From positions 1 through 64,000 of the forward strand of contig JAUNNF010000004.1 of NCBI GenBank assembly GCA_030537355.1: a stretch of DNA of 64,000 nt, given 5' to 3'. This DNA is from Coriobacteriia bacterium. Lineage in GTDB: Bacteria > Actinomycetota > Coriobacteriia > Coriobacteriales > Eggerthellaceae. Each line of letters opens with the position of its first letter. The first letter of the stretch is position 1. The translations under genes were made by a program, and so were the position numbers. This document shows positions 1-64,000 of this stretch, in pieces. Below the pieces are notes generated by a model. That model ran no database searches and was not told where the DNA came from. It was given only the letters and a program-made list of their open reading frames with translations.

Positions 1-40
1 TTTTCAATGAGAATCTTTTTAAAAACTGGCCATTTTTAGA

Positions 41-553
41 CTAGCATACGCAAATTTTGTACAGAAGTGAGAAATCCGTTACTGTATTATGATTCTTGTG
101 ATTCTTTTTGCTGTTCAAAAGTTGATGTTCGCCAAGGCTACTCCATCTGTAGTTACATGCGCCACATATGTTAGCCTCTTCAGGATTGCGAAGCACGTAT
201 TTACACGCCCTTAACAGGTAGTATTCGTCATTGATGCAACGGCTGTCGAACCGACCCTGAAACAGATGTCCAAAACGGATATATTTTTTATTGTAGTGCA
301 TCGCGTAACATGTTTTGACACACATCATGAATTTTGAAATGTTTGTATGCGGATCTTGAACTATGAGATGAAAGTGGTTGCTCATAATACAATGCGCAGC
401 GATGCCGATTTTATACTTTTTAGAATATTTACTGAGAAGGTTCAAAAAATAAGTGTAATCTTTATCATCTTCAAAAATTATCATTTTTCCAACCCCACGT
501 GATGTTATGTGGTAATATCCACTTTCACAATATTGTCGATTTTGTTTTGCCAT
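41..553 (-). CDS. REP-associated tyrosine transposase (RAYT)-like, Y1_Tnp/IS200 superfamily
   Basis: This 170-aa protein has the single-strand HUH transposase fold. The HUH pair is visible as HFH in MSNHFHLIV near residue 60. A C-terminal KYVLRNPEEA segment, which matches the usual K-Y-x-x-x-NP motif, supplies the likely nucleophilic tyrosine. YHITSRGV near the N-terminus is typical of stand-alone RAYT/TnpA_REP proteins. These enzymes nick single-stranded palindromes rather than moving a full insertion sequence. The start is supported by AGGAGCT just upstream of ATG. No terminal inverted repeats or IS partner gene (tnpB) are visible. A GGGGCTGCCCC palindrome lies about 100 bp upstream and three more copies follow within 7 kb, which makes them candidate substrates. 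Family assignment is firm; activity is unknown. Confidence 0.85.
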   Translation of the reverse strand: MAKQNRQYCESGYYHITSRGVGKMIIFEDDKDYTYFLNLLSKYSKKYKIGIAAHCIMSNHFHLIVQDPHTNISKFMMCVKTCYAMHYNKKYIRFGHLFQGRFDSRCINDEYYLLRACKYVLRNPEEANICGACNYRWSSLGEHQLLNSKKNHKNHNTVTDFSLLYKICVC

Positions 554-654
554 AATAGCTCCTTTCTGTCGGAGCTAAGTGTAACTTAGAAATTGTTATT
601 TTTCTATACAGTAAGAATTACTTATCTATACATCAAAATTTGAAAATCATAACA

Positions 655-672
655 AATGGGGGCAGCCCCTAA
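655..672 (-). repeat. REP-like palindrome, copy 1
   Basis: The core TGGGGGCAGCCCCTA is shared with three other copies in the first 7 kb. On the minus strand it reads TAGGGGCTGCCCCCA, and its TAG is the stop codon of the FtsX-type permease. It can fold into a G4/C4 hairpin. Here AAA replaces the AATTGTCA flank seen in the other copies. Confidence 0.75.
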
Positions 673-3600
673 TCGACGGATTTAAGACTCTCAGCCATAT
701 TGATAGCTTTAACTTTTCGTTTTGTAAAGACAATCACAATTAATGTAAAAATTACTGTAATGATACATGAAATGAAATATGAAAATGCGTGTATTGTTCT
801 GCCAAACATAACAAAATCAACCTCGGCAGATTTAATAACAAAACCTTCTAGAAAATAACCAAAAACTAAGCCTAGCAAGATACCTAAAATGCACAAAATA
901 AAAGTTTCTCGGTGTATGTATAACATAGTTTCTTTGCTTGTAAAACCTAGCACTCTTAATGCTGCAAGCTCGCGTCTTCTCTCGGTAATATTTATGTTTG
1001 TTAGGTTATACAAAACGATAAAAGCTAGAATAGCAGCACTAATAATCAACACCACAACAATTCCATCAACTGTTTTAAGCATATTTTTATATTTATTGAT
1101 GACGCCAGAATTAAGTTCGAGAGCACCTATAGCGTCAACATTATGTCCAGCTTTTACAAATTCATTACGAGCGCTTTCGTCATCTGTAAGCTTGCAAAGT
1201 ATTGTATTGTTCTTTTTGTCGTTAGTTTTATACTTGGTATTTCCCGCGATACACCCTGCACTATTACTAAAATCAGGTTTACTCATATAAATAAAGTTTT
1301 TAACATAATTCTCGCAAATTCCCGCAACTTCAACTAAGTAATATTCAAGCTTAGGATCGCCCGTTTTGTCTATTGTGTACACTCTTAACTTGTCTCCAAG
1401 ATGAAGGTTCATTTTTTCAGCAATTTTTTCACAAACTATTGCTCCATGACGAATAACGTAAGTATCTCCATCCCAATAATTATCATCTATATAATTTGAA
1501 GCATTGTAGTCAAAGCGATATTGAACTTGTCCACCGCACGGTCCTTTTTCGGTTCTGCTTCTCATGGTTCGAAAATCCGTAAACTTATTATTGCTAACAA
1601 GGCCCATAACAATATTGAAATTTTTACTGTTAGAACTAATATTACTATTGTCATCTTTAGAGTCAAGATTATTACTTTCTTTGGTCTGATCGCTTGCAAC
1701 TATCCCTTCGTCAGTTTTTATAATGCAATTTTCAGAATACAGAGCCACCTCTTCGTTAACGTAATCTTTATTTCCTACAAGCTTAGCTACGTTAGAAAGT
1801 TCTTGTTCACTTGCATTTGGCGAATAGATAATTTGACAATCGTCATGTACAATTTCAGAATAATTTATGTCGATAATGTCATTAATCGAATCGTGCAATC
1901 CAAAACCAGTAAGCAGAAGCGCAAAGCATCCTGCAATTCCTATAATTGTCATAAATAATTTCTTCTTGTATCTAAAAAGATTCCTTATTGTGATTTTTGC
2001 ATTAAAGCTTAAACGTAACCAAAGGAGCTTAAAATGTTCAAGTAATATTCTTTTACCTGGACGTGGAGCTTCAGGTTGTGTTAAAGCTGCCGGAGACTCA
2101 CGAAAGGTCTTTGAGCAGGCTAAAAAGCTTACAAAAACAGTTAAAAATACACTAGAAAATAAGCTTAAAGTAAAAATTGGTCCGTTTAATTCAATAGATA
2201 TATGTGGTAAGTAATAAATTATTTCATATGAAGAAATAATAATATACGGCAAAATCACAGATAAAACGCAAATTCCAATAATAGCACCAAAAATGCTAAT
2301 GACACCTGCATAAAACAAGTACCTTAAACTAATTGTTAATTTTGAAATACCAAGGGACTTATAAGTTCCTACTAAGGTTCTCTCTTCGTCAATCATTCTT
2401 GTCATAGAAGTAAGCGTAACTAAAGCAGCTACAAGAAAGAAAAACAGTGGAAATACGAGCGCAATTTTTGCTATCCTCTCTGCGTCTTGACTGTATGAAA
2501 CAGTAGACATAATTTTAGTTCTGTCTGTTACATACAACTCACAATTCTCAATATTGTTAGCGCTATCACGTACATCTAACAGCGTTTTATAAGCGTCAGC
2601 TATCGTATTGATTGCTTTTTCTTTAGACGAGTTATAGGTTGCGAGACCACTGTTATACTGCAGAAAGCCTGATCTAATTTTCGCTTCTTGTGTATTTAGT
2701 TCTGATTCAGCAGAGTCAATTGATGATTTAATTTTCGAACAAACGCTGGCCTCTGCTTCGGCAAATTTAGAAAGAGCATCGTGAATTAGTTCTGCACCTT
2801 CTACAAATATGACTATTTGAGTGTCATAAATTTTAGGAGAGAGTTTGATAGCATCTATAAATTGTAGCGTAGCTTGAGATAGTTGATCTGCGCTGACTGA
2901 CAAAATATTTAGGTTTGTTAAAAGTGGTTCAGTTATGGTTGAGTCAAGAGACGAAGACTTAATCAAAGTAATTTGATTGTTGATTATCGAATTCATTTCA
3001 ATAAGGTAATCTGAATATTTTGTAAGTTTGTGTAAAACAGAATCATCATAAGTAGCAGGTAGACTAGATATGTAAAGCTTTAGTTGATTTAGACAGTGAT
3101 TGTAGACATCAAGGGACGTTTCTAATTGTTTGTAGTTGTTTGTTAAATTATTTATTTTTACACGAGCCTCGTCAATGCTCGCCTGACCTTTTGTGAGCTG
3201 TTTGTAAGAATCATTGAGTTTTGATATTGCAGATTCAAGGTTTGCTTCTGTCTCCAGTTTTTTTGTATCTACGTCTTTGCTTTTAGAATCGACCATATCT
3301 GTAATCTCACGCTTTAATTGATTGGTTCTGTCAATAGCTATAGTTGGACATATAAGCTCTATTTTATTTTGAACGCTAGAAATATAATTTTTGTATTCAT
3401 CAGATTCGTTAATATATTTTTTTGAATCTTTAACAGTAATATAAATCTCTGTATAAGGTAGGTCTGATTTAAACGTGTCGTTAGGAACAAAAACAGCTTG
3501 TTGTATGGAGCCTATTCCTATAGCTGATGTACCAAGTGCTACAGAGCAAGTAAACATAGGACTATGAACAAAACCCACAACTTTAAGATTGTTCGTATTA

Positions 3601-4148
3601 AATATTCTATTGATATCGCCAGCAGATTTAGTGATTTGTATTTCGTCGCCTATATCAATTGGTGTAGTAGTCACAATGTCATCAAGGAGTACACATTCGC
3701 TATTGTTCTTAGGCCACTCCCCTCTAGACAAATCAAGGCGATTTATATATGGTCCACTATCTGGATTGCTTATGACCTCTTTTTTTTGCGAGCTTGTATA
3801 TGACGAGTAAGCTGCTTCAGGAATTGCTTGAATGCGCGTAGTTATGTTAGTGTCTCCCTTGCTTATAATTGCGTCTGTTTCTTTGTTTGGCATTACCTCG
3901 TCAATTTCTTCAATGGACGATATTTTGTCTATGTTTTCTTGAGACAAGCCGAGCGTTGAAACAACACGAATATCCATTAAATTGTATCCATCATAAAAAG
4001 TATCAGCTGATAATTTCATATCTGGTGAAGCCATGTTGAGGCCAGCGAAAAAGCCAGCTCCTATCGCTATTATTCCGAAGAGCGATAGAAATCTCCCTAA
4101 ATTTTTTCTAATAGTACGAAAGAAGTCTTTTACTAAGTTTTTGTTCAT
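669..4148 (-). CDS. Large FtsX-type ABC transporter permease
   Basis: This 1159-aa membrane protein resembles MacB/FtsX-like permeases of Gram-positive ABC exporters. It has an N-terminal transmembrane segment at about residues 18-40, a long extracytoplasmic region with predicted coiled coil (about 285-360 and again near 470-530, rich in E/K/Q/L), and a first FtsX block of three membrane helices around 555-690. A further helix near 735-755, a second extracellular domain, and a C-terminal FtsX block around 1030-1150 follow. Permeases of this size normally work with an ABC ATPase encoded next door, but none is present: a RAYT lies downstream and a divergent DJ-1 gene upstream. The ATPase may lie beyond the left edge. 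Its TAG stop is provided by a REP-like palindrome. The substrate cannot be read from the sequence. Confidence 0.85.
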   Translation of the reverse strand: MNKNLVKDFFRTIRKNLGRFLSLFGIIAIGAGFFAGLNMASPDMKLSADTFYDGYNLMDIRVVSTLGLSQENIDKISSIEEIDEVMPNKETDAIISKGDTNITTRIQAIPEAAYSSYTSSQKKEVISNPDSGPYINRLDLSRGEWPKNNSECVLLDDIVTTTPIDIGDEIQITKSAGDINRIFNTNNLKVVGFVHSPMFTCSVALGTSAIGIGSIQQAVFVPNDTFKSDLPYTEIYITVKDSKKYINESDEYKNYISSVQNKIELICPTIAIDRTNQLKREITDMVDSKSKDVDTKKLETEANLESAISKLNDSYKQLTKGQASIDEARVKINNLTNNYKQLETSLDVYNHCLNQLKLYISSLPATYDDSVLHKLTKYSDYLIEMNSIINNQITLIKSSSLDSTITEPLLTNLNILSVSADQLSQATLQFIDAIKLSPKIYDTQIVIFVEGAELIHDALSKFAEAEASVCSKIKSSIDSAESELNTQEAKIRSGFLQYNSGLATYNSSKEKAINTIADAYKTLLDVRDSANNIENCELYVTDRTKIMSTVSYSQDAERIAKIALVFPLFFFLVAALVTLTSMTRMIDEERTLVGTYKSLGISKLTISLRYLFYAGVISIFGAIIGICVLSVILPYIIISSYEIIYYLPHISIELNGPIFTLSLFSSVFLTVFVSFLACSKTFRESPAALTQPEAPRPGKRILLEHFKLLWLRLSFNAKITIRNLFRYKKKLFMTIIGIAGCFALLLTGFGLHDSINDIIDINYSEIVHDDCQIIYSPNASEQELSNVAKLVGNKDYVNEEVALYSENCIIKTDEGIVASDQTKESNNLDSKDDNSNISSNSKNFNIVMGLVSNNKFTDFRTMRSRTEKGPCGGQVQYRFDYNASNYIDDNYWDGDTYVIRHGAIVCEKIAEKMNLHLGDKLRVYTIDKTGDPKLEYYLVEVAGICENYVKNFIYMSKPDFSNSAGCIAGNTKYKTNDKKNNTILCKLTDDESARNEFVKAGHNVDAIGALELNSGVINKYKNMLKTVDGIVVVLIISAAILAFIVLYNLTNINITERRRELAALRVLGFTSKETMLYIHRETFILCILGILLGLVFGYFLEGFVIKSAEVDFVMFGRTIHAFSYFISCIITVIFTLIVIVFTKRKVKAINMAESLKSVD

Positions 4149-4168
4149 AAGTTGTATTATACTTCAAT

Positions 4169-4193
4169 ATTAGGGGCTGCCCCCAATTGTCAC
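4169..4193 (+). repeat. REP-like palindrome, copy 2 (inverted)
   Basis: This copy has the TAGGGGCTGCCCCC core on the plus strand, followed by AATTGTCA. It lies in the intergenic space between the divergent permease and DJ-1 genes and is inverted relative to the other three copies. Its TTAG/core/AATTGTCA order matches copy 3 exactly when reverse-complemented. Confidence 0.75.
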
Positions 4194-4252
4194 AATATTT
4201 AATTAATTTTTAATTAAAAGGCTATAATATCTATTAAAGGAGTGTATGTATT

Positions 4253-4807
4253 ATGAATAAAGTTGTAATATTTTTCGCAAATGGAATGGAAACTTGTGAG
4301 GCGCTAAATACAATTGATTTATTGCGACGTGCAAATATCAATGTTGTTTCGGCTTCAATTACGGGTAATCTTAAAATTTCTACTTCTTGTAAGGTTGAGT
4401 TACACGCAGATATATTAGCAAACGACATTGATTACGATTCTGTTGACATGCTTATTTTACCAGGTGGGATGCCTGGGACAACTAATCTCGCAAAAAATAA
4501 ATTAGTTTGCGAGAAATGCTTAGATTTTGCAGAGCAAGGTAAATATCTAGCAGCAATTTGTGCAGCACCAAGCGTCTTAGGTCGCCTTGGCATATTAAAA
4601 AACAGGAATGCAACATGCTATCCTGGTTTTGAAGATCAATTAATTGAAGCAACATATATCAATACTGGTCTTGTAGACGACGGCAATATCATCACTGCAA
4701 GGGCTCTAGGTAGTGCATTTGATTTTGCTTTAACACTCATTGAAAAATTATGCGGAAAAGAAGCAGCTTTAAATGTAAAAAATTCAATTTATTACAACGA
4801 AAATTAA
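4253..4807 (+). CDS. DJ-1/PfpI family protein (glutamine amidotransferase-like fold)
   Basis: This 184-aa single-domain protein has typical DJ-1/ThiJ length. The conserved acidic residue E13 and the nucleophile-elbow cysteine C103 in AAICAAPSVL are both present, as is LILPGGMPG near residue 70. Family members act as chaperones, deglycases or stress proteins, and the specific role here is not evident. AAAGGAG precedes the ATG. It is transcribed alone, divergently from the permease and convergently with the SDR gene, whose stop codon it overlaps. Confidence 0.88.
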   Translation: MNKVVIFFANGMETCEALNTIDLLRRANINVVSASITGNLKISTSCKVELHADILANDIDYDSVDMLILPGGMPGTTNLAKNKLVCEKCLDFAEQGKYLAAICAAPSVLGRLGILKNRNATCYPGFEDQLIEATYINTGLVDDGNIITARALGSAFDFALTLIEKLCGKEAALNVKNSIYYNEN

Positions 4808-5439
4808 ATTTTCTGACAATTGGGGGCAGCCCCTAATTGGTGTTTTTGAGGTTGCAACCTCAACTCCGTAATGGCCTTATTGTTGATAGCATCCACAATT
4901 GTGTCAGCGACCTCGTCTGCCGTTAAATAAGCCTCCCTATTATCGGAAACACCAAAATCAGAATGCCTGTATAAGTTTGTATCAGTCATATCAGGCTTAA
5001 CATCGATAACCCTCACGCCACTTTTTCTAATTTCTGCAAACAAACTTTTAGAAAAGTTAGATAAACCTGCTTTTGTAGCTCCATAAGCACATCCATGTGT
5101 ATTAACGCCATCTGCAGTGATAGATGATATGTTAACAATTATTCCTTTATTCTTCTTCAAATAAGGTAAGCATAAATTTGTCAAAATCAGTGGAACTTCA
5201 AGATTTACTCTAACCATTTCTTCAATTTGTACGGGAGTTAAATTTTCGTGTAAGCCATAATAACCAACGCCTGCACAATTGACAAGCAAATCGACGTTTC
5301 CTGTATCCATAGAGCTTAAATCTCCTGTTAAATCACATGTTTTGCGATCGACACCATAAACCTCATAAGAGCTTTTAAGTTTTTCGCATAAAGCATGCCC
5401 TATTCCACTTCCAGCTCCTGTAATTATTGCTCGTTTCAT
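4804..5439 (-). CDS. Short-chain dehydrogenase/reductase (SDR)
   Basis: This classical SDR of 211 aa has a TGAGSGIG cofactor-binding motif (residues 7-14), NCAG near 54-57, a catalytic serine in NISS (about 106) and Y119xxxK123 in YGATKAG. The substrate is unknown. It is the last gene of a minus-strand operon, and its ATG overlaps the stop of the nucleosidase-like gene. The final 11 residues (LGAAPNCQKI and neighbours) are encoded by REP-like palindrome copy 3, so insertion of the repeat seems to have rewritten the C-terminus. Confidence 0.88.
   Translation of the reverse strand: MKRAIITGAGSGIGHALCEKLKSSYEVYGVDRKTCDLTGDLSSMDTGNVDLLVNCAGVGYYGLHENLTPVQIEEMVRVNLEVPLILTNLCLPYLKKNKGIIVNISSITADGVNTHGCAYGATKAGLSNFSKSLFAEIRKSGVRVIDVKPDMTDTNLYRHSDFGVSDNREAYLTADEVADTIVDAINNKAITELRLQPQKHQLGAAPNCQKI
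4814..4840 (-). repeat. REP-like palindrome, copy 3
   Basis: This copy carries the full core plus the TGACAAT flank and lies inside the 3' end of the SDR coding sequence, just past the convergent DJ-1 stop codon. It is read in frame as LGAAPNC by the SDR gene. Confidence 0.75.
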
Positions 5440-6089
5440 TTAGTTTCCCCAATTAAATACTTGTCAATTTTGTCTAAGAGTTGCATACTTTCTTTTTTGT
5501 CTCTCGCTTCAATTGCGAAAAAACGCGAGATATCTATATCTGCAATTTTAGCATACTTACACTGCTGATAGAGTCTCGCTTTCATCGTTTCAGTACAGTG
5601 CAGCTTGTTTAAATTTAGATCGAATTCGAAAGACTCATTAACAGCGAGCGAACTCAAATATTCGTCAATTTTATCTTTATGACTCAAAATTAAATCATGT
5701 ACATAAGACTTGTCAAGCTTATTTTCTCCAGCATCAGATACAATTTTAATAAAATGCATTTGGTGAGGGCCTAGATACTTTTGAGCATATTTGTAAATGT
5801 TAGAGGCTTCCATGTCATAGAGCATATCGCCATCCACTTCGCTCACTGGCGACGAAACAGTGATCAAATTCCTGCTTGGAATATTGCCAAATACATCAGG
5901 ATAGTAGGTTTTCTCACCTATAATTTTATTTGCGAGAAAAATCTGACCGACCTCTCTACCTGCACAGATTCCTATATTTATGAGATGGTCAACACCATCA
6001 AGACATGGCAATTTTTTAGCACCAACCCCACATATGAAGGTGTTAGGATATATAGCCTCGCAAGACAATGCCGATACTATCATTTCCAT
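5436..6089 (-). CDS. Nucleoside phosphorylase/MTA-SAH nucleosidase-like protein
   Basis: This 217-aa protein belongs to the PNP_UDP_1 fold. It has a GVGAKK segment near the N-terminus, an INIGICAG strand-turn and the family signature YDMEASNIYKYA followed by KIVSDAGEN. Enzymes of this fold cleave or phosphorolyse N-glycosidic bonds. The gene overlaps both neighbours by a few bases, so it is probably translationally coupled to the SPL-family radical SAM gene; this pairing recurs in Gram-positive genomes. The substrate could be 5'-deoxyadenosine or another SAM by-product, but this is inference. Confidence 0.75.
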   Translation of the reverse strand: MEMIVSALSCEAIYPNTFICGVGAKKLPCLDGVDHLINIGICAGREVGQIFLANKIIGEKTYYPDVFGNIPSRNLITVSSPVSEVDGDMLYDMEASNIYKYAQKYLGPHQMHFIKIVSDAGENKLDKSYVHDLILSHKDKIDEYLSSLAVNESFEFDLNLNKLHCTETMKARLYQQCKYAKIADIDISRFFAIEARDKKESMQLLDKIDKYLIGETK

Positions 6090-7021
6090 AGAAACACCTT
6101 ATTTCTGGGTAACAAACTACAAACATACTCTTCCATGCTTGCCTGCAATTCGGGTTCGTACTGATAATAGCCATTAACGTTTTTAAAAGGAAAATTAACT
6201 AATTTTGACTCGCTGTATTTTCGCATATTTTTTAGATATTGTTGACTAATTCTGAATGAGCCGACGCTAATATCTTCAAATTTTGATACGTCAATTTTGC
6301 CCATCATTTCGCTATATTTTTCTTTCCAATCAGCACAATAAATTATAGGGTCAATACAGAGTCTCGTTCTAAATCCACAATTTTGAGCTGTTTCAAAATT
6401 TTCAATACGAGCAGCTAGAGAGCTTGTTTTATGTTCGTACATTTTGATTATCGAGTCTGGCGAGACGCTGAAGGCGAATATTACATTAGTGGGTGCTTCC
6501 ATTTTCCAGACACTCAAATTTTTACATTTTGTTCTTATCTCTAGTGTGATGTCAGGATAAGATTTTGCAAAATCACACCACTTTTCAATATATCCTAAAG
6601 TTGATTCAAGCGGAAATAAATCTGTATCATAAGAAACACAAATGTATTTTTTATCATGAATATTCTTAAAATAATCTTCTAGGTTGACATACACAACTAA
6701 GTTGCCACTAGGATACATGCCCTTAAGGTAACAATACTCGCAATCGCATATGCAATTCATGACACTCGAGCACCAATAGAATTTATTATAACCAAAATCT
6801 TGACAAACTTCTGCTCCAGGATATAAAAAATTATCGTGTTTAACTGCCAATATTAAATTTTGATTTTTATGTTGTAAATAATAATTTTGACGAGGCCTAC
6901 AAAAAACATCTTTGTAATGATCTACTTCGATAATTTTTTTATAGTCAATTTTTTGTAAAATTTCTGACGTACGTTTATGCTTGATAGCTCCGCTTTCTAT
7001 GTATACAGAATTAAATTTCAT
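6080..7021 (-). CDS. SPL-family radical SAM protein
   Basis: This 313-aa protein has a radical-SAM cluster motif CX3CX2C at C90, C94 and C97 (NCICDCEYCYL), consistent with the spore photoproduct lyase family. No spore genes are visible, so 'SPL-like' is safer than photoproduct lyase. The ATG is separated from the preceding gene by only 18 nt, and that gap is filled by REP-like palindrome copy 4. There is no clear Shine-Dalgarno, so translation may depend on coupling to the upstream gene. Confidence 0.85.
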   Translation of the reverse strand: MKFNSVYIESGAIKHKRTSEILQKIDYKKIIEVDHYKDVFCRPRQNYYLQHKNQNLILAVKHDNFLYPGAEVCQDFGYNKFYWCSSVMNCICDCEYCYLKGMYPSGNLVVYVNLEDYFKNIHDKKYICVSYDTDLFPLESTLGYIEKWCDFAKSYPDITLEIRTKCKNLSVWKMEAPTNVIFAFSVSPDSIIKMYEHKTSSLAARIENFETAQNCGFRTRLCIDPIIYCADWKEKYSEMMGKIDVSKFEDISVGSFRISQQYLKNMRKYSESKLVNFPFKNVNGYYQYEPELQASMEEYVCSLLPRNKVFLWK

Positions 7022-7042
7022 GACAATTGGGGGCAGCCCCTA
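7021..7042 (-). repeat. REP-like palindrome, copy 4
   Basis: On the minus strand this reads GTAGGGGCTGCCCCCAATTG. Its TAG is the stop codon of the upstream P-loop gene, and its other end abuts the ATG of the SPL-family gene. The GTAG before the palindrome recalls the tetranucleotide that precedes classical REP elements. Confidence 0.75.
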
Positions 7043-8767
7043 CTTATTAGTCATATTATCAAATAATTCACGAGCAGCAAGCTTTGGACCATTCTTTTCA
7101 TAGCCCGATACACCTAAACGAGTTCTAATTTGTCCAAGTTTAACACCTTGCTCCATCATCAAATTGAAATATTTATCAAGCAATTTTTCGCATTGTTCTT
7201 GTCTCTGACAAGGGCCAAAAGGATTAGCGAAAAAACTTGTTGAGATTCCTTTTTCAGTTGTAGTTCCTTTGGTCATACGCTTACCTGACCTAAATACCTC
7301 AATTGCGCTATCTGCATCATCGAAGAAGCCTAAAACATCATCACTGTCTTCATAATTATTAGCATACAAGAAGTAGTCAATTTTGTAGTCTGCAACAATA
7401 TCACGCCAGAAAGACATTGGAGTAACAATGCGAGCATTAACCTTGTCTGGATTCATAAACACAGATCTGTCAACCTCTCTATAACCAACACCTGTCTCCA
7501 AATCATCTAGGCGTACAAAAGCACCAATTTCAGTACCCGAGCTGACTACCTTACCATCGTCTCGAATGTACAAAACGCCCATATCGTCGTATACAGTTTT
7601 TATCTCGTTGATATGTTTTTTACCTAAAGCTTTAATTTGCTCAATAGTTTCGCTTTTTCCAGCTCCACTATCCCCCATAATAACGATTGTTTTTTTCTCG
7701 CCACTTTTAAATGAAATCTCAACCATAGCTCCATGAACAGGAAGTTTGTCATTGTTTATCATGACGAGATTATGGAGAGTTAAAATCATCTTTTTCATAT
7801 AACCAAAATAGTCGTATTTGTCATCTTGTGTGATATATCCGACCATAATATTATTTTCTTTATCATGGTAAAAACATTGACGAGGCTCAACGTCCTCGCA
7901 TCCAAAAACAAATACTAAATCAGGATTACGACCATCATAGTCAGATTTTTCTGCCATAGAAAACAGATTGCAGAGTGATACACCTTGATTCATAAATTTT
8001 TCATGAAAGTACACAAAAGCAACAAGGCTTCCTACCCTAATTGGATAGCAATACCACTCGTCCTCGTCAAAATTTTTATCTAAAATCGGATTCTCGAAAA
8101 CCTCATTAAATACCCCATCACGAGTATTTTGCTTAGAATAAGTAATAAATGGAGGATGAATAGTTACGCGCTCAACCACGGATAATTTGTTTAACTCTTC
8201 ATATGGCGAAGGTAATTTAATAGATCCTTCATTTAAAGACAAGGCTGCGTTAACGCCAGCAATAATCTGCCTGTAAACATTGTTTTCATGTCCGAGAGAG
8301 CGTTCTAATTGTCTATATGTATCAAGTATCAATCGTTGAAAATTTTCTTGAGACTCCAAAAAAGCAGCATCTTCAAGCCCTGTTTTGTGTTCACTATTTG
8401 AAATAATGCAATAACGTTGCAGCCGCCTCCAATAAAAATAAACCCCCTCAACTACACGAAGCAAAATACGCAGATCGCATAAATATGGTCTTAGATTTGG
8501 GTAGTCAACACTAACTTCTTCTGCATCCATAACAAGCAATAACTTGTATAGCAACAAGCAATCATGTGTCATCTTTTCTATATCATTGTCAGATGCTTCA
8601 AGTAAATATTTATAAATATCGTATTTGTTTTCCTTCGCGTAAGTTAAATACTTATCAAATAGTTCAATAAAAGCATCACAAGTTAATAAGCTCTGAGCAT
8701 CACACACATACTCTTCAGAAAAGTTAAGAATGCATTTATTGTCAAAATATTTATGCTTGAATTTCAT
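7040..8767 (-). CDS. P-loop protein related to PEP carboxykinase/HPr kinase
   Basis: This 575-aa protein has a Walker A GDSGAGKSE at residues 365-373, identical in style to HPr kinase. It is followed by VYDDMG (about 391) and FxNP-type motifs that fit the PEPCK/HPrK P-loop fold. The N-terminal 350 residues have no motif I recognise. Typical ATP-PEPCK is slightly shorter and has GxxGxGKTT, so calling it an authentic PEPCK would be unsafe; a dedicated kinase acting with the neighbouring aminotransferase is equally possible. It overlaps the aminotransferase stop by 17 nt. Confidence 0.6.
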   Translation of the reverse strand: MKFKHKYFDNKCILNFSEEYVCDAQSLLTCDAFIELFDKYLTYAKENKYDIYKYLLEASDNDIEKMTHDCLLLYKLLLVMDAEEVSVDYPNLRPYLCDLRILLRVVEGVYFYWRRLQRYCIISNSEHKTGLEDAAFLESQENFQRLILDTYRQLERSLGHENNVYRQIIAGVNAALSLNEGSIKLPSPYEELNKLSVVERVTIHPPFITYSKQNTRDGVFNEVFENPILDKNFDEDEWYCYPIRVGSLVAFVYFHEKFMNQGVSLCNLFSMAEKSDYDGRNPDLVFVFGCEDVEPRQCFYHDKENNIMVGYITQDDKYDYFGYMKKMILTLHNLVMINNDKLPVHGAMVEISFKSGEKKTIVIMGDSGAGKSETIEQIKALGKKHINEIKTVYDDMGVLYIRDDGKVVSSGTEIGAFVRLDDLETGVGYREVDRSVFMNPDKVNARIVTPMSFWRDIVADYKIDYFLYANNYEDSDDVLGFFDDADSAIEVFRSGKRMTKGTTTEKGISTSFFANPFGPCQRQEQCEKLLDKYFNLMMEQGVKLGQIRTRLGVSGYEKNGPKLAARELFDNMTNK

Positions 8768-9848
8768 CTACTACTCTGTCTAATTCAGCGAGAAAAGCAT
8801 CAATATCTTCGCGAGTAATACCACCAACAACTCCAACACGTAAGTGAGTTGGTTTAAAATCGCCAAAACCAGTAGCCACAATCCAGCCACGCCTGTCTAG
8901 CTCTTTCTTAACTGCTGGAGCACTCATGCCACCACCTAGCTCAAACACAACAAGGAAATTTCCTCTATCCTCAGGAGAAACAATTGATGTGTCGTAACCA
9001 CGCGCATTTATTTGTTCGCGTAAGTAATCACAAAGCTCCTTATGGTGAGCATAGTAGTTATCCATACCGTACTCATTTACTAAATAATCTAGAACTTCAT
9101 GCATTACATAAATAAGTGTTGTGTTTGGAGTAAACGGAGTTTCTTGTTCCTCGTAGCGTTTTAAAACTTTTCTATAGTCAAAATAAAAGCGAGTAGAAGT
9201 TGAACGGTCAAGTAAGTTAATCGCCTTATCTGATAACGCTACAGTTGCGAGTCCAGGTGGAATTAAAAATCCTTTTTGAGAGCAACCAAGTACACAATCT
9301 ACTCCCCACTCTGTCATTTTTACAGGATGAACCATCATGCCAGAAATTGCATCTACAACAAGCACACAATCGTCTCTATCGGCAATCAAATCACCAATTG
9401 GTTTTAATTTATTTAAAACGCCAGTTGATGTCTCATGATAGGTCATGATAATGCCAGCTAGATTAGGATGCGAATCGACAAAGTCCTTAACCTCGTTATA
9501 ATCATATGATTTGCATGCTTCATATCCAAGCTTTGTGACATTTAAGTTGTAAGCCTCGCAAATTTGATAGAATCTGTTGCCAAAGTTTCCTACACTGATT
9601 ACTAAAACTTCATCATTAGGCGAAAAGAAGTTAGCAACACTTGATTCCATAGCACCAGTACCAGAGCAAGTTATTGGAAATGCAAATCCACCATCAAGAC
9701 CAACAATCTGTCGTAGATATTCACAAGTTTCAGTATAGATTCTGTGAAAATCCTCGCATCTGTGATAGATAACTGGTGTTGACATTAAGTCAACGAATTT
9801 CTGATCCCCTTGTGTTGGACCAGGAGCTAAAATAAATTTTTCTTCCAT
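8751..9848 (-). CDS. Class-V aminotransferase (alanine-glyoxylate/serine-pyruvate type)
   Basis: This 365-aa PLP enzyme begins with the family signature LAPGPTQGD. D166 in VVDAISG and K192 in CSQKGF are the expected PLP-contacting Asp and Schiff-base Lys. The family includes serine-pyruvate, alanine-glyoxylate and 2-aminoethylphosphonate transaminases; no phosphonate gene is nearby. It is the first gene of a five-gene minus-strand operon, and the 96-bp A+T-rich gap upstream should hold the divergent promoters for it and the methyltransferase. Confidence 0.85.
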   Translation of the reverse strand: MEEKFILAPGPTQGDQKFVDLMSTPVIYHRCEDFHRIYTETCEYLRQIVGLDGGFAFPITCSGTGAMESSVANFFSPNDEVLVISVGNFGNRFYQICEAYNLNVTKLGYEACKSYDYNEVKDFVDSHPNLAGIIMTYHETSTGVLNKLKPIGDLIADRDDCVLVVDAISGMMVHPVKMTEWGVDCVLGCSQKGFLIPPGLATVALSDKAINLLDRSTSTRFYFDYRKVLKRYEEQETPFTPNTTLIYVMHEVLDYLVNEYGMDNYYAHHKELCDYLREQINARGYDTSIVSPEDRGNFLVVFELGGGMSAPAVKKELDRRGWIVATGFGDFKPTHLRVGVVGGITREDIDAFLAELDRVVDEIQA

Positions 9849-9944
9849 GATTAACCTCTTTTGTTGTCAATTAATTTTATGAGATATTATATTATAAGAA
9901 AAAGTTTTTTTACTTTATATTTTGTAAGGTTATAATATTTATTT

Positions 9945-10670
9945 ATGAGCAAAATAAAAACATTTAAAATATACCTAGAGCAAACTCAAGTTAACGGTAA
10001 AAAAAGATACTTTTATACAGTAAAAATAGGTATTCGAGCAGCCCTAGCGCATTTTAGAGATTGTCTTGATAGTTTTAAAGATAAAAAAATTTGTGGCTGC
10101 TCTTTGGTTAAATATGTGCCTTCGTTATACCGAGAGACAAAAGGCTCAACTGGAACCCAGGCATCGAAGTATTTTGCTTTGGATAAAATCTTTGAAAATC
10201 AAAAATTTAGTGCAAATGATAAGTTTGTTGATATTGGATGTGGAAAAGCACGTGTATTGGCGCATTTAATTGATAAAAATTTTCCTGGAAAATTATATGG
10301 TATTGAAATTAATCACGATGTGGCAGAGTTTGCAAAAGCCTGGACAGTCAAATATCACAATATTACTATAATAGAAGGTGATGTATTTGAGCACGATTTA
10401 GATACATACAATATCTTCTTTCTGGGAAGACCTTTTGAAACTGAATATTTTATTAAGTTTATAGACAAATTTGAAAAAGAAATCACTCGCCCTGTAAAGT
10501 TCTTTTATTGGTGGGATAACCAGTCTGGAAATTATTTAGATAATAGACCTGGATGGAAACTAAACAAGAGATCATTTATATACAGAAATAAAATTCTATA
10601 TGTATCACCTTTTCCGCAAAGATATTCTATTTGGACATATACACCATCGAGAAAAAATGGTGGAGCATAG
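9945..10670 (+). CDS. Class I SAM-dependent methyltransferase
   Basis: This 241-aa protein has SAM-binding motif I (FVDIGCGKARVL, about residues 97-108), an acidic second strand (YGIEINHDVAEF) and a short post-III loop. The substrate is unknown. Its last codons, encoding NGGA and the stop, lie inside the 48-bp attL repeat, so the gene's 3' end overlaps the 3' end of the tRNA-Ala target. In an uninfected chromosome this gene and tRNA-Ala would therefore converge and overlap. Confidence 0.8.
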   Translation: MSKIKTFKIYLEQTQVNGKKRYFYTVKIGIRAALAHFRDCLDSFKDKKICGCSLVKYVPSLYRETKGSTGTQASKYFALDKIFENQKFSANDKFVDIGCGKARVLAHLIDKNFPGKLYGIEINHDVAEFAKAWTVKYHNITIIEGDVFEHDLDTYNIFFLGRPFETEYFIKFIDKFEKEITRPVKFFYWWDNQSGNYLDNRPGWKLNKRSFIYRNKILYVSPFPQRYSIWTYTPSRKNGGA

Positions 10671-10702
10671 GGGGCTCGAACCCCTGACCTCAGGCTTGCA
10701 AA
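10655..10702. other. Prophage attachment site attL
   Basis: A 48-bp stretch (starting AAATGGTGGAGCATAG, ending GGCTTGCAAA) is identical to positions 46860-46907. It equals the 3' half of tRNA-Ala, from the anticodon loop to beyond the CCA end. It marks the left boundary of the prophage. Confidence 0.95.
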
Positions 10703-10824
10703 TGCAAGAGGCATAATCAGGCATAACACCTCATAAACAAGCAAATTTCTTGCAAGCATTAACTAATATTGCATAAATGCAATACTAATATCTAGCAGGG
10801 ATGACAATCCTTTAAAAATACAGA

Positions 10825-10842
10825 TGTCACCAACTTGTCACC
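10825..10842. repeat. Integrase arm-type site candidate, left arm
   Basis: Two direct copies of TGTCACC start at 10825 and 10836 (11 bp apart) within GATGTCACCAACTTGTCACC. A nearly identical pair sits at 46783-46799 near attR. Paired short repeats on both sides of an att core fit binding sites for the integrase N-terminal domain. Confidence 0.6.
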
Positions 10843-10845
10843 ACC

Positions 10846-10920
10846 TGGAAGCGGAGACGGGAATCGAACCCGTGACCTCTTGGTTATGAGCCAAGTGAGC
10901 TACCTCTGCTCTACTCCGCG
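10846..10920 (-). tRNA. Prophage-encoded tRNA-Met(CAT), initiator-like
   Basis: A complete 75-nt cloverleaf with encoded CCA can be drawn: acceptor CGCGGAG/CTCCGCT, D stem GAGC/GCTC, anticodon stem CTTGG/CCAAG around CTCATAA, and T stem ACGGG/CCCGT with TTCGATT. Position 1 cannot pair with position 72 (C1 x T72), and the CGCGG start resembles initiator tRNAs. The 29-31 stem is TGG rather than the canonical GGG. A CAT anticodon could also belong to tRNA-Ile2. It lies inside the prophage, between attL and the first phage gene. Confidence 0.88.
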
Positions 10921-10946
10921 GTATTATACACTAAACTCTTAATATA

Positions 10947-11216
10947 TTAAGAGTTTTTGGTTCTTTTGTGCTTCGCTCTTGACTTTGGTACATTTTTCTG
11001 CATTACATCTTTAATATCATCGAATAATCCTATTAGTTCAGAAATCTGTGCTATACACATATACAAGGCATCAATGTTCTTCTCATTGTGTTCATCAGAA
11101 ACTTCTAGTGTTCCTTTGAAAAACCGCAATTCGATAATAAAAAAGATTAAAGAAAAAATTAAGCACAAGAAAGCACCAATTACCATAATCATTGATATAA
11201 ATATTGCTTGATCCAT
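10947..11216 (-). CDS. Small phage membrane protein
   Basis: This 89-aa protein has one long hydrophobic segment (about residues 5-30), an acidic helical middle and a basic tail. It is the last gene of the late operon, next to attL, a position often held by lysis genes, so a holin-like or spanin-like role is possible. No family is recognised. Confidence 0.6.
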   Translation of the reverse strand: MDQAIFISMIMVIGAFLCLIFSLIFFIIELRFFKGTLEVSDEHNEKNIDALYMCIAQISELIGLFDDIKDVMQKNVPKSRAKHKRTKNS

Positions 11217-11222
11217 AATAAC

Positions 11223-11597
11223 CTACTTATTCTCGCCCACAATGTAGTTATATTCTTCTTGGGTAATAGCACCACGTTCTAAAAGCTTGTTTACGCGATC
11301 TAGATCCCAGAGACCATTTTCATAATAAAATTTATATTTTTCAATTGTTTCAGACCAATTTTTGTCATTACCTTTAACTTCGGCAATAAAATCTTCATCT
11401 TTTGCAAGTAAATAATCTAAATCTGCTTGCATCTTTATAAGAACGCCTTCAACTACACCCCAGTCTTCAGCTTTTATTTTATACTCTAGGTAATTCCAGC
11501 CATTTTCGCCTTGTACTAGATTTTTTCTAATAAAAGTACAAGATTCAGTTTTTTCGATTAATGCTGGTCTGTTGTCTGATTGTGATTTTTGCCACAT
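11223..11597 (-). CDS. XkdX-like small tail-region protein
   Basis: This 124-aa protein ends with GLWDLDRV followed by ITQEEYNYIVGE, which resembles the C-terminus of XkdX-family proteins from Gram-positive siphovirus tail operons. Its ATG lies 40 nt inside the reverse transcriptase gene, so the two are probably translationally coupled. It is acidic and does not look like the basic DGR accessory protein Avd. Confidence 0.6.
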   Translation of the reverse strand: MWQKSQSDNRPALIEKTESCTFIRKNLVQGENGWNYLEYKIKAEDWGVVEGVLIKMQADLDYLLAKDEDFIAEVKGNDKNWSETIEKYKFYYENGLWDLDRVNKLLERGAITQEEYNYIVGENK

Positions 11598-12658
11598 CTT
11601 AGCCTCCTATCATATCTACTTATCTTCTTTCTAATTGCTCTTTTAGAACAATATGGTTTTACCCATTTTTGATAATTGTTATAGACATTGGCATGCTTTG
11701 TCCATCCTGCAAAGCTCATAAATTGTCGAGCAGTAAAGATATTTGCACCTTTTTTATTAATAGCTCGAGCTTTACGTGAAAGTCTATATAGTAAGTTTTT
11801 ACGTAAGGTAACTCTATTTCTATAAAATCTAAAACCCATAAAATCTAAGGAATAATCATCCTCAATACCTAGCCTATTGATAAGCCAGTTTGGTTTAAGC
11901 TCTAGATCTAATTTTTCTCTTAAGTATTTACCTACAGCTTTTGCGATTTTGAAAAGCTTACGTTTATTGCTATCTAGCACTATCATGTCATCCATATAAC
12001 GCATATAGTATCTAGCATGCAACTCTTCTTTAATATAATGGTCAAGTGCCGTTAAATAAAAGTTAGCATACCATTGACTTGTATAAAAACCTAAAGGTAT
12101 GCCACGCGTTATTATTTCACCATCACATCTAACATCTACGAAGCTACATAAAACCGCTAAAAATTTTTTATCTTTGATAATTTTGGTTAGTTTTGCTTTT
12201 AAAATATCATGATTCACGTTTTCAAAATATTTACGAATATCCATCTTCAGATAGTATTTAGTACCCTTGTAATCATTTTTAATCCATTTTTCAAGATACT
12301 TACGTCCACTGACGCATCCACGTTCAGGAATCGAACCATTAACGTGTCTATACATTGGCTTCATAAATATTGGCGAAACAACGTTCATAGCCATATGATG
12401 CAATATTTGCTCTCTACGTTTTGGCCTTATAATCTTGCGAATTTTTCCACATGATCCATCTTTGATATATTTAGACGTATGATCTTCTATAACACCTTTA
12501 AGAGCATAATTACGAGCATTTATAATGGCCTGCTTTGGATTATTGTTAAATAACCTTGTATGCTTATCGTCTTTAGAATTTAAGGCGTAATCATGATATG
12601 CAAGTATAATGTTCTCATCTGATAGAAATTTACGCCACAAGTCATTATATGACTTCAA
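11558..12658 (-). CDS. Diversity-generating retroelement reverse transcriptase
   Basis: This 366-aa RT has the catalytic aspartates in KMDIRKYF (D140) and YMDD (221-224, D223/D224). It also has IPLGFYTSQ at 187-195, matching the LGxxxSQ form of motif 4 typical of DGR reverse transcriptases. There is no maturase or endonuclease domain as in group II introns, and no msr-msd RNA as in retrons. It lies just downstream of a template repeat whose partner is in the adjacent variable protein gene. Known DGR RTs copy TR RNA with adenine-specific errors and return the cDNA to the VR. No Avd accessory gene is recognisable nearby. Confidence 0.95.
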   Translation of the reverse strand: MKSYNDLWRKFLSDENIILAYHDYALNSKDDKHTRLFNNNPKQAIINARNYALKGVIEDHTSKYIKDGSCGKIRKIIRPKRREQILHHMAMNVVSPIFMKPMYRHVNGSIPERGCVSGRKYLEKWIKNDYKGTKYYLKMDIRKYFENVNHDILKAKLTKIIKDKKFLAVLCSFVDVRCDGEIITRGIPLGFYTSQWYANFYLTALDHYIKEELHARYYMRYMDDMIVLDSNKRKLFKIAKAVGKYLREKLDLELKPNWLINRLGIEDDYSLDFMGFRFYRNRVTLRKNLLYRLSRKARAINKKGANIFTARQFMSFAGWTKHANVYNNYQKWVKPYCSKRAIRKKISRYDRRLRCGKNHNQTTDQH

Positions 12659-12767
12659 TTCTTATCCTCTCACTCGCTGTCGGCTGCTACCTACTGGCGA
12701 GGCTTGCTACGAGATAATTTCAACATTCCGCCAGGAAGAGCAATCACATTAAAATAAACGATAAGCT

Positions 12768-12871
12768 AGGCAGGCACCATAGTTCCAATTCGAATTCGAA
12801 AACGCATTGTTCAGGTTCAGGGCGAACGCACCACAATTCAAACCGTTGTTGCACGCACCACCGTGAATCGC
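12768..12871 (-). repeat. DGR template repeat (TR)
   Basis: This 104-nt segment aligns without gaps to the VR at 13003-13106. Ninety-five positions are identical, and the nine differences all fall at adenines of the TR coding strand (T on the plus strand). The TR has 21 adenines, clustered as nine AAY codons when read in the VR frame; none of the other 83 positions differ. It lies between the target gene and the RT gene in the same orientation, in a 319-nt stretch with no ORF. Confidence 0.97.
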
Positions 12872-12931
12872 TGGACAAAACAGCACCCCACGTGATTGCA
12901 ATCCCTTATCTTTTATTAATTATATACTATT

Positions 12932-12951
12932 GAGGGGAGGGATCTCCCCTC
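12932..12951 (-). other. DGR target-site stem-loop downstream of VR
   Basis: GAGGGGAG and CTCCCCTC form a perfect 8-bp stem around a 4-nt loop, 26 nt past the target gene's stop codon and 51 nt past the VR end. Hairpins with this stem and loop size just after the VR are known to stimulate retrohoming in other DGRs. It lacks a clear U-run on the minus strand, so it is not a typical terminator. Confidence 0.75.
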
Positions 12952-12977
12952 TTGTTCGCTTACGCTCACAATTCACC

Positions 12978-14576
12978 CTACCTAACAAGTGGCTTGCAAG
13001 AAAGGCAGGCACCATAGTTCCAATTCGAACGCGAAAACGCATAGTTCAGGTCCAGGGCGAACGCACCACAAACCAAACCGCCGTTGCACGCACCACCGTG
13101 AAGCGCATACATATTCGCGCCATTATAAGCATAATCACACTCGTAAGTAGTAGCAGAGCCACCAGCCGAGCTTGGCAACATAGATTCATTAGCACCGTCT
13201 AGCTTTGTTATATAGCCATTAGGTACACCTACAGCAGGCTCTAAGTAGCCTGAGCCATTTGAATTATAACCTGTTCCTGTAGAACCATCAGCTGTAGAAT
13301 ACGTAAGCTTCATTTTGTATCTTTTAGAAGCGTCAGAAACTAGACCTTGAAATCTACGCCACTGATTTCCCCACCAGTTCTCTATACCAAATACTTTAAC
13401 ACCAGTAGCAGTATGATCGGCATCAGCACCCCAGAACAAGCCTTTGGTGTCCATTGTGCCAGGATTTAATAGATTAGCAGCAGAACTACCGCCTGTATAA
13501 TGACCGTAGCCATAAACATCTTGAGTATTGAGATTTTTACCCATTAATATTAATAGGTAATTAATCATATCAACGTCACATTTAACTTCAGTGTTCCATT
13601 CAATTTCAGATGCTGTAATATTATTTAATCTAGCACGATCTAACTCTGTTTGACCTGATTGCTGATAACCAATAGAAGTACCTGAAATAGAGCGCATCCT
13701 GTTGTTAGAATCATAAGATCCATTATATGCTGCAATGTAGCAGAAATCCATTTCGTTTCCGTTCATATCTAAGAATGGATAGCATTTGAAATCATTGTCA
13801 GCTTTATATGCAGCAATATATACACTAAAGCTGTTGTTGTCGTCTTCATCAGGAACTACCTTAATATAAAACTTAGGAAACTCAATCATTAAGTTTCCAT
13901 CATAATTAAGATTGTTATAGTCAGAAGGTGTTCCGTCAAGCTTTTTACTATAATCATTTGGATTTACATAATAATCACGAGTTCCGTTACGTTTAACCAT
14001 ACATGGCTTACCAAAGAAAAACGCATCTTCCCAAGAACCATAATTGAATATACCAGTTTGAAAATCCATATGTGCTGGTGTTGCACCAATTGCATCCAAT
14101 AGATAGGTTACTGCTTGAGCAGGGTCTGCTTCCGAACCATTAACATGAAATCCGTAAATACCTGGTCTATCAAAGTATTTCATTTTTAGATCAATGTCAC
14201 CACCGACACCTGTAATATGCTCATTAAATGGTGCAGAACAACCAGAAACATTTGAACAAATAATCGTATATTCATTTCCAACGGGCAAAGATATGTCGAT
14301 CGGTACACCGTTATATTCATATGTACCATAAACCGCATGATCTTTATCTTTCTTGATAGTTACTGTTGCGCCTGTAATCGGTGTTTCTTGAGCATTGTTA
14401 ATAACTAATTCAAGATGCAAAAGACAAGTTAATTGATATTTAGTAAGGTCAATTCTGGCTTTTTTATCTTGGCCTAAAACACTCTCACCATTAACTAAAA
14501 CATCGTCAACGTTGCCTCCGCCACCACTACCGCCACCCATCGCAGCGGCAAGTGCTAAAGCTTCTTCTGCATTCAT
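12978..14576 (-). CDS. DGR variable protein: phage tail-tip/receptor-binding protein with C-type-lectin-like end
   Basis: This 532-aa protein has a glycine-rich N-terminus followed by an appendage-type segment (VDDVLVNGESVLGQ), a middle structural part, and a C-terminal region rich in G, W, N and Y (ENWWGNQWRRFQG, ALHGGACNGG) typical of CLec/FGE-fold DGR targets. The VR encodes residues 491-525. Residues that differ from the TR-encoded version are L492 (TR Ile), G499, V502, D509, Y512 and R516 (all TR Asn). The last codons after the VR are fixed (SCKPLVR). Its start overlaps the stop of the upstream tail gene. It probably displays the ligand-binding surface at the tail tip. Confidence 0.93.
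   Translation of the reverse strand: MNAEEALALAAAMGGGSGGGGNVDDVLVNGESVLGQDKKARIDLTKYQLTCLLHLELVINNAQETPITGATVTIKKDKDHAVYGTYEYNGVPIDISLPVGNEYTIICSNVSGCSAPFNEHITGVGGDIDLKMKYFDRPGIYGFHVNGSEADPAQAVTYLLDAIGATPAHMDFQTGIFNYGSWEDAFFFGKPCMVKRNGTRDYYVNPNDYSKKLDGTPSDYNNLNYDGNLMIEFPKFYIKVVPDEDDNNSFSVYIAAYKADNDFKCYPFLDMNGNEMDFCYIAAYNGSYDSNNRMRSISGTSIGYQQSGQTELDRARLNNITASEIEWNTEVKCDVDMINYLLILMGKNLNTQDVYGYGHYTGGSSAANLLNPGTMDTKGLFWGADADHTATGVKVFGIENWWGNQWRRFQGLVSDASKRYKMKLTYSTADGSTGTGYNSNGSGYLEPAVGVPNGYITKLDGANESMLPSSAGGSATTYECDYAYNGANMYALHGGACNGGLVCGAFALDLNYAFSRSNWNYGACLSCKPLVR
13003..13106 (-). repeat. DGR variable repeat (VR)
   Basis: The VR lies at the 3' end of the tail-tip gene. Codon changes relative to the TR are ATT to CTT, AAC to GGC, AAT to GTT, AAC to GAC, AAT to TAT and AAT to CGT. 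The conserved 27-nt 3' part with no changes (13003-13029) is the likely initiation-of-mutagenic-homing region. Homology ends sharply at 13106. Confidence 0.97.
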
Positions 14577-15574
14577 TATTTACCCCCTTTATTTTCAGGC
14601 GTAATAAACGCAATATCATATGCATAATAATGATCTTCGCTTGGCTGTTCACCATTTGCTACAGCCATTAACTTGTAGGAATCTGTCATATTAAGTTGCT
14701 GATTAGAATATTCTTCATAATTGTATGTCTCACCACTTAATGAACCTAAATAGAAGTCTGCTGTTTCGTCATCTGCAGCCAAATCATCTAAATACCATTC
14801 TTCAGATGTCTTATCAGAAGCATCAAGTGTTATTGTGCGTGCAGTCTGATCTATTTCAAAATCAATTTCTTCGTGGCCTTCACCCTCTACATTATTTGAA
14901 GCTTTTCCGCCAGTAATTTGAGGTTGAGGTGTAATTTCAGCTTGAATTTTAATAATAGCACCATATTCAAGATCATCTTCTCCAGAAGCTTCTGCTCTTT
15001 GTCTAACAAACAATTCAATTTCATCATGTAAGTCAACATCAAATGTCACATCTGTTTGTTTTACACCATTGACATATGCATCAAAATCATAACCACTCAG
15101 TGAACTATCATAAGAAACTGAAATCTCATAATCTCCAGCATCTTCTTCATATATTGCTGCTGCATTAACTGCATTATAAACAGGAACATTATAATTTTCT
15201 GTATCGATAGTACGCTGTTCTGTACCATCCTGTGTCAAAGTAAAAGTATTACTATCTTCGCCAGAAAGTTCGTTTACAGGGTTTTGTAATGTCGGGGTTA
15301 CTTCTGCGGAACCAAACTCAACCCATCTACTTTTAGAACGATACATAATTTTTTTAGTGTCTAGAATAAGGATTAATGAACCGAAAGCAATTTTTTTACC
15401 ATAATAAGTATCAGGCAAGTATGCAGAACTTAATGCTTTACCAAAAATTTCAAAAACCTTTTTTCCTTTAATTTGATAGTTATACTCTTCGAGAATAACA
15501 AGATATTCCTGATCTTGTAAATAAACAGCATCCTTTTTACCGTATTTCAGTTTGTTTTTCTTAAATAGCCCCAT
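14576..15574 (-). CDS. Phage tail/baseplate appendage protein
   Basis: This 332-aa protein has an N-terminal lysine-rich segment (MGLFKKNKLKYGKKD) and a long acidic, beta-rich region with Ig-like character (EDAGDYEISVSYD, YVNGVKQTD). No catalytic motif is seen. It overlaps the start of the DGR target gene, so the two are probably co-translated; it may be the scaffold or connector holding the variable protein. The family is not recognised. Confidence 0.65.
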   Translation of the reverse strand: MGLFKKNKLKYGKKDAVYLQDQEYLVILEEYNYQIKGKKVFEIFGKALSSAYLPDTYYGKKIAFGSLILILDTKKIMYRSKSRWVEFGSAEVTPTLQNPVNELSGEDSNTFTLTQDGTEQRTIDTENYNVPVYNAVNAAAIYEEDAGDYEISVSYDSSLSGYDFDAYVNGVKQTDVTFDVDLHDEIELFVRQRAEASGEDDLEYGAIIKIQAEITPQPQITGGKASNNVEGEGHEEIDFEIDQTARTITLDASDKTSEEWYLDDLAADDETADFYLGSLSGETYNYEEYSNQQLNMTDSYKLMAVANGEQPSEDHYYAYDIAFITPENKGGK

Positions 15575-15584
15575 TGGTTTCCTC

Positions 15585-15920
15585 CTAATCTTTTTTTATA
15601 TTTAGTGCTTTATATCTTTCATGCAAACTATCTATATGCGAATTTCCTTCGAGATCATGATAGCTTTCATATAGATCATCAATTGATTTAGCTTCAGTAG
15701 GCCTAATATGTCCTCGATCTAGACATTCTGTCATCCTATTTTCAAGCTTTTCTCCAGTTATGTGCCGTAGAGCACGTGACATGATTTCTATCTTCTCAAC
15801 TAAAGCTTTAAAAAATGAACAGCCTTTCTTAATATAGGCAACAACAAAGCCTAGAGCTCCAATACAGACAGCATCGATAATTGCCGATAAAGTATGTTGC
15901 AGATCAAACGAAAATTCCAT
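15585..15920 (-). CDS. Phage membrane protein, holin candidate
   Basis: This 111-aa protein has one hydrophobic segment (IIDAVCIGALGFVVAYI, about residues 13-30) and a charged soluble C-terminus with the DLYESYHDLEGNSHIDSLHE-type pattern seen in holin-associated proteins of Gram-positive phages. It lies among tail genes and no endolysin follows. Holin function is an inference from size and topology. Confidence 0.55.
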   Translation of the reverse strand: MEFSFDLQHTLSAIIDAVCIGALGFVVAYIKKGCSFFKALVEKIEIMSRALRHITGEKLENRMTECLDRGHIRPTEAKSIDDLYESYHDLEGNSHIDSLHERYKALNIKKD

Positions 15921-15928
15921 ACTATCAC

Positions 15929-16546
15929 CTACTTATTCTCCTCGAGTATTCTCCTTACGTCTTCACGTAACTCTTCTGGTACATCTTCGAGGGTAATTTC
16001 TCCACGAATTATTCTGCGGGCATATGCCTTACATATAGCCTTACTATTGGCATTTTTATTTTTCATTTCTTCAGGGATTAGTTCGTATAAGTCACAGATA
16101 GCATTATCTGTATCGTCTTCAAAGTCAGGCAATTCATTTAATAATTCCTGATTTTTTCGTTTTCTTTCTATTTCTTTATCGTGTTTTTCTTTTAGTCTTT
16201 TGTGTTCTAAAATTTCTGCAGGAGTATAAACATGATAAATTTGTATTTGCTCAACCTGTTTATTTTCTGCTTCTTTAGACCATCCTTCAAATCCTGTTGC
16301 CTCAACTTCTTTGTACACACCATTATTATCGGCAAAAAGCCATTTTCCTTTTTCGGGTGTTGATTTTTCTTCATTAATTGTTTTAACAACAGAACCATTA
16401 TCTAATACATGTGAATCATAGACAATGTTTTCTGGCTGCAATAATTTATATGTAATTATATTATCCTGCTCAGAATTCTTTAAACAACCTTTTGTTAAGT
16501 CAGGATTTTGAATTTCTAATCCCGTTTTTTCATCAAAAATTCTCAT
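15929..16546 (-). CDS. Phage tail-region protein of unknown function
   Basis: This 205-aa protein has an N-terminal beta-rich part, then a charged helical segment rich in K/E (about 105-135), and an acidic C-terminus. It joins end to end with the collar-domain gene upstream. It could be a tail-fibre assembly or chaperone-type protein, but no family is recognised. Confidence 0.6.
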   Translation of the reverse strand: MRIFDEKTGLEIQNPDLTKGCLKNSEQDNIITYKLLQPENIVYDSHVLDNGSVVKTINEEKSTPEKGKWLFADNNGVYKEVEATGFEGWSKEAENKQVEQIQIYHVYTPAEILEHKRLKEKHDKEIERKRKNQELLNELPDFEDDTDNAICDLYELIPEEMKNKNANSKAICKAYARRIIRGEITLEDVPEELREDVRRILEENK

Positions 16547-17610
16547 TAGCTATCCCTCCTAAACATTGCAAGATTCTTCACTCTAGGTAATATATTGATT
16601 GCTTGTCCTCCACCTGTCTGAGTTGTATGCCACATCTGACCAAACCAGTGGCCAGGATATTCATGTCCAGAATTTTGTCCAACACCAATACCAGAACCAG
16701 GACCTGGAGTAACAAAATCCTTACCAGGACCAGGCGTAAAATTATGTGTGTGAGGAGCAAGTTGATTTACGTTTAACGTTAACGAATCTGAACCAAAGTA
16801 TCCTATTGGCGTACCCGCTCTAATAACAGCATTTTTAACTTCACTCCATTGTGATCCAACAATAAAATTCCATGGACATCTTGAATCTTGACTGGTAATA
16901 TCAGTAATAACATCACTAAAGAAAAACGATCCTACAGGGTATAATTTATTGTTGACAATATCAGTAATCTGGTTCTGTAAAAATCCAGCTGTTGTGTCAT
17001 CAAGTGCAGACTTGATTAAATCAAAGTTTTTTGTTATTACATCTCTCATTTGATCGTAAAGACCAGTAGTATCAAAAGCTTGAAGAGGCAAACTTTCGCC
17101 GCAACGTTCTGTTTTTAACCTAGTATCATTAATAAACTGTTGTTCTACTACAGTGCTTGCAGAAGGAATATATATATCTGCTATACCTAGATCATATTGT
17201 TGTGCTGTTCTTACAAGAGGAGGTATTGTAGGTGTTTGTGCTGGTGTTCCTTTAATGTATACTGGTTCTATACATCTTTTATTTGCTGTTACATCAAGCC
17301 TTAATGCAATTGTATCTATTCTTGGTAAACTCGAATCAGCAGCATCTATTTCTACCGTTACAAGCTCATCGTTATATCCTCTAATTCCGTTAATAAAACA
17401 ATAACCTGGATTAATAGTTACATATCTAGAAGCTGGGGATGTCTGCAACACCTGGCAACTTGTGCTGTCTATAAGCATAACAATACCATTACCTCTGTCA
17501 ATTTTGTATAAATTTTGAAGAAAATCAGCTCCTACAGCCCTATCATAAATCGGCTGACCGTGCTCATCTTCTTCTACATTACTTGTAAATGGAAAACCTA
17601 TAAAAGCCAT
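16546..17610 (-). CDS. Phage tail-fibre/baseplate protein with collar-like domain
   Basis: This 354-aa protein has an N-terminal half that resembles baseplate upper proteins (VTINPGYCFINGIRGY, NDTRLKTERCG). The C-terminus contains PVGSFFFSD and APHTHNFTPGPG, which match phage tail collar domains with the conserved HTH metal-binding pattern. It follows the Gp37-like gene by 1 bp and is probably part of the adsorption device. Confidence 0.8.
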   Translation of the reverse strand: MAFIGFPFTSNVEEDEHGQPIYDRAVGADFLQNLYKIDRGNGIVMLIDSTSCQVLQTSPASRYVTINPGYCFINGIRGYNDELVTVEIDAADSSLPRIDTIALRLDVTANKRCIEPVYIKGTPAQTPTIPPLVRTAQQYDLGIADIYIPSASTVVEQQFINDTRLKTERCGESLPLQAFDTTGLYDQMRDVITKNFDLIKSALDDTTAGFLQNQITDIVNNKLYPVGSFFFSDVITDITSQDSRCPWNFIVGSQWSEVKNAVIRAGTPIGYFGSDSLTLNVNQLAPHTHNFTPGPGKDFVTPGPGSGIGVGQNSGHEYPGHWFGQMWHTTQTGGGQAINILPRVKNLAMFRRDS

Positions 17611-17611
17611 C

Positions 17612-18652
17612 TTACCACCTCTTTCTGTAGTTAAGCTTTTTCATATCTCCAAACTGGAGCTTTATTTCACGTGTATGTTTTTTATGCACTTCATCAATAC
17701 CTATAATTCGAAGAGAAATCGAAACTTCAATTCCAGCAATTACAATCTGTACAATATCTCCAAGATCATAATCAACCATATATTCATACGAATTTGTTGC
17801 TGGTTCAAAATTAGCGTTTTCTACAATCTTATGATTTAATAGCTCTAATGATGCTTTTTGTCTTGCAGCCACTCTAGCATCATGATCTGTTGCACTTTTA
17901 GTGTCAGAAACTTCAAATTTAATTTTTCGAATTGGTTCATTGTTTTTAGATATATCTACATTAGTATAATCAAAGCGTTCAGGATTGCCACCTCTACTAA
18001 TTTTAATGTCTGCATAATTCTTGTAATCCGACTGATCATATGAATAATCTAAATCATTGATATTCTTTAAGCGTTCGCTAAATACGCAATGATTTGCACC
18101 TTCAACGCTTCTATCTATACCTTGAACAATGTCATAGTAGAATTTTTTAGTACTGTAATCAAAACGCAGCTTTTGAGCATACTCAATACTTGTTAGAAGC
18201 TTTTTACATAACAAACCTACCTCAGATTCATCATCAGGATATGCATCTATGTTGCTACTATGGCTTTTAAGATTACCAATCTCTATAGTTGCTGGTAATC
18301 GTAGACTATTATTTATAATGCGATTTGTTACCATAGTCCTACATGCCGTAATAACATTAACTGGCACCGTGCCATGATCAACAACTACACCATAGCTTAA
18401 CCACGATTCACAAAAATAGCCTGACAAGTAGACGAAATCTCCATGCCCTTCATTTTTTGGATTAAATTTATCTATTATAGCTACTTCATTTGTTTTGGTA
18501 TTCCATATGTATGCCATATCAGGATCATAATCGGCCCAACGAAGCTGCACCTCAAACTCACCGTAATCATAATAACGCCTTTTCCATTGCATGTTTATAG
18601 CTGGAACTTCAGCAAGTAGTACAAAATTCTTATCCAATCCTCTAAAAATCAT
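17612..18652 (-). CDS. Siphovirus Gp37-like tail protein (Tal-type)
   Basis: This 346-aa protein matches the compact Gp37-like tail-hub proteins: an opening FVLLAEVPAINMQWKRRYYDYGEFEVQL, a central INVITACRTMVTNRI-like part, and a C-terminal YDLGDIVQIV domain. It is the tail-hub protein beneath the Dit ring. It is short and carries no visible peptidoglycan hydrolase domain, unlike many Tal proteins. Confidence 0.8.
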   Translation of the reverse strand: MIFRGLDKNFVLLAEVPAINMQWKRRYYDYGEFEVQLRWADYDPDMAYIWNTKTNEVAIIDKFNPKNEGHGDFVYLSGYFCESWLSYGVVVDHGTVPVNVITACRTMVTNRIINNSLRLPATIEIGNLKSHSSNIDAYPDDESEVGLLCKKLLTSIEYAQKLRFDYSTKKFYYDIVQGIDRSVEGANHCVFSERLKNINDLDYSYDQSDYKNYADIKISRGGNPERFDYTNVDISKNNEPIRKIKFEVSDTKSATDHDARVAARQKASLELLNHKIVENANFEPATNSYEYMVDYDLGDIVQIVIAGIEVSISLRIIGIDEVHKKHTREIKLQFGDMKKLNYRKRW

Positions 18653-19503
18653 TATACACCTGCATATTTCTCACTATAATTAACAACACAATGAAGCAAC
18701 TCTTCCCCTTCTTCAGCAGTGCTAGATAAATAAGTACCACCTCTTGGAACTTCCAAAAGCTCGCTATCTTTATCAACTAAGTTCCAACAAGAAACACCAT
18801 TTTTATATACAGTTGCTGTATCGAAATCGATAAATACAATATCGTCTTCCGTAAACGTTCCGTTAAGTTGAAACTTATGTTCCCTATAGCCTTGGTAAAT
18901 AACAGGATTAGTTACATTACCTGTAAAATATAAGAAGACGGCAAAACTTGTGTCAACATCACCATTATTTTCAAATCGTACATATTCTCCAAATACATAC
19001 ACTGACATAACAGATGGATGTTCTTCCGTTGAGATATATGGAAATCCAAACATAGGCTTAATCTTTTGCAGATCGTTCCATTCTTCTTCCATTGAGTTAA
19101 AAAATGGATCTTCGCAAAATATGCCAACAGTACATTTAGTATATTTGCCATTAGTATCTGTAGGCTCTGCAAATGTCTGAATTACTCCTGTAATCCATCT
19201 TGTAATACCATTGAGCGTTACATAAATAACATATAGACCTCTAGCATTAAAAAATTTTCTTACTACTTCTCTTGACATATCTTCTGTTTTTCTATCGAAG
19301 AAAGTTAAAGTTATTGGCCGTCCTGTAAAAGAAGCTCCAGTTACTACAGAACCATCTTTAAAAGCTAGAGGCTCTGTATATATGCTCCAATCAGCAAAAT
19401 CAACACCTACGAGGCCATCAGGAGTTAAAAAATATTCGTTTCCATCGATAAGAAATTCTTTACCATCGTCTCTTACGATTTTAACTATTGCTTCTCTAGC
19501 CAT
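18652..19503 (-). CDS. Distal tail protein (Dit)
   Basis: This 283-aa protein follows the tape measure and precedes the Gp37-like gene, the standard Dit position. Its TFFDRKTEDM and N-terminal beta-barrel pattern fit phage tail family PF05709-like proteins. It caps the tail tube and carries the baseplate. Its ATG overlaps the tape-measure stop. Confidence 0.8.
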   Translation of the reverse strand: MAREAIVKIVRDDGKEFLIDGNEYFLTPDGLVGVDFADWSIYTEPLAFKDGSVVTGASFTGRPITLTFFDRKTEDMSREVVRKFFNARGLYVIYVTLNGITRWITGVIQTFAEPTDTNGKYTKCTVGIFCEDPFFNSMEEEWNDLQKIKPMFGFPYISTEEHPSVMSVYVFGEYVRFENNGDVDTSFAVFLYFTGNVTNPVIYQGYREHKFQLNGTFTEDDIVFIDFDTATVYKNGVSCWNLVDKDSELLEVPRGGTYLSSTAEEGEELLHCVVNYSEKYAGV

Positions 19504-22267
19504 AAGACCTCGCTAATCCGTATGTGTTTATTTGATTCATCTTTTGTGATATTGCATCTGGACTTGTCTGAACGTCATAAAAGTTAATTGTTTGATTTGG
19601 CCTTTTATCTTGTACAGGCTGAGAAGCAGGTGCAATAACATTTAAACTTAAATTTGTTAAATTATTTAATGTTTCAACAACATCTAACTGTCTTACTTTT
19701 TCAAATTTTGGTGTTGCTGTTTTCATTAAGCCTTCGCTTGCTTCACGTGCTTTTTTATACATGCTTTGAATACCTTGAATCCATCCTGATCCAAAGAAAG
19801 CACCCTCACGTTTTGCAACCTTCGAAGGTGAAGAAATCTCTGCCTTTTTCCTAATTGCTATATCTGCTTGGGCTGCTAAAGCTGAAGCCGCAGAAGCTAC
19901 ATTACCTTCTTGGCTTCTAATACCATTAGCAAGGCCTTCACCTATATGAACGCCAGCCCAATATGCACTATCTCCAATGTTGTTAAATACAGAATTCGCA
20001 GAAGCTACAAGCTCATTACATGCTGCAATTGCATTATTTTTAGCTGTATTAAATCCATTTGTAATGCTTCCAACAATTTGATTTGACACACCAAATATCG
20101 AATTTGACAGGCCATCAAATGAGCCCTGTATCGCATAAGCTGTACTTGATCCAGTTCCAGCAAGATTACTTAATGCTCCACCTGCTGCATCACATGCTCC
20201 ACCAATTCCATTAAGTGAATTTGATGCACCTTCAGAAGCTTCGCGCATTCTATTTAACGCATCTGCTACTTGATTAAGTCCCCATGCTTGAACAGCAGAG
20301 CCAAGACCTTCAGCAGCTTTTCCTAATCCGCCGATTAGATCACCAATTCCGTTTATTGCAGAACCTATACCATCAACAGCTTTTCCAACACCAGAATTTA
20401 ACCCGTCAAAAGCATTTGTTACTTGTTGTGTTTGCTGTTGAGCCATACCTGACTTTTCAGCAAACTCACCTAGAGCCCTTACTAGATCAGCTAATGCTGC
20501 AACGAGTAAAGCACCTCCTGCCGCTGCTGCGCCCAAACCCGCACCAGCCATTAATACTGCTCCACCGAATGCAAGCATTCCAGGAGCTGCAACATCTAAA
20601 GCAGGGCCTAATGCCGCAAATAGCGGAACTAAAATAATCATTGTTGCAGACATAATGCCAAGTGCAGCAATGCCAGGCCCCCCTTGACTTCCTACCAAAG
20701 CCGCACTAGCTCCTAAAGCTGCTAAACCTGCAGATGCAATTGCAATAGCACCGCCAACAGCAATTATTCCTAATGCAGCACCTTGCAAGTTTTGTCCAAA
20801 TAATGTGAATTCAGCAACTACGCCAGCAAAAGTTGCTCCCATAATTGCTAAAGCTGCTACAGCAAGTGGCCCCTGTTGTCCAACAACAGCAGCACCTTCT
20901 CCAAACTGACGAAATCCTACACCAGCTAGTGCAACAGCACCACCTATAGCAACAATCTGTAATGCGCTGCCTGTTAGATCCTTAAAACTCTTAGAAGCCT
21001 TCTTTGAGCCTTTAGACATTGTATCACCTGCTTGTGATATCGTGTCTCCAGCACCTTTCATAGTGCTTGCGCCCTTGCTGGCTTTATCAGCAGCACCTTT
21101 TACGCTACTACCAGTCTCACCAATAGCAACGCCTGCCTCTCTTACACTAGCAAAGCTATCGATAAGTGATTTCGCTGTAAATTTAGCTACAAGTTTTTCT
21201 AGTGCTCCTCCAGCAACACTTGCAGCACCTTTTACTATGTCAAAACCTGTCTTTGCAATTTTTGCACCACTAGACAGAATAGAAAAAGCACCTTTTAATG
21301 TAATTAAAGTTGCAGCAACACCAGCAATAGCTGGAACTGCTGGCTGAATAACATTAAGAAAATCTGCAAAGACTTTAACAACAGGCGTAATAACGCCAGC
21401 TACACTCTTAAAAGTATTACCTATCGTATCGATAATTGAGGTAATATTTTGAGTTCCAATTTCATTAATTATATTTGCAAGTGAACCAGTAATGCTTTTA
21501 TGCATCATTGTCATTTGCTCTTCGATGGTTAAAGGCATTTCTTTAGCACGTTCTTCTAAAGACTTAAACCCTTCCCCGCCGTTTTTGTCTAGATCGATTA
21601 TTGCATTCATGAAATCGTCCATAGACAATTTGCCTTTATTTAAAGCTTCAACCATATCTCCGCCAAGCTCAGCAGAAGAATATCCAAGCTTATGTGCAAC
21701 TTCAGTTAAAGTACCACCCATTGTCTGCAATACTTTTACATAACCACGGGATTGAACCTTTCCTGTTGCATACATCCTCATTAGCATTTGCATAGCAGTG
21801 GCTTGTTCTTCAGCACCTGCACCGCCAATACGTAATGCATCATTTAAAGCAAGAAATATGTCTGTGGAACGTTGTAGATCACCATTCATGGCAGCAAACT
21901 GTCTAATACTGTTTACTGCATCAACAGATGAAGTTGGTAAGCCCTTTAAGTGAGAATTTATCTGCTCAATGCTCGCTGCTGCTTGCTCGGCAGAAAATCC
22001 CATATTTTGCATAATTAAAGGAAAACGCTCGAATGTATCAATTTTTGTTATTGCGCCACTCAAGCTACTAGAAATGGCTCCCATTGCCTTTCCTAGGCCC
22101 ATTGCAAGTACATTGCCTACCATTACCCCTGCTGTAGAAAATCCCTTTGTAAGGGCCGCAGAACCTGTTGCAGAGGCACTACTACAAGCTTTACCTACTA
22201 TTTGCGATAAATTGCCTTGCATTTTAGGTATTACTGAGATATACCCGCTACCTAAATTTGCAGCCAT
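19496..22267 (-). CDS. Tape measure protein
   Basis: This protein has about 923 aa from the MAANLGSGYISV start, which GGGGTGATAAAT supports over a TTG-type start 9 nt earlier. The N-terminal 250 residues form a TMP/minor-tail domain (TTSVDAVNSIRQFAAMNG). The middle has long alanine/glycine-rich hydrophobic stretches (about 430-590), and the C-terminus has Ser/Asn/Gly-rich repeats. It sets the tail length. Many shadow frames occur because of its low complexity. No lysozyme or peptidase motif is seen. Confidence 0.92.
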   Translation of the reverse strand: MAANLGSGYISVIPKMQGNLSQIVGKACSSASATGSAALTKGFSTAGVMVGNVLAMGLGKAMGAISSSLSGAITKIDTFERFPLIMQNMGFSAEQAAASIEQINSHLKGLPTSSVDAVNSIRQFAAMNGDLQRSTDIFLALNDALRIGGAGAEEQATAMQMLMRMYATGKVQSRGYVKVLQTMGGTLTEVAHKLGYSSAELGGDMVEALNKGKLSMDDFMNAIIDLDKNGGEGFKSLEERAKEMPLTIEEQMTMMHKSITGSLANIINEIGTQNITSIIDTIGNTFKSVAGVITPVVKVFADFLNVIQPAVPAIAGVAATLITLKGAFSILSSGAKIAKTGFDIVKGAASVAGGALEKLVAKFTAKSLIDSFASVREAGVAIGETGSSVKGAADKASKGASTMKGAGDTISQAGDTMSKGSKKASKSFKDLTGSALQIVAIGGAVALAGVGFRQFGEGAAVVGQQGPLAVAALAIMGATFAGVVAEFTLFGQNLQGAALGIIAVGGAIAIASAGLAALGASAALVGSQGGPGIAALGIMSATMIILVPLFAALGPALDVAAPGMLAFGGAVLMAGAGLGAAAAGGALLVAALADLVRALGEFAEKSGMAQQQTQQVTNAFDGLNSGVGKAVDGIGSAINGIGDLIGGLGKAAEGLGSAVQAWGLNQVADALNRMREASEGASNSLNGIGGACDAAGGALSNLAGTGSSTAYAIQGSFDGLSNSIFGVSNQIVGSITNGFNTAKNNAIAACNELVASANSVFNNIGDSAYWAGVHIGEGLANGIRSQEGNVASAASALAAQADIAIRKKAEISSPSKVAKREGAFFGSGWIQGIQSMYKKAREASEGLMKTATPKFEKVRQLDVVETLNNLTNLSLNVIAPASQPVQDKRPNQTINFYDVQTSPDAISQKMNQINTYGLARSYG

Positions 22268-22279
22268 ATTTATCACCCC

Positions 22280-22674
22280 TTATTTTTTGTAATGGAATCG
22301 CTTGTTAATCTCATCAATGTCTACAGCCATGCCTATAGCATCATCATTTTGTTTTTCTTTTATCTTTTTACGCGATACTGGGGGTAATATAGGTTCAGGC
22401 TTTTTTCTGTTCTTTTGACCGTCTTCAGTCTTTTGCCATGTTAATGCATGACACCAGAATTCTATACGAGACAATATGCTTGTCTCTTCATCCCAATCAT
22501 TATCAGGATTAATTTTTACTGCAACACGCGATTTTCTAGGTAATTGTTCACACAAAATCGCAAGTCGCAGCGTATCATACTGTTCCCAATTAAAAAAATC
22601 GAGATTGTAGTATTCTTGGAAGTCGGCTACAGCCTCATCGAAATATAATGCAAGAACTTCAATGAGGCATACTA
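22280..22674 (-). CDS. Tail assembly chaperone, frameshift extension (GT product)
   Basis: This open frame has no start of its own with a ribosome site and is continuous with the upstream chaperone in the -1 frame. After the slippery heptamer A-AAA-AAA at 22675-22681, -1 slippage reads ATA GTA TGC and continues about 130 codons without a stop (FNWEQYD, QLPRKSRVAVK). This matches the G/GT pattern of lambda-like tail chaperones. Confidence 0.8.
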
Positions 22675-23007
22675 TTTTTTTGTTTCAGGAACTTGTTTAA
22701 CCATATGCTGGAGAAATGTTTCCAATTGTTCTGGAGATAAATAACCATCGTTTTTCTTTCGTAGTTCATCTTGGATACGTTTATATTCTTTTTCTCCTAA
22801 AACAAAAGACCAATACTTATCATTAAGCTCTTGAACCTCTTCTTCTAGATTTATCATTTCTAAAGATTCTGGATCAATTTTTTCTTCTCGTACTTTGGCA
22901 TGGATTCTCCTAATTTTAGTTGAAATCTTTACCGCATCACGATCGACAATTGCTGCCGTGTTAAGCTTAACTTTAATTCCGTCTACAATGTAAGTATTTG
23001 TAGCCAT
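22672..23007 (-). CDS. Tail assembly chaperone (G-type)
   Basis: This 111-aa protein sits between the major tail protein and the tape measure, the standard position for gpG-like chaperones. It is charged and helical, and it ends VPETKK immediately at a run of seven A's followed by TAG. Its C-terminal end is the likely -1 frameshift site that yields a longer GT protein of about 240 aa. Confidence 0.82.
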   Translation of the reverse strand: MATNTYIVDGIKVKLNTAAIVDRDAVKISTKIRRIHAKVREEKIDPESLEMINLEEEVQELNDKYWSFVLGEKEYKRIQDELRKKNDGYLSPEQLETFLQHMVKQVPETKK

Positions 23008-23032
23008 TTTTACTCCTTTACTCCTTAAATTT

Positions 23033-23830
23033 TTATTTCTTTTTATTTGTTACAGGTGTCCATTTTGCATACAATGTCATATTTGATACAACTGGATCTG
23101 TATCAAAATCCCACTCGTTAGTACATGCAGTTTCTTTGAACCAACCTCCAAAAGTAAATCCTGTTTCAGTTGGATCTGTAGGTTCTGTAGCATGTGCTCC
23201 AGCTACAACTCTTTGAGCTGCAGGTGCTTTACCGTGACCATTTTTGTCGAAGACAACCGTATAATGAGAAGCTTCAACAATGCGTTTAGAATTTGAAACA
23301 TGTCCATCAATCTCTGAAGGATAAGATGATACCGTAACACCATATTTAACAGGATCCTCATCTGTATATTCCATGTCTTCAAACTCAGTGATTTGACCTT
23401 CTTGAACGATAATACGTTCAATCATGTCATCATTAAGGACAATATCAAATACCCATGTCATAATAGGTAGATCGTCACCACATGAATATACGCTAATCTT
23501 ACCAGTAGCAGAATCTACTGAAACATTATCGTCTCCGAAATATGCTTTAAGAACTGGAACAATAGTCTCAATTAGACCAAAGCTGTATGTCTCTTCATAT
23601 TCATCTGACGTGATGCGAACAACATTGCCACCCCAAGCTTTCATTTTATTAGTATTTTTGCTACGAGGATTTTTAAGACCATCAGAGGCACCATAACCAA
23701 GGCATGAATAGCCTAGTGCTTCCAAATCGTCTGTTGCTGAACTAGGTAGAGGTGTTCCCTTTGGTGCCAACCATATAGCACCAGTAGCTTTAGGCTTACC
23801 TACACCTACATTTGCTGAATTTACTGCCAT
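23033..23830 (-). CDS. Major tail (tube) protein with C-terminal InlB-type repeat
   Basis: This 265-aa protein has an N-terminal ~190 residues typical of siphovirus tail tubes (NVGVGKPKATGAIWLAPKGT, LEALGYSCLGYGASDG). The C-terminal ~75 residues form an extra module, HYTVVFDKNGHGKAPA, ending FGGWFKETAC and MTLYAKW, which match Listeria-Bacteroides (InlB B) repeats. Such decorations sit on the outside of tail tubes in some phages. It lies between the tail terminator and the tail chaperone. Confidence 0.88.
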   Translation of the reverse strand: MAVNSANVGVGKPKATGAIWLAPKGTPLPSSATDDLEALGYSCLGYGASDGLKNPRSKNTNKMKAWGGNVVRITSDEYEETYSFGLIETIVPVLKAYFGDDNVSVDSATGKISVYSCGDDLPIMTWVFDIVLNDDMIERIIVQEGQITEFEDMEYTDEDPVKYGVTVSSYPSEIDGHVSNSKRIVEASHYTVVFDKNGHGKAPAAQRVVAGAHATEPTDPTETGFTFGGWFKETACTNEWDFDTDPVVSNMTLYAKWTPVTNKKK

Positions 23831-23852
23831 AATAGCCCCCTTTGTTTAATTT

Positions 23853-24203
23853 TTAACCTGTTGTGACAACATATGCCACAATTTGATATCTTGGAATTTT
23901 TCCTTGCAAATCTGGAAAATTAAGAAAATTTTCTATTTTGCATTTTGACACATAATCGATGTTTACTAACTTTATCAGCTCTGAACATACTCTATGTGCA
24001 AGCTTAGATGCATTTACACGTTTATTTGACCAACATTGAATAGCTACAGTAGATTTTGATATAAAACTGTCCTCATTTTTATTCTGTATTTCAACTGTGA
24101 TGAACTCGTTAGGTCTGTTTTTTTCAGGCGCATCAGAATACGTATGTATATCTTCTATTTCATCGTTTAAAAAATCGATGATAGTTTTTTCTACGTCACG
24201 CAT
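23853..24203 (-). CDS. Tail terminator/minor tail protein
   Basis: This 116-aa protein occupies the tail-terminator position just before the tube gene. VQCWSNKRVNASKLAHRVC fits gpU-like or tail-completion proteins. It starts one base after the previous gene ends. Confidence 0.65.
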   Translation of the reverse strand: MRDVEKTIIDFLNDEIEDIHTYSDAPEKNRPNEFITVEIQNKNEDSFISKSTVAIQCWSNKRVNASKLAHRVCSELIKLVNIDYVSKCKIENFLNFPDLQGKIPRYQIVAYVVTTG

Positions 24204-24496
24204 TATGCACCACCACCCATTGCTTTTAATAATGTATTGTTTTTTGCATTGTCTCTAACTCCATACAATGAATTTGTATAAACAGCCCCGTGTGCGAACC
24301 CTTTCTGGTTAATATCTCGAGCAGACTTATATGGATCACCTTGTCCGTGAACGTCAGTAGCCATTGAATTTGCTCGATTACAGATTTTGTCAGCAGCGTT
24401 TCCACATGCATTAAGCATTTCGCTACTACCAAGTATTTGCTTTATTCCTTGCGGATTAGGCTTAAATTTGATAGTCTCAAGTTCCATACTAACCAT
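24203..24496 (-). CDS. Head-tail joining protein (HK97 gp10-like)
   Basis: This 97-aa protein (FKPNPQGIKQILGSSEML, ANSMATDVHGQGDPYK) fits the small HK97-gp10-like head-closure proteins found between the connector genes and tail terminator. It overlaps the upstream gene by 8 nt. It is short and shows no further motif. Confidence 0.6.
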   Translation of the reverse strand: MVSMELETIKFKPNPQGIKQILGSSEMLNACGNAADKICNRANSMATDVHGQGDPYKSARDINQKGFAHGAVYTNSLYGVRDNAKNNTLLKAMGGGA

Positions 24497-24830
24497 TTTT
24501 AATACCTACCTTTACAGTTCTTCCATATGAATTAGGCGAAGTATCAAAATTACCCGAAGGAAACCTTATCTGCATCCAAACACCATCAAGATAAGCTTCA
24601 GAACCTGTTAGATCACGTGTATATGTTTTTGGCAAAATTAGATCATACTTAACTGTAAACCCATTTATATCTACGCTAGAAGCATCCTCTTGTGATTCAG
24701 TTGGAGCAACTAAAGCAGGATAAACATTTTCTTCAGTCCATGAAAAAGTATCGTTATTGTAATCATCTTGACCTTCAATAGTTTTGTGCCTCAACTTAAC
24801 TGTCTTGGCATGAGTAGCTAATTCTGGCAT
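24489..24830 (-). CDS. Phage head-tail adaptor/head completion protein
   Basis: This 113-aa protein (TVKLRHKTIEGQDDYNND, YPALVAPTESQEDASS) sits in the head-completion position. Its beta-rich pattern fits minor capsid/head completion proteins of siphoviruses. It overlaps both flanking genes. Confidence 0.65.
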   Translation of the reverse strand: MPELATHAKTVKLRHKTIEGQDDYNNDTFSWTEENVYPALVAPTESQEDASSVDINGFTVKYDLILPKTYTRDLTGSEAYLDGVWMQIRFPSGNFDTSPNSYGRTVKVGIKNG

Positions 24831-25201
24831 GATACTCCCCCTGTAAGAGAAACATTTTGGATTTTTCCAGTCTTTAATAAACCAAGCATGGATTTTTCGC
24901 CTTTTTTAATATATATAGCACCATCTGAGTTGTAGCTATACTGCTCACTGAAAGAGCCTGCAGATGTTTGATACTGCGTATAATCTCCATCAGGAGCAGT
25001 CATAGCACGTTTAACAATTGCACAACTAACAGCTTTTAGAGCTTGTACTTGCCCCTCCTCGTCAATTTCTTTATGAGCGTTGGCAAACTCTGCTCTAATT
25101 AAAGCTTCTGCATCGTCTAACAATACAGTAGCGCGATCTTTTTCATCAGTTGATAGATTTCTCCACCTTGCCTCAATATCGGTCACAGTTGCAAACGCCA
25201 T
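24818..25201 (-). CDS. Phage Gp19/Gp15-like head-tail connector
   Basis: This 127-aa protein begins ATVTDIEARWRNLSTDEK and has helices DRATVLLDDAEALIRAEF, the hallmark of Gp19/Gp15/Gp42-like connectors. It directly follows the major capsid gene and forms part of the neck. Confidence 0.82.
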   Translation of the reverse strand: MAFATVTDIEARWRNLSTDEKDRATVLLDDAEALIRAEFANAHKEIDEEGQVQALKAVSCAIVKRAMTAPDGDYTQYQTSAGSFSEQYSYNSDGAIYIKKGEKSMLGLLKTGKIQNVSLTGGVSCQN

Positions 25202-26166
25202 TATTTTACTGCCTTCTTAGCATTCTTGTTGCTACTTGGAGCACTTGTGCTTGTTGAAGGTGCAGGCTCACCACCAGTTAATCTTGCGAAAGCATCAGCA
25301 AACTCAATTCCTACTCCAACTTCAACACAATATTCAAGTGCAAACATATGACGTCTAGCCAAATTGAGGTCTTGGCCATTAGGCAATTTAAGAACAGCTT
25401 GATCATAAACTCTTGCTTTTATACCGTTAATGAAACCCCAACGCAATTTATTCCAGTCACCCATAATAGCCAACTGTTCTTTAATGCCAGAACCAGCTTC
25501 ACCTTCTGGAATATACAATCCGTTAGACAGCAATGCTTGTCTACCTCTAATTTTTCCAATCTCAATATCGTTAATAACATCACTAACAAATAATGGACGG
25601 CCAATATTGTCTACAGCATCTTCAAAATGAGCTTCACCCTCAGGACTTAATGCAATTCCGTTAAAACGATTTTTTGTAACTTGAATTTTCTTCTTTGCAG
25701 TAACAAATCCGTGCCATACATCATTCTGAATAGAAACTTCTTGTACGTTAGAGAATGTATCGAAGTTTTCTCCTACATCATCTTGATCTGCAGTAAATAC
25801 TGTTTCATCGATACCAGCTCCTAAAATTGCTGGTAAATCTTCTGATATTGACTTATAAAGCATCTCATCATTATCACGAAGCTTATTACTGAATGGTTGT
25901 GTAACATAAATTTCATATGGCATAATAGTTTTTGTCTGTACGTCTGTCTCGCTAGTTACACGCTCGTCAGTCTCGTTGCCCCAGTTCCAATGATAAGCAG
26001 CTTTTTGATTAATAACTGCAATCTCAGTACCTTTAGCATCTAAAGCCATTTCGCGGCCTAAGCGCATTACGACACTTTCGTCTGTAGTTTTTTTCCATAC
26101 CTCATCAGATAATTTATGAGGAAATGGAACATAATTTGACCTTGTATTTAAATTTAAACCTGGCAT
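25201..26166 (-). CDS. Major capsid protein (HK97 fold)
   Basis: This 321-aa protein shows the HK97-fold spine pattern: FPHKLSDEVWKKTTDESVVM, EYVTQPFSNKLRDND-like N-arm, and C-terminal RVYDQAVLKLPNGQDLNLA. It is preceded by a scaffold gene and followed by the connector. The C-terminal serine/threonine/alanine tail (STSTSAPSSNKNAKKAVK) is unusually extended and low-complexity. Confidence 0.85.
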   Translation of the reverse strand: MPGLNLNTRSNYVPFPHKLSDEVWKKTTDESVVMRLGREMALDAKGTEIAVINQKAAYHWNWGNETDERVTSETDVQTKTIMPYEIYVTQPFSNKLRDNDEMLYKSISEDLPAILGAGIDETVFTADQDDVGENFDTFSNVQEVSIQNDVWHGFVTAKKKIQVTKNRFNGIALSPEGEAHFEDAVDNIGRPLFVSDVINDIEIGKIRGRQALLSNGLYIPEGEAGSGIKEQLAIMGDWNKLRWGFINGIKARVYDQAVLKLPNGQDLNLARRHMFALEYCVEVGVGIEFADAFARLTGGEPAPSTSTSAPSSNKNAKKAVK

Positions 26167-26186
26167 AATAGTCCCCTTTCATTTAC

Positions 26187-26708
26187 TTAATTTGCTCCTT
26201 TAGTAGATGAAAATAATTGATCTACATACTCGGAGGCTTCTTCTGAAATAGATTTTTCCTTTTTTGCTGTAACGTGAGAATTTGGACCAAAATCTGTAAC
26301 AAAAGATCCTAGAGACTTCTGTAATTGTTGTGCGTGTTCTTTTATTTCTTCTTCAGTATCACCACGAATGACATCTACAGGAACTCCAAATTCTTTTGCA
26401 GCATTTTCCTTCCATTCTCTTTGTTTTTTTTCAGCTTTTAGAGCATCAAGTTCAGCTTGAATTACGTCTTTGTCCTTAAGCTTTTCTTCATACTCAGCTG
26501 TAACAGATTTAACCTCTCTTGCATGCTTTTCCTTTAGCCTGTTGATACGATTTCTAACTAATTCGTCAACTTGCTTTTGTTGTTCATCAGTAAAGGTTTT
26601 TCCTGCTTTTTTTTCCGAATCAGTATCATCTTTCATTTCCTCTTCTTCTTCGATTTCAACTTCATCGTCTTTTTCCTGCTCTTCTACAGCAGTTTTTTTT
26701 TGGTCCAT
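26187..26708 (-). CDS. Phage scaffolding protein
   Basis: This protein has about 173 aa from the start MDQKKTAVEE, preceded by AAAGGTGGTCATC; a longer open frame lies upstream but lacks a ribosome site. The sequence is very acidic at first (EEQEKDDEVEIEEEEEMKD) and then coiled coil (about 40-120), ending DYVDQLFSSTKGAN-like, the usual scaffold design. It comes right before the major capsid. Confidence 0.85.
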   Translation of the reverse strand: MDQKKTAVEEQEKDDEVEIEEEEEMKDDTDSEKKAGKTFTDEQQKQVDELVRNRINRLKEKHAREVKSVTAEYEEKLKDKDVIQAELDALKAEKKQREWKENAAKEFGVPVDVIRGDTEEEIKEHAQQLQKSLGSFVTDFGPNSHVTAKKEKSISEEASEYVDQLFSSTKGAN

Positions 26709-26780
26709 GATGACCACCTTTCCCGTGTCATAACACGTAATCAGGGAAGCTTTAACAGTACTTCCAAACTTAATTGATAT

Positions 26781-26807
26781 AAAAAAAGACACCTGAACAG
26801 GTGTCTT
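26781..26807 (-). terminator. Rho-independent terminator inside the structural operon
   Basis: A perfect 10-bp stem AAGACACCTG/CAGGTGTCTT with a 2-nt loop is followed on the minus strand by T5. It sits between the MuF-like gene and the scaffold gene. It could lower distal expression or act with antitermination. Confidence 0.85.
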
Positions 26808-26829
26808 AATTTAGCCTATATAAATAAAT

Positions 26830-27579
26830 TTATCTATGTTCTCTAGCGTATTGGTGTGAAAAAGTTTTATCACCGAATAGTTTACTATGATCAGCAAATC
26901 GGCCGTCTCCACGCTCACGTCCTTCTTCCCTCTTTTCAAGAAGCTCATCACGTTGTTTTATATACTCATCATAATAATCATCAGCTTCATTACCTGAATA
27001 ATTAACATCATCAGCTGGCATTGGAGTACAATTACAATGATCATGAAAAAAGCCATCGTCTGCATAACCGTCTTCATCCCAATGCATTGCTCCCCTTGAA
27101 GCCATAGCTAAACAAAACATACAAGCATCAGGGCTTGCTATAATTTGATATGCCATATTATTCTCGCTACAGTTGCGAGACATTGTTTTTCGAGAGCAGC
27201 CTCTTACTTGATCTGCAATCATATAATATAGCTGGTTATAGAATTCTTCTATATCATCATCTGCATACTGCATAGCAAGCTGTTTAACCCTACTACTTAT
27301 TGAGTTCCAATCAATTAGATCGTCATAAAACTGAACAGATACGTTATTTCCTGCTTTTGCACATATTTCATCAAATACCATACAAGATATAAGCTGTGCA
27401 TTGTCTGAAAAATATGGCAAAACTTCTCTAATTGCATTGTTAGCAACTGAGCTTAACTCACTGGCTGTTCCTGTCCTGCCTTGAAGTCTTTGTCTCACAA
27501 CATTGACAGCATTTTGAGCTTGTTGCTCGATATTAGCTCTATAATTCGCTAATTGCTGTTGATTTATCGTTATCGACAT
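26830..27579 (-). CDS. MuF-like head morphogenesis (minor capsid) protein
   Basis: This 249-aa protein has the MuF C-terminal pattern: Cys pairs in PDACMFCLAMASRG and FFHDHCNCTPMPADD (possible metal site). It follows the portal and overlaps it by about 40 nt. The ATG-SITIN start is chosen over an upstream TTG because of its AAG-rich spacing. Such proteins are head-injected or minor capsid components. Confidence 0.8.
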   Translation of the reverse strand: MSITINQQQLANYRANIEQQAQNAVNVVRQRLQGRTGTASELSSVANNAIREVLPYFSDNAQLISCMVFDEICAKAGNNVSVQFYDDLIDWNSISSRVKQLAMQYADDDIEEFYNQLYYMIADQVRGCSRKTMSRNCSENNMAYQIIASPDACMFCLAMASRGAMHWDEDGYADDGFFHDHCNCTPMPADDVNYSGNEADDYYDEYIKQRDELLEKREEGRERGDGRFADHSKLFGDKTFSHQYAREHR

Positions 27580-29068
27580 CTTCAACTACTTCCTTATCGG
27601 TCTTTGGTACATTCTTAATATTTTGTCCAGTGTTATTTTCAAGTCCACTATTAAGCTTATAATCTAATTGTGAAATTCTTTCTTCCACTCTGAATTTATG
27701 TGCCCTTGAGGCTAATCTTTTTGCCTGCTCATCGTTATATCCACAATTTCTCCAATATTCTTCTGTCTCTACTAACCATTCACATACTGAAGCTTGCTTA
27801 ACCATCGCATCAGTCTGCGATGCTATACTAGGAGTAAATGGATTTTTCCAATTTACAGAAATATATTTAATTTTGTCATCTAAATTATCGAATGACTTCT
27901 TCTCGCTAACCATAAAAACCATATAAGCTATATCACATAAAGTATAGCTATTAGATTCATTTAAGTCTTCTGCCTCTTTACATAAATTTTCCATACTAGC
28001 GCGTAAAGCCTCGGCACTACTTGGATTATCGTGAATTATTCCTAAATCCGAAACAGCTATATTGGTCTCTGCGGCAAAACGTGAAGCTAAGTTTCTCATT
28101 ACATCTAAATGTGGCTGCATACTTGCTGCAGGTAACTGACCATATTCAGGCAAGTCACCATTTTGATCACGTTGAGCCAATAGCATATTAGAAAAATAAG
28201 TTTTTCGTTTATCCTGGTCAAACAATTCTTCAGATGCACCTAGTAAATATCTATGCGGAACACTAAATACATCCGAATGCATAGTTGTACGCAACAATTC
28301 TCTTTGCATTTCATCAGTAATTCCACGTACGGTTTTACTTATTCTAGATTTACCAAAAGGTCTATCATCATCTGGCTTGTATGACATACTAACCATCATT
28401 GGTCTATTGTAGTTATGCTTATATATTTTAGTAATATACCAACGTTCTTCAATATACCTAAATTGTATATTGTAATCATCTGTATATAACTCAACTGTAC
28501 ATGGTCTATCAATTCCGTTTGAGTCTGTATCAAAATCTGTTATTACAAACCCATACTTAATTCTTCTTAAATCATAATCCCATACAGCGGAGGCTCTTGT
28601 TGCATTAAAATATCTAATTATTGGATACCCATTAGGTCCGTCAGTAACAGTCCAAAACCCACATCCGTATACTAATTCGCTTGGTAGAGCCATCTTATAT
28701 GACATTGAAAATTTATTATCTTTTAATATTTTATCAAGATCTTCGTTAGCTTCACCTCTAAAGGAGAATCCGTCATATATTGAACGCATGGCTAAAAGCT
28801 CAACACATTTTGCGCTCCATCCTACAGACAAGTTAATGTCTTTGTAATCTTCTGGAACTTCTACACCTAAATCAGAACAAGTATGTTCATCTTTAAAATA
28901 TGACCATCTAATAGCATTATTAGTTAATCTTTTTCTCCATATATTCACTAATTGAGTTAATATATTCTTATATAAATCATTAAGCTCTTTTTTTTCATTA
29001 TTTACTAGATAAACAGCATTTGATATACCAGAAAGACGCGAATCTTCGCGTTCTTTGTTCTCTAACAT
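27539..29068 (-). CDS. Portal protein (SPP1 gp6/DUF1483-type)
   Basis: This 509-aa protein directly follows the large terminase. Typical portal patterns include WSYFKDEHTCSDLG at the N-terminus, PFGKSRISKTVRGITDEMQ in the core and NIAVSDLGIIHDNPSSAEA at the C-terminal third. It forms the dodecameric entry vertex. It joins the terminase stop exactly. Confidence 0.9.
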   Translation of the reverse strand: MLENKEREDSRLSGISNAVYLVNNEKKELNDLYKNILTQLVNIWRKRLTNNAIRWSYFKDEHTCSDLGVEVPEDYKDINLSVGWSAKCVELLAMRSIYDGFSFRGEANEDLDKILKDNKFSMSYKMALPSELVYGCGFWTVTDGPNGYPIIRYFNATRASAVWDYDLRRIKYGFVITDFDTDSNGIDRPCTVELYTDDYNIQFRYIEERWYITKIYKHNYNRPMMVSMSYKPDDDRPFGKSRISKTVRGITDEMQRELLRTTMHSDVFSVPHRYLLGASEELFDQDKRKTYFSNMLLAQRDQNGDLPEYGQLPAASMQPHLDVMRNLASRFAAETNIAVSDLGIIHDNPSSAEALRASMENLCKEAEDLNESNSYTLCDIAYMVFMVSEKKSFDNLDDKIKYISVNWKNPFTPSIASQTDAMVKQASVCEWLVETEEYWRNCGYNDEQAKRLASRAHKFRVEERISQLDYKLNSGLENNTGQNIKNVPKTDKEVVEDVDNDKSTAISEL

Positions 29069-30528
29069 TAGCGTATTCGCCCCTTTCTATTTGGATCTCT
29101 TTTTGTTTTTCTACTTGCATAATATGCAAGTGCTACGCTTTCTATGATTGCGCTTGGTGTATCCATTGCATCACACCAGCTCCAACCACCTTGTGTTCCT
29201 ATAGGCCTTCGAAGACAATTACATGCACTTTCATTCAGGCCTTCTTGGTCAAAATGAGTAATCTCATGTTCGTTTATTGCACTTTCTAACATAGAGCTTG
29301 CGGCAATCACTTCACTTGTACTTGCAAGCCATACACATGGTTTTGGAACTCCCATATCTATTAGTCTTTGTGCAAGATCAGCACTTTTATTTTTCCCATC
29401 GATAATAATCTGAGCACAACTTTTACTAATCGGTGCAAAGAAATTCAATAACCATGTAAGAGTATCTGTATCTCGATATTTAATAGCTTCTACATGTCTA
29501 ATTTCACTATTGTTAGGCTTAAGACAAACGGCCAGAGCCCCCATCTGGCCGTTAGCCGCAAACTTAACAGCAAAGCACTTAACGCCTTCTGTAGGCACTT
29601 TATCGATAGCGCATTTATCCCAATTTGATTTCTTAATTGGTACATCGCCTTTCACTTTATAATCATACCAATGGCCTAAATATTCTCTATTAAATTCATC
29701 TATAGGTGTTTTTCCTGCTTCAGCTCTTATTGTACGTGGCGAGATTAGTAAACCTAAGCTAGGATTTGTTTTGTACCACCATTTCTCTTCACGAGGGTCT
29801 TTTTCTTCTTCACAAGACCATTCAACATAAGAGATCTCTTCTGTTGAATTGCCTTCAATAACCCCGTTTCTTATTTTTTCAAAAGCATCTCCTGTTTCAG
29901 TTGGATCTGGAGGTGTTCCCGCATATATCGTTAACGCACAATTTTCACCATTTGCAAAAGTAAGAGCATCTATTTGACTTTGTAGAGTACTTGTTAAAGC
30001 TTGCGCTTCATCATAAATAAGTAAGCTAACCTTAGATACTCCACGTCCTGTTTTTGGGCTTCTAGTTCTAAACTGCGCTTTAGTAACAGTTACTGTTCCG
30101 TCATCATTTGGAATTCTTACAACAATGCATTCTTTTCCGTTCGAACGCATTACTTGAGATATTTCATCTAAATCATCATTAGTTTCAAAAACTTGAGCCA
30201 CACGCTCATATATCTCATTAGCCGTATCACCATTATGCGCAGTATATAAAACTCTTAAGCCAAGAATAAGTAAAAAATACAGGATTATTACTACAATAAT
30301 TTCTGTTTTTCCGTTTTGCCTAGGAACGCTCATGCAAAAAGACAAAGCTTTAAAACATCCATCCTTATCTCGTATTAAAGCATATCTAACACAATCTTTT
30401 TGCCAATCAAACAAATGTATTCCGTAAGCTTCTCCTAACTCTATTGCTAGATCTCCGTCAGGAGAAGCCCCCTTAGGCACTTTTTTAATTCGAGGTTGCC
30501 GACTTCCTATCTTTTTCTTTTGCGGCAT
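29068..30528 (-). CDS. Terminase large subunit
   Basis: This 486-aa protein has Walker A SVPRQNGKTE at residues 67-76, Walker B LLIYDEAQ (about 169-175) with catalytic E174, a coupling motif in IYAGTPP, and a C-terminal RNase-H-like nuclease with acidic residues (IIDGKNKSADLAQ). It packages DNA with the small subunit. It overlaps the small-subunit gene by 44 nt. Confidence 0.93.
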   Translation of the reverse strand: MPQKKKIGSRQPRIKKVPKGASPDGDLAIELGEAYGIHLFDWQKDCVRYALIRDKDGCFKALSFCMSVPRQNGKTEIIVVIILYFLLILGLRVLYTAHNGDTANEIYERVAQVFETNDDLDEISQVMRSNGKECIVVRIPNDDGTVTVTKAQFRTRSPKTGRGVSKVSLLIYDEAQALTSTLQSQIDALTFANGENCALTIYAGTPPDPTETGDAFEKIRNGVIEGNSTEEISYVEWSCEEEKDPREEKWWYKTNPSLGLLISPRTIRAEAGKTPIDEFNREYLGHWYDYKVKGDVPIKKSNWDKCAIDKVPTEGVKCFAVKFAANGQMGALAVCLKPNNSEIRHVEAIKYRDTDTLTWLLNFFAPISKSCAQIIIDGKNKSADLAQRLIDMGVPKPCVWLASTSEVIAASSMLESAINEHEITHFDQEGLNESACNCLRRPIGTQGGWSWCDAMDTPSAIIESVALAYYASRKTKRDPNRKGRIR

Positions 30529-30880
30529 CAGCTTTACCCCTTATTAGTCTAAAGCCCCCTTTTGCAATATTGTTTTTGGGAGCTACTTCATCTTTAATTC
30601 CTAATTGTTTATTGATTGCTCTAATCTCAGCACTTGCTTGTTTCATAGAACCTAGTTGCGGCCTAGCTTTCTCGTCTCCTATTTCATTCATGTAAGAAAC
30701 AGAGACGTTTCCATCATCATCTGAGATATCGTCCATACACTGATCTAAAACCATGTACCAATAACAAAGCGTTTTTAATACTGGTATATCTGATTCATCA
30801 AAGTCATGATTTGACGTTATATGCACCCATATATCACGCTTTTTTTTGTTCTTTTCAATATCTTCAGGTATATTCAACAT
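30485..30880 (-). CDS. Terminase small subunit (P27-like)
   Basis: This 131-aa protein sits between HNH and the large terminase. The N-terminal helical part WVHITSNHDFDESDIPVLK and the central PQLGSMKQASAEIRAIN match P27-family small terminases, which bind the packaging site. The charged C-terminus overlaps the large-subunit start. Confidence 0.82.
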   Translation of the reverse strand: MLNIPEDIEKNKKKRDIWVHITSNHDFDESDIPVLKTLCYWYMVLDQCMDDISDDDGNVSVSYMNEIGDEKARPQLGSMKQASAEIRAINKQLGIKDEVAPKNNIAKGGFRLIRGKADAAKEKDRKSATSN

Positions 30881-31082
30881 ATTGATGTCCTTATCTGTTT
30901 AGCATGTGCTATAATGAGAAAAATCCCAATCGGGGAGAAAATCACCCTTTGGTGCGTTGAGCTAGGCAACGTAGGGTGGGAGGGTATATCCCCCAGACCA
31001 TCGCACCTGTTCACGCCACGTATAAAAGCTTCATAGAATTATTTTTTTATTTTGATTAGGCATGCATGCTTAAAAAATAAAT

Positions 31083-31418
31083 TTAATTCCACTTCTGAGA
31101 AACTGGTAGCTGATTAAACCTTTTACCATTAGTACATGATGTTTCTTCAGGCAGCATATCACTCTTCTGTCTATTGCAAGTGTTATGAACCATTTGAAGA
31201 TTGTCCATCTTATATATTTCTCTTGGCGAAGCATTAGCTCCTCCAAGCTTTGACAACGGATAGATATGATCCATTACAGGTGCTAAAGGATGTGGATACT
31301 TAAGACTGTAATCCAACTCTTTACCACACAATGCACAATGAGTTGTAGTAGCTCTCAGCCTGGCTCTCGCTTTGTTATACGCTTGAGACTTGACCTTCCG
31401 AGGATTAACTTTGGCCAT
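31083..31418 (-). CDS. HNH endonuclease (packaging-associated)
   Basis: This protein has about 111 aa from MAKVNPRKVKSQ, a start supported by GGAG six bases upstream; the longer open frame begins 51 nt earlier. Zinc-binding CALCG, the HNH core (PVMDHIYPLSKLGGANAS) and CNRQKSD are all present. Phage HNH proteins next to terminase genes commonly cooperate with cos cleavage. It is followed by about 200 nt and the small terminase. Confidence 0.87.
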   Translation of the reverse strand: MAKVNPRKVKSQAYNKARARLRATTTHCALCGKELDYSLKYPHPLAPVMDHIYPLSKLGGANASPREIYKMDNLQMVHNTCNRQKSDMLPEETSCTNGKRFNQLPVSQKWN

Positions 31419-31590
31419 GAGGTACTCCGTACATATATGCTCCCCTACCTTTACATGGGGCACCCCCATCTTCGTAGGGAGGCCACCTATAATCTAACAC
31501 CCCTGCATAAACATTAGCAAATGGCTGAGCCAAGGAGTTTGGACCCAGCCATAAGCCGCCGTAAGAAGATTAAACGCAAGAGTAAATGCT

Positions 31591-31624
31591 AAAAGAAAAA
31601 GCACCAGCAATACTTGCCAGTGCT
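31591..31624 (-). terminator. Rho-independent terminator upstream of the packaging genes
   Basis: An 11-bp stem (AGCACTGGCAA pairing with TTGCTGGTGCT, with G-U wobbles) is followed by TTTTTCTTTT on the minus strand. It lies between the 613-aa gene and HNH, only about 15 nt after a consensus-like promoter on the same strand. Confidence 0.8.
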
Positions 31625-31646
31625 TAGTTACTTATCCTAGTTTAGT

Positions 31647-31675
31647 AATTTACTACATTTAATGTGACATGTCAA
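31647..31675 (-). promoter_or_regulatory. Late-operon promoter candidate
   Basis: On the minus strand TTGACA (31670-31675) and TAAATT (31647-31652) are spaced 17 bp, a consensus -35 with a near-consensus -10. It points toward the HNH/terminase genes. The terminator just downstream suggests attenuation or antitermination. Confidence 0.6.
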
Positions 31676-31738
31676 TAGTTAATTTAAGATACTTTAATTA
31701 ATGATTCGGCGGGCTGTAATAGTTTTCAGCTAACTTAA

Positions 31739-31904
31739 TTAGGAACAACCTGTGCCGAAGAAACATGGCGAGAAGTAAATAACAGGGTTAAAAATCCTGT
31801 GCTTGCTCAGCACTATTAGGAACTTCTTTTGCCATTAAAGTTCAGGCGAAGGGTAAGAACATAGCCTGATCCCGAACCAGAAGTTTTTAGGAACCCTTTT
31901 TGCC
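31739..31904 (+). repeat. Three 18-nt direct repeats in the packaging-region intergenic gap
   Basis: TTAGGAAC-N6-TGCC occurs at 31739-31756, 31816-31833 and 31887-31904 (77 and 71 nt apart). Small hairpins lie between them (ACAGG/CCTGT, GTGC/GCAC, TCAGGC/GCCTGA). The 504-nt gap from 31419 to 31922 has no ORF. The layout recalls the R sites of cosB in lambda-like phages, but a structured RNA is also possible. Confidence 0.75.
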
Positions 31905-31922
31905 TGTCCATATTATAACATA

Positions 31923-33764
31923 CTACTCACTTAAAAGTTCTATAAATGTTTCTTTTGATACAGTATCTAATGACAAATCAACTACTTCTTCATCAATCTC
32001 TGTCACGATCGCACCGTTACACTTTTTAATTAGATCGTTTAAAGTTAACACACATTCGTTTTTCTTTTGAGATACTTCTCTCATAGCGTTTGCATATTCA
32101 ACCTTTACTCCTCCGCGACCATTATCTATTTGCTGATTAGACATAATCCATTTGATCTTGTTATCTTCCAGAATCAAAGAACCAATTACTTGCGTATTAT
32201 TAATTACTGCAGAACCTTTGTATAATATTTCATTTGGGTTAACAGTATAATTTCTGTATTCCCCAACTTCGTGATCTGGCCTAGCAATAATAATTTCACA
32301 CGGTACATCACCAATACCTCTAAAATCTGTTACAGAAAGGTTCATAGACAAACCATAATTTTTTCCTATGTAAAACCATTCACTAGCACCCCTAGGCTCA
32401 GGAGCATCTGTTATGTCACCAGAAAATAAAACCTCATGATCTCCGCTTCTAAAACGCGAATTCCAACTATATCTCTTCCCGTCTTCATCGACAGCATGTA
32501 AGTCTAAATCTGTTTGTCTGTTGTCTTTGTTTTTCCAGTGAATTCCAACAAGCAACCCTTCAGCCTTATCGTTTAAAATAATATGTGATCCTTCTGGCAG
32601 GTTATCTGAATAAGCTTTTTCGCTTGTAGGTAAACCATAAATGATACCCTCAGGTATATAGAACTTTTTACCTGAAAAAGCAATACGATTATTTATCTCG
32701 TTAATAATATATTCCTGCTTAACGTCAATGTCTTTAGCAGCATTATCATTGCTTTGCTCTTTAACAAAAACTTTACCATTTCTGATTCTAAAAATATTAT
32801 ATTCTGTATCAACTTGTTTAAACTGCAATACATTATATAAAGCAAATAGCTTATATATCGTCACCTCACGAAGACGTTTTTCAAATTCATGTGAATCTTT
32901 TAAAGTAAATTCTTGGCTTGTAAGCATAGTAAGTATATCTTGTTTTACAGGTTTGTGATACTTATAAGCAAGCTTCCTTATCTTATTGATTAAGCTTTTT
33001 GTCTTTTCGTTTTTCATTGCTAAAAACAAAGGTTTGTTTCGATACCATACAGATGCAAGCTTTTGAACACCATAATTACACTGCTGCACATATAAAGACA
33101 AATACTTATCCACCTCGTCAATATCAGCTTCTTTAATTCTTTTAATAAGATCGTAGCTTTTAATTTTTAAAGTAGATCCAGTAAGTTTATAAATTACATA
33201 GCGAAGAAATGCTTCTGGATTATCTGGTACCTTATCGTTCTTTTCATACCACAAAATCATTAATTCTCTATTATTGATTTTGTCAACGTCTATCTTCTCA
33301 ATAAACAACGAGACATCATTAATAGTCTGCTGAGATAAGGCAATGCCGCTAGATGTTAACGTTTCGAGTTTATCTTTAAGTTCAGCTTCAGTAATTGGTT
33401 TAATAGTAGTGTATGTTTTTAACACTTCCACGATATCTAACTGTTCATTAGGAATATAGCCATCAGGAGTTAATCCTATACTTGCAAATCCATATGTAGT
33501 AATATAATGAATTAATTGTTGTATAACCAATTGTCCAATATCTGCTTCAGCTACTGTAGTGTAATCTTTGTGCAAAGTAGCATTAAGCTCTTCATGACTA
33601 ATTTTGTAAAGTTGCCTTGCGCCATCCTTAACATATTGTGGTGCTGTTTTTGGAATGACTATACCTTCTTTGGTCATGTCTTCATCTACTGTATTACTTG
33701 CTCTGCCAACATAAGCCTTAAATAATCGTAATACTGCTATTTGTTCTTCTTTATTTAGTTTCAT
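31923..33764 (-). CDS. Large protein with C-terminal TerD/MXAN_6230-like domain
   Basis: This 613-aa protein has no recognised N-terminal domain. Around residues 412-466 it carries HWKNKDNRQTDLDL and SGDITDAPEPRGASEW, resembling the TerD-like/MXAN_6230 (SCO0854) stress-protein domains, where acidic residues bind calcium. The N-terminal ~350 residues are helical and lysine-rich. It is unusual in an early phage operon. Its ATG overlaps the stop of the YqaJ-type exonuclease, suggesting a shared role. The assignment rests on motif resemblance only. Confidence 0.55.
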   Translation of the reverse strand: MKLNKEEQIAVLRLFKAYVGRASNTVDEDMTKEGIVIPKTAPQYVKDGARQLYKISHEELNATLHKDYTTVAEADIGQLVIQQLIHYITTYGFASIGLTPDGYIPNEQLDIVEVLKTYTTIKPITEAELKDKLETLTSSGIALSQQTINDVSLFIEKIDVDKINNRELMILWYEKNDKVPDNPEAFLRYVIYKLTGSTLKIKSYDLIKRIKEADIDEVDKYLSLYVQQCNYGVQKLASVWYRNKPLFLAMKNEKTKSLINKIRKLAYKYHKPVKQDILTMLTSQEFTLKDSHEFEKRLREVTIYKLFALYNVLQFKQVDTEYNIFRIRNGKVFVKEQSNDNAAKDIDVKQEYIINEINNRIAFSGKKFYIPEGIIYGLPTSEKAYSDNLPEGSHIILNDKAEGLLVGIHWKNKDNRQTDLDLHAVDEDGKRYSWNSRFRSGDHEVLFSGDITDAPEPRGASEWFYIGKNYGLSMNLSVTDFRGIGDVPCEIIIARPDHEVGEYRNYTVNPNEILYKGSAVINNTQVIGSLILEDNKIKWIMSNQQIDNGRGGVKVEYANAMREVSQKKNECVLTLNDLIKKCNGAIVTEIDEEVVDLSLDTVSKETFIELLSE

Positions 33765-34621
33765 TTTAATAACCCACTTTCTTTCATTACGTTTTCAACC
33801 TTGTTCATTTCTTCGTAATATTCCTTTGCGACATCTTCTTCTGTCACAATTGGTTTATCGTACTCTTTAGCATTAGATTCAAGCTCTTGTTTAACTTCGT
33901 TATAAACACTCAAAATACTTAATGCTGTAAGAATTTCAAGCTTTAGATCCTCACGCTTATACGTAACTAAACGAGAATATTGTGGCAAATTAGGATTAAA
34001 GAAATATAAGTTACCGCACTCAATATCTGGATCAGTAATCATTGCAGCAACTATCTGCCAACGCTCGTCAAGATCTTCTTTTTTAGCTACGCAGCATTCC
34101 ATATGGTGTTCTGACATATAGCATTTAATCTCCAGTATCGAATATTTATTGCCTGATTCCCTGCCTGTTTCTATAACAGTATCGCAATTATCAGGTTGTG
34201 GAAACGATACAGCATCAGGACTAAAACCTATACCAAGTTCCAAATTTCTAACTAAAACATCATCCCAGTGATAAAATGTTTCTTTATTGTCATGATTAAA
34301 TTGCTTTATAGCGAACTTTTCAAACCAATGACCACGTGCTGCATCATTAAAACTGTATACATCCAGTGGCTCAACAGATTTCTTTTTAGCCCACATTTTT
34401 GCAAACATTGGAAACATACTTGGGTCTTCTTTAAAAGAAGCTTTAAGTTCAGCATTTTCTATTTTTTCTATAGTTAACGGACTTCTTTTTGTGTCCGTTA
34501 TACCAAACACTTGCTTCCAATTTGTTTTTAAATTTTTGAAATCAGATGCTGTCAATATCTGATGCTCTTTTCTGACTTTTAACCAGTCTTCACTTACTCT
34601 ATGCTTGTAATTAATCTTCAT
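33761..34621 (-). CDS. YqaJ-type viral recombinase exonuclease
   Basis: This 286-aa protein has the YqaJ/lambda-exo-like PD-(D/E)XK core: RGHWFEKFA (motif with E), GFSPDAVS with the first acidic residue, and YSILEIKCYM giving E-x-K. ERWQIVAAM follows. It should be a 5'-3' dsDNA exonuclease working with an annealing protein; no RecT is recognisable nearby. The start is preceded by AAGGAGAAAAAC. Confidence 0.87.
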   Translation of the reverse strand: MKINYKHRVSEDWLKVRKEHQILTASDFKNLKTNWKQVFGITDTKRSPLTIEKIENAELKASFKEDPSMFPMFAKMWAKKKSVEPLDVYSFNDAARGHWFEKFAIKQFNHDNKETFYHWDDVLVRNLELGIGFSPDAVSFPQPDNCDTVIETGRESGNKYSILEIKCYMSEHHMECCVAKKEDLDERWQIVAAMITDPDIECGNLYFFNPNLPQYSRLVTYKREDLKLEILTALSILSVYNEVKQELESNAKEYDKPIVTEEDVAKEYYEEMNKVENVMKESGLLK

Positions 34622-34787
34622 TGTTTTTCTCCTTAATTGATCTTAAACCTTTAACAAACAACAAAAAGAACGTGACAAATACCATGCTTATTGATAAGCC
34701 AATCACAACTATTATGGAACCAACAGTACCAATAAAAACATAATTCAATACATTACATAATGCTTCTGATATAAAATTCCAGTTCAT
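34611..34787 (-). CDS. Small membrane protein
   Basis: This 58-aa protein (MNWNFISEALCNVLNYV...) has a single strong transmembrane helix and a basic tail. GGGAGGAAT precedes the ATG. Its stop overlaps the exonuclease start. The function is unknown. Confidence 0.6.
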   Translation of the reverse strand: MNWNFISEALCNVLNYVFIGTVGSIIVVIGLSISMVFVTFFLLFVKGLRSIKEKNNED

Positions 34788-34796
34788 TATTCCTCC

Positions 34797-34973
34797 CTAA
34801 TTTTTAAATATAAAAATTTCATGATCAGATAAAATATCATCGGCGTATAAAAATTTTTTGCCACAACCTATACGAAAGTTTCTAAAGATTAAAGAGCCGA
34901 ACTTATAATGTTCACGTACTCTTTTTGAGCATTTATACCTTATTAAAAATATATAAAACTTTAAACGTTGCAT
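34797..34973 (-). CDS. Small basic phage protein
   Basis: This 58-aa, lysine/arginine- and aromatic-rich protein has a strong ribosome site (GGAGGACGA). The function is unknown; it may be a DNA- or RNA-binding early protein. Confidence 0.6.
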   Translation of the reverse strand: MQRLKFYIFLIRYKCSKRVREHYKFGSLIFRNFRIGCGKKFLYADDILSDHEIFIFKN

Positions 34974-35128
34974 TCGTCCTCCAAATCTTTAATAACCATT
35001 CTTATGGTCTTATACACGTCATATTTTCTATCGGTATCACGAAAATTACCGCTGCCATAGAACTTAAGGCTTTCATCAACATAACGCTTTAAGCTTTCCC
35101 ACTTTTTCTTGTACTTTAGATCTTCCAT
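34961..35128 (-). CDS. Small phage protein
   Basis: This 55-aa charged helical protein (MEDLKYKKKWESLKRYV) overlaps the next downstream ORF. The ribosome site is weak. The function is unknown. Confidence 0.5.
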   Translation of the reverse strand: MEDLKYKKKWESLKRYVDESLKFYGSGNFRDTDRKYDVYKTIRMVIKDLEDECNV

Positions 35129-35221
35129 TTATACCCACTTATCATGACTTAAAGCAATAATGCATGCTATCAATACGGCAATTACACCAATTATATTAAC
35201 TAGATCTTCTACTCCTGACAT
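35129..35221 (-). CDS. 30-aa membrane peptide
   Basis: This is a minimal ORF (MSGVEDLVNIIGVIAVLIACI) with one hydrophobic segment. Its TAA abuts the ATG of the next gene, and its start lies in the 3' end of the regulator gene. Tight packing supports it, but it is short. Confidence 0.45.
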   Translation of the reverse strand: MSGVEDLVNIIGVIAVLIACIIALSHDKWV

Positions 35222-35778
35222 TCTGACAACCTCTTATATTCTTCATCCAATACATCATACAAATCGACTAAAGCTTTACGTAATTGTCTCCAGAAGCTTC
35301 GGATTGTTATGCCTCTTGCTTCAGCAATTTGAAATCCTGTTGCGTTACTTAAATAATAATCAGACAATACTTCGGCACTAACTCTTGGTATATCTTTTAT
35401 TATTTCCTTAAAATGTTTTACTTCAGCTTCGTAGCGTTCCTTTTTGTAATTTAGATCTTTCTCAGCTTCTATGTATTCAATTACTTTAGCATCCATAGAA
35501 TTTGCATGAGTAGAACCAGTTATCTTTTCAGATAATGAAGGCGAAGAAACATTTTCTGACAATCTAATAACCTTAGCATTTGCTTTTTCATAAGAATCTC
35601 TTACATTAAGTAATCCTTGTAAATAAGCATTGCTACAATTTTTTTTGACATTGTCAGTAAGCTTCTCTTCAGGATCATAATTTTTACAAACAAAATAATA
35701 CTGACATAAATATATATGCTTATCTCTACAATAATCATTATCAAACGATTTACATTTAATGCATGTTTTTCTTGTCAT
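35209..35778 (-). CDS. RinA/ArpU-like late transcriptional regulator
   Basis: This 189-aa protein has a zinc-ribbon-like N-terminus (CIKCKSF, CQYYFVCKNY) followed by a coiled middle and a sigma-region-4/HTH-like C-terminus (TGFQIAEARGITIRSFWRQL). It sits where RinA/ArpU regulators usually lie, between the early genes and the packaging genes, and would activate or antiterminate the late operon. The assignment rests on position and the HTH. Confidence 0.7.
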   Translation of the reverse strand: MTRKTCIKCKSFDNDYCRDKHIYLCQYYFVCKNYDPEEKLTDNVKKNCSNAYLQGLLNVRDSYEKANAKVIRLSENVSSPSLSEKITGSTHANSMDAKVIEYIEAEKDLNYKKERYEAEVKHFKEIIKDIPRVSAEVLSDYYLSNATGFQIAEARGITIRSFWRQLRKALVDLYDVLDEEYKRLSECQE

Positions 35779-35971
35779 TTATATCTCCTTTGTTGTAGCT
35801 GTTTCTTAATATGTTCCCCAACTTAAAAACAGCTAAATTTATTAGGGAATCTGGTTTTTTAACTACTTCGTATTGTCTCTGCCTTTCTTTTAACATTACA
35901 TATACTTCAGTTACTACATTTAATACTTCGTCAAGTTCTCTCTGCTTTCTTGTTAAAGGTGTGCTTATCAT
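35756..35971 (-). CDS. Small phage protein
   Basis: This 71-aa helical protein (TRKQRELDEVLNVVTEVYV) has a GGAGTAAAA ribosome site. It overlaps the regulator gene by 23 nt. The function is unknown. Confidence 0.6.
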   Translation of the reverse strand: MISTPLTRKQRELDEVLNVVTEVYVMLKERQRQYEVVKKPDSLINLAVFKLGNILRNSYNKGDINDKKNMH

Positions 35972-35973
35972 TT

Positions 35974-36075
35974 TTACTCCATTTTTTCTTTTAGCTTATC
36001 AGCTATACTTTTTAGCAATTTGCTGTAATCACGTCTAATACTGACAACAGCATATGTATAACTATTCGATTCCAT
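35974..36075 (-). CDS. 33-aa phage peptide
   Basis: MESNSYTYAVVSIRR... has a strong GGAGGAG ribosome site, and its stop is within 3 nt of the next ATG. The function is unknown. Confidence 0.5.
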   Translation of the reverse strand: MESNSYTYAVVSIRRDYSKLLKSIADKLKEKME

Positions 36076-36439
36076 CAACTCCTCCTTTCTCTTCTTTGAT
36101 AATCTCTGTTGCAAGCGTTTCAATAACACTATCGATATGAGTTATCTGGTTTTCAAGATCATCAATATGCAAGCCATAGCTATCACTAAAATTAGGAAAG
36201 CTGTTTCTCATATCTTCTTTTTCTTTTTCTAATACCTTTATCTGCTCTTTTAAATCCTTTTTAGCTTCTTGTAAACCTGCTATCATTTGATGCTTTGAAG
36301 GTAAAGCTTCTTCTAGATCATTTATGTTTGGTAAGATCACATTTTCACAAACATCTTGTAAAGCTTCTTTTATTCCAGCAACAGATTTTGTAAGTTTGTC
36401 AATTGAATTAGTTAATATTCTTAGTTGTTTTTCTTCCAT
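36062..36439 (-). CDS. Coiled-coil phage protein
   Basis: This protein has about 125 aa from MEEKQLRILTN (AAGGAG ribosome site; a longer frame starts 21 nt upstream). It has a long coiled coil (NSIDKLTKSVAG through KDLKEQIKVLEKEKEDM). It may be a Gam-like or structural-maintenance-type early protein, but no family is certain. Confidence 0.6.
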   Translation of the reverse strand: MEEKQLRILTNSIDKLTKSVAGIKEALQDVCENVILPNINDLEEALPSKHQMIAGLQEAKKDLKEQIKVLEKEKEDMRNSFPNFSDSYGLHIDDLENQITHIDSVIETLATEIIKEEKGGVDGIE

Positions 36440-36650
36440 TATTTTTCTCCTTAATTCCATAAAATAACCGCTTGTTAATTTCGCGAAATGCTATACTTAC
36501 ACATGATGTATGACGATATATTTCAAGTAGATTTACCCTATAATCATCTTTAGCATAACAATGCTTTGCCTTACAATCTGAACAAATCAAGAGATCTATT
36601 TCAATGTATTCTTCTCTTATCTTGCAAATTTTGCTCTCTTTTAACTTCAT
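36408..36650 (-). CDS. Small zinc-ribbon-like protein
   Basis: This 80-aa protein has CSDCKAKHC suggesting a metal site. It overlaps the genes on both sides. The function is unknown. Confidence 0.55.
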   Translation of the reverse strand: MKLKESKICKIREEYIEIDLLICSDCKAKHCYAKDDYRVNLLEIYRHTSCVSIAFREINKRLFYGIKEKNNGRKTTKNIN

Positions 36651-37177
36651 TTGTTCTCCTTATAGTTTTTGCAATATTCACAATCATTCAACCATCCCAT
36701 ATATTCTTTTACGCACTCAATAGCTGCAGATGCGCCATAACAGATATAAGCTTCATAACCTTTTGTGTTAAGCTTTTTAATCCATTTTTTCTGGTCCTCG
36801 CTAACAATAGATTTTGATTTATTGCAACGTTTCATTTCAATAAAAATCCCTGCAAAACCTTGTTTTTGTAATTTTTCATAGCGTTTTGACATGTTGCTGG
36901 AATTATTAATTCGTATTGCATGCTTAATAGCATCCAATCCAAAATCCATAACTCGCCTTGCCTGTGGTTCACATATGAACAAATCAGGAACACCACGCTT
37001 AACACCAATGTACGGCGCGTTCTTTGATGGCCTCATTAATTGGTTAGGAATTGCAAAATAAGTTACATTATGCTTATCCAACCATCTACAGAATAATTGC
37101 TGCTCGTACGCCTCTTTATAATTCGGAGAAACACGCTGTTTAGGATCAGATTTTTTTGTTGCTTTTACATTGACCAT
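36647..37177 (-). CDS. VRR-NUC domain nuclease
   Basis: This 176-aa protein has the VRR-NUC pattern: AYEQQLFCRWL, IPNQLMRPSKNAPYIG, VPDLFICEPQA (catalytic D) and IFIEMKRCNKS (E-x-K), then YICYGASAAIECV. VRR-NUC proteins are structure-specific or Holliday-junction nucleases. The small Cys-rich ORF precedes it with an overlapping start. Confidence 0.85.
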   Translation of the reverse strand: MVNVKATKKSDPKQRVSPNYKEAYEQQLFCRWLDKHNVTYFAIPNQLMRPSKNAPYIGVKRGVPDLFICEPQARRVMDFGLDAIKHAIRINNSSNMSKRYEKLQKQGFAGIFIEMKRCNKSKSIVSEDQKKWIKKLNTKGYEAYICYGASAAIECVKEYMGWLNDCEYCKNYKENK

Positions 37178-37329
37178 TACCTAACCCCTTCCTTTTTGTC
37201 AAAATCTTTACATGCAAGCGTTTTGATATAGCGTTCTTTATGGTCTATTTCGCATATTCCATGCATTGCATATTTATACGTGATCTTTAAGTGGCAACAT
37301 TTTTTACAACATTTATATTCTTTAGGCAT
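37177..37329 (-). CDS. Small Cys-rich protein
   Basis: This 50-aa protein (MPKEYKCCKKCCHLKITYKY) has four clustered cysteines likely to bind zinc. AAGGAGCTCT precedes the ATG, and its stop overlaps the VRR-NUC start. Confidence 0.6.
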   Translation of the reverse strand: MPKEYKCCKKCCHLKITYKYAMHGICEIDHKERYIKTLACKDFDKKEGVR

Positions 37330-37793
37330 TAGAGCTCCTTTCCATAGCGTAGAAACGAATGCATAATCTGATTTTCAATTAGCTTATAAACGATTAATTG
37401 GCCTTTATACAGCTCAGGATTTTTCCTAACACTATCTGATGGTGTTTTACTGCTTAATTCTTCTGACAACAATTCTATTTGTCCTTGACAATACTTATGT
37501 AAATTTCTGACTTCTCCCCAAACCTCGTTGATCTCTCTAGTATGCCTTCTATGCTCTACGTCATACTTGTTATGACAACGCTGGCATAAAGCTCTTAAAT
37601 TTTCTGGGTCACAATTTTCTGGAACATGGTCAAGATGAGCAATAGTTAATACAACTTTACTACCCCATGAATTAATAGAATGATTTTCTATACCGCAAAA
37701 CTCGCATTTATTACCTGCGCGCTCTAAAATATCTGCCCTAATTTGCTTCCAATTTTTAGGATATCTATGTCTGTTTTCTTTAAGAATTGGCAT
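37329..37793 (-). CDS. HNH endonuclease (early region)
   Basis: This protein has about 154 aa from MPILKENRHRYPKNW; a longer frame would overlap the preceding gene heavily. It has CEFCG zinc pairs, HLDHVPENCD and CQRCHNKYDVEHR (HNH core). It is likely a homing-type or repair nuclease. Confidence 0.82.
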   Translation of the reverse strand: MPILKENRHRYPKNWKQIRADILERAGNKCEFCGIENHSINSWGSKVVLTIAHLDHVPENCDPENLRALCQRCHNKYDVEHRRHTREINEVWGEVRNLHKYCQGQIELLSEELSSKTPSDSVRKNPELYKGQLIVYKLIENQIMHSFLRYGKEL

Positions 37794-38094
37794 TAGAACA
37801 CCCCACTGGACAATCGATATCAAACCCAAATTTATATACAATTGAATGGATGTCTGCCTCAGGCAATTCAGCTCCAAATCTCTGCATTGCAACACTAATT
37901 ACCTGAAATAAGATAAAAGAGACACCGTATTCAACTTTAGGACAAGCCTCATCAATCTTTTTACGTGTTTTATTAATATGGTCTAAAGCTTCGTTTAATA
38001 TTTCCTTATCTTCTACATAAAAACCATTTTTCCAATAGCTTCTGCAGTCTTCGATAAGTTGATCTAGCAAGTGAAGCGGAATACTAACTTTCAT
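37780..38094 (-). CDS. Unknown phage protein
   Basis: This 104-aa mainly helical protein has cysteines near its end (DIDCPVGCSNANS). It overlaps the HNH gene by 14 nt. The family is not recognised. Confidence 0.5.
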   Translation of the reverse strand: MKVSIPLHLLDQLIEDCRSYWKNGFYVEDKEILNEALDHINKTRKKIDEACPKVEYGVSFILFQVISVAMQRFGAELPEADIHSIVYKFGFDIDCPVGCSNANS

Positions 38095-38495
38095 TATTCC
38101 ACCTCAATTCCTGCTTGTTGGAGCTTATTTCTAATTCTATTTCTTATTGCGTGAGAACTTTGTATGTATGCGCCCCAACTAATATATTGCTCATAATCTC
38201 CATCTTTGTTATCTCTATAATCATTTCTTTTAGCAGAATATTTTTCTATATCTTTTTTTAATTCTTCGTATATCTCTTTCACAACCTCCCATCCGTCAGG
38301 TATATCGGCTTGTTGTTGAAAGTGTTGTTTAAGTTTCTTTTTGCACAGCTCTTTATCTATTGGACTACATACATCATTTGAATTTTCACAGCCACAATCT
38401 CTATTCCATATCGGACAATGATTTGCGCAATCACTTTCAAATGTATCCCAATAAATACAATCTAATAAACAATCAAATGCTGTTTTCTTACTCAT
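38094..38495 (-). CDS. Paralogous early protein A
   Basis: This 133-aa protein has an N-terminal Cys-rich region (CIYWDTFESDCANHC) and a C-terminal DIPDGWEVVKEIYEELKK motif ending AGIEVE. The motif and ending recur in the nearby genes at 38848 and 39312, pointing to a duplicated family. The function is unknown. Confidence 0.55.
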   Translation of the reverse strand: MSKKTAFDCLLDCIYWDTFESDCANHCPIWNRDCGCENSNDVCSPIDKELCKKKLKQHFQQQADIPDGWEVVKEIYEELKKDIEKYSAKRNDYRDNKDGDYEQYISWGAYIQSSHAIRNRIRNKLQQAGIEVE

Positions 38496-38843
38496 TTAAT
38501 CCTCCACCTTCAATTCTCTACATGTCTTTTTATATCTTGGATAAATCCTTGCCATCCAATCGATTGTTGTTTCATCATGACCGTGATCGTTGTATCTCAA
38601 ATCATCACCAAGGCCACATTCAAACATATAAGCATGTAACAATTCGTGCCTCATGACTTGGTTGTATAGCTTTCTTGGATTTAAAATATCTGCAGGTTCA
38701 TAATTGTAGATAATGATTTTTCTAGCTGTTTCAAACGTTTGTCCTAATGCATAATCTTTGTCTGTTTCCTCTGTTTCGATAATGGTCCAAGTTTTGCCCA
38801 TTATTTCTGTTGTAATTTCTTTTTTAAATAAGTCTTGATTCAT
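38496..38843 (-). CDS. HEXXH zinc metallopeptidase-like protein
   Basis: This 115-aa protein has H66-E67-L-L-H70 in VMRHELLHAYMFE, with a possible third ligand in HDETTIDWMARIY. It looks like a minimal ImmA-like or mini-metalloprotease. In ICEs, ImmA cleaves the repressor; a similar role here is possible but unproven. Confidence 0.6.
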   Translation of the reverse strand: MNQDLFKKEITTEIMGKTWTIIETEETDKDYALGQTFETARKIIIYNYEPADILNPRKLYNQVMRHELLHAYMFECGLGDDLRYNDHGHDETTIDWMARIYPRYKKTCRELKVED

Positions 38844-38847
38844 TACT

Positions 38848-39312
38848 TCACCTCATTTTTTCTCTCAGCCCCGCAATATTTGCTTTTTGAATTTTTTCTT
38901 TAACTTTGTCAACTACTTGAGACAACCCTAAGCATTTACCCCAGTAATAATTTTTAGCATCCTCCCAAGTGCCTTGATAATCGTCAGGAACAACATGCGA
39001 GATTTCTGCTTCTATGGCCTTGTTATGACTTTCGTTTGATAAAATTTTTAAATCTTCTAATATCTCTTTTACAACTCCCCATCCACTTGTTATATCTGTG
39101 GGATTGTCTTCAACGTATTTTTTTAATTCATTTCTGTATTGTTCTGGAACATAAATCAGCATTGAACCACTTTTGAGCCAAACCAAAAGACCACCAGGAA
39201 CGTAAGGCACACTAAACATATTCTCTGCAGGTCGCATATCAATATATTTACAATCAACTTCTTTTTTAAAATGCTTAATCACGTCTCCCCATGTTTTTAT
39301 TTTTTTGCCCAT
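38848..39312 (-). CDS. Paralogous early protein B
   Basis: This 154-aa protein contains DITSGWGVVKEILEDLKI, closely resembling the motif of the protein at 38094. It is charged and helical, without a catalytic motif. Confidence 0.55.
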   Translation of the reverse strand: MGKKIKTWGDVIKHFKKEVDCKYIDMRPAENMFSVPYVPGGLLVWLKSGSMLIYVPEQYRNELKKYVEDNPTDITSGWGVVKEILEDLKILSNESHNKAIEAEISHVVPDDYQGTWEDAKNYYWGKCLGLSQVVDKVKEKIQKANIAGLREKMR

Positions 39313-39569
39313 TACTCAACCTCAATTCCATTTTTAATTAATAGATGTTTTATAAAATCCCAACTAGATTGCTTTTTGTCACCGTTATTTTCAATCCAAT
39401 CTTTAAGCTGATTTAAAATATTCATGCCCTCAGGAATAGTTGCTTCGTTTTTGAAAAATTCTTCCCAAAAATCAGGAGTTTGTCTTTCGTCTCGATATAA
39501 ATAGTATCGAGAGATTTCTTCACAAGCCAAACGCAAAGCCGTTTTTTTAATTTTCTTTCTTCTACTCAT
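39312..39569 (-). CDS. Paralogous early protein C
   Basis: This 85-aa protein has ATIPEGMNILNQLKDWIE and ends NGIEVE, matching the theme of its neighbours. The function is unknown. Confidence 0.55.
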   Translation of the reverse strand: MSRRKKIKKTALRLACEEISRYYLYRDERQTPDFWEEFFKNEATIPEGMNILNQLKDWIENNGDKKQSSWDFIKHLLIKNGIEVE

Positions 39570-39794
39570 TTATTCCTCCTCACAAACAATATCTGTTGTA
39601 TCTAGATCGTGTAATATTTCTGTAATCGTCTTTCTCATCTCTTGAAGCTCATAAATAGCATTATTTAGTTTTTCGTAATCTGTAAGACTTTTAGCACTAC
39701 AAGCCATAAGACCTGGCTGTTTTTTCATTTCACAATCACTATCTTTGTATTTACAATTTGAGCATATATACGGTGTTTCTTCTACACTACACAT
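39570..39794 (-). CDS. Small Cys-rich early protein
   Basis: This protein has about 74 aa from MCSVEETPYICSNC (GAGGTATCTC ribosome site); a longer frame starts inside the upstream gene. CSNCKYKDSDC suggests a zinc site. Confidence 0.55.
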   Translation of the reverse strand: MCSVEETPYICSNCKYKDSDCEMKKQPGLMACSAKSLTDYEKLNNAIYELQEMRKTITEILHDLDTTDIVCEEE

Positions 39795-40098
39795 GAGATA
39801 CCTCAATTCCGTTCTCAATAGCAAACTCAATCTCTTTGTTCATGCCTTCTGATTGTTTATTAGTACATACAAATAAGATGTCGCAGCGTTTAAGAATTTC
39901 TAGATCCGCTTCCAACGCCCAATCTCTTTGAGCTTTGATGCGATCGTCTAAAAAAGGAAACATAAAATGAGGCACAATAGGAACATAACCTTTGTTAGCA
40001 ATTTTTTTAGCGTAGTCATAGCAAAACGCAATGTGCTGATCTATTGCATGTTCCTTATCTGGTCTAAGCGGAGCACATACATAAGCTAATTTATTCAT
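39787..40098 (-). CDS. DUF4406/nucleoside deoxyribosyltransferase-like protein
   Basis: This 103-aa protein has KLAYVCAPLRPDKEHA and SEGMNKEIEFAIENG, which match DUF4406, related to nucleoside 2-deoxyribosyltransferases. It may alter nucleotide pools during infection. GGTGG precedes the ATG. Confidence 0.78.
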   Translation of the reverse strand: MNKLAYVCAPLRPDKEHAIDQHIAFCYDYAKKIANKGYVPIVPHFMFPFLDDRIKAQRDWALEADLEILKRCDILFVCTNKQSEGMNKEIEFAIENGIEVSHV

Positions 40099-40301
40099 TG
40101 CAAACCACCCAACCCAATACTATCGTGCAATACATACTCATTTTTAAGCTTATGCATGCAATCAAAAGGTGTCTTTGCTGCTGTAGATCCTGTATGGTAA
40201 TAACAAAAACATCCGTCTTCGCACACCTTTTTAACTTTTCCTATCTCGTAAGAATCACCATTTTTGTAGATAAAATATTCTCCTTCTCTAAACTTATTCA
40301 T
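40095..40301 (-). CDS. Small phage protein
   Basis: This protein has about 68 aa from MNKFREGEYFIYKNG (AAGGTGATATTT ribosome site). Its small beta-barrel look and Cys pairs (EDGCFCYYHTG) are visible. It overlaps the next gene by a few bases. The function is unknown. Confidence 0.55.
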   Translation of the reverse strand: MNKFREGEYFIYKNGDSYEIGKVKKVCEDGCFCYYHTGSTAAKTPFDCMHKLKNEYVLHDSIGLGGLQ

Positions 40302-40737
40302 AAATATCACCTTCTTTATACAAACAGTCAACCATTGACTTGAGATCAAATATGCAATCATTTAAACTATGTAAACTTTTTGTTTCGAACATATCAGGCA
40401 TTAACATACATTGAAAATAATCACCTCTCTGCTCCATAATTTTTTCAAACTGTTCTTTTCCTAAATATTCTTCACCAGCTAACATATCAGGAACATCCCA
40501 ACAGTGATTACAATCAAAACCGATAACAAACTTTTCTGAAGGAGCATTTATAACGTTAAATCCCCACCCTTCAAAAGTAACACCACCATTACATTTGAAA
40601 TCGTCCATTGCTTCTTGACTAGGTTTATGATCTAATACCACATAACCACATCTGTAAAAATAATCCTTATCAAATACAATCACGCATCTAACGTCTCTGT
40701 ATTTAAAATCTTTTTCAATCATTTTCCCTAATAACAT
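40294..40737 (-). CDS. Unknown phage protein
   Basis: This protein has about 147 aa from MLLGKMIEKDFKYRD (GGTGGTAAGC upstream). WGFNVINAPSEKFVIGFDCNH suggests an enzyme-like core, but no family is recognised. Confidence 0.55.
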   Translation of the reverse strand: MLLGKMIEKDFKYRDVRCVIVFDKDYFYRCGYVVLDHKPSQEAMDDFKCNGGVTFEGWGFNVINAPSEKFVIGFDCNHCWDVPDMLAGEEYLGKEQFEKIMEQRGDYFQCMLMPDMFETKSLHSLNDCIFDLKSMVDCLYKEGDIYE

Positions 40738-40739
40738 GC

Positions 40740-41021
40740 TTACCACCCCACATAGATATCAACAACGCCTGGGCTCTCGCAGTGATCATAAACGCGCCCA
40801 TAGCATCCATCAGAAATTTCAATAACAGTTCCAATTTCTGCAGTCAATGTATAAGCAACAACAAAATAGCCTTCAGAATCACGCCAAAAACCTTTATCGT
40901 CTAAATGCCACTCACTTAATCGATAATGAGGCAATACATTTGAGCTGTAATACTTATGAGCTAATCCTCCAAAGTAATAACAGCCAATACTCGAAGAAAT
41001 AGGCGGATAAAACACCGTCAT
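40740..41021 (-). CDS. Unknown phage protein
   Basis: This 93-aa, aromatic-rich protein (HYRLSEWHLDDKGFWRDSEG) overlaps the upstream gene's 3' end by 68 nt, a rather large overlap. The function is unknown. Confidence 0.5.
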   Translation of the reverse strand: MTVFYPPISSSIGCYYFGGLAHKYYSSNVLPHYRLSEWHLDDKGFWRDSEGYFVVAYTLTAEIGTVIEISDGCYGRVYDHCESPGVVDIYVGW

Positions 41022-41271
41022 TAATAAGCTTTAATTTTGACTGCTCTATTTGTCTTTGTTCTTCAGCTTCTAGGCGTTCTTGCTCAGCTTGATAATTATT
41101 CCAATAATCAATCTCTTGCTGAGTGGCGATGTGATCATGTGGAAGTGTCCTAAATTGATCGTCAGCATCATTTACTGGCGGATGACCTTCAATTAAAACT
41201 AATACGATATTAGCTACAAGTGAAACAATAATAACAGTCAATACAATAATTACTTTATCTTCAAATTTCAT
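40954..41271 (-). CDS. Phage membrane protein
   Basis: This 105-aa protein has one N-terminal transmembrane helix (VIIVLTVIIVSLVANIVLVL) followed by a coiled-coil-like Q/E-rich part. It may be an anchored regulator or a host-takeover factor. Confidence 0.55.
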   Translation of the reverse strand: MKFEDKVIIVLTVIIVSLVANIVLVLIEGHPPVNDADDQFRTLPHDHIATQQEIDYWNNYQAEQERLEAEEQRQIEQSKLKLINDGVLSAYFFEYWLLLLWRISS

Positions 41272-41531
41272 CGTTGATCACCACCAAATTCATCTTCATA
41301 CCAAGCAACTAATTCTTCTTCGCATTCTTCAGGAAGTTCATTTTCCGCATATGCTTGGCATACTTCTTTTTTTTCGCAATCATGACAAAAATCGTCCTTG
41401 TATTTCAAAGCGTTCCACCTTATTTCTTCATATTGTTCTATACAGGCATCACGTCTAGCATCTTCTTCATATTCGCGAAGACGATCTTGTTCTAATTCTT
41501 CTATTTCGCTATGTGTTAAAGTTCTAACCAT
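41268..41531 (-). CDS. Small Cys-containing phage protein
   Basis: This 87-aa acidic protein has CHDCEKKEVC. It overlaps the next gene by 4 nt. The function is unknown. Confidence 0.55.
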   Translation of the reverse strand: MVRTLTHSEIEELEQDRLREYEEDARRDACIEQYEEIRWNALKYKDDFCHDCEKKEVCQAYAENELPEECEEELVAWYEDEFGGDQR

Positions 41532-41533
41532 AA

Positions 41534-41698
41534 TTACCTCACAGACAATAAAAATAAGATCGTCATTCCGATTACGATTAAAGAGATCATTCCGACATTA
41601 ATAAGCTTGTTATGAAATACGTGCTTATTGTACTTTTCTCTCATTTTTTGAGTTGTTTTAGTATTTTCATGAACTGTTTTTAGATATCTTTCTATCAT
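41534..41698 (-). CDS. Small membrane protein
   Basis: This 54-aa protein has a charged N-terminus followed by one hydrophobic helix (INVGMISLIVIGMTILFLL). Its start overlaps the DnaC-like stop by 4 nt. The function is unknown. Confidence 0.55.
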   Translation of the reverse strand: MIERYLKTVHENTKTTQKMREKYNKHVFHNKLINVGMISLIVIGMTILFLLSVR

Positions 41699-42441
41699 TG
41701 TTTAGCCTCCTCGTGCTTTTCTACAAATACCTTGTCAAAGCCATTTAAAGTCTTAATAATTGCTTCTGACATTTGTTTGTTAGCTCTACTCATTAGATAA
41801 CCGTAGAATTCTTTAATACTTAGATTTGTTGTGATTATTGTGTGTTTTGTGGCAGCACTTCTTGCTCTTATCAGACTGATAAAATGCTGAAGCTTAAAGC
41901 TGTGTAAGTCATATAGCGAAACATTATCGATAACTAATACATCGTATGCTTGCAATGTTGATATAAACGCACCCGCTTGGCTTGTATCACTCATTTTGTT
42001 AAAAAATTCGCCAAACTCAAGATATTTAGCAGTCTTATTTGTGCGCTTAATAACACTATTGATTACAGAACATGCTGTATATGTCTTACTTGTTTCATCA
42101 CCACCAATGATAAGTAAGCCTAATGTGCTATGTTCCCTATCATAATTACATATTGTATTAGCAAAAGCTTTAATGTTGCTTTGCATATCATTTACATTAG
42201 CTTCACGCCATATGCCAGCAGGAACACCTGCAATCTTTTGTCTTACTGCATAATCTTTAAATGAGATTTTTTTCTTTTTGTCTAGATCACTGCTTGTAGT
42301 AAATCCTGCCATATGTGCAAGCTCGATAACTTCTTCCTTGGAAAGTCTATCGTCCAACCAAAGCTTATCGAAGTCTGAAGAACAAGGGTGTGGATAAGTA
42401 TAACCATCAAGAATTTTTTGTAATTCTTCTTTACTTTTCAC
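41695..42441 (-). CDS. DnaC/IstB-like helicase loader
   Basis: This protein has about 248 aa from a GTG start (GAGGGAAG upstream), just inside the initiator gene; a longer frame reads through the initiator. AAA+ patterns include LLIIGGDETSKT at 110-120, where the usual GxGK is GxSK, and YDVLVIDN (Walker B with D-N instead of D-D/E). It follows the replication initiator, as helicase loaders do. The degenerate P-loop may reduce ATP binding. Confidence 0.78.
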   Translation of the reverse strand: MKSKEELQKILDGYTYPHPCSSDFDKLWLDDRLSKEEVIELAHMAGFTTSSDLDKKKKISFKDYAVRQKIAGVPAGIWREANVNDMQSNIKAFANTICNYDREHSTLGLLIIGGDETSKTYTACSVINSVIKRTNKTAKYLEFGEFFNKMSDTSQAGAFISTLQAYDVLVIDNVSLYDLHSFKLQHFISLIRARSAATKHTIITTNLSIKEFYGYLMSRANKQMSEAIIKTLNGFDKVFVEKHEEAKQ

Positions 42442-42949
42442 TTTTTCTTCCCTCTCTCTTTGTTTTAAGTGTGGATGAATTGTGGAAATCTTCAGGTTGA
42501 TTAGAAATCTGATTACCTTGTGATAGTGTTCTTGTATTAGTCTTACTTGTTTTATTACTGTCGCATTTATGCAATACTGCATTTGCATTTTTGCAATACT
42601 CTTGTTGCACATTTGCAATACTTTTTTCTTTTATATTGCATTTTTGCAATACTTTTTCCACATTATCCACAATGTAAATTTTGTTTTTTAAATGCTTATT
42701 ATTCTTCCGCGATCTTTTTACTTTGATATATCCATATTGCTCTAATTGTTTGATACAACGTGATATAGTTGCATGATTAACTGAATACCATTGAGAAAGC
42801 GTAGTGTTTCCAACGTAACAATAACCTTGTTCATTATTAGCAAGCAACAGGAACTCGGTATAGATCAAACGCGCTAAAGGCGTTAGCCTGCTATCATAAC
42901 GAATTAAATTAGGACATATCGTAAAATATGTAGGTCGAGAATTAGTCAT
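42431..42949 (-). CDS. Phage replication initiator (HTH_36-like)
   Basis: This 172-aa protein has an N-terminal winged-helix domain (PLARLIYTEFLLLANNEQ, NHATISRCIKQLEQYGYI), characteristic of phage replisome organisers. The C-terminal third is Lys/Asn-rich and contains the iteron array in its DNA. It should bind the origin and recruit the downstream DnaC-like loader. Confidence 0.78.
   Translation of the reverse strand: MTNSRPTYFTICPNLIRYDSRLTPLARLIYTEFLLLANNEQGYCYVGNTTLSQWYSVNHATISRCIKQLEQYGYIKVKRSRKNNKHLKNKIYIVDNVEKVLQKCNIKEKSIANVQQEYCKNANAVLHKCDSNKTSKTNTRTLSQGNQISNQPEDFHNSSTLKTKREGRKSEK
42563..42653. repeat. Iteron array: replication origin candidate
   Basis: Four 16-bp repeats of the form GCATTTTTGCAATACT occur at 42563, 42585, 42607 and 42638. 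They share TGCAATACT, with intervals of 22, 22 and 31 bp (about 2, 2 and 3 helical turns). They lie inside the initiator gene, as in many Gram-positive phage origins. Confidence 0.8.
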
Positions 42950-43575
42950 TAAAACGTTTTAGACCTACTTGCTTTTACTGCTTCCACGTTAAACAATGTT
43001 CCGTCTGGTTTATAAACACCATCTGTTTTGTGAGTAGCATTTCCATTGATCTGTGCGCGGTATTGATAAGCATTACCAATTTTTCCAAGAGAAGTAAAAG
43101 TTATATTCTTCCCAATTGCTTCGTATACTTCTTCTGCCATTGGATTAATAGCTTTTAAAGCTTTTACAAGTGCTTTTTTACCATTACCCCAAACATTAAA
43201 GGCAAACTTTCTTTCTCGTTCGTCTTCATCAATAAGCGTAAGCAGAAACTCTAATTTTGGTTCCCCTTTATCTGTGTATTCGATTAACTTAGTTTCCATA
43301 TTTTTTAAATATCTATAATCAATTCGAACACAATCCCCTGTTAAAGGACGGTTAGGATCCTTATCCCACCATGTATCAGTTGTAGAAGCCATATTTAACA
43401 GATCAAGATCACTTGGCGCATTTTTTACAACCTCTTCCTGTTGTTTATTTGATGGTTGTTCGTTTGTTGTTTTTTGAGGTGTTTTTACCTCTTCTTCTGT
43501 TTTTTGTCTATTTACAGCTGCTTGAGCTTGCATAAAACCTTCTTGTGCTTGCTGTTGTGCTTGTTGCATATCCAT
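42949..43575 (-). CDS. Possible ssDNA-binding phage protein
   Basis: This 208-aa protein has a Q-rich N-terminus followed by a beta-rich part (FLLTLIDEDERERKFAFNVWG) that could be an OB-fold. Its position right before the initiator suits an SSB- or replication-accessory role. No firm family. Confidence 0.55.
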   Translation of the reverse strand: MDMQQAQQQAQEGFMQAQAAVNRQKTEEEVKTPQKTTNEQPSNKQQEEVVKNAPSDLDLLNMASTTDTWWDKDPNRPLTGDCVRIDYRYLKNMETKLIEYTDKGEPKLEFLLTLIDEDERERKFAFNVWGNGKKALVKALKAINPMAEEVYEAIGKNITFTSLGKIGNAYQYRAQINGNATHKTDGVYKPDGTLFNVEAVKASRSKTF

Positions 43576-43587
43576 AAAAATTCCTCC

Positions 43588-43917
43588 TTAAAACATAAAG
43601 CACATTTGTCCAGATTCGATTTGGAACGCATGTGCTTTATTTTTTTCGCATTTACTTGGTTTTTTCTTAAAGTGTAATTCTGGGTATTTCTTTTCGATAA
43701 TACGTGCTAAGGCGGGTGTAATAGAATTACTAATCTTGACATGATTTTTCCACCGAATTTCAGCACAAATATCCCTTATTGAAATTTCCTTTACGCCTTG
43801 ATCACGATACTCAAAAGCTCTTGATACAATATCTCTAAATGTATTCTTATGCTTTTTTATAAAGTCATAGGCTTTTTTGACGTTTTTATCGTCCATATTA
43901 AGTTCTTTTTCTTGCAT
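43588..43917 (-). CDS. Small DNA-binding-like phage protein
   Basis: This protein has about 109 aa from MQEKELNMDDKN (GGAAGAGTG upstream). It is helical and basic (DICAEIRWKNHVKISNS looks HTH-like). It may be an early regulator. The function is uncertain. Confidence 0.55.
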   Translation of the reverse strand: MQEKELNMDDKNVKKAYDFIKKHKNTFRDIVSRAFEYRDQGVKEISIRDICAEIRWKNHVKISNSITPALARIIEKKYPELHFKKKPSKCEKNKAHAFQIESGQMCFMF

Positions 43918-43983
43918 TTTCACTCTTCCTTTTGGATTATCTATGCTATAATCCTTGTTAATCACTTACGGCCGTCTGCATAG

Positions 43984-44172
43984 TTAGGCGGTCTTTTTGT
44001 TTGTTGGCTGACGTTCTATCCACTCCAATACTTCATCTTCGAAGTAAGTGGCATTCTTAGTTAGATAGTGTGCTGGTAAAGGGTCTGACTTTCTATTGGT
44101 GTAATTTGTTACAGTTTGTTCTGTTTTACCCAATAACTTAGCTACGTCTTTCCTCTTTAATAATTTTTTCAT
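43984..44172 (-). CDS. HTH_17-type excisionase/early regulator
   Basis: This protein has about 62 aa from MKKLLKRKDVAKLLGK (AGGAGGTGAAG ribosome site; a longer frame begins 27 nt upstream). The winged HTH (VAKLLGKTEQTVTNYTNRK) matches MerR/excisionase-like HTH_17. It is the first gene of the early operon and could act as Xis or Cro. Confidence 0.72.
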   Translation of the reverse strand: MKKLLKRKDVAKLLGKTEQTVTNYTNRKSDPLPAHYLTKNATYFEDEVLEWIERQPTNKKTA

Positions 44173-44220
44173 CTTCACCTCCTTTAGTATCTTTAACACA
44201 CTAATCGAATTTAAAAAAAT

Positions 44221-44316
44221 AAAGCAAAGTAGCGCAATTTTATATATATGAAATGTAATAAAGTAAATCTATTTTAAGAGGCAAAATCAAGCTAAACTAA
44301 TTGCGCTACCTGCTTT
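44221..44316. promoter_or_regulatory. Inverted operator-like repeats flanking the early promoter
   Basis: GTAGCGCAATT (within 44221-44239) and its inverse AATTGCGCTAC (within 44299-44316) lie about 60 bp apart. They flank the TTTACT/TATAAA promoter. They look like paired repressor operators suited to looping. Confidence 0.65.
44239..44267 (-). promoter_or_regulatory. Early (PR-like) promoter
   Basis: On the minus strand, TTTACT (44262-44267) and TATAAA (44239-44244) are spaced 17 bp, directed at the excisionase and early genes. The -10 overlaps the left operator arm. Confidence 0.7.
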
Positions 44317-44363
44317 AATTAATAAATGTTAATGTTCTCCTTCCGACTTTTTAGTCTTTCAAG

Positions 44364-44392
44364 TTGACGATAGTATAGCATAATAGTATGTT
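44364..44392 (+). promoter_or_regulatory. Repressor promoter candidate
   Basis: TTGACG (44364-44369) and TATGTT (44387-44392), 17 bp apart, point at the repressor gene about 100 bp downstream. The leader is T-rich with repeated TTTACATTTTT. Confidence 0.5.
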
Positions 44393-44491
44393 CAACGCAC
44401 TAGAATTTTATCTTTTTTTACATTTTTTTACATTTTTAGTATTTTAAACTAACATATAATGATATAATCAGCTAAAAAAGCAGAGGTAATT

Positions 44492-45145
44492 ATGAGTTCA
44501 TTTGGTAAAAATTTAAAATCATTAAGGCGTAAAAATGATCTAACTCAAGATCAGTTAGCAGAAAAAGTAGGATTGTCTCAGAATACTATCGCAGCATACG
44601 AAACAAGAGGACGGATGCCACGTCCAGACATGAGAGTTAAATTATGTGAAGCTTTAAATTGTAGCGAATCTGAACTTTTTGGATATAGTGACGGTGCAGG
44701 CTATAGATTATCCCCGTCTGATCAAGACATGCTTAATATAGGACGATGTGATAATACTGAAGATTCTCCTTATTATGCATTTGTTTATAAACAAGGCGTA
44801 AATCATCCAATAGATCACATAGTAAAGGAAAATTACCCAAATGGTGAGTACTTCCCTGTTAAGACTACTACATGCTCAAAATCTATTCCTGTTGATTCAT
44901 ATGCATATTTTGTTCCTATAGAAGATTTAAGCGAAATTGACGGTCATATATGTGTTATAGAAGATAAAGCTTCAAAAATTCCAAAATGGATTGATATTTA
45001 CAGAATAAAGATAATTGACGATGAAACACTTGTACTAATGAACGAAAGCTATACAGACGGGAAAACAAGGAAGCTTGTAAATATTAAAGATATTAATATT
45101 ATCGGTAAGGTTGTATGGTTTTCACCAAGCAGTAAAAATTTATAA
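44492..45145 (+). CDS. CI-like prophage repressor (XRE HTH)
   Basis: This 217-aa protein has an N-terminal XRE HTH (LKSLRRKNDLTQDQLAEKV to YETRGRMPRPDM) and a C-terminal S24-like fold. The usual S24 SM and K catalytic residues are not apparent (CSKSIPVDSYAYF). It may therefore not self-cleave upon SOS. It is divergent from the early promoter and begins the lysogeny operon. Confidence 0.85.
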   Translation: MSSFGKNLKSLRRKNDLTQDQLAEKVGLSQNTIAAYETRGRMPRPDMRVKLCEALNCSESELFGYSDGAGYRLSPSDQDMLNIGRCDNTEDSPYYAFVYKQGVNHPIDHIVKENYPNGEYFPVKTTTCSKSIPVDSYAYFVPIEDLSEIDGHICVIEDKASKIPKWIDIYRIKIIDDETLVLMNESYTDGKTRKLVNIKDINIIGKVVWFSPSSKNL

Positions 45146-45156
45146 ACGAGGTTGTT

Positions 45157-45708
45157 ATGAAGGAAAAACAAAAAATAGGTTGTGCAGGTATACTTGTATT
45201 GTCAATCATTATAGGATTGATAGTTTTTGGTGTAAGGAGTTGTGCTGGATGCAGTGATACTCAACAAACAGAACCTACAAAAGCAAAAACAAATTCAATA
45301 GATTTTGAAATATATCAAGATGAAGTAACAGATGATTACGTAGCTTTTAAACTAAAGCATAAAGTAGCTAATTCTTACAATACAATGACTATTACTGAAA
45401 TTGAAGCTTCAGGATCTAGATTATTACCTACAGGACATGATCCAGATACAAATTCTAATTATTTTTCAAGCAATATTCATATTTATTACAAAGATAACGT
45501 AAATATTAAAAATTATTCAGATATGCAAGGAAATCCTAAAATATCTATGAGCTATAACGCTGATGAAGCTTTTATTAAACTATCAATTGATAGTGTTAAA
45601 GGAATCGATAACTACAAAAAGCTTACATTTGGTTTTGATGAAACATATTCAGAAAATGGAAAAACTATTAAAGATTCATATTCGAATAGAGCATGCACTT
45701 GGGAATAA
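45157..45708 (+). CDS. Secreted/anchored protein in the lysogeny operon
   Basis: This 183-aa protein has an N-terminal transmembrane or signal segment (CAGILVLSIIIGLIVFGV) with cysteines near the border (RSCAGCSD) and a beta-rich extracellular part. Genes between repressor and integrase in Gram-positive prophages are often lysogenic conversion or superinfection-exclusion proteins. That role is inferred from position only. Confidence 0.65.
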   Translation: MKEKQKIGCAGILVLSIIIGLIVFGVRSCAGCSDTQQTEPTKAKTNSIDFEIYQDEVTDDYVAFKLKHKVANSYNTMTITEIEASGSRLLPTGHDPDTNSNYFSSNIHIYYKDNVNIKNYSDMQGNPKISMSYNADEAFIKLSIDSVKGIDNYKKLTFGFDETYSENGKTIKDSYSNRACTWE

Positions 45709-46767
45709 ATGGCTAGATCATCTTTTGGATATATACAAAAATTACCCAATAAGACTTATAGGGTATTCTGGAGTGACAATGGTAAACGATGCTCTAAACG
45801 ATTAAAAACATATAAACAAGCCACGGAACATTTAGCAAAAATGAGACTAAGAGCAGGCCAATGTGATTATGATATTACATACTACAAATACTATAAAGGT
45901 GTTGTAGAAACAACCTATAAAGAGCTGTCACCAAACACAATAAACGAATATAAGACAGCATGGAATACATTAGAACCAAAAATAGGTCATCTAAGAATTT
46001 GTGATACAAACTGGAGATTAGTCCAAAATACTATAAATAGCTATAAGTCATGGACAAGACAATTTAGAGCTTTAAAGCTTTGGCGTAAAATAATTAATCT
46101 TGCAATGCGGGATGACATAATTAATAGCAACCCTACAAGTGATATTAAGCTCACAAAGCCAAAAAAGGTTGATAAAAAGCTTTATTCTAAAAAAGAGCTA
46201 ATTGAAGTATTAGAGCAGATCCGCGGAACACGATATGGGCTTGCTGTACTTATGATGTGTATATGCGGATTACGATTAGAAGAGTACTGTGGATTAAATT
46301 ATAGAGACTTTGATTTTGGAGAAGAAGGTTGGGTCTATGTTAGCGTTAATCAAGCCGTTACAAGTGTTAATGGTACAAAAGTACTTAAAGACGTTAAAAC
46401 AGCCACCAGTAAGCGTACAGTGGCTCTGCATAGAGATTTTCGCAACTATTTAAGCGAACATGAACAATATATGAAGAACAAAAGAACATTAAAAGAATAC
46501 TTATGTCCTCAAAGCTTTAATCGGAATTATAGGAAATGGTGTAATAATCACAATGTTCACTATATGCCAATGGGATATATGCGAAGTGTTTACGCAACAC
46601 TTTCTGCGGAAGCAGGATGTATAGACAGTGTTGTTTCAAAATCTATGGGGCATACTGGAAATGATATACGAGAACGTAATTATATGAGCGTTACAATGCA
46701 AATGCTTAAGCTTAACGCAACACAATTAGCTGAATACATTGACTATGACGATATGAGGGATTTCTAA
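45709..46767 (+). CDS. Tyrosine recombinase integrase
   Basis: This 352-aa protein has the catalytic R189 (CGLRLEEY), K235, R292, H315 (SMGHTG) and Y325 (RERNYMS). The expected HxxR box II histidine is replaced (MGYMR, position 289 is Gly). The N-terminus resembles an arm-binding and SAM-like core domain. It lies next to attR and the tRNA-Ala target, and its start overlaps the upstream stop. Confidence 0.92.
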   Translation: MARSSFGYIQKLPNKTYRVFWSDNGKRCSKRLKTYKQATEHLAKMRLRAGQCDYDITYYKYYKGVVETTYKELSPNTINEYKTAWNTLEPKIGHLRICDTNWRLVQNTINSYKSWTRQFRALKLWRKIINLAMRDDIINSNPTSDIKLTKPKKVDKKLYSKKELIEVLEQIRGTRYGLAVLMMCICGLRLEEYCGLNYRDFDFGEEGWVYVSVNQAVTSVNGTKVLKDVKTATSKRTVALHRDFRNYLSEHEQYMKNKRTLKEYLCPQSFNRNYRKWCNNHNVHYMPMGYMRSVYATLSAEAGCIDSVVSKSMGHTGNDIRERNYMSVTMQMLKLNATQLAEYIDYDDMRDF

Positions 46768-46782
46768 CCTCCTTCAAAAAGA

Positions 46783-46799
46783 TGTCACCATTTGTCACC
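46783..46799. repeat. Integrase arm-type site candidate, right arm
   Basis: Two TGTCACC copies (46783 and 46793) lie in GATGTCACCATTTGTCACC, nearly identical to the pair near attL. They are just downstream of the integrase stop. Confidence 0.6.
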
Positions 46800-46859
46800 G
46801 CTTTTAAGATTTGTGAGATTTATACTACAATCCAAAAATGGATTATATACTGGGAAAAG

Positions 46860-46907
46860 AAATGGTGGAGCATAGGGGGCTCGAACCCCTGACCTCAGGC
46901 TTGCAAA
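46860..46907. other. Prophage attachment site attR
   Basis: This is the 48-bp repeat identical to 10655-10702. It includes the 3' half of tRNA-Ala. The complete tRNA is restored on this side. Confidence 0.95.
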
Positions 46908-46938
46908 GCCCGCGCTCTCCCAACTGAGCTAATGCCCC
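46863..46938 (-). tRNA. tRNA-Ala(TGC)
   Basis: This 76-nt cloverleaf with encoded CCA has acceptor GGGGCAT/ATGCTCC, anticodon loop TTTGCAA and T loop TTCGAGC. It is the integration target of the prophage. Confidence 0.97.
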
Positions 46939-46957
46939 ACGGCGTCTACTGGAAAAA

Positions 46958-47034
<77 letters not shown>

Positions 47035-47133
47035 TTCCAGCGTTGCTGTATTTTAACAAATACGGCACTATAGTCAAGAAAAAATCAAAAATTTCATAAA
47101 AATTTTATAATTTATGTTAGAATACCGCACGGA

Positions 47134-47574
47134 ATGAATAAACGTAGTTTAAATATTGCAAATAAAATTGTATCTGGCAAACACAACAAAGCCCTAATCA
47201 TCTTTATCTCTATCCTGGTCACAATTGTAATATTATGTTTATTTTTATACACTCCTGCTAAAAATTTCTATACTGCTTGTAGAGAAAACGATAAGCTTAC
47301 TGCTCAACTCAACGCTATTCAAACAGCAAATAACGATTTATCTGACGAGATCGAGTATCTACAAACCCCAGAAGGCGTTAAAGAACGTGCAAATCAAAGC
47401 TTAGGACTTATTGAAAAAGGCGAATCAACAGGCGTTGTCAATGGTACGGCAAAAGATACTAAAGCCGATAATTCTGCTGGCACTACAAGCTCTCGTCTAG
47501 CATATAAGGCTGTCAAAGCACCTGTTACATGGTATTCCCCATTCTGTGACGCTATCTTTGGCTATAAGGGATAA
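47134..47574 (+). CDS. FtsB/DivIC-like septum formation initiator protein
   Basis: This 146-aa protein has a short cytoplasmic end, a transmembrane helix (ALIIFISILVTIVILCLFLY, residues 20-40) and an extracytoplasmic coiled coil (KLTAQLNAIQTANNDLSDEI) ending in TWYSPFCDAIFGY. The last motif is shared with some actinobacterial FtsB-like proteins. It should act in the divisome. It overlaps the EngB gene by about 29 nt. Confidence 0.8.
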   Translation: MNKRSLNIANKIVSGKHNKALIIFISILVTIVILCLFLYTPAKNFYTACRENDKLTAQLNAIQTANNDLSDEIEYLQTPEGVKERANQSLGLIEKGESTGVVNGTAKDTKADNSAGTTSSRLAYKAVKAPVTWYSPFCDAIFGYKG

Positions 47575-48124
47575 AAATATCAAATTTGTAGCTGCTTATG
47601 GAGTAGCTCCACAATTACCTAAATCAGAAAAACCTGAAATTGCCTTTGTAGGGCGCTCTAATGTTGGTAAAAGTTCTTTAATCAATAAGTTAACAAAAAA
47701 CAAAAAACTTGCTAAAACATCTTCTAAACCAGGCAAAACAATTACCATTAATTTCTTTGATGCTGATAATTTTCATCTTGTAGATCTGCCAGGATATGGT
47801 TATTCAAGCAAGTCTCAAACAGAAGAATCTCGCTGGTCTAAATTAATTGAGTCATATTTTAACGACAATCGAATGTTTTCGTTAATTGTATTACTTATAG
47901 ATATTCGTCATAATCCAACAAAGCTTGACATTCAAATGATAGACTATTTATGCGAACTAGGCCTCCCCTTTTGTATAGCATTAACGAAGGCAGATAAATT
48001 ATCTAAGCAAAAAGTTAATAATATAAACTTAAATATAGAAGTTCCCGTTATTAAAACTTCAGCTATAAGCGGACTTGGAATTGATGAATTAGATAGAACT
48101 ATCCAATATTCTTTGTTGCAATAA
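47546..48124 (+). CDS. engB: Ribosome biogenesis GTPase EngB/YsxC
   Basis: This 192-aa TrmE-Era-EngA-EngB GTPase has G1 GRSNVGKS (36-43), G3 DLPGYG (80-85) and G4 TKAD (148-151). It uses a GTG start inside the septum gene. EngB assists 50S subunit assembly and is essential in many bacteria. Confidence 0.92.
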   Translation: MTLSLAIRDKNIKFVAAYGVAPQLPKSEKPEIAFVGRSNVGKSSLINKLTKNKKLAKTSSKPGKTITINFFDADNFHLVDLPGYGYSSKSQTEESRWSKLIESYFNDNRMFSLIVLLIDIRHNPTKLDIQMIDYLCELGLPFCIALTKADKLSKQKVNNINLNIEVPVIKTSAISGLGIDELDRTIQYSLLQ

Positions 48125-48464
48125 TATCTATACCAGTACCTGCAACGTTTTCAATAATAGTATCGCCTATTTTTACAGGATAATCAATTGAGCTACTATT
48201 TATAATGTCGACAACTTCTTCAATTTTGTCTTTTGGTATAGGCTTTTCTGTTTTAACACTAACTGGCTCTAAATCAAGGCTCGAATAAATATATGCTGTA
48301 ACAGTCCTAACAGGATTTGTAACTTCGTGAGCGGCATATTTTTTACCGCGAGGACAAGTGTAGCCTTCTACATTGATTACTTTATCGCCGTCTAAAGTAA
48401 CAGTTATTAAGCATCCAGCGGGACAACAAGTGCATGTTACGTATTCTTTTTTAGAGCTCGCCAT
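48099..48464 (-). CDS. DUF1667 iron-sulfur partner protein
   Basis: This 121-aa protein has a CTCCPAGC metal-binding motif, GYTCPRGKKYA and KPIPKDKIEEVV, the full DUF1667 pattern. It normally accompanies GlpA and an FAD/NAD oxidoreductase. It overlaps the flavoprotein stop by 14 nt. Confidence 0.88.
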   Translation of the reverse strand: MASSKKEYVTCTCCPAGCLITVTLDGDKVINVEGYTCPRGKKYAAHEVTNPVRTVTAYIYSSLDLEPVSVKTEKPIPKDKIEEVVDIINSSSIDYPVKIGDTIIENVAGTGIDIIATKNIG

Positions 48465-51144
48465 CTTCTGCCTCTACTTTAATCGAATGACAATTTACTA
48501 CATCGGATCTATTAATTTTAATTTGTACCATCTCGGAAGGTACAGCAATAATTGCCTTTTTCTTAGCAATTACCTCATCTCCAGCAATAACACTAAATTG
48601 AGGTTTTTTCATAGAACGTGCAACCCTAAAAGATAATGTTATAGTATCTTGTCCTTCATCGTTTATATATTGTGGAACAACATATCTAACATTGTTACCA
48701 CAGTCAACACTAGCAGCACGGTTAACGCTTTCTGTTCCGTTAATAATATACTTAGCAGCACTAGCTCCTGCAAGCTCACCTTCGGCACTTGCAAAATCAA
48801 CAAGATCGTGAATATGAAGAGCGTTGCCACATTCAAAAAGACCAGCAATGCTTGTCTGTAATGAGTCATCAACTTCAACGCTGCCTGTAATTGGGCTCAT
48901 TTTGGCGCCTGCTTCACGAGATAGGTCGCATTCAGGAATGAGTCCAACTGAAAGAACTAATGTGTCACATTCTATGCGAGTATCACTGCCAGGAATAACT
49001 TTTAAGTTTTCATCGACTTCAGATACTACAACTGCTTCTAGTCTGTCTTTTCCTTCGACACTTGTAACAGTATGTGAGAGGTATAGTGGGATTCCAAAAT
49101 CATCTAAACATTGAACAATGTTGCGTCGCAGTCCAGCAGGGTTGGGCATGATTTCATAGACAGCTTTAACATCCATGCCTGACATTGTCATGCGCCTTGC
49201 CATAATAAGGCCAATATCCCCTGATCCTAAAATAACTACTTTTTTACCTGGGATACAACCTTTCAAATTAATCATATTTTGAGCAGAGCCTGCAGTATAT
49301 ATACCCGAAGGCCTGCTTCCAGCAATATTTAGGGCTCCAAAGCCACGTTCACGTGAACCGCTTGACATAATAACCGCGTTTGAATAATAGGCTTTATATC
49401 CACTCTCATTTGATACGAAAAGTTTAAATTTATCCTCTTTGCTAATGCTTACAACCATAGAGTTTGAAATAACATCGACATTGTCGGGTAATGTTTGAAT
49501 TTCCCTGTCAGCGTATTCAGGACCAGCCAATTCCTCGCCAAAATGATGAAGTCCAAAACCGCAGTGAATACACTGTTTTAAAATTCCACCTAATGCATTT
49601 TCTCTATCTACAAGGAGTATTTTTTTGACGCCTTCGTTAGATGCTTCTTTAGCAGCAGCAAGTCCAGCAGCTCCACCACCTACAATAATTAAGTCATATT
49701 CGGTTGGTGTGTTATAACCTAAATTTTCTCCATCACTTAAAAGATCTAGAAAGTCTTTTCTGTTTTTGCTGAACATCCAAGAATTTTTGTAACGTTTTTT
49801 TATGTCTTTTGGTTCAATATTGTTTTCTCGAGCTATGTATTTAATAAGTTCAGGAGTACAGAATCCACCATGGCACCTACCCATTGTAGCTCCTGTCCTC
49901 CACTTAAGAGCGTCCAAGCAAAGTACAGGTAGAGGTCCATGTAGGGCATCCAATATCTCACTTTCAGTGACAGATCTACACCTACAAACAATCTTTCCAC
50001 CCTCGCGTTCTTCGTCGCTCATTTCATAAAAACGTTTTTTAACATTATTGCAAGGATTGAAATTTTTATCTTCTTTAAAATTGTATTTGTCGGCGATTTT
50101 ACGAGACAAATCAACTGCTACTGCAGGGGCCGAAGATAGGCCTGGCGAATCAAAACCAGTAACATTGTAAAATCCGGGTTCGGCTTCTTCAATTAGAAAA
50201 TCTCCACCTTCAATAGTAGAACGAAGACCTGTAAAGTTCGTAATCATAAATTTCATATTGAAATTAGGCCAAGATTTTGTTGCCTGTGATTTAATAAAGT
50301 CTAGCGACTCTTTAGTTGTAGAGAAATCTTCCTTATCATCCCACGCATCAGCAGATGGTCCAATAAACAAGTTTCCATGTACAGTTGGTGACACAAGAAC
50401 GCCTTTGCCTGCTGCTGATGGACATTGGAAAATAGTGTTTTTAAACTTATTGCCGTAATCAACATCAAACAAGCAATAATCGCCACGTTTAGGAACTATT
50501 TTTATTTTTTTATCAGATATCATATTATTGATTTCGTCAGAATAAAGGCCTGCACAATTAATAATGCAGTCAGCCTCAATCTCGCCATTAATAACATATC
50601 CTGGTTTAATATCCTCTACTTTGAAATCGAAAGCAAATTCAACACCGTTGTTTGCAGCGTTTTCAGCAGCCCTATATGCAACTTGATAAGGATCGCATAT
50701 ACCACTTGTTGTAGCATGCAAAGCGCCACGAACGTCTTTGCTCAAATTAGGCTCTAATAAATGTACTTCACGAGAATCAAGAACTTTGAGCCCCTCGACA
50801 CCGTTTTTAAAGCCCCGTTCATAAAGCGCATTAACAGTCTTCATGTCCTCATCGTCAAAAGCTACAATTAAAGCACCGTTGTTCTCATATTGAAAACCAA
50901 GCTCTTCTGACCACTTTGGATATAGATTGCATCCCCATACGTTATACTTTGCTTTATCGGTACCTGGTATCGGATCATAACCAGCATGCACAATTGCAGA
51001 ATTGGCTCTACTTGTAACGTCAGCTACATCCAATCCTGCTTCTAACACAATAGTTTTTACGTCATATCTAGACAATTCACGAGCTAGACAGCACCCGGCA
51101 ACTCCAGCACCAATAATTGCTATGTCATAATGTTTGAATTTCAT
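48451..51144 (-). CDS. Fused GlpA-type dehydrogenase + FAD/NAD(P) oxidoreductase
   Basis: This 897-aa protein has an N-terminal FAD site DIAIIGAGVAGCCLA, a D-amino-acid-oxidase/GlpA-like body and a BFD-type [2Fe-2S] domain (CRCRSVTESE, GRCHGGFC, about residues 390-440). A second flavoprotein follows with GGGAAGLAAAKEA at about 485-500 and a CIHCGFG motif near 525. In most genomes these are two genes (about 480 and 420 aa) beside DUF1667. Here they are one chain. It probably oxidises glycerol-3-phosphate and passes electrons to NAD(P). Confidence 0.88.
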   Translation of the reverse strand: MKFKHYDIAIIGAGVAGCCLARELSRYDVKTIVLEAGLDVADVTSRANSAIVHAGYDPIPGTDKAKYNVWGCNLYPKWSEELGFQYENNGALIVAFDDEDMKTVNALYERGFKNGVEGLKVLDSREVHLLEPNLSKDVRGALHATTSGICDPYQVAYRAAENAANNGVEFAFDFKVEDIKPGYVINGEIEADCIINCAGLYSDEINNMISDKKIKIVPKRGDYCLFDVDYGNKFKNTIFQCPSAAGKGVLVSPTVHGNLFIGPSADAWDDKEDFSTTKESLDFIKSQATKSWPNFNMKFMITNFTGLRSTIEGGDFLIEEAEPGFYNVTGFDSPGLSSAPAVAVDLSRKIADKYNFKEDKNFNPCNNVKKRFYEMSDEEREGGKIVCRCRSVTESEILDALHGPLPVLCLDALKWRTGATMGRCHGGFCTPELIKYIARENNIEPKDIKKRYKNSWMFSKNRKDFLDLLSDGENLGYNTPTEYDLIIVGGGAAGLAAAKEASNEGVKKILLVDRENALGGILKQCIHCGFGLHHFGEELAGPEYADREIQTLPDNVDVISNSMVVSISKEDKFKLFVSNESGYKAYYSNAVIMSSGSRERGFGALNIAGSRPSGIYTAGSAQNMINLKGCIPGKKVVILGSGDIGLIMARRMTMSGMDVKAVYEIMPNPAGLRRNIVQCLDDFGIPLYLSHTVTSVEGKDRLEAVVVSEVDENLKVIPGSDTRIECDTLVLSVGLIPECDLSREAGAKMSPITGSVEVDDSLQTSIAGLFECGNALHIHDLVDFASAEGELAGASAAKYIINGTESVNRAASVDCGNNVRYVVPQYINDEGQDTITLSFRVARSMKKPQFSVIAGDEVIAKKKAIIAVPSEMVQIKINRSDVVNCHSIKVEAEDGEL

Positions 51145-51181
51145 GCTTATATCATATCACAATATACTATAATCTCCTACC

Positions 51182-52603
51182 ATGAGTAAATCAAATAAAA
51201 AAATAACCGCATTTAGTTTGGCTTTGATGGGCTTTACTTGCGTATGGGGGTTTGGAAACATCACAAATGGCTTTGGTTATTTTGGAGGAACGCGAGTAAT
51301 ACTCCCTTGGATTCTTGTTTTTGTACTTTATTTTATGCCATATATTTTAATGGTAGGCGAACTTGGTGCTACATTTAAAGACAAAATCGGTGGTGTTAGT
51401 TCGTGGATATATGAAACAATTGGCCCTAAAGTTGCATTTTTTTGTGGTTGGATATATTGGGTTGTTCATATGCCTTACCTTTCACAAAAACCTAGCCAAG
51501 TCGTTACAGGAATTAACTGGGTTATTTTTCAAAATGGAAGCGTCAGTGATTATCCTGTAGTTACTGTACAGCTTATTAGCCTTGCAATACTCTTAGTATG
51601 TTTGTTTATTGCTACAAGAGGTATTAAAGCAATAAATAAAATATCTGCCCTTGCAGGTGCTTCAGCCTTTGTTATGTCTATACTCTATATAATAATGGTT
51701 TGGACTGCGCCAGCTATAACAGGTGCTAACTTAAATACTATAGAATTTAAAATTGAAAACTTCATCCCTCAAGACTGGACATTTTTATTCAGCATGTCTA
51801 TTTTGATATTTGGTGTTGGTGGTGGCGAGAAAATTGCTCCATACGTAAACCAAATTAAAAACCCTGGACGTAAGTTCCCTTGGGCTATGACTGCTAGTAT
51901 GGTTATGGTTGTTATAAGCGCAATGCTTGGCACACTTGCAATGGGCATGATGTTTGACATAAACAATATCCCATCTGATTTTTTGACGAACGGTCAATAT
52001 GAAGCTTTTCAGATACTTGGAAACTATTATGGCCTTGGTAATTTTCTTATGATTGTTTATGCTATATCTAACTCTCTTTGCTTTTTGTCTGTACTCATTA
52101 TTAGCATCGATGCTCCTTTGCGCATAATGTTAGGTAATGCTGATAAAAAGTATTTCCCGTCCAAGCTTTTCAAAACAAACAAATATGGTTCTTATACTCG
52201 TGGAGTTTTGATTGTAGGAGTAATTGCCTCAATACTAATTTTGCTTCCATGCCTAGGCATTGGCGATGTTGACGCTCTTGTTAAATGGCTCATAAAGCTA
52301 AACTCAGTATGTATGCCAATACGTTATTTATTTGTATTTGCAGCATACATTGCACTTAAACTCGCTATAAAAAAGAAATTTAATTCTGACTATCATTTTA
52401 TTAAAAACAAAAAATTGGGGATTTTTGTAGGATCATGGTGCTTCTTCGTTACTCTTATTTGCTGTATTATAGGTATGATCAGTGACGACCCATTCATGCT
52501 TGTTATGAATATTGCAACTCCAATTGTACTTGTTTGTTTAGGCTTTATTATGCCAGCATTAGCTAAAAGAGAACGAAAAAAATTGGCAACTAAACAAAAT
52601 TAA
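51182..52603 (+). CDS. APC-family amino acid permease (YjeM/GadC-like)
   Basis: This 473-aa membrane protein has about 12 transmembrane helices. It starts with FSLALMGFTCVWGFGNITNG, a form common in YjeM and glutamate/GABA-type transporters. The substrate is unknown. It is divergent from the flavoprotein gene with only 37 bp between starts. Confidence 0.85.
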   Translation: MSKSNKKITAFSLALMGFTCVWGFGNITNGFGYFGGTRVILPWILVFVLYFMPYILMVGELGATFKDKIGGVSSWIYETIGPKVAFFCGWIYWVVHMPYLSQKPSQVVTGINWVIFQNGSVSDYPVVTVQLISLAILLVCLFIATRGIKAINKISALAGASAFVMSILYIIMVWTAPAITGANLNTIEFKIENFIPQDWTFLFSMSILIFGVGGGEKIAPYVNQIKNPGRKFPWAMTASMVMVVISAMLGTLAMGMMFDINNIPSDFLTNGQYEAFQILGNYYGLGNFLMIVYAISNSLCFLSVLIISIDAPLRIMLGNADKKYFPSKLFKTNKYGSYTRGVLIVGVIASILILLPCLGIGDVDALVKWLIKLNSVCMPIRYLFVFAAYIALKLAIKKKFNSDYHFIKNKKLGIFVGSWCFFVTLICCIIGMISDDPFMLVMNIATPIVLVCLGFIMPALAKRERKKLATKQN

Positions 52604-52624
52604 TGTGTATAATACTCAATTTGC

Positions 52625-52708
<84 letters not shown>

Positions 52709-52757
52709 TTTTTTAAAAAATCTATATTTATAAGATAAAAGTGGTATAATTAAGGAC

Positions 52758-53387
52758 ATGGAAAAAACAAAAAATAGTTTTAAACACAAACTTGGAATTG
52801 CAATTGGTATTATTTTATGCGTTATCTGTATACCAATTATCATAATCAATTCATTTATAATCATTCAGGGCTTGGTAAATCCAAACCAAGTTCCAAGTAT
52901 AGGAAACACTTCCCCATTAGTAGTTTTAACAGATTCTATGTATCCTACTATTGAAGGCGGAGATTTAATTTTAGTTGACAAAACTAATCCAGAGGGCATT
53001 CAGCAAGGTGATATCATTTCATATTTTGATCCGGCATCAACTAATGAAAGCGCCGTTGTTACCCACCGTGTTACAAAAGTAACAAATGAAAATGGACAGT
53101 TAGCTTTTGCTACAAAAGGTGATGCAAATACTGGCGATGATAAAATGAATGTGCCTGCCAATAAGCTAGTAGGAAAATATAATGGTTCACGTTATGCTGG
53201 TATTGGTAATTTTTGCATGTGGATGAAGAGTGTTCCTGGCATCATAGTATGTGTAGGTATTCCATTAATTCTTCTTGTTGGTTATGACATTATCAGACGT
53301 AGAATGTATGCTAAAAAACAAGAGAAAACTGAGCAAGACTTACGTGCAGAATTAGATGCTCTAAAAAAAGAAAAAGCTAATTCTTAA
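52758..53387 (+). CDS. SipW-type signal peptidase I
   Basis: This 209-aa protein has N- and C-terminal transmembrane helices, catalytic S60 in LTDSMYPT and H103 in VVTHRV, and the KGDAN motif of the archaeal/ER-type (Ser-His) signal peptidases. SipW homologues process TasA/CalY-type fibre proteins, several of which follow here. Confidence 0.9.
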   Translation: MEKTKNSFKHKLGIAIGIILCVICIPIIIINSFIIIQGLVNPNQVPSIGNTSPLVVLTDSMYPTIEGGDLILVDKTNPEGIQQGDIISYFDPASTNESAVVTHRVTKVTNENGQLAFATKGDANTGDDKMNVPANKLVGKYNGSRYAGIGNFCMWMKSVPGIIVCVGIPLILLVGYDIIRRRMYAKKQEKTEQDLRAELDALKKEKANS

Positions 53388-53421
53388 TTTAAGCTAATCA
53401 CAATTTATTGTATAATTAACT

Positions 53422-54156
53422 ATGCCTATGAATAATATTAAACAATATAGATTAAGTATTGTACTTTTAACTATTGGTATTGCATCTGTAGTATTAATGC
53501 TCATTACTACATTTTTTGCATTTACGCAATTTAAAGGTGATAATCCTGATAAAAATATTATTGAGATTCACTCTCCTGTTGCCAAATATGACGATACCAC
53601 AAACATTCAAGCCAACTTTGATGTACCTGTATTTTCTGCTGAATATTACAAGGACGGCAACATAATTATCAAAAGCGAAAATGGCGATAAAGTTGTAGCT
53701 CCAGGTGCCGAAGGCAACGGCAACTTTTCTCTTAAAAACGTAAGCTCTTACAAAGTAAATTGCGATTGTGAATTTATAGGAGACAACAGCAAAAACCTAC
53801 CTATAAGTTGCGCACTTCAAGATAATACTGGTGCATATATTATTGGAAGTAAAACAGATTATGTAGAGGTTTCTAAATTAAACGAGGCACATAAATCATA
53901 TACTTTAGAACCAAGTGAAGTTGTTACTTTTAGCCTCCCCTGGAAATGGATATCTAGAGATGACATTAGCGATACCACATTTGGCAACGACTCAAAAATA
54001 AATATAAGCGTTGGAATCAGTACAAATGTTGAAATTGTTCCTGAAGAACAAGCTAATTCAAACTTTACAAACTTTTTACCTTGGATTTTTGCAATTGTTG
54101 CTATTATATGTATAGGCGCCGGAATTGGCACATATATAAGAAGGCACAGACAATGA
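53422..54156 (+). CDS. Membrane-anchored SipW-cluster protein
   Basis: This 244-aa protein has one N-terminal (SIVLLTIGIASVVLMLITTF) and one C-terminal (FLPWIFAIVAIICIGAGIG) membrane helix with a beta-rich extracellular middle. It might be an accessory or anchor for surface fibres. No firm family. Confidence 0.65.
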   Translation: MPMNNIKQYRLSIVLLTIGIASVVLMLITTFFAFTQFKGDNPDKNIIEIHSPVAKYDDTTNIQANFDVPVFSAEYYKDGNIIIKSENGDKVVAPGAEGNGNFSLKNVSSYKVNCDCEFIGDNSKNLPISCALQDNTGAYIIGSKTDYVEVSKLNEAHKSYTLEPSEVVTFSLPWKWISRDDISDTTFGNDSKINISVGISTNVEIVPEEQANSNFTNFLPWIFAIVAIICIGAGIGTYIRRHRQ

Positions 54157-54713
54157 AGCTAGCAAAAACACTAAGATATATCGTTTTAGTATTGTTAATA
54201 CTTGTTGTACTGTCATCTCTTGCAACAACAGGTATATTTGCAAAATTTACATCTTCTGGCACAGGCAACGATTCGGCCCGTGTTGCTAAATGGAGTGTTG
54301 ATGTAACTGACGAGTTGTCACCACAAACAGGACAAACTATATCAAAATCAATTGATCCAAGTAGCCCTAAAGAGAAATTCGGATTCACTGCTACAAACAC
54401 TAAAAACGGAGCTATATGCGAGACATTAACTAAATATGGAGTTACAGTTAACGTTGGACAAACACTCCCACAAGGTGTTAGCATATATATTAATCCAGAT
54501 ATTAACGATGATCCTTCAACTAGGATTCAAGGCACACCTGATCCGTCTAATCCAAATATTATCAAATTTGCAAATACAAATTGGCAATTTCAACCAGCTG
54601 TAAGTTCAAGTCAAACATTATATCTGTTCTTTGTAATGGACTCATCATGTACAGCAACAGCCACTATTTCTGATATTAGCGTTGTAGTTAATTACGAGCA
54701 AGCACAAAGCTAA
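54153..54713 (+). CDS. TasA/camelysin-like SipW substrate
   Basis: This 186-aa protein (from MKLAKTLRY; ATG overlaps the upstream TGA) has a SipW-type signal (LATTGIFAKFTSSGTGNDSA) with ARVAKW. It should be a secreted fibre protein like TasA/CalY. It sits between two signal peptidase genes. Confidence 0.82.
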   Translation: MKLAKTLRYIVLVLLILVVLSSLATTGIFAKFTSSGTGNDSARVAKWSVDVTDELSPQTGQTISKSIDPSSPKEKFGFTATNTKNGAICETLTKYGVTVNVGQTLPQGVSIYINPDINDDPSTRIQGTPDPSNPNIIKFANTNWQFQPAVSSSQTLYLFFVMDSSCTATATISDISVVVNYEQAQS

Positions 54714-54715
54714 TC

Positions 54716-55261
54716 ATGAAGCGTAAACCAAAAATTCTGCGTATTATCCTGCTTGCCATCATATCATGCGTAATAGGTATAGCCATATACAATATAAACG
54801 CCAAAATGCTACTCAGAGACTCTTATCCTATGATAGAAGGCTTTGCTACAAATGTAATATTAAGCGGTAGTATGGAACCAGAGTTGTCCGTAGATGACAT
54901 GATTGTAGTCCATGAACAAGACAGCTACAATACAGATGATATTGTAGTGTTTATTGACAAAGGCAATGTGCCTGTTGCCCACCGCATTATATCCATAGAC
55001 GATTCAAACAACGTCACAACAAAAGGAGACGCCAACAATACCCCAGACAAAGCATTTGACGCAAAAAACATCAAAGGCAAAGTAATATTCAAAATACCCA
55101 AGCTTGGAATTTTCATAAATGACTACACAAAGATAGGTCTTGTTGTTCTTGTAGTAATCCTGCTTGTTATTTCATTTATCCGCGAAGCCAAAGGCAGAGA
55201 TAAAGACAAAGATAAAATCAAATCTTTACAAGACGAGATTAATCGATTAAAACAGCAATAA
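54716..55261 (+). CDS. Second SipW-type signal peptidase
   Basis: This 181-aa protein has S52 in LSGSMEPE and H89 in VAHRI, with KGDANNTPD and a C-terminal transmembrane helix. It is diverged from the first copy, so each may process a separate substrate. Confidence 0.88.
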   Translation: MKRKPKILRIILLAIISCVIGIAIYNINAKMLLRDSYPMIEGFATNVILSGSMEPELSVDDMIVVHEQDSYNTDDIVVFIDKGNVPVAHRIISIDDSNNVTTKGDANNTPDKAFDAKNIKGKVIFKIPKLGIFINDYTKIGLVVLVVILLVISFIREAKGRDKDKDKIKSLQDEINRLKQQ

Positions 55262-55681
55262 TTACTTATTGTTCTGAACCTCAGAATCTTTTGCCCAAAC
55301 AGCATATAGCGTTATACTACTAGGAGCTATATTTTGTCCTTTATATAACTGTCCAGCAACGTATTGTTGAGCTGTTGAGGATTGGCTAGTTGCCCAGCCT
55401 AAAAATTTATAGCCAGTGCGTGTTGGCACCACATTTGTTATTGAATAAGCACTTGGTGTAATACTTTCTTCTAAAACGTTTTTGCCACTATCAAAAACAC
55501 CGCCATTAGCGTCATAAGTTACTGCAGCAGTGCTTTGCTTAATCTCAAGAGAAACATTATTTGGTGTACTTACATTACTAGCATATTTGGAATTAACAAA
55601 ACAAGTATATACTACAACAGTTAATATAATTGTTAATACGACTATAATTACGTTTATGTATTTACTTAAAAATGTTTTAAT
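55262..55681 (-). CDS. InlB-repeat secreted protein with non-standard (ATT) start
   Basis: A continuous 139-codon frame encodes a signal-like helix (YINVIIVVLTIILTVVVY), then AVTYDANGGVF, TRTGYKFLGWATS and ITLYAVWA, a clear InlB (Listeria-Bacteroides) repeat. It contains no ATG, GTG or TTG near its 5' end. An ATT at 55679-55681 sits 6 nt after GGAG. It could be a rare ATT start or a gene that lost its start by mutation. Confidence 0.7.
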   Translation of the reverse strand: MKTFLSKYINVIIVVLTIILTVVVYTCFVNSKYASNVSTPNNVSLEIKQSTAAVTYDANGGVFDSGKNVLEESITPSAYSITNVVPTRTGYKFLGWATSQSSTAQQYVAGQLYKGQNIAPSSITLYAVWAKDSEVQNNK

Positions 55682-55753
55682 TGTACACTCCAGTTTTATA
55701 CAGATATTATATTGTAAATCAATTGCTGTGTAAACTTTCTTTTACGTCTATAT

Positions 55754-55788
55754 AAAAATTACTCGAAGGGCCATATCCTCCGAGTAAT
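55754..55788 (-). terminator. Terminator after the TasA-like gene
   Basis: ATTACTCG and CGAGTAAT pair with a partly paired interior, followed on the minus strand by TTTTT. It lies about 40 nt after the stop of the TasA-like gene at 55826. Confidence 0.75.
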
Positions 55789-55825
55789 ATATTAATACGT
55801 TCATAAAGTCAATAAGCCGTAAGAC

Positions 55826-56518
55826 TTATGGAGCTTTTGGATCAGTATTAATTTGATCTACAGAAACTTTCATGTCTAACTTAATTGTGTTAACGTTAGC
55901 TGTAGTATCATTGCCTAATGCAGTATCTTTTGTATTGTCAGCATCAAATGGCCATTCCCATAAAAGACTTGCATCCAAGGTTGGTGCAGTTCCTGGTTCA
56001 TACTTACCTTCTAAAGTTTCCAAATAATCGTTAATAGCTTGTTCTAATTGCGCTACAGTCGTAATTGTTGTACCATCTTGTTGAATTTTAGAACCATCTT
56101 TTTTAGTGAAGACAAGAGGACAATAATCACCAGTCCAAGTACCTAATGTAACAACTTTACCACCCGAAGTAGCTGGATCAATAGTTACATGTGTAGCAAC
56201 TTCTGGAGTACCTGTTACTTGAACAGCAAGCAAGCTTCCTTTTGTGCCAGGAGCTACAACTTTGGCATCACTCTCACCTTTTACGATAATAGCATCTGTA
56301 GATGATGTAGATTTTTCTCCACCTACTTTATAAGCATTAGCAAATGCGTTACCTGTAGCAATTAAGGTAATTCCCCACTTGGCAACTCGAGCTGAATCTG
56401 TACCAGTCTCAGAAGTTGTATACTTAGCAAAAGTACCTGCAAGGCCAATCATGCTAACAAGAGCAACTACGGCCATAATTACTCCAATTCGCATCATTTT
56501 ATTTTTTGTCTGTGTCAT
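55826..56518 (-). CDS. TasA/camelysin-like SipW substrate
   Basis: This 230-aa protein has a signal (VVALVSMIGLAGTFAKYTTS, ETGTDSARVAKWG) very like that of the protein at 54153. The mature part is Thr/Ala/Gly-rich with a beta-sandwich feel (GSLLAVQVTGTPEV). It is a probable major surface-fibre protein with its own terminator and long leader. Confidence 0.82.
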   Translation of the reverse strand: MTQTKNKMMRIGVIMAVVALVSMIGLAGTFAKYTTSETGTDSARVAKWGITLIATGNAFANAYKVGGEKSTSSTDAIIVKGESDAKVVAPGTKGSLLAVQVTGTPEVATHVTIDPATSGGKVVTLGTWTGDYCPLVFTKKDGSKIQQDGTTITTVAQLEQAINDYLETLEGKYEPGTAPTLDASLLWEWPFDADNTKDTALGNDTTANVNTIKLDMKVSVDQINTDPKAP

Positions 56519-56824
56519 TGTGTTTCCCTCCCTTCGATGTATTCATGCTATGAGGCTTATCCCCATAGGCTTGCGTGTCCTGTATCTCGACAAAAACACA
56601 AACATCAAGGTTTAATTTACCAGCCATCGAAACTTGTTTCTTACGTCAACGAGACGGCAGCTTCGGAGCTCCACGTTTAATTAGGTCGCTCATAAAACTT
56701 GATGAATATACTCTGCCCTGTGCTCTAAAATCATATGGCAACAATAGATACAGGACTGAATACCAAAATAATATTTAATTGTAAATGTTCAAAAGCAAAT
56801 ATCAGCTTTGAATTATTATATCAT
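56519..56824 (-). other. Long structured 5' leader of the TasA-like gene
   Basis: About 300 nt without a gene. On the minus strand several hairpins can be drawn (CTATGGGG/CCTCATAG, CGTC/GACG, GAAAC/GTTTC), and GGGAGGG marks the ribosome site. It could host a cis-regulatory RNA. No known riboswitch could be assigned. Confidence 0.4.
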
Positions 56825-58609
56825 TTATTTACTACGTTTATAGTCTATAGTTCGATAAATTATATATATACCAATTATAGCTAACAAACTAACAATGTAC
56901 CAAATAACAATATTGCTAACTTCTAATGTTTTAGCATCGCCGACTACAAGAAGCGTAATTAACAATAATGCTATAACACCAATAGTAATACAAAATACAG
57001 TAATAGCCATATGTGAATATGCCTTTGTTGCCTTCTTTGTTTCAGGTCCAGGCTCATCATCAGCATGAGGATCAATTAATTTTTGGATTGCGTTGTATCC
57101 CCTACATGTCTTGTTAGTATATTTCTGATAAAGTTCAAAGAATGTTAAAAATACTATTGGCATTACACCGGCTATAGAATCAACTAAGCTTGAGCTTATA
57201 ACTTCAGGAGGAACGCAAATCTTTGCGGCAATTCCGATAATCCAACAAAGAACAACAGAAATCATTAATTGATTACCTGTGATTCGCTTTGAAAATACAC
57301 CCCAGATAGCAGGTATAAACAGAGCGCCTAATACAAGGGTAAGGACGGTAACTACAACTTTTTCTGCTCCTCCTAAAAAGGGAACCAACAATGATATTCC
57401 AAGAATTACAACCCCGAAAACAAAAGTGAAATTTCGTCCAGCACGTATTTTTTGTTTTTCGGATGCATTTCTGTTCTTTTTAAAATGATTCCATATATCA
57501 TAGGTAAAAACATTTGCATAAACGTTTAATGTTCCTGATACTGTACTTAAAGTAGCTGAAAGCATAGCTGATACCATCATGCCAAGCATTCCATTCATAA
57601 GTACTGTTGAGCACATATTCACATAAGCATGTTCGCCATTGTATGACATAGTAGTAGCATCTAAATTTAGTCCAAGGGATGGCTCTAGAGTCCTGCATAC
57701 CATAGTTGGAACATACCAAATTAATGGAACAATTAGATATAAAAGAAAAATCAAATAATTGGATTTTTTAGCATCCTTCTTTGTAGGAACGCTAATATAT
57801 CTTTGCACGTACGGCCAATCACCGCCCACAATTGAACAATTAAGGGCCAACCATAATATTAACCATACCCAATTATATTCATTAGATGATCCCGATAAGA
57901 AACCTGGAATTTGCGCCGCTCTTGTCATAAATTGATCAAAGCCACCGACAGCATTAAATGAAAGAGGAACCATAAAAACAACTACCGCAAGCAATACACC
58001 AAACTGAACAACATCAGTCATGAGCACAGCTAGAAAACCACCCAGTACAGTATAAACTACAGAGATCACAACAAGAATACCTAAAGCCCACCAAATGCTT
58101 AAATAACCTGGTGTTGAATCTCCGGGGAGCCCTGTTGAGGCTAAGAAGCTAAATGGGCCTTCGGGAATAGTTATTAGTGCGCACATAATAATAGCTACAG
58201 AATATATTGATGTCGCAGATTGAACAGCTCTAATTACAATACCAATAATTGTATAAAAATTTAGTGTAGTCTTGCCAAACCTTACGGTTAAAAATTCTCC
58301 AGGAGATTTAATTGCCATTTCTCTCCACTTACCACTTATCCATTTACCAACAATAAAAGAGGCAACACCAACGAACATTGCAATAATAACTGCCACAATG
58401 CCGCTTTTATAAGACACGCCACCCCACACAACAAATGTAGATGCTGAAAATATTGTCATATATGAAGATATACCGGATAACCACCAAGACGAATTACGCC
58501 CTGCAATAAACATATCTTCAGAACTTTTAATTTTTTTAGAAACTATAACGCTTACTAAAATAAGACCTATAAAATACACAACAATAATAAGGTAATCTAA
58601 TCCATTCAT
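56825..58609 (-). CDS. SSS-family sodium:solute symporter, copy 1
   Basis: This 594-aa protein has about 14 transmembrane helices, with GLPGDSTPGYLSIWWALG and the sodium-site region SSWWLSGISSYMTIFS. It is closely similar along its whole length to the copy at 59722. The neighbouring MtlD-type gene suggests a sugar alcohol or sugar-acid substrate. Confidence 0.88.
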   Translation of the reverse strand: MNGLDYLIIVVYFIGLILVSVIVSKKIKSSEDMFIAGRNSSWWLSGISSYMTIFSASTFVVWGGVSYKSGIVAVIIAMFVGVASFIVGKWISGKWREMAIKSPGEFLTVRFGKTTLNFYTIIGIVIRAVQSATSIYSVAIIMCALITIPEGPFSFLASTGLPGDSTPGYLSIWWALGILVVISVVYTVLGGFLAVLMTDVVQFGVLLAVVVFMVPLSFNAVGGFDQFMTRAAQIPGFLSGSSNEYNWVWLILWLALNCSIVGGDWPYVQRYISVPTKKDAKKSNYLIFLLYLIVPLIWYVPTMVCRTLEPSLGLNLDATTMSYNGEHAYVNMCSTVLMNGMLGMMVSAMLSATLSTVSGTLNVYANVFTYDIWNHFKKNRNASEKQKIRAGRNFTFVFGVVILGISLLVPFLGGAEKVVVTVLTLVLGALFIPAIWGVFSKRITGNQLMISVVLCWIIGIAAKICVPPEVISSSLVDSIAGVMPIVFLTFFELYQKYTNKTCRGYNAIQKLIDPHADDEPGPETKKATKAYSHMAITVFCITIGVIALLLITLLVVGDAKTLEVSNIVIWYIVSLLAIIGIYIIYRTIDYKRSK

Positions 58610-58618
58610 AACTTTTCC

Positions 58619-59722
58619 TTACATATAATCTAATACCTTTTTAAACATATCAGAATTGGCATCAATACCAGTAAAATGCGATATTGCTTTTTCAATTCCG
58701 TTATCTTTGATATAGTTTTGCAGCTCAACTGCTTGCTCATCATCATCATTTTTATATTTAAGAGCACAAGCTACACCTTTTAATAAATGAGTATTATCGA
58801 GCCCATATTTTTCACACATAAAAGCTGGACCCATAATTCTATCATTTGGGGAAATTTTGCGAATAGGTTCTCTTGCTACACGTGCAATGTCATCTTTAAC
58901 GCCAGGTGTTGTAAAACGTCTGATAAGCATACCTTCCATATACTCAACTAAATCTTCATGCTTAAAACCATATTCTTGCTCTAGAGCTGATGCTGATTCA
59001 AGAACAGCAGCTCTAACCTCTGATTGGATTTCAGGATCGCGTAGAGCATCTTGTAGGATATCATATCCTGCAACAAAACCAAAATATGCACTTAGAGCAT
59101 GACCACAGTTAATCATGTAGATTTTACGCTGCAAGTATTTACCAATGTCATCTACGTATTCAGCACCGACAATTGGACGAGTGCCTAGAACATCTTCAAT
59201 AGCGAGTTCAAAGTCTCCCCCAATTTCAATACCGTCTTTATAATCGAACACCATTCTGTCCACAGCAGTATTTGCAAAGTTGGTTACTGTTACCAATTTT
59301 TCTTCAGAGATAATACCTGTTTTGAGTAGCTCATCTCTCAATATATTAGTGCCCATAATGGCGTTCTCGCAAGCCATTACAATTGCCTGGTCTTCACGTT
59401 CGCATAATCCTTTTGCAAGTATAGGTGCAATCTTATCAAGATTTGTAGCCATAACAGAAGTAGTTATTATCTCAGCTTCTTTAATTGCTTCTATAACACG
59501 CTCAGGTTCTTTAATAGACGAAAATGCTTCAACGTTATCAATAATCTTTTTCTCGTGATCTTTGTCTATTAAATACAAATTATATTTGTGTTCTTTATTA
59601 ACAAGATCAACGAGAGCGTCAACAACATCTACAAATACAATCTTGTAGCCACTATCGTGTAACAATTCGGCAATAAAGCCTCTTCCAATTTTTCCTGCCC
59701 CAAAATGTACTGCTGTTTTCAT
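58619..59722 (-). CDS. Mannitol-1-phosphate 5-dehydrogenase-like (MtlD family)
   Basis: This protein has about 367 aa from MKTAVHFGAGKIGRG, whose ATG overlaps the symporter TAA. The NAD-binding start and VTVTNFANTAVDRMV (substrate/catalytic region) fit the MtlD/long-chain mannitol dehydrogenase family. It could be a mannitol-1-phosphate 5-dehydrogenase or a hexuronate reductase. The absence of a PTS and the presence of SSS symporters argue against a classical mannitol PTS route. Confidence 0.8.
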   Translation of the reverse strand: MKTAVHFGAGKIGRGFIAELLHDSGYKIVFVDVVDALVDLVNKEHKYNLYLIDKDHEKKIIDNVEAFSSIKEPERVIEAIKEAEIITTSVMATNLDKIAPILAKGLCEREDQAIVMACENAIMGTNILRDELLKTGIISEEKLVTVTNFANTAVDRMVFDYKDGIEIGGDFELAIEDVLGTRPIVGAEYVDDIGKYLQRKIYMINCGHALSAYFGFVAGYDILQDALRDPEIQSEVRAAVLESASALEQEYGFKHEDLVEYMEGMLIRRFTTPGVKDDIARVAREPIRKISPNDRIMGPAFMCEKYGLDNTHLLKGVACALKYKNDDDEQAVELQNYIKDNGIEKAISHFTGIDANSDMFKKVLDYM

Positions 59723-61512
59723 TATTTGTTTCTCTTCCAATCGATAATCCTATATATAACATAAATTGCTATTATTGCACATATTCCAACAATAAACCAA
59801 ATAACAATGTGGCTTACGCTCACAGTCTTAGGATCACCTGCAATTAACATACCTGCAAGTAATAGTGCGATCACTCCAATAGTAATGCAGAATACTGTGA
59901 TAGCCATATGAGAATAGAATTTTGTAGCCTTCTTTGTATCAATAGATGGCTCGTCATTAGCTGTAGGATCTTTGTACTCTTGAATTTTGTCAAATCCTGG
60001 ATCTTCTTTACCTTTGATCTTTGAATAAATTTCGCAAACTGTCAATATAACAATAGGAATAACACATCCACAGATTGAATCCATTAAGCTTGAACTGATA
60101 ATGTCTGTAGGGACTGTAAACTTAGCAGTAAATCCTAATATCCAAGCAACTACCATAGCAAATATGAGCTGATTACCTGTCAGCCTCTTTGAGAATAAAC
60201 CCCAAATAGATGGGATATAAAGTGGACACAAGACCATAGTAAGTAGCGTTACCACGACCTTCTCGGCGCCTCCAGCAAACGGAATAAGCATTGATATCAA
60301 TAATATTGACAATCCGAAAAGGAAGGTAAATCGCCGCCCTATTTTAATTCGTCGTTTTTCAGGAGCATTCTTGTTATCTCCAAGCTTGTTCCAAATTTCA
60401 TATGTAAATACATTCGCATATACATTTAATGTACCTGAAACATTACTTAAGGTGGCCGACAACATAGCAGCCAACATCATACCTACCATACCGCTCATAA
60501 GAACGTTAACGCTCATATTAACATATGCGTGCTCACCGTTATAATTAAGTTGAGTTGCATCTAGGGCCATGCCTAAATTAGGCTCTAATGTGCGTAGAGC
60601 CATTGTTGGTAAGTACCAAATAAATGGTGTAACTATATATAAGAAACCAATTAAGTATGTTGATTTCTTAGCGTCTTTAACAGTTGGTACGCTGATATAA
60701 CGTTGTACAAATGGCCAATCGCCACCAATCATCGCACAATTCAAGAATATCCACAGAAATAACCAGAACCAGTTATAGTCGTTTGACGTACCTGACAAAA
60801 ATCCCGGGATTTGTGCGGCACGTGTAAAGAATTCTTCAATACCTCCAACAGCATTAAATGAAAGTGGAATCATGAATACAACAACTGTTAATAGCACACC
60901 AAACTGAACAACATCTGTCATAAGTACTGCTAAGAAACCACCAAGAACAGTGTAGAGGATGGATATAACACCAAGTATACCTAGAGCCCACCAAATGCTT
61001 AAGTAACCAGCCTCAGAATCACCAGGAAGTCCAGTGGATGCCAAGAAGCTAAACATTCCATTAGGCGGAATACGAATAAGAGCACACATTACAATTGCAA
61101 CTGAATATAGTGCAACAGCAGTATGAACTGCTCTAACAATAATGCCTAATACAGTATAAAAGTTTAGTGTTCTGTTGCCAAAACGTATAGTCAAGAATTC
61201 GCCAGGAGATTTAATGGACAATTCACGCCATTTGCCAGATACCCACTTACCTACCATAAACGATGCAATACCAAGACATACTGCAACAGACACGGCTACA
61301 ATACCGCTTTTATATGCAACTCCTCCCCATACAACAAATGTTGAGGCAGAAAAAATTGTCATATAAGAAGATACGCCTGATAACCACCATGATGAATTGC
61401 GTCCTGCAATAAACATATCCTCAGAACTTTTAATTTTCTTTGATACTACAACGCTGACCAAAATGAGGCCGATAAAATAAGCAGCGATAATAATGTAATC
61501 TAATGCTGTCAT
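59722..61512 (-). CDS. SSS-family sodium:solute symporter, copy 2
   Basis: This 596-aa paralogue of the 56825 gene shows near-identical segments (KIKSSEDMFIAGRNSSWWLS). It is transcribed first in the MtlD operon. The duplication may widen substrate range or dose. Confidence 0.88.
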   Translation of the reverse strand: MTALDYIIIAAYFIGLILVSVVVSKKIKSSEDMFIAGRNSSWWLSGVSSYMTIFSASTFVVWGGVAYKSGIVAVSVAVCLGIASFMVGKWVSGKWRELSIKSPGEFLTIRFGNRTLNFYTVLGIIVRAVHTAVALYSVAIVMCALIRIPPNGMFSFLASTGLPGDSEAGYLSIWWALGILGVISILYTVLGGFLAVLMTDVVQFGVLLTVVVFMIPLSFNAVGGIEEFFTRAAQIPGFLSGTSNDYNWFWLFLWIFLNCAMIGGDWPFVQRYISVPTVKDAKKSTYLIGFLYIVTPFIWYLPTMALRTLEPNLGMALDATQLNYNGEHAYVNMSVNVLMSGMVGMMLAAMLSATLSNVSGTLNVYANVFTYEIWNKLGDNKNAPEKRRIKIGRRFTFLFGLSILLISMLIPFAGGAEKVVVTLLTMVLCPLYIPSIWGLFSKRLTGNQLIFAMVVAWILGFTAKFTVPTDIISSSLMDSICGCVIPIVILTVCEIYSKIKGKEDPGFDKIQEYKDPTANDEPSIDTKKATKFYSHMAITVFCITIGVIALLLAGMLIAGDPKTVSVSHIVIWFIVGICAIIAIYVIYRIIDWKRNK

Positions 61513-62780
61513 AAGTTAGCTCCAATCTCTTTTAGATCTTCTCTTAGTTTATTTATATCAACATTTTGAACAGGAACATCTTGCGTTGCAGCTACTCCTG
61601 CAGCTTGGCCTGTACCCATACAACTTGCTTGCACACGCAGTGACGCAAATGCTTGCTTATCTGCGCTAATGCAGCGTCCTGCAACCAATAAATTATCAAA
61701 TTTTGAACTATATAGAGCCCTATAAGGCACATAAGCAGGGCTCTCTAAGAATGTAATATTTTGATTTGCGCCATGTGCAACATGAATATCAATTGGATGA
61801 GCACCACGTGATACACTATCTTCGTATTCGTATCTGCCAACATACTCCTCCGCTGTAATGGTATGTGCACCAACAATACGACGAGTCTCACGAATTCCGC
61901 CATGTGTTGCAATGTTTAATACGTAACTATCTTTAAACTCATCAACATTATCTTTTAAGATTTTTGCCATTCTAAAGCATTCTTCTCGAAGTTTGCATTC
62001 AGCTTTTGTAAAATCTCTATTGTCGATTGCATTACCTTCTGTACGAGTCATATTGACGGTCACAACTCCAGGCTGTAATGTAGTACAAAACCAAGGCCCA
62101 CCAAACTCACCAATATCAAGTTCAAGTAACTTTTCTCTTACTGGTAAGCAATGGCAGTTCTCACCTGTTTTATTATGACACATTGCCTCTTTGAGCATAG
62201 GCGAATCCGTATCACATCCACCTAAAATAAAGTAACTAGACATTGGCTGTAATGTATCTCCTGGATCTTGCATATCGCAACCTGCCATATAAGCAACATC
62301 AGCATCGCCTGTACAATCAATAAATTTCTTTGCGCTCAGCGCTTCAGTGCCATTTTTATTTTCAAAAACAACATATGTGACACATCTCCCATCAACAACC
62401 ACATCGCTAATGTAGCTGTGCATATACATGTCAATATTTTCTTCTTGCATATAACGTTGGCATAAAAGTTTATACATTTCAGGTTCAAAAGCAACATTAC
62501 CTAAAGGCTCCTCAATACGAGCACCTCCCATGTCAGACAGCTTATGCATGAACTCCCAAGGGATACCTCCAATAACTAGTTCACCTTTATATGTAAACAC
62601 AGAAATAGGAGTAACGAAACTGCTTGTGGCCATACCGCCTAAGAATCCATATTCTTCGATAATGGCAGTCTTTGCTCCTTGCCTTGAAGCTGCAATAGCA
62701 GCTATAAAACCAGCAGGACCACCACCACAAACTACAACATCATAATTACCTACAACATTTACTTGTTTTTTAATCTCCAA
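61509..62780 (-). CDS. FAD-dependent oxidoreductase (PF12831-like)
   Basis: This 423-aa protein has YDVVVCGGGPAGFIAAIAA for FAD and the family's KFIDCTGDADVAY, GIRETRRIVG and FDNLLVAGRCISADKQA. It overlaps the symporter start by 4 nt. It likely oxidises the sugar-derived substrate brought in by the symporters. Confidence 0.87.
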   Translation of the reverse strand: MEIKKQVNVVGNYDVVVCGGGPAGFIAAIAASRQGAKTAIIEEYGFLGGMATSSFVTPISVFTYKGELVIGGIPWEFMHKLSDMGGARIEEPLGNVAFEPEMYKLLCQRYMQEENIDMYMHSYISDVVVDGRCVTYVVFENKNGTEALSAKKFIDCTGDADVAYMAGCDMQDPGDTLQPMSSYFILGGCDTDSPMLKEAMCHNKTGENCHCLPVREKLLELDIGEFGGPWFCTTLQPGVVTVNMTRTEGNAIDNRDFTKAECKLREECFRMAKILKDNVDEFKDSYVLNIATHGGIRETRRIVGAHTITAEEYVGRYEYEDSVSRGAHPIDIHVAHGANQNITFLESPAYVPYRALYSSKFDNLLVAGRCISADKQAFASLRVQASCMGTGQAAGVAATQDVPVQNVDINKLREDLKEIGANL

Positions 62781-64000
62781 TATATGCTCCCTGATTTACT
62801 AATTTTTCTCTTAATTGATCTGTGTTAACATTTTTAGGAGCAATGTTTTCTTTTATTGCCATAGCAGCTGCTGTACCTGCTGCCTCACCAAAAGCCATAC
62901 AAGAAGGCATCATTCTGATAGCAGATGCTGCCATAGATTCTGCAGAAATAGAACGTCCAGCAACAAATAGATTGTCAACACCTTTAGCAACCAAACAAGG
63001 ATAAGGTACACCAAAATAAGGACCAGCTGTTGGAGGTACAAATGTTCCTCCCTCGTCTTCTAAATTGTGAGTATCCATGCAAGTTGCCATAACAGCAATA
63101 TCATCATCATGTAGCTTACAATCTGCAACTTCAGCACCTGTCAAAATGTACTCACCTTCAATATGCCTTGTTTCGCGAATTCCCATAGTATCCGCAATAT
63201 CCACTATTACAGAGTTCTCAAAGCCGACACAATGTTTTTTCATAAATTCATGAACTTTAAATGCTTGTTGCAAACACTCAATTTCGCCTCGTGTTAAATC
63301 TTCTGTTTTTGTACCATCGGCATTATTTATACGAGTAACATTTAAGTGATAAATACCCTCTTCAATATCTTTAAATACACAAATTTCAGCACGAGGAATA
63401 TCTCCCCAATCATCCTTATGTTCTTTAATAGTCCAACTAAATGGGCCAAAGAAAGGTCGAATTTCATCTTTATGTTCTGCCATATGAGCAGTTAATGCCT
63501 CTGTGTCAACATTACCAACTCTCAAAAACAAACTCATAGGTTGGATATTGCCTGTCTCTTCATTGCCGAGTACACATTTAACACCAGCTCTATAAGCAAC
63601 ATCAGCATCGCCTGAACAATCAATCACAAGATCAGCCTCAATTAAGCCCAGACCATCCTTGTTTGAAACAACGATACCAGTAATCTTTCCGTCTTTAACA
63701 ATAGTATCTACAAATTGAGTATTAAGAAGAATCTCAACACCAGCTTCTAATAATTTATTTGTACAAAGAAACTTAAAATATTCAGCACTAAAAGGTCCAA
63801 CATTGTTGTGTCCAATACGGAAAAACTGCTGTATGGCTCTCCATTATGAACATCTTTCGGATGAACGGCCTTACCTGCAGTTACCATATCATCTACTAGT
63901 TCTTCGAAAATACCACGAACAACCATATTTTCTGCGTTAGCATCAAATGAAGTCATGAAAGGGCCAACCATACCTATGGTTGCCATACCTCCAACACAAC
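62770..64000 (-). pseudogene. Second FAD-dependent oxidoreductase, frameshifted and cut by the window
   Basis: The C-terminal 285 residues (CSGDADVAYRAG, GIRETRHIEG, DNLFVAGRSISAESM) and an N-terminal fragment (IGMVGPFMTSFDA to HNGEPY) belong to one PF12831-like protein but lie in different frames. Reading through gives QQFFRIGHNNVGPFSAEYFK in the C-terminal frame, so a one-base deletion lies at about 63826-63845. The N-terminus is beyond the window. A sequencing error cannot be excluded. Confidence 0.7.

Follow-up and report, generated by a model that had tools for sequence, protein, structure and literature searches.

The window, by which we mean the whole 64,000-nt stretch of DNA analysed here, carries on its minus strand a cassette that we interpret, with a probability of about 0.96, as a diversity-generating retroelement (DGR) of a temperate siphophage that rewrites the variable repeat (VR) of a tail-protein gene. 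The hallmarks by which a DGR can be recognised in sequence were found wherever they could be tested.

The template repeat (TR) occupies positions 12768..12871 of the minus strand and is present in a single copy in the genome. The VR (13003..13106, minus strand) starts at codon 491 of the target gene. Re-aligned on the minus strand, the two match over 104 nt with no gaps and differ at nine positions, exactly as the initial annotation had described. All nine mismatches fall on TR adenines (5 A>G, 2 A>C, 2 A>T; 21 A in the TR), and 83/83 non-adenine positions are the same in the VR, again in agreement with the original description; the hypergeometric chance of 9/9 mismatches falling on 21 adenines of 104 positions is 1.07e-7. 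From TR to VR, six codons change, all six non-synonymously: ATT>CTT in codon 492 (I>L), AAC>GGC in codon 499 (N>G), AAT>GTT in codon 502 (N>V), AAC>GAC in codon 509 (N>D), AAT>TAT in codon 512 (N>Y), and AAT>CGT in codon 516 (N>R). These are the five AAY codons and one ATT codon named before. The pair is the best direct repeat within the surrounding 9 kb, with a length of about 109 nt, and on the TR side the similarity extends to about 12763. Given the re-alignment, the low chance probability, the codon placement, and the strength of the repeat, the description of the TR and VR is right, coordinates included, and the pattern is not due to chance. A genome scan for remote VRs found none; the whole genome has one TR and one VR.

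The VR ends ∼8 codons upstream of the target stop. At the ends of both repeats, a block without mutations is followed by a region in which the TR and VR sequences diverge, a pattern that would fit candidate IMH and IMH* elements at the 3' ends. Two inverted repeats are located 3' of the VR on the minus strand. An imperfect one, TTGT-GA-GC(GTAA)GC-GA-ACAA, at 12952..12971, is a candidate target-site hairpin or cruciform, and a perfect 8-bp one, GAGGGGAG(ATCC)CTCCCCTC, at 12932..12951, is a second candidate hairpin. The predicted DNA fold of 12900-13010 beats 197/200 shuffles (z -2.6). BPP-1 needs a hairpin/cruciform downstream of the VR (PMC3240598), and the two inverted repeats of 12932-12971 would fit a structure of that type. 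Among the relatives described below, an inverted repeat at most 90 nt from the VR was found in 92/96 loci with the window counted, a figure that comes without a chance rate.

The reverse transcriptase (RT) gene (11558..12658, minus strand) encodes 366 aa and matches RVT_1 (E 7e-16) and phrog_1423 (E 2.4e-82). It starts with TTG, preceded by the ribosome-binding site GAGAGG, and a TTG start is found at the same site in relatives, e.g., L003, L005, and L092. The motifs IPLGFYTSQ (LGxxxSQ) and YMDD line up with those of BPP-1 Brt, and alignment with Brt also reveals a C-terminal extension common to the clade. The solved structures closest to the protein form the set 8ub7-8ube (E 1.5e-22), which we take to be the BPP-1 DGR RT complexes. 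Hence, the earlier claim that an RT with YMDD and LGxxxSQ motifs follows the repeats was borne out. The genome has just one other RT, encoded on contig 10 and distant from the DGR RT.

The target gene (12978..14576, minus strand) encodes a tail protein of 532 aa, assigned to phrog_5302 (PHROG E 6.4e-77). The AlphaFold2 model of this protein, computed from an alignment of 55 target proteins with L133, a phage-record row, omitted, has a mean pLDDT of 85.7, exceeding 90 across most of residues 141-530. A CnaB-like beta-sandwich is predicted at N-terminal residues 48-138, and a C-type-lectin-like domain at about residues 188-529. The best Foldseek match of the model in PDB was TaqVP, the DGR variable protein of Thermus aquaticus (5vf4), which shares the predicted fold and differs in its N-terminal part. 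In VIA-align, residues 188-529 matched TaqVP with Z 24.9 across 261 residues and 16% identity; Mtd gave Z 11.8, and formylglycine-generating-enzyme folds ranked next. Matches to pilin and CnaB folds were confined to the N-terminal domain. Because of the TaqVP and Mtd matches, the suggestion of a C-type-lectin-like target is supported at the level of the predicted fold. As the genes ahead of the target gene encode the tape measure, Dit, a tail protein resembling Gp37, and other structural proteins, the target is likely a tail-tip or receptor-binding protein, its place in the virion being deduced from this gene order.

Using the RT as the query, we fetched 80 loci on viral contigs (IMG/VR) and 42 on genome contigs, many of them from rumen or gut Lachnospiraceae and other Clostridia. 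The closest RT among them is ∼50% identical to that of the window. When the fetched loci were scanned for repeats without supervision, most proved to have an adenine-specific pair adjoining the RT. A second scan, in which TR adenines had to account for 80% or more of the mismatches, retained 96 loci: the window, Butyrivibrio phage Arawn, and 94 relatives. In the kept loci, 1512/2529 TR adenines were changed vs. 50/8272 other positions, a ratio that is descriptive, since the scan filtered for the adenine bias. At least 90 relatives have the VR-TR-RT layout with adenine-specific differences. The target with its VR comes first, followed by the TR and then the RT, and the VR of most loci stops a few codons short of the target stop.

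The initial annotation had proposed comparing VRs among carriers of this prophage. A search for the same TR/VR in 60 related genomes found none, and the adenine-masked VR pattern had no match in viral contigs. Separately, the conservation of A4 was too low for its use as a degenerate DNA query. The comparison was run among relatives whose RT regions are almost the same, and there the prediction held: the TR was constant, and the VR differed almost only at TR adenines. In the pair L114/L115, with the RT region 100% identical and no differences in the TR, the VR differed at 14/24 TR adenines and at 0/86 other positions. The respective values were 15/28 and 0/84 for L003/L004, 18/27 and 1/88 for L063/L064, and 14/23 and 0/90 for L051/L052. 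In L054/L055 and L122/L123, the TR differs too, and pairs without any difference probably represent the same phage or contig. These sequence comparisons argue strongly for natural activity of the DGRs of this clade, and from them we infer that the window copy rewrites its VR as well. Separately, in L118 (4011-4588) the target end is tandemly duplicated (297 nt, about 97% identical), which suggests one TR serving two VRs.

Between the TR and the RT lies a structured RNA of 106 nt (12660..12765, minus strand), similar to RT-18 and delineated with the covariance model R1 and covariation. R1, built from relatives only with the window left out, assigned 55.3 bits (E 2.9e-8) to the window spacer, the runner-up in the region having 13.0 bits. 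In 38 relatives, 97.5% of cells in the structure are paired, with 133 double-sided changes vs. 37 in shuffles, and the structure is lost when the alignment is slid by one column. The predicted structure is comprised of a long hairpin of 7 pairs, six of them with double changes, a 4-bp hairpin whose loop is mostly NCUU, a helix of CUC with GAG, and a closing helix in which the TR end (CUUAUC) pairs with GAUAAG right before the RT start. The closing helix has little covariation support, as it is almost invariant; it also falls outside the Rfam RT-18 model (RF03021). The TR-RT spacer reached the RT-18 gathering score in 9/10 tested relatives. The window spacer did not reach it, yielding only RT-4 (17.6 bits, E 3.1), and the Rfam scan of the window at the gathering score returned tRNAs only. 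In the window, the first hairpin, the most conserved one of the clade, is altered. A single-sequence fold of the TR with the spacer was no stabler than shuffles (z +1.6); the structure is visible only via covariation in relatives. On this comparative evidence, the window spacer is a divergent member of the clade of RT-18-kind RNAs. The ribosome-binding site of the RT falls within its 3' end, so the RNA could control how the RT is translated. In BPP-1, RT-Avd is recruited by the spacer, which primes cDNA from an internal adenine (PMC12875486); by analogy, the window RNA may have a similar role.

Taken together, these elements suggest the following mechanism. The tail operon transcript would span the TR region as well as the spacer RNA, and the latter would be bound by the RT. 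Copying of the TR by the RT would be error-prone at adenines, and the cDNA so mutated would home to the tail-protein gene, replacing the VR at its 3' end. The face of the C-type-lectin domain would therefore change at a few codons, mainly AAY, with the scaffold and the TR remaining constant, and the phage could sample new receptors via the altered tail protein.

The cassette is part of a prophage of about 36.2 kb, measured from att to att. The 48-bp exact att repeat corresponds to a segment within the 3' part of tRNA-Ala(TGC): the copy at the DGR-side end is at 10655..10702, and the one at the integrase end, at 46860..46907, overlaps tRNA-Ala at 46863-46938. The integrase gene is located at 45709..46767 on the plus strand (phrog_1, E 2.4e-34). 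The prophage further has genes for a repressor, replication, terminase, portal, protease, capsid, connector, tape, and tail. A tRNA-Met(CAT) gene (10846-10920) also belongs to the prophage, with the DGR operon on one side of it and the att site on the other. The initial annotation had described the prophage as looking otherwise intact. The att repeats and the packaging, head, tail, replication, repressor, and integrase modules agree with this, but neither an endolysin nor a holin could be recognised in the ORFs tested (late region 10703-17610), leaving the intactness unproven. In relatives such as L001 and phage Arawn, lysis genes are located 3' of the RT; in the window, the lysis cassette is either missing or unrecognised.

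This raises the alternative that the element is a DGR by descent which no longer works, its VR having been rewritten in the past and its prophage now decaying. The lack of recognised lysis genes, the divergent spacer hairpin, and the absence of an Avd gene from the prophage would fit such a history, as would the VR changes at 9/21 adenines, below the family mean of about 60%. Still, a decaying element has to be reconciled with non-adenine positions of the TR and VR that are identical throughout, an open RT frame with all motifs, an open target ORF, and a prophage retaining its modules and both att sites. We consider loss of function unlikely and retain the reading of a DGR probably capable of rewriting its target.

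The claim that the full DGR core is present needs one qualification: the TR, VR, RT, and target each pass independent tests, but no Avd gene was found. The Avd profile (PF05635) has no match throughout the prophage, although a very divergent Avd could escape it. BPP-1 needs Avd (PMC12875486), and HRDC and MSL are known as accessory alternatives (PMC10053308). When compared with the fetched loci, BPP-1 Avd matched just L126 and L130, and weakly; both are outlying, distant DGR loci with a possible Avd-like protein. When the ORFs flanking the RT were clustered, no widely conserved gene emerged besides a small protein and the lysis genes. Our tentative explanation, which we put somewhat below even odds, is that the clade functions with neither Avd nor another dedicated accessory, and that the RT-18-like spacer RNA does the work of Avd, perhaps together with the C-terminal extension of the RT.

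Alternatively, the small protein could be a dedicated DGR accessory replacing Avd. In the window, this is a 124-aa product (11223..11597, minus strand) whose gene overlaps the RT 3' end by 40 nt and in which the small protein is fused to an XkdX domain; in relatives, the two are encoded by separate genes. Its association with the RT is tight: it occurs in 56/63 eligible clade loci, mostly overlapping the RT end, all 12 loci (12/12) that match its profile at E 1e-5 or better adjoin a DGR RT, and phage records matching the profile likewise have it beside a DGR RT. A relaxed search, however, found weaker homologues in L153 and L154 directly 3' of a target homologue (E 1.2e-19 and 3.5e-50, respectively), with no RT in roughly 3.2 kb of sequence examined. 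As these loci pair the two genes without an RT, the small protein seems to follow the tail gene, with the DGR cassette inserted between them. The fusion to a phage domain, XkdX, also speaks against a dedicated accessory, which we regard as improbable; a tail-module partner is the better reading of the 11223-11597 protein.

An ordinary recent duplication of a gene end beside an unrelated retron- or group II-type RT, to which the NCBIfam best match by name (group II RT, far under the cut-off) might point, has practically no chance of being correct: it is refuted by the adenine-only mismatches, the layout and adenine specificity kept in relatives, and the VR variation between close relatives, and the structures closest to the RT are those of the BPP-1 set.

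The DGR of Bordetella phage BPP-1 (mtd/avd/TR/brt) has a tail receptor-binding target of the C-type-lectin type, as is predicted for the window, with the VR at its 3' end. It also shares with the window an inverted repeat after the VR (PMC3240598), the TR, spacer, and RT in this order on the same strand, and adenine-specific differences. Unlike BPP-1, the window has no avd between the target and the TR, its target is closer to TaqVP than to Mtd, its spacer RNA is different, and its RT is distant apart from the common motifs. Butyrivibrio phages Arawn, Idris, and Closwp03 share with the window a homologous target, the VR-TR-RT order, and the small protein and XkdX gene 3' of the RT, although their RTs are about 46% identical to the window RT across 73% of the length. 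Faecalibacterium prophage DGRs, from gut Clostridia, similarly combine a TR, VR, and RT in temperate phages, but several of them have two VRs (PMC11792537), compared with one in the window.

Surveys already contain very many DGRs, including clades in which nearly all DGRs belong to phages of abundant gut bacteria; the adenine bias and a C-type-lectin target are near-universal (PMC8144416). The window DGR is real, well explained, and ordinary, and adds little alone. Of modest extra interest is the clade, as it has a conserved RNA and almost every member yielded no Avd, its compact cassette consisting of the target, the TR, the conserved RNA, and one RT. Should this cassette prove active, it could serve as a minimal DGR with which to probe the purpose of Avd, and laboratory work on targeted protein diversification could start from a smaller system.

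Outside the prophage, two further loci of the window were noted by eye. The ORF at 41-553 resembles a REP-associated (Y1-type) transposase, and the region 52758-56518 has two signal-peptidase-like ORFs and small TasA/camelysin-like secreted proteins.
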